From Eublepharis macularius (lineage: Eukaryota; Chordata; Lepidosauria; Squamata; Eublepharidae): a stretch of DNA of 64,000 nt. The DNA lies in contig NC_072807.1 of the NCBI RefSeq assembly GCF_028583425.1, forward strand, positions 33,299,001 through 33,363,000, written 5' to 3'. Position numbers and translations under genes: made by a program. How positions within the stretch are numbered: the stretch's first letter is position 1; each line of letters opens with the position of its first letter. The notes beneath the pieces were generated by a model. The model made no database searches and had not been told where the DNA came from. It saw only the letters and a list, made by a program, of their open reading frames with translations. Shown here one piece after another: positions 1-64,000 of this stretch.

Positions 1-479
1 ATCTTTTGGCTAAATGGAACCTTCATGTTCTGAAGCAGTATACCTCCGAATACCCATTGCTGGGGTAACAACTAGAGTAAGGATGCTTGGGTTTCCTTGC
101 TCTGCTAGTAGGCCTTCCTAGAGCAGCTATTTTCACATGTCTTTACACCACGCAAAACTCATGGAACGAGCATGTCTTCATGGGGCAATTTCTGACTCAC
201 CCCATCATGATTCGTTTTCGTAGCACGATGATGTCAGAAATCGCGCCATGAAAGATGCCTTCATTCCATGAGTTTTGTGCAATGTAAAGACATGTGAAAA
301 CCGCCACCATCTGGTTGTGCACTGTGAGAAGCAAGATGGTGGACCACTGGTGTGATCCTGCCGGGTTCTTTTTTTCTGTTCTGGAGCCTGAGAGTGGGGC
401 AGGTTAAAAGCCGTTCCCAAAGGACAATGCCCTGCACAAGCTTTTAGTAAATAGCTCCCGGGACCTGGAGGTGGTCCAA

Positions 480-650
480 TACACTCTTGATATCCTCTTT
501 ATTTCGTTTTTAGCCCACTCTTCCTCCAAAGGAGCTCAGGACAGCATAAATGCATACTCCCTCCCCATTTTATTCGTTGAAATTGGTTGGTCCAGGGTGG
601 GGATTTGAACTCTAGTCCAGCCCTCTAACCCCACAGCGCCTGGCTCAGCA
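480..650 (-). repeat. tRNA-derived SINE, degraded
   Basis: Reading the minus strand, a tRNA-like head with a B-box-like segment near 600-615 runs into a body resembling the other SINEs in this window (Pol III type, lizard-style). Several mismatches show it is old. The family name is not certain. Confidence 0.5.
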
Positions 651-903
651 CAGAGAAACAGAAGCCTCCACTTTCATTCCCTGTTCCGGGGCATCCCTGC
701 AATTGCTACAGGAGTGCCCTAGGGTGAGTGACTTTTGCTTGTGGGTTTTATTCTATGACTCGCTGTCTTTTAAAGCAGTTTTTTTTAATGGTTCTCTTTT
801 CACTTGGGGACTGTTTTGTGAACATCATTTTAGCAGCCGAATGCTGTTTTTTATTGTTTTTGTTTTAATGTGCTTGGCTTGTTTGATGATTGATTATCTT
901 ACA

Positions 904-1000
904 GTAAAGAGCCCAGTAGCACCTTTAAGACTAACCAACCTTTATTGTAGCATAAGCTTTCGAGAACCACAGCTCTCTTCGTCAGATGCAAGTGATGTTT
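904..1000 (-). repeat. single arm of hammerhead-core repeat
   Basis: This arm has the block found repeatedly in the window: a 'GTCCAGTAGCACCTTTAAGAC'-like segment, then an AAGCTTTCGAG segment, then the CTGACGA/GAAA core on the minus strand (core about 947-985). Here the second arm is missing, so the copy is truncated at the palindrome centre. Confidence 0.65.
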
Positions 1001-1489
1001 GTTAAAAAGGATTTTATTGTGCTGGATCTATTAGAAAAACCCCTTTTGTATAACAGAATTTCAAAATTGCACCTATTGAACTTAAGACTGTGGATTTAGT
1101 TATTGCTAAGGGGGCTCCCCAGGATAGGTTAGAGCATTTTAATCATTGTATATATGACAAATCGCTGATACTTGGATACATGATTCACTTATTTACGTCA
1201 GATGGGTTTATGTGTTTGGATTGTGACGGCCTTTGGCCACAAACAATAAACTCTACTCACTCACTTATTGTGTGGTTTTTACTCGATGAGTTGCCTCAAG
1301 CTGCTTCACATCAACTAAATAAGTAAATGAGGAATTGGACCTGTAAACCTCAGATCAAGGCAGATGTCTTCCTTGGACCACAGGATTTTCTCCCTCTCCG
1401 TTCTGGCGACACCCTTCTGGTACACAACTCCCGTTTTAGCCAAAAAGGATGCAATCCTCATTTTATAACATGAAAACTCACATGAACAC

Positions 1490-1660
1490 ACATGAAGCTG
1501 CCTTATCGGTCCATTAACGTCAGTATTGTCTACTCGGACTGGCAGCAGCTCTCCAGGGTCTCGGGTTCGAGGTCTTTCACATCACTTACTACCTGATCGA
1601 TAACTGGAGATGCCAAGTATTGGACCTGAGGCCTTCTGCATGCCAACGAGATGCCCTCCC
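1490..1660 (-). repeat. tRNA-derived SINE (second family)
   Basis: The plus strand shows the reverse complement of a SINE whose 3' end reads like 'AAGGCAGCTTCATGTG'. The same family recurs at 20835, 49055, 51780 and 59665. The head, with its B box, lies toward 1650. Confidence 0.55.
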
Positions 1661-1805
1661 GCTGCGCCAACACTACCTCCCTTCATTATTTTGTACTATA
1701 GCTGTCACTTACCCCTCCTCCTAACTCTAGTACCTAGGACTACTCCTACTGAAATCCAGCAAGGCCCCTTAATCCCGTTCTTGCTGCAGAGGCCTGAAGA
1801 CGTAC

Positions 1806-1893
1806 CTTGGGCAGCCTGTATTTGTCTCGGAAGTGGCTCCGCAGCGTCGCCCGCTCCGCTTTGCGCTGGGCAAACTGGGCATCCCTTTCCATT
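1806..1893 (-). CDS. CPLX3: complexin-3, coding exon 2
   Basis: This exon completes a lysine codon split across the intron and adds 29 residues, MERDAQF through KYRLPK. They form the central SNARE-binding helix of complexins, including the [12 protein letters not shown] segment typical of CPLX3 and CPLX4. The acceptor (TTCTTTGCAG) and donor (AAG|GTACGT) are intact and the phase matches exon 1. The exon is 88 nt, as expected. The remaining roughly 75 residues (acidic tail and C-terminal prenylation box of CPLX3) are not in bases 1-1800, so the last exon must lie left of the window. CPLX4 is less likely because exon 1 has the MAFMVK start and the CSK neighbour fits CPLX3. Confidence 0.93.
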
Positions 1894-2457
1894 CTGCAAA
1901 GAACATGGGGGGGGGAATTGCCATTTATTAGTGAGCCAGGCAAGGGCTGCCCTCACCCAGGGGGTGGCTATGAGGGCAGGGGAAGCCTGCCGTTCCGATG
2001 TAGGTCATAAATTCTTTCATTCTTGGTTCATTTGTTTGGAATACTGGCCGGCTTCCATCCTGCACAGGGGTTCTGATTACAATGCAGTCCTTAACAGAGT
2101 TATGCCTTCAAAGTCCTTTGACTTCAGTGGGCTTTTAGAAGGGTGTAAGTCTACTTAGGATGGTCCCGAAGCTTGCTCTTCCACACGAAACATGCACTTA
2201 TGTAAAGTGTGTGGACGATACCTCCTTGTGTACAATTCCTTCTGTAATCTTATGCAGCTTCCTCCTCTAGAGATCTTCACTCTCCAGTACCAGACACATT
2301 AGATTTATTCCTTCTCTCTGCTCTGTGAAATCTAGAACAAACCGTGCCCAGAGGTTCCCGAGCCACAATGGCTAATGTACTCTGGAATGTCCAGTTCTCA
2401 AAACCAAACATTGGAGGTGAGAAAAAAAACCCATATTTAAACAACAAGCAACTGCGT

Positions 2458-2845
2458 AAAAGAGCAAGAGTCCAGTAGCACCTGTAAGACTAACAACATT
2501 TGTGGTAGGGTATAAGCTTTTGTGAGTCACACAGCTCACTTCTTCAGAGAGTATGCGTGACTCACGAAAGCTCCTACCCTCGCACAAATTTTTTTAGTCT
2601 TACAGGTGCTCAGGGTTTTTTTTCTGGGAAAAGAGGTGGCAGAACTCTCAAGAGGAAAATTAGGAAGAAACACATGGGATTCTTTGAAATCATTATTTTC
2701 AAGCACTATTGCCGAGTATTTTCAAGAGGTGCCAGAACTCCATTCCCTCACGTTCCCCCTGCAAAAAGCCCTGCAGGTGCTACTGGACTCTTGCTCTTTT
2801 CTACTGCTACAGACAGACAAACACGGCTACCATCTTGAAACAACT
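2458..2845. repeat. foldback repeat with hammerhead-like cores, split by a hAT element
   Basis: Two inverted arms ('AGAGTCCAGTAGCACCTGTAAG' at the left, its complement at the right) meet near 2550. The left arm holds CTGAAGA, a hairpin, then AAAA (GAAA mutated) on the minus strand. The right arm is interrupted at 2611-2773 by a DNA transposon and resumes after a duplicated CAGGTGCT. It ends 'AACACGGCTACCATCTTG', the tail shared by other copies. Confidence 0.65.
2611..2773. mobile_element. hAT-like nonautonomous element
   Basis: This 163-bp insertion begins CAGGGTTTTTTTTC and ends AAAAAGCCCTG. It is flanked by a perfect 8-bp direct repeat CAGGTGCT (2603-2610 and 2774-2781). CAGGG ends with 8-bp duplications are the hallmark of hAT transposons. 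The interrupted host sequence rejoins exactly when the element and one duplication copy are removed. Confidence 0.85.
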
Positions 2846-3124
2846 GTGTGTTATAAGTAACTAGTCCACATTCAGTAATTAATTCTGGTTATAGAGCCAC
2901 CAGCTCTTCCTTTAACCTTACAGCAAGGCATTGGATTATTTCAGGCATTTGTTTACACACTTCACTTCTTTCCCCCTAAGAATCACAATCCATTCTGTAT
3001 TACTAACCATTTTCTTCATGTATTTTCTTTTTTTTTCTTCTTGCCGGGTTAGGACAGGTGGGTGGATTACTGTTGTATTATTTACCAGGTAAGAAAAATA
3101 GAAAACCAAATAATAGCCATCAGT

Positions 3125-3320
3125 TTGCAACCAGTTTATGGAGATGCTTCACGAGGTTTTCAAGGCAAGAGATGAGTAAAGTGGTCTGCCATTATCTTAC
3201 TCTGCATAGCAGCTCTGATCTTCCTTCAGGGTCTCCCATCCAACTACTAACCGTGGCCAATCCTGCTTTGCTTCCAAGCTCTGAAGAGCTCAGGCAAATC
3301 AGCGCTATTCATGCTGCTAA
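3125..3320 (-). repeat. 5S-rRNA-derived SINE, degraded
   Basis: The reverse complement resembles the 5S rRNA middle (GCTAAGCAGGGT-like, then GGATGGGAGAC-like segments) followed by the SINE body that also occurs at 6395, 9690 and 31985. It is more diverged than the other copies. Confidence 0.55.
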
Positions 3321-4349
3321 AAAAAAATATACAAACCTTAATCATAACAAAAACGTTGCAATCAGCCCCACAATATCTTCCTTCCATAGTCTCAAATACT
3401 TGGAAAGAAGAGATCAGCGGCTTGGCGAAGATGGAGAAGTATAGTCAGTTGGGGAATGAAAAAAATATTGGACATTTAACATCTATGGAAAGCAACCCAG
3501 AGGCTGGAATATTAGTAATACCCTCTACCAGCTAATTCCAGTATCTTTTTCACATAATACAACTTAAAAAGAATTCACTGCCATAGCATACAGCGATTGC
3601 CTCTAGCTTATAAATGGCTTTAAAAGCTGGCAAGAAAATTCATGGCAGATTGGTCTATCCGTCACCATAATAGTTGCACAAACTCTCCATGTTCGGAGAC
3701 AGAGCACTTCCAAATATTTTTTGTAGGAGAGGTAACAGCAGGGAAGAGTATCATAATTCCCTGCTTTGAGGTTTCCTATCTAGTTGGCCTCTCCGCATAA
3801 CAGAAGACTGGGGGAGACGGACCTTTGGTGTGTTCCAGCAGGGGGAGTTCTTATGTTCTTTCAACAGCTGCCTTTGTAGAATTTCATTCAAAGCAAGAAT
3901 GAGCTCCTCAACTGCCCACTTTCATCCAAGCACTTGGATAATTGATTTTCATTTTGAAAAATAGTTGGGGCTCCTACATATCTTACGTTCCAAGCAGTAT
4001 GGCAAAAACTAATTTGCGGTTCTGGAAACATTTAGTCGCTGCTATTAATTTTCCATTTGTATTGATGGTCCTTAATGGAAGGGGATTATCGATGCCATTC
4101 TAAGCAGAGTTTCACCCTTCTAAGACCGCTGACTTCAGTGGACTTCTAAGGGTGTAATTCCTCATAAGTAGACACTAATCAATTTTGTGGACACACTGGT
4201 CAAAGAAAGAAGAAATTGAAAGAGGTGATATTCCACCTGTGAGCAGCCAGTTTAGTCCTCTTTGCAAAACCCTGGATACGCTTAAAGATAACTTCCAACC
4301 AATTCCATTCTATTTTGTGTTCACGAGATCACTTTTTAAAAAGTTTACT

Positions 4350-4565
4350 TCCTTTTTACCCTGCCTTTTCCCCCAGTGGGGACATAAGGCTGCTTACAGC
4401 ATTTTCCTCGTCTCCCTTTTATCCTTGCAACAATCCTATGAGGTAGGTTAGGCTGAAAGACAATGTGTGACTGGCCCACAATCACTCAGCAAGGCAGATT
4501 GGGGATTCGAACCTGGGTCTCCCAGATTTTAGTCTGACACTAACCACTACACCACACTGGCTGAG
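4350..4565 (-). repeat. tRNA-derived SINE (Sauria-type)
   Basis: The minus strand reads a tRNA-like head (CCAGTGTGGTGTAGTGGTTAG, B box GGTTCGAATCCC), a 'GTGACTGGCC' body segment, then 'CTCATAGGATTGTTGCAAGGAT' and an AT-rich tail. This is the commonest SINE in the window; the Sauria-SINE name is inferred. Confidence 0.75.
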
Positions 4566-4924
4566 TAACAAGGTCCATTTGTTGATGAAACATTAAGTCC
4601 CAATTGCTTACGCACAAACCTTTTCAGTAACTGGATTTACGAGCTTGTCCACCAGGGTAGTGGAGGGGGAGGCTAGAATCTGAGAATGCCTTCTGATGAG
4701 CTAAGGCTTCAGTGACTGTGTCTGTAACAAGATTGCTTTGCAGCACGAGTGTGTGTCATTTAAAATGTTACATTGAAATCTGTGCACTCTTGTTACTGTG
4801 GAGTCAGGGAAGAATGCGTGCTGCCCTCTTTTCTACCCATTTGTACTGTGAATTTTCACTTCTTTGGTGATAGTTTTGTTAGATTTAGCATATTTTACAA
4901 ACATGAACAAATCTAGGAGCAGAT

Positions 4925-5060
4925 GGGCACTGATTTCATTTATATCCCACTCTCCAATGGGAGCTCAAAGCGGCTCCTCTTCTCCATTTTATCCTCTCAA
5001 CAACAGACCCCCCCCCCCGCCTCACAAGCCATCAATGATTGTCATGACAAGTGGAGATTT
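4925..5060 (-). repeat. tRNA-derived SINE, 3' part
   Basis: This is a partial, diverged copy of the same SINE, abutting another copy at 5070-5298. A C-rich run (about 5009-5018) sits where the body normally reads CCTGTGAGG. Confidence 0.5.
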
Positions 5061-5069
5061 GAACTTGGG

Positions 5070-5298
5070 TCTCTGCAGTTTTTTTACTTTTGTACCCCGT
5101 CTTTGTCCCCCATATGGGCACAGAGCGGCTTTCGTCATTCTCTTCTTCTCTGTTTTATCCTCACAACGACCCGGGGAGGTAGGTAAGGCTAAGAGTGTGT
5201 ACCTGGCCCAAGCTTCCGTAGCCGAGTGAGAATTTGAACGGAGGTTTCCCAAGTTCTAATTCAACATTTTAACCACTGCACCATGATGGTTTATGGAA
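5070..5298 (-). repeat. tRNA-derived SINE (Sauria-type)
   Basis: A near-complete copy on the minus strand, with the head at 5280-5298, the body near 5160-5215 and the tail near 5090. It belongs to the same family as 4350-4565. Confidence 0.65.
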
Positions 5299-6014
5299 GA
5301 GGAAGTGGAGCTGGTTTGGGAATCTGGTGTAATTAATTACTTCTGTTCTTTTGAGCTGTTCTTTTGAGCTGCACAGATATCTTTTTTTTTTTAATGCAGA
5401 ATACACATTCCTTTTTGCAAGACAGAAGTTCAATGTAAAGCTGGACACACAATCAGCAAGAAAGTGGTTGTTAAACCATAGCAGAAGTATATGTTACTGC
5501 CAGAGAAGTACATGAAGAAGGTGAAGAGGAATATGGCTAAGTACTGGAAGTGTGAATGGAGAGCTAAATAATCTGGGATTTTTTTCCTCTTCCCTCCAAA
5601 ATCAGGAACTGAAAACTATAAATCTAAACTTCCTGGGGGAAAGCTGTAGAGAGAGAGGTTTTTTATATTATTTTCCTGAGAAAACAATCCCATCTCTTGA
5701 AGGCAAAAGCGGATTAAAAGATTAGGGGTTCATTAAAATGCATTACAGGCATTCCCCGCCTTCCACAACAAATGTGAAAGCATTGTGTCTACTTCCTCCC
5801 GTTCCCACCCCCCAGCTCCCATTTAGAAAGCAGGACAGGTTCTCTTTAACCAAGTTGGTCCACAAAATGGAAAGCTCAGCTTTCACGGTTTGGATTTTTT
5901 ATAACCCAGATTCTTAAATCTGCATATATATTTTTTTTAAAAAAGGAAGAATTAAGGTCTGCATCAAACAAAGAAATGGCTTGGAGGGGAGATTTTGTGT
6001 TTTTACACAGACAA

Positions 6015-6226
6015 CATAGTAAAGAGTCCAGTAGCACCTTTAAGGCTAAGCAACTTTACTGTAGCATAAGCTTTCGAGAACCACAGCTCTCTTCATCATG
6101 CATCTGATGAAGAGACCTATGGTTTTCGAAAGCTTATGCTACAGTAAAGTTGGTTAGTCTTAAAGGTGCTACTGGACTCTACTATTTTGCTGCTACAGAC
6201 TAACATGGCTAACTCCTCTGGATCGG
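6015..6226. repeat. foldback repeat with hammerhead-like core and 9-bp target duplication
   Basis: Two inverted arms meet near 6100. The right arm has CTGATGA (6104-6110), a hairpin, GAAA and GCTTATGCTAC (ending 6142). The element is flanked by CACAGACAA on both sides (6006-6014 and 6227-6235). The left arm is shorter than the right, as if truncated on integration, while the right end keeps 'GGCTAACTCCTCTGGATC'. Confidence 0.75.
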
Positions 6227-6394
6227 CACAGACAAAGCTATTTTTAATCTTTTAACATTTGCCCTATTTCTGTTGTAGGCATAGATGAATGGATGTCATC
6301 TTAGGAGGGTTTTTTTTAATACTCCAGCTATCTCTTTCTTTTTGATGGGAAAGGGATTTTGCTCTGTGTGGAGTATCAAGTGTATGCTTTTGTA

Positions 6395-7180
6395 TATGCC
6401 TCTGTGCTCTGACCTGGATAGCCCAGGCAAGCCTGATCTTGTCAGATCTCAGAAGCGAATATAGCAAAAAGCGGAGAATCACGAAAAGAGATAGCAAAAA
6501 GATAAAATAGTCGTGAAAACCTAACAAAATAAAGATTTAGAAAAAACAATGTTTTTTAGTACAAAACAATGATAATGGCAGCCTTCCCCAGGAGCAGCAT
6601 CCGACATTTGCCTTCGTGGAGTTTGAATGGGAGCTTGTGAGTACTGAAAATTACGTCGGTGAGATAACCATCTTTGAAAAAGACTCGGAAACGGGACCAC
6701 CCCCACCCCCAAATGGACCGGTCTGCCTGTCAGATGGTCTAATCCAACCTGCATGTGTTGGATACTTGAATTTTGACCCTATGAACTTTTTGAGTAAACT
6801 CTAAGGAAATTGATGGACTTTAGAAGTATTAATTGTTCATAGGCGATACCATCATTGTTTTGCACTAGCACTTTATGTATAGATCTGTATATGAGGCCTG
6901 TGTGTAATAATATGTATTGAATGGCAATTTGAATTATGAAACAACAGTAAGAATAATTTTGTAATTTTTCTAAATCTTTATTTTGTTATGTTTTCACGAC
7001 TATTGTATCTTTTTGAGATCTCAGAAGCTAAGCAGGGTTAGCTTTGGATAGTAATTGGATAGGAGACCTCAAGTGAAGACCTGGGTTGCAGAGGCAGGTG
7101 ATGGCAAACCACCTCTGTTAGTCTCTTGCCTTGAAAACCCTCTGGGGTTGCCGTAAGTCGGCTGCAACTTGACGGCACTT
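6395..7180 (+). repeat. 5S-rRNA-derived SINE split by an insertion
   Basis: The 5S-like head occurs at 6430-6456 ('GATCTTGTCAGATCTCAG') and continues at 7016-7075 ('AAGCTAAGCAGGGTTAG', 'GGATAGGAGACC'). A SINE body follows to about 7180 ('TAAGTCGGCTGCAACTTGAC'). The two halves overlap by a 13-bp duplication flanking the inserted element at 6457-7015. Confidence 0.8.
6457..7015. mobile_element. 559-bp insertion, probably Penelope-like derived
   Basis: This insertion is flanked by AGATCTCAGAAGC (6444-6456 and 7016-7028). About 50 bp near its left end (6490-6540, 'AATAGTCGTGAAAACCTAAC') is the inverse of its right end (6965-7012). The centre contains 'GACTCGGAAACGGGACC', which resembles a decayed ribozyme-core segment. 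A Penelope-like origin is inferred from the inverted organisation and variable-length target duplication; no reverse transcriptase is present. Confidence 0.6.
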
Positions 7181-7771
7181 TTCACACATACACACACGCA
7201 AGTCTCTCCATGTGTTTTGCAAATGTATATGTCTGTCCTGGTTTCACTGCCTAGCAGGTTTGATGGTTTTGAAAGAGAAAGGGGAGGTGTTAAACAGTGA
7301 ATCCAGCAAATATCAGCGAATTCCCTCTTTTTTGTCAAGCCCCATGCCCACTTAACTTGGATCCACACTTGTCTCCAGGCATTGAATCGCCACCATGGCT
7401 TCATTCTCATCCTGAGATCCTCATGTATAAAAACGTGAACAAGAGCCACGTCCCCCCAAAGGAATGTTGGCTGTGAAATCAAAGCCACGACTCTGGTGGG
7501 CAGGCTGTACATTTAAATACATCTTGTTCGACAATGAGTGGAAATTCATCACGTTTTCATCGTGTCTTGAGTCTGCTCAAAAAGCTGCCCCCCCCCAGAA
7601 AAAGAGGGCTAAGGGGGGGCCAGAAAACATTTCCTTTCTCCAGTTCGCTTTTCTCATCTGCAAGGGTGCAAGGCCATATCAGGCACAAGCATTGAGCTTT
7701 GCAGGAGATATATCCCAAAGAGTCCTAATGTTTCCCTAAAGCAACAGGGCCCCACCCTTCTCAGTACTTAC

Positions 7772-7932
7772 TTTTCTTCCACCAGCTGCTTCTGATATTC
7801 TTCATATTCTTCCCTCGTCATTCCGTGGGCTTCCGCTGGGGTCTTCTCGCTTTCTCCTTTCTCTTCTCCTCCAAGTCCCCCCGTTAGGTTCTTCAGTTGT
7901 CCCCCCACCACCGACTTCACCATGAAAGCCAT
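7772..7932 (-). CDS. CPLX3: complexin-3, coding exon 1
   Basis: Complexin-3 is a small cytosolic SNARE regulator that clamps and facilitates synaptic vesicle fusion, best known at ribbon synapses of retina and inner ear. The exon starts at ATG 7930-7932 and encodes 53 residues plus two bases of a lysine codon: [11 protein letters not shown], a glycine/glutamate-rich linker, then [14 protein letters not shown], the start of the accessory helix. The donor is AA|GTAAGTA. The first of two nearby methionines (M1, M4) is chosen because MAFMVK is the family start. Exon 2 lies 5.9 kb downstream and together they give 83 residues, about half of the protein. The gene points away from CSK's 3' end in the same orientation, as in human. 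The sequence is clear; only the missing third exon makes it partial. Confidence 0.94.
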
Positions 7933-9030
7933 GCCTGGGCTGTGTGTTGCAGGGAGAGAGTTTTAATGTGGTGAGAGACCTAGATATGAAGCAGCCACAG
8001 GGAGGTTGGCTGGCTTCTCAAAGCTCAGCTGCCAGTCTGGTTCAAATCAGCATCTTCCGTGGTGGAGGCGCCTCCTGCTCGGTTCCCATCGATGCACCGA
8101 CTTGGCGAGTCGGAAGGGCTTCAGCACCGGCAGGCTGTGGACAGCTCCAAAGGGCTCCGGAGCCCCCAACTCTCCCTTTCGCCTCTGCAATTAATGGGAC
8201 TCCGGATCGCTTTTCAGCACTACAATGTACGGACAGCGTCTATGTAAAGGTCTTTATGGGTCTGTTGTTTGCTGGATCCAACCCTTCCAGTCGACAGTTG
8301 CCTCCAGAGTGCCCAAGCTGGTCTGACCTCGCTTCCAAAGCGTGAGAGTTTAACTCCTCTAGCAGCTCCTGCCCCTCCTCTGTTCCTAGCTCCACCTTCG
8401 TCTTTGCCTGATTCCAAAGGATCACATTGTTTACTGGAGAGACGTCACAAATGTATTCACTCTCACACACACCCCTCTCTGTAAAGTCCTCTTTGGACCT
8501 TGTTAATCTGGAGCCTGTAGCCAGGGGGACAGAAAAGACCCTCTGTGTGCGCACGTGCGTCTGCGTGAGCCGGAGGCTGCTTCTACAGGGAGGTTTTTCT
8601 GCACATTTGCTTCAAACCAGATGTCCTTTTTTGTGGAGGGAGCTTCCACAAGAAGACTGTTGTGCTGTGCATGTTGTTCCATTTTCTGGGTTTCCCCTGC
8701 CTCAATACACACCTGCTGCGCTCTGCTCTTTTGGGCAAGAATACAGTATGAGAGCATTAGCACACCCCATGTGGAAGGAATGCTCACCTAGCAAAAGGTC
8801 TTGCCACGTCGATGCCACTTTTCTGCTGTCAGCCCCTTGGTGCCACCATTTTCCATGCAATCCCCCCCCCCATCACGTTAAGGGGAGGGAGAGCTCAAAA
8901 AGCCTTAGGGTAAAAAAAAAATTCAGGGAAAACAGCAACCACAGAAGATAAATGAGGACAACTCCACATATATAAGCTCCATCACCAAAGCCTTTGTGTA
9001 TGCACCAGCAATGAAAGTGACAGGGTCATA
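7933..9030. other. upstream flank of CPLX3, no gene seen
   Basis: This is low-repeat DNA immediately upstream of the CPLX3 start, presumably 5'UTR, promoter or a first intron. No TATA box or CpG-dense island is evident. Short open frames here (for example near 8220-8550) show no family resemblance and sit on both strands. Confidence 0.5.
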
Positions 9031-9240
9031 GATCCAGAGGAGTTAGCTGTCTTAGTATGCTGCTACAAAATAGTAAAAAAAGTCCAGTAGCACCTTTAAG
9101 ACTAACAAATTTTATTGTAGCATAAGCTTTCGAGAAACACAGCTCTCTTCGTCAGATGCATCTGATGAAGAGAGCTGTCTTTCTCGAAAGCTTATGCTAC
9201 AATAAAATTTGTTAGTCTTAAAGGTGCTACTGGACTCTTT
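9031..9240. repeat. foldback repeat with hammerhead-like core in both arms
   Basis: The left end keeps 'GATCCAGAGGAGTTAGC'; the right end stops at 'GGACTCTTT'. The arms are nearly identical inverted copies meeting near 9158. Cores: minus strand 9117-9155 (CTGACGA ... GAAA) and plus strand 9162-9200 (CTGATGA ... GAAA). This is the cleanest two-armed copy in the window. Confidence 0.8.
9162..9200 (+). ncRNA. hammerhead-ribozyme-like core
   Basis: CTGATGA (9162-9168) is followed by a hairpin with GAGA/TCTC pairing, GAAA (9186-9189), then GCTTATGC, which can form a 2-bp stem III, and UA. This order matches the type I hammerhead core with very short stem III reported in Penelope-like elements. 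Base 2.1 (T before CTGATGA) does not pair with C after the UA, so stem I is poor and activity is doubtful. Confidence 0.5.
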
Positions 9241-9495
9241 ATGAAAGAATTCTCCCTGTGCGGAAGTAATCTGAGTGAATCTTAGAAGTGGACAAGGCAG
9301 TATCAGTTTACGACAAATGAAGACAACTAAGATGAGAGGGCATGGTAAAGATTTGTAGAAGTATGCAAACTGAGGAGTTAAGAGGATAGAGGTTTTTTAT
9401 TCCCTGGCCTCTTTCAGAATGTTCAGGGACACCCCATAAAATTGTTGAGCAATAGATTCAGAAGAGACAAAAAGAAGAGTACTTCACATAGTGAT

Positions 9496-9690
9496 GGGTA
9501 GTGTTCATAGTGGTTAGAGTTGTCAGCCTAGGATCTGGGAGAGCTGGGTTCTCATTGTGCCACTGAAGCTTGCTGGATGACCTTGAGCCAGTCATACACT
9601 CCCAGCCTAACCTACCTCACAGGCTTGTTATGAGTATTAAAGAGAGAATAGGATAATGCTCTAAGTAGCTTTGAGTCCCTACTGGGGTGA
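9496..9690 (+). repeat. tRNA-derived SINE (Sauria-type)
   Basis: The head 'GTTCATAGTGGTTAGAG' and body 'CCAGTCATACACTCCCAGCC', 'CTACCTCACAGG' are followed by a 'CCCTACTGGGGTGAAATAT' tail. Moderately diverged. Confidence 0.65.
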
Positions 9691-9865
9691 AATATATGTA
9701 CAGTCAAGTCACAGCCAACTTACAGGGCTGTCGAGGCAAGCGAGAAGCAGAGGCAGTTTGCCATTGTTTTCCTCTGCACGGTTTTCCTTGGTGGTCTCTC
9801 ATCCAAGTACTGACCCTGCTTAGCTTTCAAGATCTGATAGATCAGGCTATACCACATCACTCCAC
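9691..9865 (-). repeat. 5S-rRNA-derived SINE
   Basis: The reverse complement carries the 5S rRNA internal-promoter region: GCTAAGCAGGGT (about 9814-9825) and a TACTTGGATGAGAGAC-like box C (9797-9812), followed by the same body as the copies at 6395 and 31985. It abuts the SINE ending at 9690. Confidence 0.75.
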
Positions 9866-10029
9866 ATTATTGGGGAGAAATAGTGTATACTTATCTTATG
9901 GAACTCTCTGCCACAGGATGTAATAATAATAACATTTGATTTATATACTGCCCTTCAGGACAACTTAAAGCCACACTGTAGTGACGGTTGCTGGCTTTAA
10001 AAAGGGATTGGACTAATCAGTGGATCCCT

Positions 10030-10230
10030 TCTTGAGCAGAAACAAGTTCAAATCACCATGCAACTCTGCCGTGGAAGCTCACTGGGTGACTTTGGGCCAG
10101 TCCCTGTCTCTCAGCCCATCCTACCTCACAGGGTTGTTGTGAAGATAGAATGCAGTAGAAGCGAATGTTATCATATGGTACTTTGGTTCCCTATTGGGGA
10201 GAAAGTCAGGGTATAAATACCTAAGCAAAG
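10030..10230 (+). repeat. tRNA-derived SINE, degraded
   Basis: Contains 'GACTTTGGGCCAGTC', 'CCTACCTCACAGGGTTGTTGTGAAG' and a tail 'GGGGAGAAAGTCAGGGTATAAAT'. The head is poorly preserved. Confidence 0.6.
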
Positions 10231-11196
10231 AGAAGAGAAAAATGCACGCAGTCTCCAAGCAAACCCCAGACTACTCTTTGAAAAATAGATGCATCTCAAA
10301 GAGACAGCCGGATCATCTTCGCTCCACGGAGGCAGAGCAGCCTTCATGTTGAATCAGCGGCTCCTTAGACAATATGTTCTCTCGAATGAAACTTTGGCAG
10401 AAGCATGAACGTAATTGCACAGAAGTCACCGATCCAGCAGCCAGATCCTGCACAGAGTTACTCAGAAATAAGTCTCTGTGTCTTTCATGGGATTTCCTCC
10501 TAGATAAAAACTGGAAGATTTCTCTTTTGCAGACCAATCTTGGGCATGTCTGTTCAGAATGAAACCCCATAGAACCCAACAGGACTTACTCCCAGATGAA
10601 TTTACAAAGGAACTGCAGCTATACCTATGTAATATATGTGTCCAAACAGCATCTCCAATGTATGTATTTATTTATTTGCAGGAGGGAAAGCCGAAGAAAG
10701 ATGAAACTGATGCTGAAAACTCACGAGAAATCACCATGCGGGACCTTTCTCCTCGTAACACGCGAAGGGCACGTTTCTCCAGCAGTCCAGCCCACTTCAC
10801 GTTTATTTGTTTACTGTTGTTCCCTATCTCCCATTTCGGCGAGCTGTGAGAAATTCTAGGATAAGCAGTGTGGGGCGGATTTATCGACAGTATTTCTGTG
10901 TTGCCTTCCAGCAGGTACAGCCCTTAAAGCAATTCACGTCACTAAAATGCACTCTCTCATTTAGGGGCCACCACAAAAAAGCCCAGTTCATATGACTCGG
11001 TGCTTGCACAGGGGACTACCTTTACCTTTTTACCATAGCTGAAGGCAGTTTCATACTTGAGCATGTTTTAATCGGCATAGCAGAACACAAATATTTTAAA
11101 TACATAAAATACCTAGAACAGAATTTCACTGGCTGGTTTGGGAGCAGGAAAATGCCATTTGTTTCTTGAACTGTATATGACCGTAATCTTTGGAAG
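10231..11196. other. no gene recognised
   Basis: A short acceptor-like sequence at 10670-10680 precedes an open stretch on the plus strand (to about 10848), but nothing in it resembles a known protein and no donor partner is evident. Otherwise AT-rich unique-looking DNA. Confidence 0.4.
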
Positions 11197-11208
11197 TATC
11201 CGTTTTCA

Positions 11209-11516
11209 ATGGTTGTTGTGGGTTTTCCGGGCTGTATTGCCGTGGTCTTGGCATTGTAGTTCCTGACGTTTCGCCAGCAGCTGTAGCTGGCATCTTCAGA
11301 GGTGTAGCACCAAAAGACAGAGATCTCTCAGTGTCACAGTGTCACAGTGTCACACTGTGACACTGAGAGATCTCTGTCTTTTGGTGCTACACCTCTGAAG
11401 ATGCCAGCCACAGCTGCTGGCGAAACGTCAGGAACTACAATGCCAAGACCACAGCAATACAGCCCGGAAAACCCACAACAACCATCGTTCTCTGGCTGTG
11501 AAAGCCTTCGACAATA
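11209..11516. repeat. foldback repeat (CGAAACGTCAGG family), 12-bp target duplication
   Basis: Two inverted arms run from 'GGTTGTTGTGGGTTTTCCGG' inward and meet near 11350. Each arm has CTGAAGA, a 6-bp hairpin GCCAGC/GCTGGC and GAAA: minus 11269-11299, plus 11395-11425. Flanks are TATCCGTTTTCA (11197-11208) and TATCTGTTTTCA (11517-11528), one mismatch. The same family occurs at 42470-42752. Confidence 0.8.
11395..11425 (+). ncRNA. hammerhead-ribozyme-like core with strong stem II
   Basis: CTGAAGA (11395-11401), T, GCCAGC (11403-11408), 7-nt loop, GCTGGC (11416-11421), GAAA (11422-11425), CGTCAGG. Stem II is a perfect 6-bp helix. CTGANGA plus stem II plus GAAA is the conserved hammerhead core; stem I and the cleavage dinucleotide cannot be fixed from sequence alone. 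Confidence 0.5.
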
Positions 11517-11649
11517 TATCTGTTTTCACTTCCTGTACCTAGACCTCTCTGCTTTTCTCAATTGTGTGCACTAAGCCATGTGCCAGTTTGCACATAGGTG
11601 CTCCAGAATATTCAGGCGGGATTTTAATCCAAGCTCTTTCTTCATTTAT

Positions 11650-11875
11650 TTCATTTTACTTCATTTATATGCCATCTTTCTCTTCCATGGGGACCCAAAG
11701 CAGCTTACACCATTCTCCTCCCATTCATTTTATACCCACAACAACCCTAAGAGGTAGATTAGGCTGAGCATGTGTGACTGGCCCAAGATCGCTCAGCAAG
11801 CTTCCATTCCAGAACAGGGATTCAAACCTGTCTCACAGATCCCAGGTTCATGCTGTAACCACTACACTATGCCCC
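11650..11875 (-). repeat. tRNA-derived SINE (Sauria-type)
   Basis: The minus strand reads a head near 11870, a B-box-like GGTTTGAATCCC near 11817-11828, body near 11745-11790, and an AT-rich tail near 11650. Confidence 0.7.
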
Positions 11876-11937
11876 TCCATGTTCCCCATTAGCCATGGCA
11901 CTGCTAAAAGTTGCCATTAGCACTCAGTTCTGTAGAT

Positions 11938-12207
11938 CCAGTTTGGTGTCGTGGTTAAGAGCGGCAGGACTGTAATCTGAAGAGCTGGGTCTGATTCCCC
12001 GCTCCTCCATTTGAAGCCAGCTGGGTGACCTTGGGTCAGTCACAGCTCTCTCAGAGCTCTCTCAGCCCCACCTACCTCACAGGGTGATTGTTGTGGGGAT
12101 AATAATAACACACTTTATAAACTGCTCTGGGTGGGTGTTTAGTTGTCTTGAAGGGCGGTATATAAATCAAATATCATTGTCGTTGTCGTTGTCGTTATTA
12201 TTGTTGA
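11938..12207 (+). repeat. tRNA-derived SINE with TTG-repeat tail
   Basis: The head 'CCAGTTTGGTGTCGTGGTTA', the body 'AAGCCAGCTGGGTGACCTTG' and a 3' end 'GGCGGTATATAAATCAAAT' are followed by a (GTCGTT)n/(ATT)n tail. The same subfamily occurs at 23001, 24118, 37842, 50315 and 63609. Confidence 0.8.
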
Positions 12208-13490
12208 GGGGAGGCCAGGGTTGGTGTTTGTGGGAGCCTTCCCTTGCCCCATGGTCTATGTTTTAGCAAAGGGCGGTGTTTCCCCACCATTCATAAAGCC
12301 AGAAGGAGCTCTCCTCTTCCCCCTCCCCCTCCCAGACACTGCCTCCTAATGGTACGGAGAGGTTTGCCCTAGTTACGAATGAGAGAAGATGGCAGAATGC
12401 GTTGCCAGTTTTGCTGGGCTCCTGCTTGCAATCTGGCTTCCTAATGATTTGCGTTTGTGCCTCAGCAAACAGCGGGGCTGCTAATGAGGGCCTGGCTGAG
12501 AGTTGAAAACCTTCTGCCGTGTCCCCGGTGGCTAGACTCTGGAGCCTTCCTGGAATGAGCAAGCGCATGGCACATAGCCCTTGTAACGCCCTCCTCCCCA
12601 GTGCTCGTTTCTACAGTGATGTACATAGACATTCCAGTCCTCCGGTAGGGCACAACGACCTCTCTTCTTGAGTCTCAAGGAAAACGAGACAACTCTGGAG
12701 AGATCCCCCATGGGGAAATCTTGGAAGGAAGTGTGTGTGTGTGTGTGTTTGTGCGTGTGTGTGTGTTCACGCACATGTGCCTGTGTTTAGGGTCTCTCTC
12801 AGCCACAGGGCATTTAGGCAGCACATGTCTCCCTCATGTGCTTGTGTACATAGCTCGTTCTGTTATAGTCTGTGTCTGTCTTTGCACATTTGTATCATTT
12901 GGGATGCCTGCTCTTCTTCCCCCGTAATGTCCTTGGTAGCGCACGTATATTCTGACCCCGGACATGGGGCTGTGTGGTTTCATTCCCACTTTCGGAGGGA
13001 GGGAGGGAGAGCTGTACCTCCTTTGGACAGTCTGAAAGACACCTCGGGGGAGAGAGCCAGGCACATGGCAACCGACCACACGGCCCAGAGAAGGAGAGAA
13101 AGAGAGCTTGGCACAGTTAGACAGCTGCTGTGATTAAATGAATCCCTTCTTGCAAGGGAGGCAGAGGCGTAAAGAGTGGTCAAGGGGGTGCCTGTGGCTA
13201 GGGACGGCATCTGTTGGATGGAAGGGGCTTTTGGTAAACAGCAAGAATGGATTCAGGGCCAGGAGTAATGATTATGGTAAGAAGTTTGCAGAGGGCTCCC
13301 CAAACAATCAGGAGTCTTGCTAAACAGATCTTACTCGATCTTTTTTCCCCTTTCAGATGATTCCCTGCCTCAGAGCCTCTTCAAATCCCTCGAAACTCGG
13401 CACCCTTTGAAATCCACAGAGGTGCAACTGGTAGCCATTGACACCAGTATCCCATTTCACACAACAGACAGTGCTCTTAAAATTCAAATG
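12208..13490. other. no gene recognised; GT microsatellite at 12731-12775
   Basis: Unique-looking, relatively GC-rich DNA with a (GT)n tract. Overlapping short open frames on both strands (12263-13210) show low-complexity composition and no domain resemblance. Confidence 0.45.
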
Positions 13491-13494
13491 ACAA

Positions 13495-13615
13495 AGGATC
13501 AGCTGTGTTAGTCTATCGTAACAAAATAAAACACAAATCCAGCGGCACCTTAAAGACAGATAATGTTTATTTCAATGTGAGCCTTCGGGAGTTACAGCGC
13601 ACTTCTTCAGAATTT
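13495..13615 (-). repeat. related hammerhead-core repeat, one arm
   Basis: The reverse complement reads 'CTGAAGAAGTGCGCTGTAAC', then CCCGAAG, then 'TCTTTAAGGTGCCGCTGGA' and 'ATAGACTAACACAGCTG'. This is the same architecture as the other hammerhead-core repeats but a different subfamily, with GAAA mutated to GAAG. Confidence 0.55.
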
Positions 13616-15010
13616 TAAGATAATTCTTAAGATTACAGCCTGACGGATGTCCCAACCTCTCACCTTTCCTCCTTGCGTCCTTAGCTTATCCAGACTTCTG
13701 GTGAACGCAGATATTTGCGTATTGCATTCTGTTATTTTGGTTTTAGAAATGATATCACGTGGCTTCTGGTTTGGGATTTTGCAAATAAAATAATGGATTG
13801 ACATTTAACATTAAGAAAAGAGAGAAGCTTGGTATTTTTGGAGTCAAACACACCATTTAGGGGTGTGAAATTCAGTGTTTCTTATCCTTTTGACAAATGT
13901 TCCTTTTTGTGTTGTTCACATTTGCAATGTTAACATTTCTTTCGGCTCTAAGCAGGGGGACTCAAGGTGTAAATTTTTGCCCTTTCTCCCTCATTCTGGG
14001 AAGCTAAATTGTTCTGCCTCTATGGATTATTCTTGAGGAAGTATGAGTCACGCTTAAGCTCTGGGCCCTAACCTGTAGAAATGAAATGGAAATCCTCACG
14101 CAACCCATTATGTTAATGGATGGCCTGCCAGAAGCTGGAAATATTCTTTTTGTGCCTATTCCTGTAGCACTAGAAGCTACATGGGGCCTTGTTTTAGTGT
14201 GCCCATAGGTGGAAAAACACAGTTGTGCATTCATTTCAAAAGAAATGGTACAAAAAGGCCCCGTTCGTGGAAACCTTTAGGGTAACAAAATAATGGGATT
14301 ATGGGAATAAGGATGAACATGTTGCATTTACGCATTTCCCCAATATAAATAAAGGGTCTAAGGAGATCCAAGCAGGAGATATGAAACTGACATTGAAGCC
14401 TTCCAACCAGCCATGTCAAACAGATCTTGTAACAAGACAGGTTCAAAGGGATGCTCAAGGAGGGGTTAGAAATAGGGTAGAGCACTGAGTAACCATAATT
14501 ATACTTTACTCATTTGGAATCAATGTTGACTCCTGGTTTGGGAGGGTGACCTTTGGGCAAGATGCCCTCACTGGGCCATTGAACATTGTTACACTGTATT
14601 CTCTAAACTATCAAAAACACATTGGATATCTCATTGTTAACAACATTAGCAATCATCATTAACAGACATTGTTAACTGGTTAACAATTCTTGTTTCTGAT
14701 ATGTTAATTTTTTAAAATTTTCTTTTTCTCTGCTTTGCTTCATAAACCCAGCCCAAGAATTGAAATAACATTCCCACAGGCCATTTTTCTTATGAAGATG
14801 GGGAAAATATTCTTCCTTTAAGAGAATTAGTTAGGGATTTTTTTAAAAAGTCTGACTCAAATTAACAGAGGAACAGGGGGCAGACATGCAGATCAGTGGA
14901 TTCTTTTCTTAGCATGGGTGTGGGTGGAAACTAGGGGAAGGGTGGCTAAAGAGCAGGAAGGTTGAGCTGATGGGCTGGCAGGGGGTAGAGAGAAAGAAAG
15001 TGATCCAGAG
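13616..15010. other. no gene recognised
   Basis: AT-rich DNA with no long open frame, clear SINE or splice pattern that I can support. Confidence 0.4.
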
Positions 15011-15014
15011 TAGA

Positions 15015-15545
15015 TAGTACATTCAGCTACTGCAATGCATTGTATGTGGGGCTGCCCTTGAAGAGTATCCAGAAGCTAAAACTGGCGCAGAATGCTACAG
15101 CCAGAATTCTGGCTGGAGTGAATCATAGAGACCAGTTCACTCCAGTCTTGTTCTACCTATACTGGCTCCCAGTTTGCTTCCAGACCCAATGCCAGGTGCT
15201 GGTTAATACCTTTAAACCCCTAAATGGCTTGGGGCTTGCATACCGTAAGGACACATATGAAGTCCTCCAACCACTGTGGTCATGTCCGGAGGCCCTGCTT
15301 TGAGTGCCCCTCCCAAGAATGAGCCTTCTTGACCATAGCACTAGAACTTTGGAACTTCCTCCACAGGGAGATTTGTCTGTCCTCTTCTATCATTATCCTC
15401 CACCAGCAGGTTAAGACTTTTAAAAATTTCATCTGGAGTTCCTTCACTGATTTTCATTGACCCTGCTCCCTTTATGTGTTCAGTTTTAATTGTATTTCTA
15501 TATGTTTTAAGTCTTGTTTTAATTTTTTTATTGTTTTCCTCCTTG
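15015..15545 (+). mobile_element. L2-like LINE fragment (RT C-terminus and 3'UTR)
   Basis: The plus frame (15040-15300) reads CNALYVGLPLKS, KLKLAQNATARI, then YLYWLPVCFQTQCQVLVNTFKPLNGLG with frameshifts. This is the 'LQNAAARL ... LHWLPV ... YKALNGL' signature at the end of L2/CR1-group reverse transcriptases. It is truncated and defective. Confidence 0.65.
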
Positions 15546-15861
15546 GGGATCTTTTGTCGTAGATTTTTGAACATCACTTTGCTTTTGTGGGAAATTAATG
15601 CGATGGTCTAGTAGTTGCTACATTCTTTGGCATTCCCTTTCTTTGTAAGTGGAATGTAGATCAAGCGTTTCTAGTCTGTGGGTCATTTCGTTTGCTGTAT
15701 TTGTTGAAATATTCGTCTTAAGAATTTGATGGACAGTTTCCGTAACTTGAAATAGAGCTCTATTGGCATGCCATCTGCTCTTGATGATTTGTTTCTCCCA
15801 ATTACTTTGAGTGCAGTTTTCACTTCCCCTTCTAACATTTCAGGTTCTTCATCAAAGGATT

Positions 15862-15955
15862 CTTCTTTAATGCATCTGACGAAGAGAGCTGTGGTTCTCG
15901 AAAGCATACGCTACAATAAAGTTGGTTAGTCTTAATGGTGCTTCTGGACTTTTTT
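15862..15955 (+). repeat. hammerhead-core repeat, one arm (left duplicate)
   Basis: Core CTGACGA (15876-15882), hairpin, GAAA, GCATACGCTAC (ends 15914), then 'AAAGTTGGTTAGTCTTAATGG'. It lies inside an RTE-like LINE and is repeated at 16853 on the other side of an L1. Confidence 0.7.
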
Positions 15956-16741
15956 AATATTGACATGGTACAATGGAATAAGATATGGAAAGTGAATGTT
16001 AAAATAACTAAGTCTGTTGCATTTAAAGAGAATTTACATAAGATGTTTTACAGATGGTATTTAATACCGGATAGACTGGCTAAAATGTATAAAAACATGT
16101 CAAATAAGTGTTCGAAATGTGGGAAACATACAGGGACATTTTTTCATATGTGGTGGTCCTGTAAAGAAGTGCATAGATTTTGGACAATGGTGTGCACATT
16201 GTTGCAAACTATTCTACAGACTTCAATTCCCTTCAAACCAGAGACATTTTTGCTAAACTGTATGCCAGATATAAATAAAGAACAGAAGTACTTCACAATT
16301 CATGTAGTAACAGCGGCCAGAATTTTATTAGCGTTTTATTGGAAACGTCAAATAATACCTCCGCAAGAGGAATTAATAACAAAGATAATGGAAATTGTGG
16401 AAATGGATAAATTAACTACACTAATGAAAGGACAAATGGAGGAAGACTTTTTTGTTTTATGGACTCCCTTCTCCAACTAGATTAAAGATAAATATAGAGA
16501 CTAAAACATAATAAATATACAAAGGCAATATTGTAATGAACTATCAGTAACCACAGTCGAATATTTGTTAGGATAAAGTATGAGGTATGGAGAACTAAAA
16601 TGTTGGTGTAAGCAGACTCAATTAATGTTTTGTATTCTTTCTTCTTTCTTTTCTTTCTTACCTTTTCTTCCCATTTCCCCCTTTCCTATTTCTATCTATA
16701 TAGAAAATTAATAAAATAATGTTTTAAAAAAGAAAATAAAT
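15956..16741 (+). mobile_element. 5'-truncated L1 LINE
   Basis: The plus frame (15990-16480) reads KMFYRWYLIPDRLAKMY, then a CSKCGKHTGTFFHMWWSC zinc-knuckle-like block, then a C-terminal segment ending EEDFFVLWTPFSN. These are the last roughly 170 residues of a squamate-type L1 ORF2. A 3'UTR and an A-rich tail (16722-16741) follow. No upstream RT domain remains, so it is dead. It is bounded on both sides by a copy of a segment of about 200 bp. Confidence 0.8.
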
Positions 16742-16852
16742 AGCTCTATTGGTATGCCATCTGCTCTTGAAAATTTGTTTCTCCCAGTTACTTTGAGTGC
16801 AGTTTTCACTTCACCTTCTAACATTTCAGGTTCTTCATCAAAAGATTCTTCT

Positions 16853-16985
16853 TTAATGCATCTGATGAAGAAAGCTGTGGTTCTCGAAAGCTTACGCTAC
16901 AATAAAGTTGGTTAGTCTTAACGGTGCTTCTGGACTTTTTACCATTTTGTAACTACAGACTAATACTGCTAATTCCTCTGGTTCT
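16853..16985 (+). repeat. hammerhead-core repeat, one arm (right duplicate)
   Basis: Core CTGATGA (16862-16868) ... GAAA ... GCTTACGCTAC (ends 16900). The arm extends to 'AGACTAATACTGCTAATTCC', so unlike the left duplicate it retains the far end, which shows the original insertion was in the RTE LINE here. Confidence 0.7.
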
Positions 16986-17600
16986 TTAACGGAATCTGCC
17001 ATCCTTCCCTCTCTTCTATGTGGTTCTTCAGTATATTGTTTCCATCTTTCCTTTATTTTACTCTGATTGGATACTGTATTTCCATGTTGATCTTTCAGCA
17101 TTCCTAGCTGTGGCTTGAATTTGGTTTCCTGGATGTTGGGGAACAGATCTCTTGTTCATTCGTTTTTGTTCTTCTCTTCTATTTCTTTGCCCTGGTCATT
17201 ATAATAGATCTCTTTGTCTCTGCGTGCAAGTCACTGCAAAACTGCGTTTAGAATTCTTATTATAATAAAAATAAATAAAATAAAAACACTAACACCATTT
17301 CAGTTAGAGCTTGTTTAGGAAGAGGTTTTTGAGCTGTGGGGTTTGAGTTTTGCAGCCTTCCTTTTCCAAACTATGCCAAGTTTAGTGCAGCTTTTACAGT
17401 ATATGTTTCCTTTGGATGGGGGGAGGGGAGAAAGAGAGAGAGGTCTACAGACTTCTGGTGTTTTTGTAATAATCGGTTTATTTATAAAGTATACAGGTGA
17501 AGCATGTGGTGTGGGGGCGCAGCAGCATGCAGAAAAACAGGCTGTGCTAGTCTCAGAGCGGCGTCATTGCCACTCTCCCCCACCCGAAAAAGAACCTGCT

Positions 17601-18170
17601 GCCTTTTTCAGATCTAGAAACGCAGAGCTGGAGGGTGGTCTCTCAAGGGTCGTTCAGTCCAGCCCTCTCTGCACAAAGCAGGAAATTCACCACTATCTCC
17701 CCGCCCCTCACCTTCCCCAGTGACCTCTGCTCTATGCCCAGAGGAAGACAAGAAGCCTCCAGGATCCCTGGCCAATCTGGCCTGGAGGAAAATTCCTTCC
17801 TGACCCCAAAGTGGCGATCAGCATTACCCTGGGCATATAAGAAAGAGCCACAAGAACCTAGCACTGGCTCGTCCCTTCGTGCCCTCCCTCTCCCGATCTG
17901 CCTGAATTCATACTGAGTCATAGAACCAACACTGCTGTCAGGTGACAATCTAACTTCTTAAAAACCTCCAAAGAAGGAGAGCCCACCACCTCCCGAGGAA
18001 GCCTGTTCCACTGAGGAGTTGTTCTGTCCAGAAGTTCTTCCGAATGTTTAGCCAGTAACTCTTTTTCTTTAATTTTAACCCACTGTTTCTGGTTCAACCC
18101 TCTGGGGCAACTGAAAACAACTTCGCTCCATCTGTCAGAGCTGGTCAAATCAGTCGTGGATCCCATGTGG
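17601..18170 (-). mobile_element. CR1 LINE 3' fragment
   Basis: The minus strand ends with a CR1-style 3' segment (17600-17700). Upstream (18166-17940) its frame reads QWNRLPREVVGSPSLEVFKKL, the conserved end of CR1 ORF2. Truncated and frameshifted. Confidence 0.7.
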
Positions 18171-18259
18171 GCCAGGAGGGAAGGGCGACTTTACATTCCA
18201 AGATCTGTTGTCCCCCGTTGTCCCCCAGTTGCTGATCAGGCTATACTAAGCTGAAGAAG

Positions 18260-18520
18260 GGTCTTAACAGGACAGTGTGGTGGATCCCCCCCTGCTGCCT
18301 GCCAGCTGATAGTTTAAAGGGACCTGCCACTTGCAAGCCACAGGAAAAGTTTATATGGCCATTTCCCTGGGGAAATGGCCATTTAAACTGCCCCTTTACG
18401 ACCCAAACGAACCAGTTGACCAGTTCATGGAAGTTCGTGGAAACGAGCTTCCACGAACCACAGGTTCGCAAACCTGGTTCATGCGGTTTTTTGGGTCGTA
18501 ATTCGATACGTGCCCATCTC
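18260..18520. repeat. unclassified repeat with internal palindromes
   Basis: Contains two palindromes: 'TGGCCATTTCCCTGGGGAAATGGCCA' near 18357-18382, and GTTCGTGGAAACGAGCTTCCACGAAC near 18433-18458. It ends 'GTGCCCATCTCTAGTTAG' next to a SINE. Looks like a nonautonomous element; no class assigned. Confidence 0.4.
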
Positions 18521-18705
18521 TAGTTAGAGGTTCGAGTGTCAGACTAAGATTTGGGAGACCCAGGTTCGAATCCCCATTCTGTCAAGGAAGCTTCCTGGGT
18601 GACCTCAGTCCAGTCACACACTCTCTGCCTAACCTGAAATGAAAGAATGATGTAAGTCACTTTGGGTTCCCTTTGGGGAGGAAGGCAGGGTGTAAATTAA
18701 ATAAA
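18521..18705 (+). repeat. tRNA-derived SINE (Sauria-type)
   Basis: Head with B box GGTTCGAATCCCC (18563-18575), body 'CCAGTCACACACTCTCTGCC', tail 'GGAAGGCAGGGTGTAAATTAAATAAATAAA'. Confidence 0.75.
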
Positions 18706-18784
18706 TAAAAGAGCAGCTCAAATGCCTGCGTGGTTTGCGGTTTTGAATTTGGAGTGAAATTTGGCCCTAAAGGAAACAGGCTGG

Positions 18785-19090
18785 CTTCCTGCTTCAGGTA
18801 GGGTTCAAACCTGTGTCTCACAGATGCTAGGCCAAAACTCTAACCACTACACTACAGTGGCTTCTCCAGATCTAATCATAGGTTGCCAACAAGGTACCAA
18901 TTTTTGGCCCTATGGATCACATTTTTATTCCTCCTCGGGGGGAGCTCGGGGAAATGTACACAGTTTTCCTCTCCCCAATTCAGTCTCTTCCTGTGGAGCA
19001 GTTTCGGCTGATTGGCCCAAGGTCACGTGGGCCATTTTGTGGCAGAGTGGAATCCTAATCTGCCTAGAATTGCTGCCTCACACTGGTGGT
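18785..19090 (-). repeat. two degraded SINE pieces
   Basis: A minus-strand head lies near 18790-18865 (complement of GGTTCAAACC and the ACCACTACACTACAGTGG region). A second body/tail piece lies at 18900-19085. Both are diverged. Confidence 0.5.
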
Positions 19091-19870
19091 CTGAGTTGAG
19101 AAGTTGTGCCATCTTGAAACAGGATTAGGGCACATCTAGAAGGCACGGATTCTGCAATGACAAATATTCGTACTCGCTTCCTCCTCCTTTCCACCTCAAA
19201 AGGTCCCTGATGGGTGTCTTTGAAGTCTAAATTGCAGTTAGGTGGATTAGTCAGGATAAAAAAGCTGCCGTCATATCCAAAGTCATGTTTTGGACTTCTA
19301 AAGGCTTGGAGGAAATCAAATGCTTTATTAAAATGGAAGACTCTTAAGATAGACAAGGGTTTTTTTCCCCCACCTTGGGGGGGAAATGATGCAGGTTTAT
19401 TGCACAAGAATTAATCTACCTGGGAAGCATTCTTTTGCACAGAAATGCGAGGCTCGAAATGTACTTCTGCAAATGTCGTTTACTTTTTGCACAGACAGAC
19501 AGTCGCTCGGGGCGGGGGGGAGGTAGCCGTCATGTTACAAACACTCATTGATTTTGCGTCCCGTCACGGTCTGCAATTAAGATGAGATTGCAGGGTTTCG
19601 TACGGTTTCAAGCTGAGCATCCCTACCAGGTTGGTTTGATTCCTGGTGCTTCTCAGCTTAGAAACTCGGCACTGCTAAGTTCTACCCCATACGCACATTA
19701 AAGAGAAGAGGTTGCACTGGAACGGAAAATCCACGTGGGCTGACGGGTCATAGGACTGGGGTCTAATTAGTGAAAGAACAGACTATTGAATCTCATCAGA
19801 CCTGCAAATTATTTTGCTTTGCTTTGTTTGAGGGCGTGGTGTTGATGGGTCTGCTGTGGAATTAACAATA

Positions 19871-20042
19871 AATACAGGATTCGAGTTCAAGGGCACCTTA
19901 GAGAGCAACAAAATTGTCAAGAGTCAAAGCTTCCTTCTTCACAGAAGGTATCTTGAGAGCTTATACCCTGAAAATCTTGTTACTCTCTAAGGTGCCATTG
20001 AACTCAAAGCCCACTGTGCTACTGTAGACCAACGCAACTACC
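19871..20042. repeat. foldback repeat, related subfamily
   Basis: Inverted arms 'GAGTTCAAGGGCACCTTAGAG' and 'CTCTAAGGTGCCATTGAACTC' meet near 19940. The tail 'GTAGACCAACGCAACTACC' matches the general 'AGACTAACACGGCTA' end of the hammerhead-core families. The core itself is decayed. Confidence 0.6.
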
Positions 20043-20834
20043 TACATGAAACAATAAATTTATTATGCATTACACTAAATGTAGGACAGCCTGCTGCTGC
20101 CTTGGGAACACTATTTGGGAAGAAAGGCAGCATACAAATGTTTAAATAACTATTTTATAAATATATATTGCAAGAATGTTGAATATTCTAAAACAGTGCA
20201 TTTGTTCCAACTGAGTATAGGAAGTAGCTGAACTGGCGGCAGACTGGCCATTTTACTTACAGGGCCAGGTCCTGGTGGGCCTCTAGCAGCCAGGAACAAA
20301 GAATAGAAATACACATTGCAAATTACCTGGAGATGCTCAAGTGCAGGATTTTATGTGTGGCCCTCAATTCACGTGCAGGCTGTTCTTGCTTGGTGCACAT
20401 GAATGCTGCTTTCACTGGAGCGTCCTTTGTGTGACTGCAGCTGCAAGTGTGTCCAGAGGGCAGAGCACCAATTCATCTCTGTTTTCACTGCCAGAACTAG
20501 TACTGTACGTTCCTTTGACTTGCCAATTTGCATTGCTTTAAGGTGTGAGAAAGTGCCACGATCTGCATTTCAATGAATGGATGTGGGAGGTGGGGGAAAC
20601 CAGGATACTTTTAGCAGTTGAGGAGGAACTGATATCGAATGCGTAAATGTACTCTTATGGAGCAAATTGAAGTGTGACTGTGCGAGCAAGTGCATGGAAA
20701 GTTGGAAGGGGGGACACGTGAAATGAGGTTCACTTGAGCATCCCTAGGTACTTCGTAATGTGTATTTCCACCAAACAGATCCAATCTCCAGTAGCTCTTC
20801 AGTGCAGCAGGGACCACTCAGCTCAGACCTGCCC

Positions 20835-21050
20835 AGCAAGGCCGATGAAGGGCAGTGGCTCAGCACCTGACTGGCATGAAGGAGGTCCCAGGTTCAATCC
20901 CTGGTATCTCCAGCTAAAAGGATCAGGTGGTAGGAGGGGATGTGAAAGACCTCCACCTGAGACTCTCAAAAGCAGCTGAAGCTTTGAGTAGACAATCCTG
21001 ACTTTGATGGACCAAGGGTCTGATTCAGTATAAAGCAGCTTCATGCATTC
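20835..21050 (+). repeat. tRNA-derived SINE (second family)
   Basis: Head 'GGGCAGTGGCTCAGCACCTG' with B box GGTTCAATCCC (20892-20902), central part with 'AGACCTCCACCTGAGA', and 3' end 'GATTCAGTATAAAGCAGCTT'. This is the best-preserved copy of this family here. Confidence 0.75.
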
Positions 21051-21514
21051 ATCGATAACCCTAAGGACCACCTACTTCCACTCTCATCATCTTCAGAGGC
21101 CCTGCTTTGGGTGCCTCCACCATCTGAAGTTAGACAGTTATAGCAACCTGAGAACGGGCCTTCTCCGTTGTGGCACCAAAACGATGGAATTCCCTCCCTA
21201 GGGAGATTTGTTTGTCTCCCTCCAGCACGGTTTTCTGCCAGCAGGTGAAGACATTCCTGTTTTATTTGGCATTCCCTCAGTGACCCTCCTTCCCCTTCAC
21301 CAACCATCGCTCCCTGCTGTCTAATGTTAGTCCTAGAACTGATTAAGTTTTGCTTCAGGATTTCTACTATGTCTTGGATCCTTGCGAATGCTATGTCTTT
21401 AAACTTGTATATTTTGACCTTATGGTATTGTATAGAAATGTACTTACTTGATACCCATTGTATTAACCTCATACTGTGTAATCTGCCTTGAGTCTCAGTG
21501 AGAAAGGCGGTCTA

Positions 21515-21545
<31 letters not shown>
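21051..21545 (+). mobile_element. L2-like LINE 3' end with (TAAA)n tail
   Basis: Decayed coding end 'GGCACCAAAACGATGGAATT' followed by 'GGGAGATTTGTTTGTCTCCC', a 3'UTR, 'GAAAGGCGGTCTATAAATAA' and then a (TAAA)n tract to 21568. Same family as 15015-15545. Confidence 0.6.

Positions 21546-21568
<23 letters not shown>
21515..21568 (+). repeat. (TAAA)n microsatellite
   Basis: About 13 uninterrupted TAAA units form the 3' tail of the LINE fragment before it. Confidence 0.95.
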
Positions 21569-21569
<1 letters not shown>

Positions 21570-22059
21570 GTGTGTTTGTCTTTTGTTGAATTGTTTTATT
21601 GTTTTATAATACACATTTTAAAAAGACGTTTTGATATTGTGAGTGTTTGCCACCTTGGGGGCCCTGAATTGGAAAAGTGTCATTAAAATGTTTTTTATAT
21701 ATAAATAAAAATAAAATGATGTCGGTTGGTTCCTCCATTGCCACGTCCTATGCTGCGGCCACTGCAGGAGGAAGGAATGAGAAAACCAATTCCATTGCTG
21801 GACTGGCCAGATTCTCAGCTGAGTGCCCCATCTGTGTCAGCTTATATCACTGCAGGGATAACCTAGCCTGGCTTCTCTAAGTCAATTTTAACTTCCCAGT
21901 GCACACCAGAGCTGAATTATGGACGATAAGGCATGCTCTTATTTGTGGACAGATTTGTAGAGAAAGGGACTATGACCAATAAATTTCAAGATGGTGTTTA
22001 CCTTTTTTTAAAAAAAAATCAATTGGAAAGCTTTCTCGGCTTTATGGTATTGGATTGAT

Positions 22060-22360
22060 TGTAAACTAGCAACAACGCCCATTGTGTGAAAAAATACAAT
22101 GGGCTCTAGAAAACTGACTCGGCGGTCCCCCTCCCAGCAGCAAGCAGGTGCTTTGCAGCAGCATGGGAGCCAGAGAGAGAGGGCGCTGAGGGGAGGTGTG
22201 GGGAAGAGTTCTTAGGCCATTAATTCGGCAGGCACCCTCCTGGCGGCAAGTGGGCACTTCACAGTGACGTCGAGGCCAGAGTAATCAGCAACGTGCCTGC
22301 ATGAGGTTAAAAAAGGAGTCATCGCCAATACGGCTTGCCTTTTATATGGTAGGATTTACC
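22060..22360. repeat. unclassified repeat-like segment
   Basis: Begins 'ACTAGCAACAACGCCCATTG' and contains an inverted pair CCCATTGTGTG/CAATGGG around 22078-22106. It ends 'GCCTTTTATATGGTAGGATT'. Could be a nonautonomous DNA element; weak support. Confidence 0.3.
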
Positions 22361-23000
22361 TGTTTTTTAAAAAAATAAAAAATAAGCATTGGGACGGACT
22401 TCCAGTTTTGGAGCAGACGAACCCTTCCTTGTTCGAGATCTAAAATTCTATCTGTGCCATCTCAGACCTTCCCTGCACAGGAGGCACCACATCAAGGAGC
22501 TCTCTTCTTCTCCTCTTACCGGAGATTGGCAGGAAAGATTGAATGTTGATGGTTTCATCTGATGGAAGAGGGACCAGATCACGTGGCCAACTGCAGAGCT
22601 CTGGGAATTGTCTCATCAGGGAGCAGAAACAATGCCATCTGATTTAGCGAGTGATGAAAATAGCATTTAAAGACTCCTGCGACTGCTGTGTGGAGTGATT
22701 GGGAAGCCCGCCCAAGGACTGAAATAGGTTTTGATGATCCATTGACAATGAACAACGAAAGACCAAATTAGGAAGGCTGGCGTTGTGGAGCATTCTTTCA
22801 AAGGGTGGGGGGATCCTAAGTAACTCATGGATTCCGTTCTTGGTCTTCGGTACATTTTTTTTCTCCCTCCCTCCCATGCAGAGCTTCAGGGAAACACTTT
22901 TGCTGTCCACAACAGGTTGGGGAGCCACAATTTGGGAACCTAAAATTGGCATTGTGTGATGATTTGAACACAAGTCATATCAGCAAGCAGGGAACCTTGC

Positions 23001-23252
23001 TTGGTTTGGTGTAGTGGTTAAAAGCGTGGAACTCTAATCTGGAGAACCGGGTTTGATTCCCCACTCCTCAACTTGAAGCCAGCTGGGTGACCTTGGGTCA
23101 GTCACAGCTCTCTCGTAGCTCTCTCAGCCCCACCCGCCTCACAGGGTTTTGTTGTGGGGATTGTAATGGCATAGTTTGTAAACCGCTCTGAGTGGGTGTT
23201 AAGTCGTCCTGAAGGGCGGTATATAAATTGAATGTTGTTGTTGTTGTTATTT
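23001..23252 (+). repeat. tRNA-derived SINE with TTG tail
   Basis: Complete copy: 'TTGGTTTGGTGTAGTGGTTA' head to 'GGGCGGTATATAAATTGAAT' and a (GTT)n tail. Confidence 0.85.
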
Positions 23253-23264
23253 GGCAGGAAAAAG

Positions 23265-23505
23265 GTGTATCATGGAGAGGGGTTTAGTGGTTACAGTGTC
23301 AGACTGGCATCTGGGAGACCCAGATTTGACTCCCCATTTGGCCACGGCAATTCACTGGGTGATCTGGAGCCAGTCACAGCCTTTCAGCCGAACTTCCCTC
23401 ACAGGATTTGTTGTGAGGATAAAAAGGAGGAAAGAAGACTCATGTAAGCCCCTTTGGGTCCCCACTGGAGAGAACAGCAGGGTGTAAATGAAGTAAGTAA
23501 ATGTG
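23265..23505 (+). repeat. tRNA-derived SINE (Sauria-type)
   Basis: The head at 23280-23345 has a B box variant (ATTTGACTCCCC); body with 'CTCACAGGATTTGTTGTGAGG'; the tail ends with AAGTAAGTAAA. Tandem to the previous SINE in the same orientation. Confidence 0.7.
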
Positions 23506-23654
23506 GCTCAGATTTGGGTTCTGTGATGGAGTCAGGAGACTGCTTCCCACAATGCCCCTTGATGTGTTCCGCGCATAGACTATTTCATCATCTTCACAAA
23601 CTAACTCTTCTTGTTTCCTTCCTTTAGGCTGTCTGATGTCTCTGGACTGGAATA

Positions 23655-23873
23655 CTCTATAAAAATAAACTGTGTTTATAGTCTGCTCTTAGAGGCAGAT
23701 GAGTGCCCCACTCAGAGCGGTGAACAAAGTCAGTGTTATTATTATCCCCACAATACAGCTGGAGGGCTGGGACTGAGAGGAGTGGCTGACCCAAGGCCAC
23801 CTGCTGAGCTCATGGCAGTACCGAGAACCCAATCGGCAGCGTGCTAATTTGCAACCCAACCACTTATAACAAC
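23655..23873 (-). repeat. tRNA-derived SINE (third subfamily)
   Basis: The minus strand reads a head near 23870 that recalls 'GTGGTTGGGTTGCAAATTAG', body 'GCTCAGCAGGTGGCCTTGGG', and tail near 23665. The neighbour at 23875 is a second copy in the same orientation, and 48347 is a third on the other strand. Confidence 0.7.
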
Positions 23874-23874
23874 A

Positions 23875-24100
23875 ACAGCAACTGTGCTTATAGACCGCTC
23901 TTCTAGACAGCTTAGTGTCCCACTTAGAGCAGTGAACAATGTCAGTGTTATTATTATCCCCAACATACAGCTGGGGCTGAGAGGAGCGGCTGACCCAAGG
24001 CCACCTGCTGAGCTCATAGCAGTAGTGGGAGTCGAACCAGCAGAGTGCAGGCTCACAACCCAACCACTTAACCGCTATGCTACAGCAGCTGATTTTGAAA
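23875..24100 (-). repeat. tRNA-derived SINE (third subfamily), tandem copy
   Basis: Close relative of 23655-23873, retaining a better head ('GCTGCTGTAGCATAGCGGTT' on the minus strand). Confidence 0.75.
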
Positions 24101-24117
24101 GCACTGCTCGTTCATAT

Positions 24118-24377
24118 ATTATTCATAATAATAATAACATTCGATTTATATACTGCCCTTCAGGACAACTTACTGTCCACTCAGAGCGGTTTACAAAGGA
24201 TGTCATTATTATCCCCGCAACAAAACACCCTGTGAGGTAGGTGGGGCTGAGAGAGCTCCAGAGAGCTGTGACTAGCCCAAGGTCACCCAGCTGGCTTCAA
24301 GCGGAGGAGTGGGGAATCAAACCTGGCTCTCCAGATTAGAGTCCCGCGCTCTTAACCACTACACCAAACTGGCTCTT
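24118..24377 (-). repeat. tRNA-derived SINE with TTG/ATT tail
   Basis: Complete minus-strand copy of the subfamily at 11938 and 23001: head near 24355-24377, tail (TTATTA)n near 24120. With the preceding copies it forms a five-SINE cluster. Confidence 0.8.
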
Positions 24378-24496
24378 AAAAATAGCATTTTAAAATGGCT
24401 GCCAGACAGACACAACCATAAGGGCAGCCTTTTGAGGAAAATGGCCGTGCCTGCTGTGTGCACGCAACAGGACACACTGATTGCGCCCTTCGCAAA

Positions 24497-24695
24497 CCAG
24501 GTGAGTAGGGTTGCCAGTTCACGGTTCAGAAATTCCTGGAGGTTTTGGGGGTGGAGACTGAAGTAGGTGGGGTTCGGGGAGCGGAGGGACCTCAGTGGGT
24601 TTAATGCTTTAGAGTCCACTCTCCAAAGCAGCCATTTTCTCCAGGGGGACTGATCTCCAGCCATCACCTGCAGGTTGACAACTGTATGTGCACTT
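24497..24695. repeat. possible nonautonomous DNA element
   Basis: Starts 'TAGGGTTGCCAGTTCACGG' and ends 'CCTGCAGGTTGACAACTG', imperfectly inverted ends. The interior 'GCAGCCATTTTCTCCAGGGG' looks repetitive. Target duplication not visible; weak call. Confidence 0.4.
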
Positions 24696-24816
24696 TCTCA
24701 GTACGCTCTCATGCTTTCTCAGAAGTGGAGCCAAGCCTTTTGAATGGAAGTCCAGAAAGCTTCCTCTGGTCTCCAGACAGGCTTCAAAATGCTCCTCTTT
24801 CTACAGAGCCTTCTCA

Positions 24817-24934
24817 GGGCCAAGCTACACATGACAAAAGACACTTGCCTGGCAAGTGGATTGAGTGGAGGGCAAGTGAACAGGGAGAAATACAGTTGCC
24901 ATTCAAGTGTCATTTGTCACTTGTAGCTTGGCCC
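24817..24934. mobile_element. 118-bp MITE, copy 1
   Basis: Terminal inverted repeat GGGCCAAGCTACA ... TAGCTTGGCCC with an interior 'GTGGATTGAGTGGAGGGCAA'. Flanking trinucleotides are TCA and ACA. Identical in length to the copies at 31455, 32493 and 51014. Confidence 0.85.
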
Positions 24935-26384
24935 ACAGATTTATGTTGTTTATCCTGGAACCTGTTGTCTTAATTGTGACCCAACCCAATAAGATAATGT
25001 CCAGCTTTCTGATGAACAGTTGTCACTCATCACCTGTCCCCAAATGTACCTCTTCTATTTGAGACAGCACCTTTGTCATCTGTTCCCTTGGCGAGAAAGC
25101 CTTATTTAGAAACCTTTGCATGGGTGAAAATGCCCCACACCTAAAGATTTCTCCCCTCCAATTATTGTTTCAAAAGCTTAATTGATTTTCTCTACATTCA
25201 TTATTGCCCTCATTTATTCTTGATGTTTTTGTCTCAGTGGGAAAGCTTAGATATTAGTTTCCTCTCTCCCCCTTTCCTTCTCACTTCCCCTTCGAAGACC
25301 CCTGTGACTATTCTGTTTCATATCTCCTGTGTCTGTGGTCTCCTTGAGCTCTCTAACCAAAGGTGGAAATGAATGAAACAAATGCGATGTGTTTATATAC
25401 TCGTTTGTTAACGTTAGGGGGCTTTTTACATTTTTGTTTTCTTCATGCCCCTCGCTGCTTCCTCTTGTGCAAAGGATTCCGTGATTCCAATGTCTTCTAG
25501 CTTACAAGTTTTACTAATATTTCCCACTCCCTCCTTATTGTCCATGGAAAACTGAATCAAGCGATATAAATTGTTTGTATATGTATAGGCAGGCTTGATG
25601 GTTCCCTTAGGAATTACACATCCAAACTATTTGTATAAAAGGCTTCTGGGCCTGGTTCCCCTCCTGCAGCTGAAATATCTTCCCTGTTACCTGTGATAAG
25701 TGAAAAGATTAGCATAGATAGGACAGCTACAAAAATACTTTGGAGATGCGCTCCGAGAAACAGGCGGCAGGTGACCTGCCAAGAGAAGGAGCCGGGCTTA
25801 TTTTTATCCAGAAGGGTGAAACTGCTGTTGGAGGTTCTGTGTCGTAGAACATTTCAAGCATCATTCGTGTGGCTTTGACTGTAAATTATTTTAATCTTCA
25901 TAATCCCCCCAAAGGAAAGCTGCTTATGTGGCTGTGGGCTGGGAGCAAAGACTATAGGGGGAGGGGAGGAATGGAGCTTGCAGGCGTCATATGGGGGGAT
26001 CGTTTTGGGGGGAAAGTGGAGGGGGGGCTGAGGGGAAGGAAAGTCTGAAAAATTATCAAAAAGGTCAGGGCGAAGAAGCCCCTTCCCCATCCCAGTTTCC
26101 TACTACAGATTTCAGCCTCCATGGTTCATTTGCAAAAGAAGAAAATGTCAGTTGTGTGTGTAGGGGGAGTTGTTAATACATGACTGCACATCATATATAG
26201 CTTTGGCTTAAGGCCTTTTTGCAAATCCTTTGGGGCCAAATGCTACACTGCGTGCGATTTTCCTTCTCCCCGATGTTCCCTTTTCCTGACACGCACCTCC
26301 AAATACAGGCCTTTCTGGCCCCCTCCCCCAGCTGATCTGTGGCTTGCGCAAGACGCTTTTCCATGTTTCAGTCTGCACAGAGAA
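24935..26384. other. no gene recognised
   Basis: Mostly unique-looking AT-rich DNA. Short open frames at 25693-26176 have no recognisable domain. Confidence 0.4.
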
Positions 26385-26850
26385 TCCTTGTGGTGTAGCA
26401 TTTAGAGTGCTGGACTAGGATGAGAGATGCAGGTTCAAATCCCGTCTGCCACAAAAGCCCCCAGGTTGACATAGGGGCTAGTCACTTCCATCCTCTCTCA
26501 GCCTATCCTAACTCACTAGGTGATTGCTATGAGCAGGGCTTTTTTTCAGCGGGAACGCGGCAGAACGGAGTTCTGGAACCTCTTGAAAATGGTCACATGG
26601 CTGGTGGCCCCGCCCCCTGATCTCCAGACAGAGGGGAGCTTAGATTGCCCTCTGCTCAGTGGAGCGGAGGGCAATCTAAACTCCCCTCTGTCTGGAGATC
26701 AGGGGGCAGGACCACCAGCCATGCGACCATTTTCTCCACCTCCTCTTTTCCCCTAAAAAAAGCCCTGGTTATGAGGATAAAATGGAAGAGGCGAACAATG
26801 TTGTAAAGTGCTTTGGGGAGAAAAGCAGAGTATAAGTAAGGAACTTGCAA
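26385..26850 (+). repeat. tRNA-derived SINE interrupted by a hAT element
   Basis: Head 'CTTGTGGTGTAGCATTTAGA' with B box GGTTCAAATCCC, body to 26533, then a 234-bp insertion, then the tail resumes 'GAGGATAAAATGGAAGAGG' to 'GAAAAGCAGAGTATAAGTAA'. Confidence 0.8.
26534..26767. mobile_element. hAT-like foldback element
   Basis: Ends CAGGGCTTTTTTTC ... AAAAAAAGCCCTG, flanked by GCTATGAG and GTTATGAG (8 bp, one mismatch) inside a SINE. The interior is a long palindrome around 26650 ('GAGGGCAATCTAAACTCCCC' and its inverse), giving about 110-bp arms. Confidence 0.85.
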
Positions 26851-27312
26851 ACTTCTGACTTGTGACGTGATTAAAGGCTGTTTGCTAATCCACAGTTTGC
26901 TTCATGCATTACGGGCAACGTGAATTCCCCTTCGTTCGTCATCCCTGTCTGTGAAGACTGCGGCAACCTGGGAAATAGAGATGAATGTCTGAAAAGACTC
27001 TGGAGAGTGTCCCACACTTGTGGCTCCTAAGAACATGTTTAGACATGTTTTTCAGACTGTGACTTCCCTTCCTACATTATAGTGTAACTATGGAGACATA
27101 CTGTGGGAAAAACAGAACTTCCAAGCCTAGTTCACAAATGAAAAAAGAGGACGAGCTGGTAACTCCCCTCTTCTAGGGACCTGGTTTCCAGCCTGGTTTG
27201 TGCCTTCCACCTCTTTCACGAATTTATTTACATTTACATGACCCTCACTCCCTGCACCTTCTCCCTCCCTTCCCCCACCACCTATATATCTCTGGCCAGT
27301 TTCTTCATATCC

Positions 27313-27440
27313 TCCATGCATCTGACAAAGAGAACTGTGGTTCTCGGAAGCTCATGCTACAATAAAGTTGGTTAGTCTTAAAGGTGCTACTGGACTCTTT
27401 GCTATTTTGCTACTGCAGACTAACACGGCTAACTCCTCTG
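27313..27440 (+). repeat. hammerhead-core repeat, one arm
   Basis: CTGACAA ... GGAA core is mutated (from CTGACGA ... GAAA). The rest of the arm ('AAAGTTGGTTAGTCTTAAAG', 'TAACACGGCTAACTCCTCTG') is well kept. Confidence 0.7.
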
Positions 27441-28038
27441 CTTTTAAGGACAGAGAGACCCCTGGCTCTCTCCCCTAACATTTTTTCCTAACGGCTCTGC
27501 TCTTCCAGAGCCAGAGTTGCTGATTTAAAAGGCAGGAAGATGTTTGTTCTTGTTAAATGTATTTATCCGAAAAACAAAGAAGTCGTCCTAAAATAGATGA
27601 TCCAAATCTACCTCGGCAATTATGATGTGTGAAGTGGCAGGCTGTGAGCCGCAAGGTGCTTTGGTGTGCGTGTGCGCTTGTCGTCATGCCTGTGTGCTGG
27701 AGACAAAAGGTCTCAAGTCCTCTCCGCATGGAGAATTAATTAAATTCTAGAGATCTGGGAGAGGGAACACTAGAAAATCACACTCCCATGTTCTTAAGAA
27801 GGCCTGGTCAACCAACGTGCAAAACGGAGACCGGTGGAATGTTGGGAATTCCCGCATTGTGTGAACTGGACTTCAACCTCCAAGGATCTGAGAAATCCAT
27901 CCACATGGTCTGCTTGCACGTGGTGGATTTTGCCCATCCCTGTTGTATTACAGAGCATCCAGGTGACATTATCCTGATTCATCTGGCTTCCATATTTTTC
28001 CTCTAAGAGACCTATTAAAAATGAATCTATTTTAGAGC

Positions 28039-28417
28039 CAGGGCTCATTTCGAGGGGGAACGTACAGGAATGCAGTTCTGGCAGTTCCCCAAAGAGGTCA
28101 CGTGACAGGTGGTCCCACCCACCTGACTCTTGGCCATTTTGGGCCCGTTTTGGCCTGGATTGGGGCCGAAATGGCCCAGATCGGGCCTCTGACGGGTGGT
28201 GGATCACTCTCCCGCTTAGCAGCGGCCTGATCCTGACCATTTTGGGCTCCTTTTTGGCCTTTTTCAGCCCCCTTTTGCCATTTTGGGCCCAATTTGGCCC
28301 TGAATGGCCAGGATTGGGTCCAAAACAGCCAAGATAGGTGATGTCAGGGGGTGTGGCATATGCTAATGTGTTATGCTAATGAGTTCCTCCAGCTCTTTTT
28401 CTACGAAACGACCCCTG
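28039..28417. mobile_element. hAT-like nonautonomous element (379 bp)
   Basis: Begins CAGGGCTCATTTCG and ends ACGACCCCTG. It is flanked by perfect TTTAGAGC (28031-28038 and 28418-28425). The interior is rich in repeated 'CCATTTTGGGCC' segments, apparently internal tandem decay. No transposase. Confidence 0.85.
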
Positions 28418-28904
28418 TTTAGAGCCAAGGGGAAATGGTGGGGTGGTGGTGGGTGGGGCGTTTGTTTAGATGCTCCACCCATAGGCGGTACAGGGAGGGT
28501 GGAGGAGATAATCTCTGCCCTCAAAATGGAGGAGCTAAGCTCCACATTCCCCCTTCCCTTTTCAGCCCTTAAAAGGCCTTTTTTTCTTGTCTCAGTTGAA
28601 ATGTGCTGTAGCATTGCGGAGAAAGGAAGAAGAGTGGAGAAAGGTGGTTTCCCAAGCCCCAGAGAGGTAATGAAAGATGGAAAAAAGAAGGGCGGCAATG
28701 GCAACGGTTAGCGCAGAATGGAAAGATGTGTTCAGGTGCCATGCCTACCCGTCTTGCTACAGCCACTGCGGTGGGAGGTGATTTTAGACCCACACACACA
28801 CCCCTGTGTGAAAGCGATTGAAATTGTCCTGTGCTTTGAGGGACAGAAAGAGATGAAGGAAATCAGAACAACTTGCATAAATTGGATCAGACGCTGTATT
28901 CTTT

Positions 28905-29420
28905 CAGGCACTGGTATTTATTCTTGGAAGGATTTGTGATGCGAGGAGAAAGATTTCGTGGTTTGCAAAACCCTGGGATATTCTCTCCGGAAGGAAGAGG
29001 ATGGTCTTCTTCCTATATGAAGATTACTTCTGCTTTGATCCTCAGGTTGGCGAAATGACATTTACTATGGCTGGGGGATAACCGCGAGCTTCTATGGGAA
29101 CAGAGTCTAGACTCATGGACGTTCCTTCCCAGGTACACAGATGGTCTCATCATGAACCTAGAAGCCAGTCCCAAGGAAATATACAGTCGACTCCTAGACA
29201 TGATGAACAAAATTACTATTGTGCTGTTTCCGCCATGTGGGAAATTGATTCTGCCAGAAACGGAACTGATTTTGCATTCCAGCCAGCGGCTTATTTGTTC
29301 ATTTCGATGATGCAAAAGATGTCAGTGCAAACCGATTTAATCTGCATATATTTGAAAATATCCTTACAGCACCACACTTGCACTTTAGCCAAAGGAGACC
29401 CACACCCTTGTGTTCCCAGT
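28905..29420 (+). pseudogene. unidentified decayed coding-like stretch
   Basis: Three consecutive plus-strand open stretches in different frames look protein-like in composition and follow one another. The first runs about 28912-29076, with GRKRMVFFLYEDYFCFDP. The second runs about 29080-29310, with MNLEASPKEIYSRLLDMM and VLFPPCGKLILPETELI. The third runs about 29282-29425, with HFDDAKDVSANRFNLHIFEN. The first switch falls at a run of five G (29073-29077) and the second near 29290. An acceptor-like TTCTTTCAG precedes the first piece. I do not recognise the family. It could be a processed or decayed gene copy, an old viral insertion or chance; an exon of LMAN1L is unlikely because the strand and motifs do not fit. 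Confidence 0.35.
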
Positions 29421-29671
29421 TTGCATGAAAACTTTTTATGGGGTTCACCAGCAAAGGAGGGAAGGCAAAACCAAAGAGCCGAGAAGGCCTTGGAATATTT
29501 GTTTGACGCTGAATAATCCCCCCTGGTGAAACAGACCTATTTTAAAACTCTTGTGCTGCGTGTGAGAGATGCCATCATCAGAAGCTACACAGCAGAGCGC
29601 TGGAAGGATGAGACATCCCAAGTTGAACCATCATTTGGGGAGCCTCATTTCTTTCCCCCATGTGTCATTTT

Positions 29672-29740
29672 CATAGAATCATAGAGTTGGAAGGGGCCAT
29701 ACAGACCATCTAGTCCAACCCCCTGCCCAGTGCAAGATTT
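29672..29740 (-). mobile_element. CR1 LINE 3' terminal fragment
   Basis: Contains 'AGAATCATAGAGTTGGAAGG' and 'ACCATCTAGTCCAACCCCC' on the plus strand: the reverse complement of the universal CR1 3' end with its ATTCTATGAT-type terminus. Confidence 0.85.
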
Positions 29741-31317
29741 TCTTGTTCTCTGTTATTTCACCAATGAAAATAGACTTTTACTTTGCAATTGTCTATCTTC
29801 CTCCATTTTAACAGCTCAAGGCGATCCGTCTTTGAGTTAAAAATCTAAGCAAGAAAATGGAATCGCCTTGCGACATTTCCGTCCGTTCAAAACATATCTC
29901 AATGACCACAAGATATGCTTCAAGACCAGAATGGGGCCTTAGCATTCATGCTTATGCATTGATGCACATGTACATCTATTCCACACCCGAAGAGGTGGTA
30001 GCAATCTGAGGGATGCTCGGGGGAAGAACAACGTTAGCAATTCACCCTCTCCAAAATTTATAAGGCATTTCCAAAAGATGAAAACAGGGAATCAGGAAAC
30101 CTTGTTTAGAGGGTCCAGGAAACCGGTAACAGGGAAAGTTGGAGCATATGTATCGTGTATCTCTCTGTACCTGTGTCCACATAGAGGCATGCACCAAAAG
30201 GATGCTGAGAACTTTTCTCCAAACATGAATGACAGTCAAACTTATAATTTTCATCATGTTTCAGATTGGGCTATTAAGATTGCAAGACATGGGATGAATG
30301 TGGCTTTGGGCTTATGTGCTTGCTTCCACGCTGTTTTGTTCTTTGTGGGGGATGGATTTTAAAAATGCACTAAAAGAAACAGATTGTTGAAAAGGCAAAT
30401 ACACACTCGCTCCCCAAGAAAGCTTGCCAAAAAGATGCTCTGAATTGCTTAAGGAAGCGCAGGATGCATTTTGTTTGTAGAACGTGGAGAATTTTCAGTG
30501 CGGAACTCCGTGGTCTCCTAGCAAGGTCTGACAGAACCAGATGGAAGACAAGCCATGTTGCAAATCCCATTAATGTGTAGATGCTAAAGGGCCTTAGATG
30601 ACCTGGATGGATGCAGATTCGATGAATGCAATTGGTCATGCAAACCTGCCACATGACGAGCATTGAATCCATTTTTCTACACAACTGTGGTACGGACCCA
30701 AGTGTGTTGTGGAGCATCCTGGAAGCAAAACTATGGGAGCAAATCTCTGCTTCGGGGGGTGAGGCAGAAGAGAGGGGGAATTAATTTTTTTAGCCCTAAA
30801 CATTGTTTTCTGTGTCACTTTGCGTTTCCCTCCACCTCAGATTCATGGCTGCTTATTGCCTGTTTTGCTGACAGCAAGTGCCATCTGGGTATCTTTAGCA
30901 TCAAATATTTCTGCACCATTTACCCCGTACTTGGTTCCCTCTCTTCAGAAGCTGCTCAGATCAAGTACAATGGGAAGAGTATTGTGGGTCTGGGGTGCTC
31001 AAGTGGAACTGGACAGGGTTGTAGTCCCTCGACAGAACAAGCCATCTACTTGTGTGTGCTTTTCTGATACCTCTCTGCCTAGGTGCCTGAATTAGTGATT
31101 TTTCTTAATTTGGTCTGCAAGCCACGGCTCTTTCTGGAAAAGGTGTTCCTTGGGGCTAAAGTCACACTCAATCACACCCCTTATAAACATTTGGGTATGC
31201 TCTTTGTGGGGCTGCCCTTGAAGACATTTCAGAATCTTTAAGTGGTTTCAAACATCACAGGCTGGTTACAAGAAGCACATCACTCCTGCCTAGTGCCCAT
31301 TTATGCTATTTGACAAT
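29741..31317. other. no gene recognised
   Basis: No repeat I can name and no splice-consistent open frame. Frames at 30042-30362 and 30370-30717 on opposite strands lack any domain signature. Confidence 0.4.
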
Positions 31318-31440
31318 GGGAGCTTTGACTCTCCAAAGGTCATACCCTGGAAATCTAGTTGATCTCTAAGGTTCTACTGCACTTGAATCTTGTTCTTCTG
31401 CTACAGATCAAGCACAGCTATCCACCTGAAACTAGCTACC
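31318..31440 (+). repeat. degraded hammerhead-core repeat
   Basis: Contains 'CTTTGACTCTCCAAAGG', 'GATCTCTAAGGTTCTACTGC' and 'TACAGATCAAGCACAGCTA', the arm of the subfamily seen at 19871. The core GAAA is lost. Confidence 0.5.
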
Positions 31441-31454
31441 CAGGGTCCTTCTGA

Positions 31455-31572
31455 GGGCCAAGCTACACATGACGAATGACACTTGAACGGCAAGTGGATT
31501 GAGTGGAGGGCAAGTGAACAGGGAGAAATACACTTGCCGTTCAAGTGTCATTCGTCATGTGTAGCTTGGCCC
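31455..31572. mobile_element. 118-bp MITE, copy 2
   Basis: GGGCCAAGCTACACATGACG ... CGTCATGTGTAGCTTGGCCC. Flanking trinucleotides TGA and ATA do not match, so the target duplication has decayed or differs. Confidence 0.85.
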
Positions 31573-31984
31573 ATAGTCCAGTACCAATCGCTGGTGTAAA
31601 TATTTAAGGATGTAAAGTACCTGGTGGATGGCCTGCACCCACACATATCAGCTCATGATCTGAGGCTGGCTGTGGAATCCTTATTTGCAGAAATCCCAAA
31701 GTGGAGAAATACAGTTAGTGCAAACCCATATGCAGGCTTTTTCAGCAAAGCCAAATTATACTAGCAGCCAGGGCTGTATCTTGTGGCAGTGAGTTCCACA
31801 AGTTATTTAGGAACAAATGAAAGGTACAAAATTTGTCTTTGCCTCACTCATCTCTTGGATCCAATGAGAAGAAAGGGGCTATTTTTGCTCTCCAATAGAG
31901 GCAGATGGAAGGAGCGCTTCTTGCAAGATAGATGTAGAGAGACATCTAGTGGAAGTGAACAGAATATCTCCTCCTGCTAAGAAA

Positions 31985-32210
31985 ATATGTATATAAAGCA
32001 TGTAATACCTTGACTTGCTGTCTCAAGCCAAATCTCACCAAATCTCATAAGCTAAGCAGGGTTGGCCTTGGTTAGTAATTGGATGGGAGATGAAGACGGG
32101 GTCGCTATGCAGAGGTAGGCAACGGCAATTCACCCCTGTTAGTCTATCGCCTTGAAAACTCCAGCAAGGATCACCATAATTTGGCTACAGCTTGACAGCA
32201 GTCTCCACCA
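31985..32210 (+). repeat. 5S-rRNA-derived SINE
   Basis: Contains 'CATAAGCTAAGCAGGGTTGG' (A box), 'TAGTAATTGGATGGGAGA' (C box), then body 'TGCAGAGGTAGGCAACGGCA' and 'ATTTGGCTACAGCTTGACAG'. Confidence 0.75.
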
Positions 32211-32251
32211 TCAATACATTCAGTCCATCACTGTTTAGAAGCAAGCTTTGA

Positions 32252-32255
<4 letters not shown>

Positions 32256-32316
<61 letters not shown>
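32256..32316 (+). repeat. (TC)n microsatellite
   Basis: About 30 uninterrupted TC units. Confidence 0.97.
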
Positions 32317-32319
<3 letters not shown>

Positions 32320-32492
32320 ACTATTGCCAAAACTTTTCTGTTCCCAGAATGCAAAGTGTAGCTGCAATCCTAAACACACTTACTAGGGATCCGCTTCAAA
32401 ATATTCATGCCTAGGATCATGTTGTCTGGATGGCACATTACTAGCATGCATTCATGTAAAGATCAAGATGGCTGGCAAGATGCAGTCACTCA

Positions 32493-32610
32493 GGGCCAAG
32501 CTACACATGACGAATGACACTTGCCTGGCAAGTGGATTGAGTGGAGGGCAAGTGAACAGGGAGAAATACACTGGCTGTTCAAGTGTCATTCGTCACTTGT
32601 AGCTTTGCCC
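32493..32610. mobile_element. 118-bp MITE, copy 3
   Basis: GGGCCAAGC ... GCTTTGCCC with TCA on both sides (32490-32492 and 32611-32613), consistent with a 3-bp target duplication. Confidence 0.88.
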
Positions 32611-32934
32611 TCAGCTGCGCAGCTACCAAGGGGTTAGTGACATGTTGAGATGAAATCAGTTGCTTGTGCCAAGTTCTGTTAGTCATTCAGCAGCAGCAGC
32701 ACGCTTGCATGGTGCCACAGCTGCGGTACCAGCAGTGCTATTACTACCTCATAAAGCTGAGATGCTCTGGGAGGGGGCTGGAATAGTCCCTGGGCCCCTC
32801 CCACACGTTTCAGCTAGAGCTTCTGCACCACCCTCTAATTTCACACTTTTTAATGCTATTCTTGGCTCCAGTTGTTTGACCAGTCTGTGTGCGTGTGTGT
32901 GTGTCTGTGTGTGTCTCTCTGTGTGTGGGATGTG

Positions 32935-33475
32935 CCGCCAAGTCGCCTCAGGCCTATGTTGACCCTATGAAGGAAAGCCCTCCAAAACGTCCGATCATGA
33001 ACAGTCTTGCTCAGTTCCTGCAAACTGGAGGACGTGGCTTCTTTCATTGAGTCCAGCCATCTCAGTTTGGGTCTTCCTCTTTTCTTACTGCCTTCCACTT
33101 TTCCTAGCATTATTAACTTTTCCAGAGAGTCTTATCTTCTCATGATGTGACCAAAGTACGATAGCTTTAGTCTTGTCACTTTAGCTTCTAGGGAGAATTC
33201 AGGCTTGATTTGATCTAGAACCCACTTATTTGTCTTTTTGGCCATCCACGGTCTCTGCAAAACTCTCCTGCAGCCCCACATTTCAAATGGATCAATTTTC
33301 TTCCTGTCAGCTTTCTTCACCGTCCAACTTTCACATTCATACATCGTAATGGGGAATACCATAGTTGAGATTATCTTGATCTTGGTCCCCAGAGAGACAT
33401 CTTTATCTTTAAGGATCTTCTCTAGCTCCCTCACAGCTGCTCTTCCAAGTCTCAATCTTCTTCATTGCAGTCTCC
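32935..33475 (-). mobile_element. RTE/BovB-like LINE, C-terminal fragment
   Basis: The minus strand (33455-33132) reads ELEKILKDKDVSLGTKIKI, YECESWTVKKADRKKID, WVLDQIKPEFSLEAK, LSYFGHIMRR. After a frame break (33110-32940) it reads LGKVEGSKKRGRPKLRWLD. This is the post-RT end of RTE-type ORF2 ('CESWTVKK ... YFGH..RR ... GKIEGRRRRGR ... RWLD'). Not functional. Confidence 0.85.
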
Positions 33476-33732
33476 TTTTTGGTTGATGATGGAGCCAAGG
33501 AATAGAAAATTGATCAGTCTGATACTACTCAAAAACAATGGCTACTGTCACATGGCCATTTCCCCTCACTGTGGTGCCCAGACTGTTTTTTTCTGGAGCA
33601 CCCACACCACACCCACACCTCAAATCACTCATTTTCCAGGTTTCCCCCATCTTCAGCACCCATGCTCTCAACCTTGTTTTGCTACAATCTTTTCTCAGAG
33701 AACATAGGCCAGGCACATCTGGGTGAGAAGGC

Positions 33733-33945
33733 TCACTCCCCTCATTTATTATTAACTTCATTTAATCCCTGACGGGGCTCAGAGTGGCTTACATAATTCA
33801 CTTTTCCTTTATCTTCACAACAACCCTGTGAGGTAGGTTAGGCTGAGAGGGTGTGTGATTCATCCAGTCACTCAGCAAACTTCCATGGCAGAGTTTGAAT
33901 TCTACGTAATGCTCTAAGCACTGCACTATGCTGGATCTATTCGCA
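33733..33945 (-). repeat. tRNA-derived SINE (Sauria-type)
   Basis: Minus-strand copy with body 'CCTCACAGGGTTGTTGTGAA' near 33818-33837 and head near 33940. Confidence 0.7.
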
Positions 33946-34044
33946 TCATTTCCCTCCTGACAGCCCCTCATAGCTGCCATTTTCACCACGCCACAGGTGG
34001 GATTTTTAAGACCTTAAAATAATGCATTTTTTAAAAGTTTACAT

Positions 34045-34175
34045 CAGTTATATTTTGTCTTTCTCCCCAAGGAGGACCTAAAGCAGCGTACATCATTCTC
34101 CTCTGCTTCATTTCATCCTTACAACCACCCTGTGAGGTAGGTTAGGCAGTGTGTATGTGCCTGGCTCAAATATTA
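34045..34175 (-). repeat. tRNA-derived SINE, 3' part
   Basis: Tail and body only; the head is missing. Confidence 0.6.
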
Positions 34176-34199
34176 GTAATTGCTGGTACAAAAATGTCT

Positions 34200-35300
34200 T
34201 TTTATAATGATATATAGCAATGGTCACTTATCTTTCAGCTCTTTTCCTCTGTTCTGTTCCTGGAATGACTAAGGGATTAACACAACCTTGTCTTAAAATC
34301 TAAGGGATTGAAAATGTGATTTAAGATGATGTATACATTATATTTAAAAAAATTGTAAGAAATGAGATAAGAAATGGAATAAGTGGATAAAAGAGCCAAG
34401 AAATCAAATAATGCTTGGAGAGATCTAAAGGGAAGGTTGAAGATATAAAGTGGGGGAGGAGGGGGAGAAAAGGGGCGATATTCGGTTACTCAGTCACTTT
34501 TTTTAATGGATTGATGGTTATATAAAAATTTTTTTGAAATATCGATTACACAATGAAGGTCTTGTACACGAATCTGTTACTGAAATGTTTTTTTTTTGTA
34601 ATCCCCTTTCCTATTATAAAAACCGATAAAAATTATTTACAAAAAAAAAGTAATAGCTATAGATACTGTACTACACTACCAATTTCTAATCGTATCAAAA
34701 ATGCACACCCAGAAAACCCCCTCCAGTGGGGAAGCAAGGGGGGAAATGATGGAATAAAGTGTACAGAAAACTCCCCTGTGGATGGCTCCCTTGCCTGTGT
34801 GTTGGCAGCGTCAATGAATGCAAAACAGGAGAATGCTTGTTGCATGCAAGTAGCCAGCATCTGTCTTGTCAACTGATGGTTTTCTGATTGATACAAGAAG
34901 ATATAGGACCTATTTGTAATGGAGAAAATTCTAGATCAACAATTCTAGATCGACAACATTCTAGATCAACAAAAGCAGATTGAGTCAGACTAGTATAACT
35001 CTGATTTTGCTGAAATATGGCAACCTATAATTGACTTTATAGCAAGAAGTGAGGCCCACCCCAGTTCCTACGATTATGACGTAGATATATTGTTAGCTGT
35101 AGTTCCGGCCATGATTGTAAATTTAGTTGATCCATTGTTCTTGCATTATTTAGTAATTCTTGTAGATACTTTAATATTTAGTGTCTTTCAGTGTTTTGAT
35201 TTCTAATTTCTGATGTGTGTTGTTTTTAAGCTGTTGTAGCACAATTTTTTCTCGGTTTTAACCAAGTTTATTTAAAGCTTTAAAAAAACCCTGGCATTCA
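34200..35300 (+). mobile_element. L1-like 3' remnants
   Basis: AT-rich DNA resembling L1 3'UTR. A plus-strand segment near 34999-35150 reads DFAEIWQPIIDFIARSEAH, comparable with the last residues of L1 ORF2. Boundaries are approximate and the assignment tentative. Confidence 0.4.
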
Positions 35301-35500
35301 TGCCAACCTTACCTGGAGTCACATGAATCTATTGCAGAGAATACCTGAGGCTGCCTTTCAAACAGTGGTTCTCAAACTGGGGCCCCAGGGGTCCATATCC
35401 TGGAACTGACCCTGTCCCCTTCCTCTCAGCAGCGGGAAAGGAGGGCGGACGTGACCCCTCCTTTCCTCTGTCTGCACTGCCACTTCCAGATTTATAGTTA

Positions 35501-35576
35501 AATCCTAAACAGAGTTACTGCAGTCTAAGCCCATTGAAATCAATGGGCTTAGACTGGAGTAACTCTGTTTAGGATT
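35501..35576. repeat. 76-bp palindromic element
   Basis: Arms AATCCTAAACAGAGTTACT ... AGTAACTCTGTTTAGGATT, with inner 'CTAAGCCCATTGAAATCAAT' inversion. The whole element is a near-perfect hairpin, typical of a small MITE. Diverged relatives appear near 2080-2160 and 4080-4160. Confidence 0.7.
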
Positions 35577-35720
35577 TCACTGTTTGCTCCTTCCAAGCCA
35601 CCAGCCATGGCAGAAGCAATGGTATGACTTACTCTCTGGCTCCTGGATCCATTCTGCTGGCCATCGGAAGTGTGGCATCCCGCAAAAGTCGTGGTCAGTT
35701 TAGAAGTGGGCCCCAAACTT

Positions 35721-35982
35721 TTTTGGCATTACAAAAAAAAGAGAGCTTCTAATCATTATCTAGAGAAAGTGTAAATTTGACATGATACAAATATTTGTTA
35801 TGGAGAAAAATCAGGAACCTTTTATCTTAGTTTGTTTTCCTATTGTTTTTTTCTTTCTTTTTTCTGTATTGTGTATGTTTTGTTTGTTGATTAGTTGTTT
35901 TTGTTTGTTTTATTAATGTGTGTGTAATTGTCGTTGTCTTAGGTGAGTTTTTTAATGATATAAAACTCTCAATAAAAACGAA
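35721..35982 (+). mobile_element. L1-like 3' end with 19-bp target duplication
   Basis: A T-rich 3'UTR ends in 'CTCTCAATAAAAACGAA'. It is flanked by 'AGAAGTGGGCCCCAAACTT' at 35702-35720 and 35983-36001. Severe 5' truncation leaves 262 bp. The insertion lies about 270 bp past the CSK poly(A) signal. Confidence 0.85.
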
Positions 35983-36274
35983 AGAAGTGGGCCCCAAACT
36001 TCAACATTTTTTAAAAGGAACAGCTAAAAGGAGGCCAGCAAAGGTTAGCAAGTTGAATCGGGCAGTGGTGTACAAAACGGGCAGCCTTGGAATGCTGGGA
36101 AGGAAAAAAGGCATTCTGGGAAAGCTCTGGCGTGAGATCGCGGGGCAGGCGGGCAATTCTTCATCACCTCGGCCCTTGCGTTTTCTCACCTTCCCTGCTA
36201 CAAATGCAGGAGGGGAAATGGGAAAAGATGAAAAACGAGGCAGGAAATGCAGCATTCGTATGGAATGGTTTCTT

Positions 36275-36280
36275 TTTATT
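36275..36280 (-). terminator. CSK: probable CSK poly(A) signal
   Basis: AATAAA on the minus strand, followed 35-50 nt downstream by a T-rich stretch. It is 1.13 kb past the stop codon. A second AATAAA at 36480-36485 lacks a T-rich downstream element and is the alternative. Confidence 0.55.
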
Positions 36281-37409
36281 ATTACAGTTTAATCTCACGG
36301 TCGGCAGCATTAAATGAGCATAAAGCACGAGACAGGACTGGAAAAGGCCTCTCAAGACAGGCATGCAAACACTGTTGTAAGCAAAACAATCCAAACAGTC
36401 GTCCGTGGGTGGCGTTTACAGTTCGAAATGTGCCCTTGCCGGGCGGCCTGAAGACAAGCTCGCTAAAGGTTTAGCGTGGTTTATTTGTGTGTGTGTGGTT
36501 TTCTCTTTTTTTTAACCTTTTTAATTATTACATTAAAAAATAAGATTTGTAACTTTAGTAAAACCCAGCAGACAAGCTGATTCTATTTTTTTCTGGTGCA
36601 GTTTGAAAACAAGAAAAACAAAATAATAATAAAAAAATACCTGGAACAAAATAAGACTGGGCATGAGAAGGAGGGAAAAGAAGATACTGGATTGGTAATT
36701 GGGTGGTTCCAAAATTGTGGAAGTACCAACAGGGGCAGGAAATTCCCCCATTCCCCCCCCCCAAAACCCCTCTTTCCTTTCTTGCATCTCCCCTCCTGAG
36801 GATGTTTGAATTTCATACCCTTTTTTAATTCCTCCCGGTAAGGACGAGAGAAACACAAGCCAGTTCCCAGGGAGAAATTAAAGATGGAAGGAAAAAAGGA
36901 TGGAAATGTATGTGTGTGGAGCGGAAGCCTGATCCACGGAGAGGAATCGGAGAGGGAAAGTGTCTGAAAGGCTAAGAACATGCTACTAAAATATCACTAG
37001 GTGCTCTTCAGCCAATTGGATTCCTACAGGATGGGGTGGGGGTAGATGAAGAAAACCCCGGGAGGGGGGCAGTTCTGCTGTTTCCTCTCACATCTGCATC
37101 TTCAGATGACCCAGCTGAAAGAGATACAGGAGAGAGATCCCCACGGAGAAGAGGGGAGCCAAATTCCACCCCCCCACACACACACACCCACTGAGGTACG
37201 TTGGGGATATGCGCAAGTCCAATATGTTTGTCTAAGTACAGTCCCTTGAGTGGCAGGTTCCGATTCCTGATAAAAATCGATGCGCTCGGTCCCTTTCGTG
37301 GCCCCCCCACCCTGCCCCGACACACGTGCACGCGGGGTGAGGGGGAGGTGGATCACAGGAAGTGATGGAGGGAGGCGTGTCCGGAGGAAGCCCTGCCCTC
37401 CCCTCGACC
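36281..37409 (-). other. CSK: CSK 3'UTR (predicted extent)
   Basis: Free of SINEs and LINEs, in contrast to the flanking DNA, which fits a retained exon. Contains a short CA tract (about 37172-37190) and C- and G-rich runs. The distal limit depends on which poly(A) signal is used. Confidence 0.55.
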
Positions 37410-58676
<21,267 letters not shown>

Positions 58677-58739
58677 TTTCTCAGGGGGTTCCGGGGACTG
58701 GATCTCACAAGAAGGACACGTCACTTGGTACCATGAGAC
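58677..58739 (-). other. CSK: CSK 5'UTR segment with short uORF
   Basis: The exon acceptor TTCTTGCCTTAG ends at 58740. The 63-nt leader segment contains an ATG at 58732-58734 that opens a 9-codon frame closed by TGA at 58705-58707, out of frame with CSK and ending 28 nt before its start codon. This could lower CSK translation; the more 5' noncoding exon lies upstream, probably outside the window. Confidence 0.7.
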
Positions 58740-58864
58740 CTAAGGCAAGAAGAGAGGCCATGAGATCAACATCCTGTTTCCTGCTGTGTTCAGGCAACCT
58801 TTCGCACAAGCAGGGGCATTCTCTCTTGAAAGGGCTTCACCCAGGAAGCAAAGCATATCATTCT

Positions 58865-59095
58865 TTTAAATTTTACTCCATTCACACCCCACATTTCTCC
58901 CCAATGGGGGTCCGAAGCAGCCTACACCATTCTCCTCTCCTCCATTTTCTCCTCACAACAACCCTGTGAGGTAGGTTCTGGACACACGACTGGCCCGAGG
59001 GCAAGCTTCCATGGCAAAGCGGAGAATCAAACCTGGCTTGCCCAGATCCCAGTCCATCACTCCAGCCACTACACCACACTGGCCCATTTCTCTTA
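58865..59095 (-). repeat. tRNA-derived SINE (Sauria-type)
   Basis: The minus strand has head 'CCAGTGTGGTGTAGTGGCTG', B-box variant GGTTTGATTC, body 'CTCACAGGGTTGTTGTGAGG' and a tail near 58870. Located about 130 bp upstream of the CSK start-codon exon. Confidence 0.8.
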
Positions 59096-59664
59096 GCCAC
59101 ATCCCAGTACTGTCCCAATTAAACAGGCTCAAAGGCCCATTTCTTTCCTTATCTGAACAAAAAACATCTGGCTTTTTTAAAAAAAAATCATGGATTGAGG
59201 AGGAGGAAAGAAGAAAGTCAGGTTACCGGGAGTTTTGCTTTTGAGCAGCGAAGGGGGCTGCCACGATTTAAATAAAGTTCCCAGCATGTTAAAAAAAGAA
59301 TAACCATCACTTCAAATGCAATAGGAGGGTACGCTTGTTGGTACAACGCCCCATGCAAATAGCAAGTGCAACCAGCCAGCGCCATTCAGTAAGGGTCCCT
59401 CGTTACCTGCCTAGGTGAGACATAGAAATTTACTTTGCACTAAATCAGATTGCTGGAACATCTAGCCCAGAAATAAACAAACAACCCTCCCCCCTTTCCC
59501 GGTAATTCCTTACGTTGGAATGACCAAATCAGCACAAAATACTCTGCAAGTTTTTGAGCTCTCCAGGTCTCTTCATCAGGCTAGATGTTAAAAGATTTAA
59601 CAAAAGACAAAAGGGTGGAAAGCAGATCCTTTTGGCTGTGGTGCAGAGCTCACATCGAGCCCAG

Positions 59665-59815
59665 GACTGCTTTCTTTTGACTGACAGCAGCTCTTAGGGA
59701 TCTCAGGCAGATAAAAGCCTTTCTTTAGACCTTCTAATTGGAGATGGTGGAGATCGAACATGCGACCTTATGTACAGAGTTGCAGTCACTCCCACTGAAC
59801 TGACAACCTTCCGCT
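59665..59815 (-). repeat. tRNA-derived SINE (second family)
   Basis: The minus strand reads 'AGTTCAGTGGGAGTGACTGC' (head), ATGTTCGATCTCC (B-box variant) and a 3' part near 59680. Confidence 0.6.
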
Positions 59816-60664
59816 GCATGGCACACAAGCACCCACCCGGTTTTGCTGTTCCTGAGTTTCTTTTCACCCAGCAAGCCAAGAGACCACCCTTATGGGGGTG
59901 GGCGCTCCCCTCCACAAAGTCCACCCTTCAGAAAAAACAAAACCCTTTCCAGCACTCCTGTGCAAAAACCCGGCGGCTTGCTTCTGAACATCCCCCGACA
60001 TATGCTTAATTTTACAGCATCCGGAAAAAACTGATGGATGGCCGTCTTTGGGAAGCGCTGCGGCTCCATTAGAGCTTCATTGATCAGGAGGGAAAGCTTT
60101 CAAAGAATGATTGTTATCGAACAAGCAGTGAGGCCAGCAGCGCCGGACAGCTGCGTCTCGGAGGAGCAGACCCAGCCGTTTCTATCTGCGAAAAGATAAT
60201 AATAAAAGGCTGCATAGAGACTGGTCGAATCGGACAACAGTCCGATGCAATGGGAAAATATCTTGCTATGAAGCGCCAAGCTGCATTTAAGGGAATGGAG
60301 CAAGAAGCATTAGAGACCCATTGCTCATAGAACATCCGTAACCCCTCTTTTTACTATCAAAGGAGGTTCAGCCAAAGTTGTTCAGACATATGACGGGTCC
60401 TCCAACCAGAGGGCTGGATCCAGCAGAACTTCTGCTGAAGACCTTCCAGGGGGTGTTTGATGCTGCAGAAGGAAAAGGGAATAACTTCCATATTGCAGAT
60501 GGAAATCCCCTCTGACAGCAGAGATTCTCCAAGGGATACACCGGGTTGTGGGTGGACGGTAGATGAACCACGTAGCTTACTGAAGGTAAGCAGGGATTTC
60601 CTACCTGGTCAGAAAATCACCTGGGAACCATATAGAGAAAAGCCACTGCAGTGTCACAATCTTT

Positions 60665-60866
60665 GAGCCAAGCTACAAGTGACGCCTGACACAGGTTGGA
60701 CACTTGTCAGCGTCCCTCAAGTTTTGATGGGAAATGTAGGCATCCTGGCCTTGCAGCTGTAATGGAGAGCCAAGCTGTAAAACCAGGACGCCTACATTTC
60801 CCATCAAAACTTGAGGGAAGCTGACAAGTGTCCAACCTGTGTCAGGCGTCACTTGTAGCTTGGCTC
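60665..60866. repeat. long foldback element
   Basis: Terminal GAGCCAAGCTACAAGTGACG ... CGTCACTTGTAGCTTGGCTC. Arms of about 90 bp include 'CCTCAAGTTTTGATGGGAAA' and meet near 60766. The outer ends resemble the 118-bp MITE termini, the inner arms the element at 56841. Confidence 0.78.
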
Positions 60867-60867
60867 T

Positions 60868-60955
60868 GAGTGTCAGAATAGGATCGGTAAGACCCAGGTT
60901 CAAATCCCAACTCAAATACGGGCATCACTAGGTGATTTTAGGTAAGTCAAGGGGT
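60868..60955 (+). repeat. tRNA-derived SINE, 5' part
   Basis: 'GAGTGTCAGAATAGGATCGG' and B box GGTTCAAATCCC; truncated after 'TAGGTGATTTTAGG'. Interrupted or preceded by the foldback element. Confidence 0.6.
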
Positions 60956-60959
60956 TGGA

Positions 60960-63059
60960 TCCCACAAAGGACTTCTACAGATCAGGGAAACAGTTTCCAC
61001 CCATTTCCCCTCTCCGAGTTCCTCTTTATGCAGGTCCTGGAGGGGAGGGGGTGTCCCCTACTCCTCAAGAGTAGTATTTTGAAGGGTATTTGGGGGCTGC
61101 AGTGACAAGAGGGAAGGAAGCAACTGACACTCTGTGGACAGAAACCTCTTCCATCCATGGAAGTTATCGCTGATCCAAACCTCGCAGGGTTCGTTGTGAA
61201 AATAGAGGAGGAAGAACCTCACACCACATTCTGAGACATTCTAGAGGATGGGAGAGATTAAAACGTGGAGAGAAGAATAGCTCGCGAGGATCTGTTTATC
61301 TTCCTACTGGCCGCATTACAGGAGGACACGTGCCACTTTGAATTCGCTAGGAGAAAGATGGATTATGGGTGGACCCAGGGTGTAGTCTGAAAGCTCAAAT
61401 TTAAAAAGGTCTGAGCTAGTCACTGCCTGGATGAGAGACCTCTAGGGAACTCACGGTTGGTTCCATGATGGAAGAAAGGGAATAAATGAATAAATCATGA
61501 GAATTTAATAGTCCTTTTCTCCATGGCTAATGCAGATACCCAGAGAAAGGTTTATGTCTGGTGACAGTAATGTGAACAAACAAGTCCAGAGGAAGAGTGA
61601 TACATGCTTCTCTGGGAGTGCACCACTGTTTATTGGTTAAACCAGAATTTCTCCCGTTTTTTGAAGTGGCATCTCCTTCCAAACTGAGAGCGCTTTCCTG
61701 GACCCCCCCTGTTCAAAATCACTTTGTTTTGCTATCCTCCTCCCCAGCATATAACGCAAAAATCACAACTCAGTTCACACATTTCTATTTTACCTTTGCC
61801 TTGTTTTGAAATGTATAAATCTTGAATGCTGCACAGCCACGGGCTGTACTTTGCAGCCATTCTGCACGTTAGGCAGATGCCGAACCTAATCTGCCATCAA
61901 GACCCCCAAAGCCTTCCTGTCCTATAATGCACCAATGAGAGAAAGGTGACCCACTTTGGGGTCCCGACCCACAGTTTTGCAAGCAACTGGGTTAATTTTT
62001 TTTTAAAATTCAATCTATGGCCAAAATACTTCCAGTTAACTGGGTACGCAGACTTTATTTTTCACCCCTAAGAAACTGCTGATGTCAACCAACACCTGCC
62101 AGGGCTGCTCTAATTTTGGATTTCCTGCCTTGGACAGATGACCTAAGGCCCTTATACTACTAGCGCTCTAAAATCCAAGAGGCACGATCCAGTCACATCA
62201 CAGGTGCACTACAAAGGAGCCGGCAGCAGGGCTTCCCTCTGCCGTGCAAGCCACAAAAAAGGAGGGAGCCATGGACACATGGGAAATGCCTGCGGTTGCA
62301 AGCAGGGGAAAGGGGAAAACAAACATCAAGCGAGCCCTCCAGGGACCCTGTGCCAACTGGAGCTGGGGCACAGTACAAATGGGTCATTCCCCAGATACAT
62401 TCCAAGCCAACCACTCCCCAGCGTTTGGAGGGAGGGTAGGGGAAAGAGGAGAAGTAATTAAAATAAGCCACGCAGGGACCTGTCCAACCTAAAACAGGCA
62501 TGGGACAGAGAGGAATTCTGCAAGTTGTGGCAGCCCGGCACAGAGTAATCGTTCTGTTGGGTCTCTCTCCCTCTGTCCCCATCTCTCTCCACACCTGAAC
62601 TAATTCAAACTGAAGGGCTTTTTAAAAATGAATGAGTCGCTCCATCATTTTCGCCGGCTGAGCATTTGGCGAGCCATCATCTAACGCAGAGAAAATCAAA
62701 GCTGGGTCCTTCCACCCTGTTCTATTTTTACTTAACTTCTCCTGCTGTGACACTAAACCTTTCTCTCAGCATCCTACCTGCTTGCTGCCTCCAAGCTTTG
62801 GTACTTAAAGCAACGAGAGCCCTGGCTCACAAAACCTTATGCCCTGATACATTTCAAGGTGCCACAAGGTTATTTTGTTCTCACTTAATGGCTGTGCCCT
62901 GCAGAGGAGATTGCCCAGCATAATATTTGTATTACAAAGTCCACCCTGTCCCTCATATTCTTTGCAGTGTTTTGGGTCTTTCATTGCCCAGGAAGAGGGG
63001 ACATGAAGCCAGCCTTCCCAGAAACCACAGTGGGCCAGCAGCTCTACCAGAAGGCTATG
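60960..63059. other. no gene recognised (probable CSK intron 1)
   Basis: Unique-looking DNA. No CpG island, TATA box or noncoding exon of CSK could be assigned. The open frames at 62193-62594 on both strands have no domain signature. Confidence 0.4.
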
Positions 63060-63067
63060 GGTGTGTC

Positions 63068-63442
63068 CAGGACTTTTTTTCAGGGAAAAGAGGTGGTGGA
63101 ACTCAGTGGGTTGCCTGCACAGGGGGAAACTCTTGGTGGGAGGTGGTGCCCCTGGTACCACATGTGCGCGTGCAATGTGCACGCACATTCCCAGGACCAA
63201 TGACGTCACTTTGGGTCAGATGGAACAAGGGGGGAGTTTTTAAAAGTTTAAATCACCCTTGGCAAAAATGATCACATGGCTGGTGGCGCTGCCCCCTTAA
63301 TCTCCAGACAGAGGGGAGTTTAGAGGGCAATCTAAACTCCCCTCTGTCTGGAGATCAGGGGGCAGGGCCACCAGCCATGTGACCATTTTCAAGAGGTTCC
63401 GGAACTCTGTTCCACCGCGTTCCAGATGACAAAAAGCCCTGG
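63068..63442. mobile_element. hAT-like nonautonomous element (375 bp)
   Basis: Begins CAGGACTTTTTTTCAGGG and ends CAAAAAGCCCTG, flanked by perfect GGTGTGTC (63060-63067 and 63443-63450). The interior palindrome around 63327 shares 'CTCCCCTCTGTCTGGAGATC' with the element at 26534, so both belong to one family. Confidence 0.88.
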
Positions 63443-63608
63443 GTGTGTCTGCGTTGAAAGCCCATGTTCCTTCCATTACCATTGCAAATGCAGAAGCACT
63501 TGCAGCAGCGACGGAGAATCCACACAGTGGTTCTCCCCACAGTTTTCTTGCTCTATGCTCACTATTCCCGCCGCCCCCCATGCCACTGGAGGGTTATTTT
63601 TTAGGCTT

Positions 63609-63872
63609 TAAGAGCCAGTTTGGTGTAGTGTTTAAGAACGTGGGACTCTAATCTGGAGAGCCGGGTTTGATTCCCCAGTCCTCTGCTTGAAGCCAGCTGG
63701 GTGACCTTGGGTCAGTCGCAGCTCTCTCGGAGCTCTCTCAGCCCCACCCACCTCACAGGGTGTTTGTTGTGGAGATAATAACAACATACTTTGTAAACCG
63801 CTCTAAGTGGACATGAAGTTGTCCCGAATTGCGGTATATAAATCGAATGTTGTTGTTGTTATCATTATTATA
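63609..63872 (+). repeat. tRNA-derived SINE with TTG tail
   Basis: Complete copy: 'AAGAGCCAGTTTGGTGTAGT' head to 'GCGGTATATAAATCGAATG' and (TTG)n/(ATT)n tail. Confidence 0.85.
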
Positions 63873-64000
63873 AGAAGAAAATGGTAATAGATATCATTGC
63901 TACAGCTGTATCCGCAATCCAGAAAACTAGTTCTTCAGGGAGAAGAACTAGGCTGGAACTTTCCTTCCCAACATCTCATTTCTGAAGAGCAGAGAATTGG

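Follow-up and report, generated by a model that had tools for sequence, protein, structure and literature searches.

The 64-kb window analysed here (64,000 nucleotides of Eublepharis macularius DNA, contig NC_072807.1) holds foldback repeats with the core of a hammerhead ribozyme in their arms, which raises the question of what these repeats are and how their arms came to be inverted. By count versus random windows the cores are real: a strict motif (CTGANGA, one base, at least five paired stem II bases, GAAA, NN and T) occurs nine times in the window, whereas 100 dinucleotide-matched random windows gave none (mean and maximum 0), and a loose core pattern was found 368,941 times on both strands of the genome (2.24 Gb, 72 contigs) versus 168,942 times for the pattern read backwards. 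The sequence-only reading had listed ten repeats with a core just beside the palindrome centre in each arm. When cores (CTGANGA...GAAA, both strands) were set against the inverted-repeat output (the 25 longest of 29 pairs), CTGANGA, a hairpin and GAAA were present at most of these places, but both arms hold an intact core in only three repeats (9031, 11209 and 42470). The left arm of foldback 6015 is without the first core bases, foldback 51312 has no intact core (the left one is mutated and the right arm begins downstream of it) and, at the sensitivity applied, five others (904, 15862, 16853, 43440 and 51920) have a single arm, while the cores of an unlisted foldback at 50569-50774 carry a GAAA to AAAA change. 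Two families, A (82-nt arm, 9159-9240) and B (138-nt arm, 11348-11485), dominate the window (Table 1), bearing out that several families coexist at one locus. The core directly adjoins the palindrome centre in family A as had been claimed, but it lies about 48 nt away in family B.

Table 1. Arms and candidate hammerhead cores in the 64-kb window (S, short-tail outer end; L, long-tail outer end; pLTR, pseudo-LTR).
Feature	Position	Strand	Remarks
Family A arm, long tail, L end at 9031 (named foldback)	9031..9158	-	Foldback 9031-9240: no clear flanking duplication, 7-bp match only
Family A arm, short tail, S end (named foldback)	9159..9240	+	
Hammerhead core, left arm of foldback 9031	9128..9155	-	
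Hammerhead core, right arm of foldback 9031	9162..9189	+	
Family A arm, S end (foldback 6015)	6012..6098	-	
Family A arm, L end (foldback 6015)	6099..6226	+	Flanks share 9-bp match CACAGACAA
Family A arm, L end (unlisted foldback 50569)	50569..50696	-	
Family A arm, S end (foldback 50569)	50693..50774	+	Flank match 7 bp only
Family A arm, S end (foldback 51312)	51318..51399	-	
Family A arm, L end (foldback 51312)	51417..51527	+	Flanks share 10-bp match CAGAGACATA
Family B (Poseidon-like) pLTR arm, S end	11209..11346	-	Core 11269-11299
Family B pLTR arm, L end	11345..11516	+	Core 11395-11425; 7-bp flank match
Family B pLTR arm, S end	42468..42583	-	Core 42528-42558
Family B pLTR arm, L end	42604..42754	+	Core 42633-42663; 12-bp flank match TATAGGAAGTAT
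Lone family A arm, S end	908..990	-	Core 958-985
Lone family A arm, S end	15871..15950	+	Core 15876-15903
Lone family A arm, L end	16857..16984	+	Core 16862-16889
Lone family A arm, end near L	27317..27440	+	
Lone family A arm, S end	43445..43524	-	Core 43494-43520
Lone family A arm, L end	51922..52049	-	Core 52017-52044

The window also contains palindromes without a hammerhead core. A second foldback set (24812, 31455, 32489, 51009, 56841 and 60665) has palindromic, CCAAGCTACA/GTGAC-like arms, one copy of which sits at the centre of a B foldback in L099, and a near-perfect palindrome at 49549-49810 has 129-nt arms that are 99% alike.

The core-bearing repeats are insertions of Penelope-like elements (PLEs), and most of the short ones copy the 5' region of the PLE mRNA, the pseudo-LTR, which bears the hammerhead motif. 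The PLE link that had been drawn from the hammerheads was borne out by coding sequence: at locus L044 a GIY-YIG domain (Pfam match at C5:26606615) precedes an A pseudo-LTR on the same strand, and B pseudo-LTRs come after ORF ends that include a GIY-YIG-like segment (BLASTP versus L048, 42% over 31 aa, with an E-value of 3e-6 for this one comparison). Two family B ORFs that were scanned gave no Pfam match at 0.01. For families A and B the evidence is of the GIY-YIG or GIY-YIG-like kind and no RT domain was recovered, PLE reverse transcriptase and endonuclease (RT and EN) in one ORF being seen in other families. The GIY-YIG search returned at least 78 matches (150 of 3593 first-look candidates were scored), and RVT_1 and GIY-YIG were found together in four of the six ORFs scanned (both arms of L047, L048 and L049). 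Sequence beyond the B core can be read as an open N-terminus, with the predicted ribozyme cut 26 nt past the start codon, and the family B arms end at ORF nt 85 and 118; family B thereby fits the published coordinates of the anole PLE Poseidon, a fit of coordinates and not of sequence.

Most arms span the region between the presumed 5' end of the mRNA and an internal start of reverse transcription. Pseudo-LTRs of PLEs stand in direct or inverted order with an optional tail of 30-40 nt; here the order is inverted and the tail measures about 44 nt in family A, 33 nt in family B and about 30-50 nt elsewhere. Since the span of the arms is as expected from ordinary PLE mRNA, the foldbacks look like by-products of PLE mRNA 5' ends and require no separate nonautonomous families; in L047, identical foldback architecture is seen with RT- and EN-coding arms. 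What the families are linked to is a retroelement and not a DNA transposon. Retrozymes (tandem canonical hammerheads whose monomer is bounded by the cut) were considered and rejected, the arms ending at S, at L and mostly at the RNA 5' end. Two PLE foldbacks (9075-9242 and 50617-50772) match the miRNA families MIR821 and mir-559 with low E-values that stay below the gathering scores, and such foldbacks are a possible origin of false miRNA annotation.

Is the core a ribozyme? The search with Rfam hammerhead models that the sequence-only reading had proposed went against it, no hammerhead family being among the matches at any threshold used, and the motif was therefore assessed by stem pairing and compensatory change instead. 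The motif in families A and B is laid out as stem I, CUGANGA, one extra base, stem II, GAAA, two loop bases, U and H, a predicted minimal type I hammerhead in which stem III comprises only an A-U pair over the two loop bases. Stem I would be GCAU/AUGC in A (by folding), CCU/AGG in B and GUAU/AUAC or GUAU/AUAU in three copies of a related family C; none of three RNAs that were folded was unusually stable (z -0.25 to -1.64). With the extra base before stem II and the two post-GAAA loop bases preset in the search motif, stem I pairs 1-4 are formed in 42-48 of 53 A/C motifs (selected by core), compared to 13-14 of 14 B motifs for pairs 1-3 and 1/14 for pair 4, and among 26 distinct family A cores stem II pairs 1-5 are formed in 24-26 and pair 6 in 15. 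U16.1 and H17 are each present in 51/53 A/C and 14/14 B motifs. The stretch at the place of stem III is self-complementary (AGCU in A, ACGU in 11/14 B motifs), and for amphibian hammerheads with a weak, palindromic helix III better activity has been reported in the dimeric form (PMC7229834).

Stem II shows no double change among the 26 distinct family A cores. Between families A and C, compensatory changes turn C-G into U-A in stem I and A-U into U-A in stem II. We quantified pairing in an alignment (A3) of 11 hand-picked A and C rows, from which family B, the 27-nt-core copies (43494, L072, L074 and L078) and the C copies deleted after GAAA (L073, L075 and L076) were left out: 87.6% of cells are paired, which none of 500 shuffles reached and which fell to at most 46% when the partner was slid. 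The covariation score of A3 was attained by 2/500 shuffles, and its double-change pairs, one in stem I and one in stem II, are by number alone not above shuffles (196/500). The covariation that the sequence-only reading had proposed to look for was found between families. Structure, not activity, supports a candidate hammerhead-ribozyme motif in families A, B and C.

It is possible, though not the likelier case, that the core is no working ribozyme and only reflects constraints on the sequence of the PLE 5' region, such as a start codon or protein binding. The lack of Rfam matches and the extra base between CUGANGA and stem II would agree with this, as would a B stem I of only three pairs, the absence of arms that end at the predicted cut site (see below) and the report that the anole motif cuts only with protein (PMC11167929). 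Against it stand the A-versus-C compensatory changes in stems I and II, with the caveat on pair number given above, and the report that the anole motif does cut with protein, which C3 and G8 single mutants fail to do (PMC11167929). Such a constraint is compatible with the insertion mechanism that we favour below, and both can hold.

The outer ends of the arms follow a strict rule. Two-armed insertions are head-to-head and their outer ends mostly lie at two fixed sites, S and L, about 30-50 nt apart (S 142 and L 175 of the 175-nt B reference; S 82 and L 126 of an A reference taken from 6099-6226); copies were collected with queries that stop at S, which should favour neither site. Overall, 80 of the 81 classified two-armed insertions (38 + 32 + 6 + 4) pair one S end with one L end, the exception being S/S, and L/L was found in none. 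Among 42 two-armed entries of family B, 38/38 classified ones are S/L (21 L-left/S-right, 17 S-left/L-right; 0 S/S, 0 L/L), and among 39 of family A, 32/33 are S/L (19 L-left/S-right, 13 S-left/L-right; 1 S/S, 0 L/L), so that L occurs on either side (40 L-left and 30 S-left in A and B). A binomial test at even odds gives 6e-20 for 70/71 in these two families. Unclassified were four of the 42 B entries (L056, L084, L086 and L094, of which L086 is not a foldback) and six of the 39 A entries (L071, L117, L120, L131, L132 and W2250), several of these ten being degenerate. Within the window, 6/6 classified foldbacks obey the rule, the seventh two-armed entry being W2250 with its unclassified end.

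The same pairing recurs in other PLEs. A third family, D, is S/L in 6/6 two-armed places that could be paired among 29 matches, with duplications of 10-15 bp. Similarly, among the GIY-YIG loci L017-L050, inverted arms come with a duplication of 10 bp or more at five (L022, L038, L040, L047 and L050), and in all five one arm is about 30-50 nt longer than the other; L047 is also the first family D case, so that four are new. Inverted arms without a 10-bp duplication at L029, L031, L036, L037 and L041 were not counted; outside the count, L036 is S/L by eye and L031 is another repeat. The only S/S foldback, L128 of family A, has its flanking genomic DNA mirrored too and thus probably reflects a later palindromic event or a larger palindromic duplication.

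Flanking matches indicate that the foldbacks have target-site duplications of their own. A match of at least 8 bp at the outer ends is present in 60/70 A and B pairs (35/38 B, 25/32 A), compared to 1.3% (B) and 0.3% (A) when partner flanks were shuffled, and missing from 7/32 A and 3/38 B pairs. The longest match has a median of 12 bp in B, where 12-13 bp is most frequent, and of 9 bp in A. Duplications of at least 10 bp occur in 47/70 pairs and all 47 are different, with an A+T content of 70% versus 63% in the 8-nt flanks, which agrees with the short duplications and AT-rich targets of PLEs. Because these duplications all differ and the inner junctions vary, the foldback looks to be made anew at each insertion. 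Two B insertions (L052 and L055) share their target position within another repeat (its flank being GTGGGGAT, with AATAATGACATA or AATAATGGCATA as the duplication), so target choice is not entirely random.

For four single-armed copies we extended the flank by about 3 kb. Three of them, all of family B (L101, L108 and L106), proved to be S/L foldbacks with duplications and larger, ORF-bearing arms, while the A copy L125 showed no second arm within this added flank. Two copies, L058 (L end) and L105 (S end), are truly single with the duplication directly at the 5' end, and a second arm is therefore not obligatory. The lone A copies 15871-15950 and 16857-16984, which have the same orientation and lie 986 bp apart, share about 115 nt of upstream DNA that is outside the pseudo-LTR reference; this pair could stem from a duplication or from two rounds of copying of a chimeric template, once to S and once to L.

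At the inner side, 113/140 arms attain the presumed RNA 5' end (58/76 B, 55/64 A), and 0/140 end within 3 nt of the predicted ribozyme cut. Together with the report that ribozyme mutants of the anole PLE insert normally (PMC11167929), we infer from this that the template is RNA uncleaved by the ribozyme, the arm ends indicating that no ribozyme cutting of the template precedes copying. In longer copies (L101 and L125) a TATA-like sequence of putative role can be seen by eye, about 25-30 nt before the point where the RNA is presumed to begin. Most centres are inexact: exact palindromic centres were found in 14/39 A (10 more when relaxed) and 8/42 B entries, the remainder having extra bases, deletions or unequal arms. 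Incomplete arms are seen at 12/38 L versus 6/38 S in B and at 6/32 L versus 3/32 S in A, a difference that is suggestive only. One arm of L070 contains tandem copies of the 5' portion of the B pseudo-LTR (positions 284-369), which looks as though the enzyme had begun again at RNA 5' ends, and L131 has at positions 21-230 four tandem 52-bp units from the 5' part of family A, a PLE-derived minisatellite.

The two arms of one insertion are often, though not always, related. A pairs share 51 non-consensus states versus a mean of 22.8 (maximum 35) in 1000 shuffles, and the mean partner rank in 30 of 32 A pairs is 0.286 versus 0.5 expected from a null simulated from uniform ranks, not from permuted arms. 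The ranks are bimodal, 15/30 pairs lying in the closest tenth and the other 15 being spread like random arms, and age blurs this signal. Family B (3 shared states versus 1.5) is too uniform for the shared-template test. The 2.28-kb arms of L047 are 99.4% identical to each other and about 98% identical to L048.

On the basis of this genome sequence comparison and of published anole biochemistry, we consider it probable that the repeats are PLE insertions in which the 3' ends at both sides of a break prime cDNA on sense RNA, at S and at L respectively, with the cDNAs joined through the 5'-terminal sequence of the RNA. We lean, with less assurance, towards a more specific form in which the two 3' ends of a staggered break share one RNA as template, start on it at adjacent sites and yield cDNAs that its self-complementary 5' end joins. 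The endonuclease would produce a staggered double-strand break with 3' overhangs; one 3' end would prime at S, its counterpart at L, and in the simplest case a single RNA would serve both, since a start site is no longer available once it has been copied; both cDNAs would extend to the 5' end of the RNA, left uncut by the ribozyme, or stop early; and their 3' ends would anneal via the self-complementary 5'-terminal sequence (TGCA in A, near-palindromic TCACAGTGTGA in B) before fill-in finishes the foldback. That both break ends primed first-strand cDNA on sense RNA is suggested by tails that point outward and 5' ends that meet at the centre, and a duplication on both sides combined with direct priming would need 3' overhangs of about 12 nt. 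The pairing of two different end sites is hard to explain by free site choice or by a copied hairpin, and it would follow from one RNA with start sites used once or from a dimer that presents two sites. The anole PLE protein is reported to cut and extend both strands and to start internally at two adjacent sites that correspond to the genomic tail (PMC11167929). The same work describes no start-site difference between strands in vitro (PMC11167929), a statement about populations that still allows a rule for each insertion.

The dimer version, in which a dimeric particle contains two RNAs for two-sided priming and by its geometry imposes one start at S and one at L, we consider unlikely. A dimer has been predicted for the anole protein (PMC11167929), the self-complementary stretch at stem III (AGCU in A, mostly ACGU in B) could pair two RNAs, and half of the A pairs show no particular similarity between their arms; the other half, by contrast, share variants well above chance, and the near-identity of the L047 arms points to one RNA or one source locus. 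Very unlikely, in our estimation, is self-priming on an antisense PLE transcript, whose palindromic end would fold back and yield a head-to-head hairpin copy that is then inserted. This hypothesis was put forward in 2013 for rotifer PLE palindromes, where it was argued from inverted-junction palindromes and head-to-head order (PMC3846280), and palindromic centres are present here too. Yet it predicts equal tails or random ends, unlike the two different fixed sites of 80/81 pairs, which thus speak against the published model, as do the flank matches of most A and B pairs. Finally, that nonautonomous foldback families spread as ready-made palindromes, as the sequence-only reading had supposed, or as DNA-transposon foldbacks is barely credible, since their high copy number, short length and near-perfect palindromes are outweighed by variable inner junctions, often unequal arms, outer ends unlike in extent (S versus L), duplications of their own and RT-EN coding arms of the same architecture.

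Should two-site priming of PLE RNA be correct, the PLE tail and the 5' palindrome would be two parts of one two-ended integration device, which would account for the many hammerhead-bearing palindromes of this genome. The rule is sharp, can be checked by script in any PLE-bearing genome and makes direct predictions for an existing in vitro system. It also bears on calls from the field: the 2013 paper asked for experiments to decide between PLE insertion models (PMC3846280), and a 2024 paper left the later insertion steps for validation (PMC11167929).

How do these insertions compare with known systems? A tail on one inverted PLE end, and this kind of object, are already known; the new part is the counted S/L rule and its reading, neither an S/L pairing count nor a two-site model having been found in the full-text literature searched, to which subscription papers mostly do not belong. 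The closest system is Poseidon_Ac (PAc), the green anole PLE, whose ORF likewise starts at stem II and whose cut is predicted 26 nt after the start codon as in family B; its RT start at 111-118 and a second site bounding a 30-40 bp tail compare with the family B ends at nt 85 and 118, and an AC-rich sequence at the S end is common to both (PMC11167929). The text of that paper contains "palindrom", "head-to-head" and "target site dupl" zero times, and its available parts give no pairing rule between the two start sites (PMC11167929). The rotifer PLE Pen2a_Av and its relatives have palindromes at the pLTR 5' end as here, but are described from few copies, without a count of tail pairing and with self-priming as the explanation (PMC3846280); the word hammerhead is absent from the main text of that paper. 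The minimal type I PLE hammerheads (PMC6155905, PMC7229834) show the same type I order, minimal or absent helix III and location in pseudo-LTRs, and the motifs here share the self-complementary stem III stretch with those reported to act as dimers (PMC6155905, PMC7229834), while differing from the minimal type I PLE hammerheads described there by one extra base before stem II and by the lack of an Rfam match.

LINE-1 elements offer a further parallel. During twin priming, two target 3' ends prime one LINE-1 RNA and give an inverted product, the second priming being occasional and at an arbitrary internal place. In the PLE foldbacks, by contrast, the starts are fixed, adjacent and each used once, and if our reading of them is true they would represent a third retroelement insertion route besides one-ended target priming and integrase.
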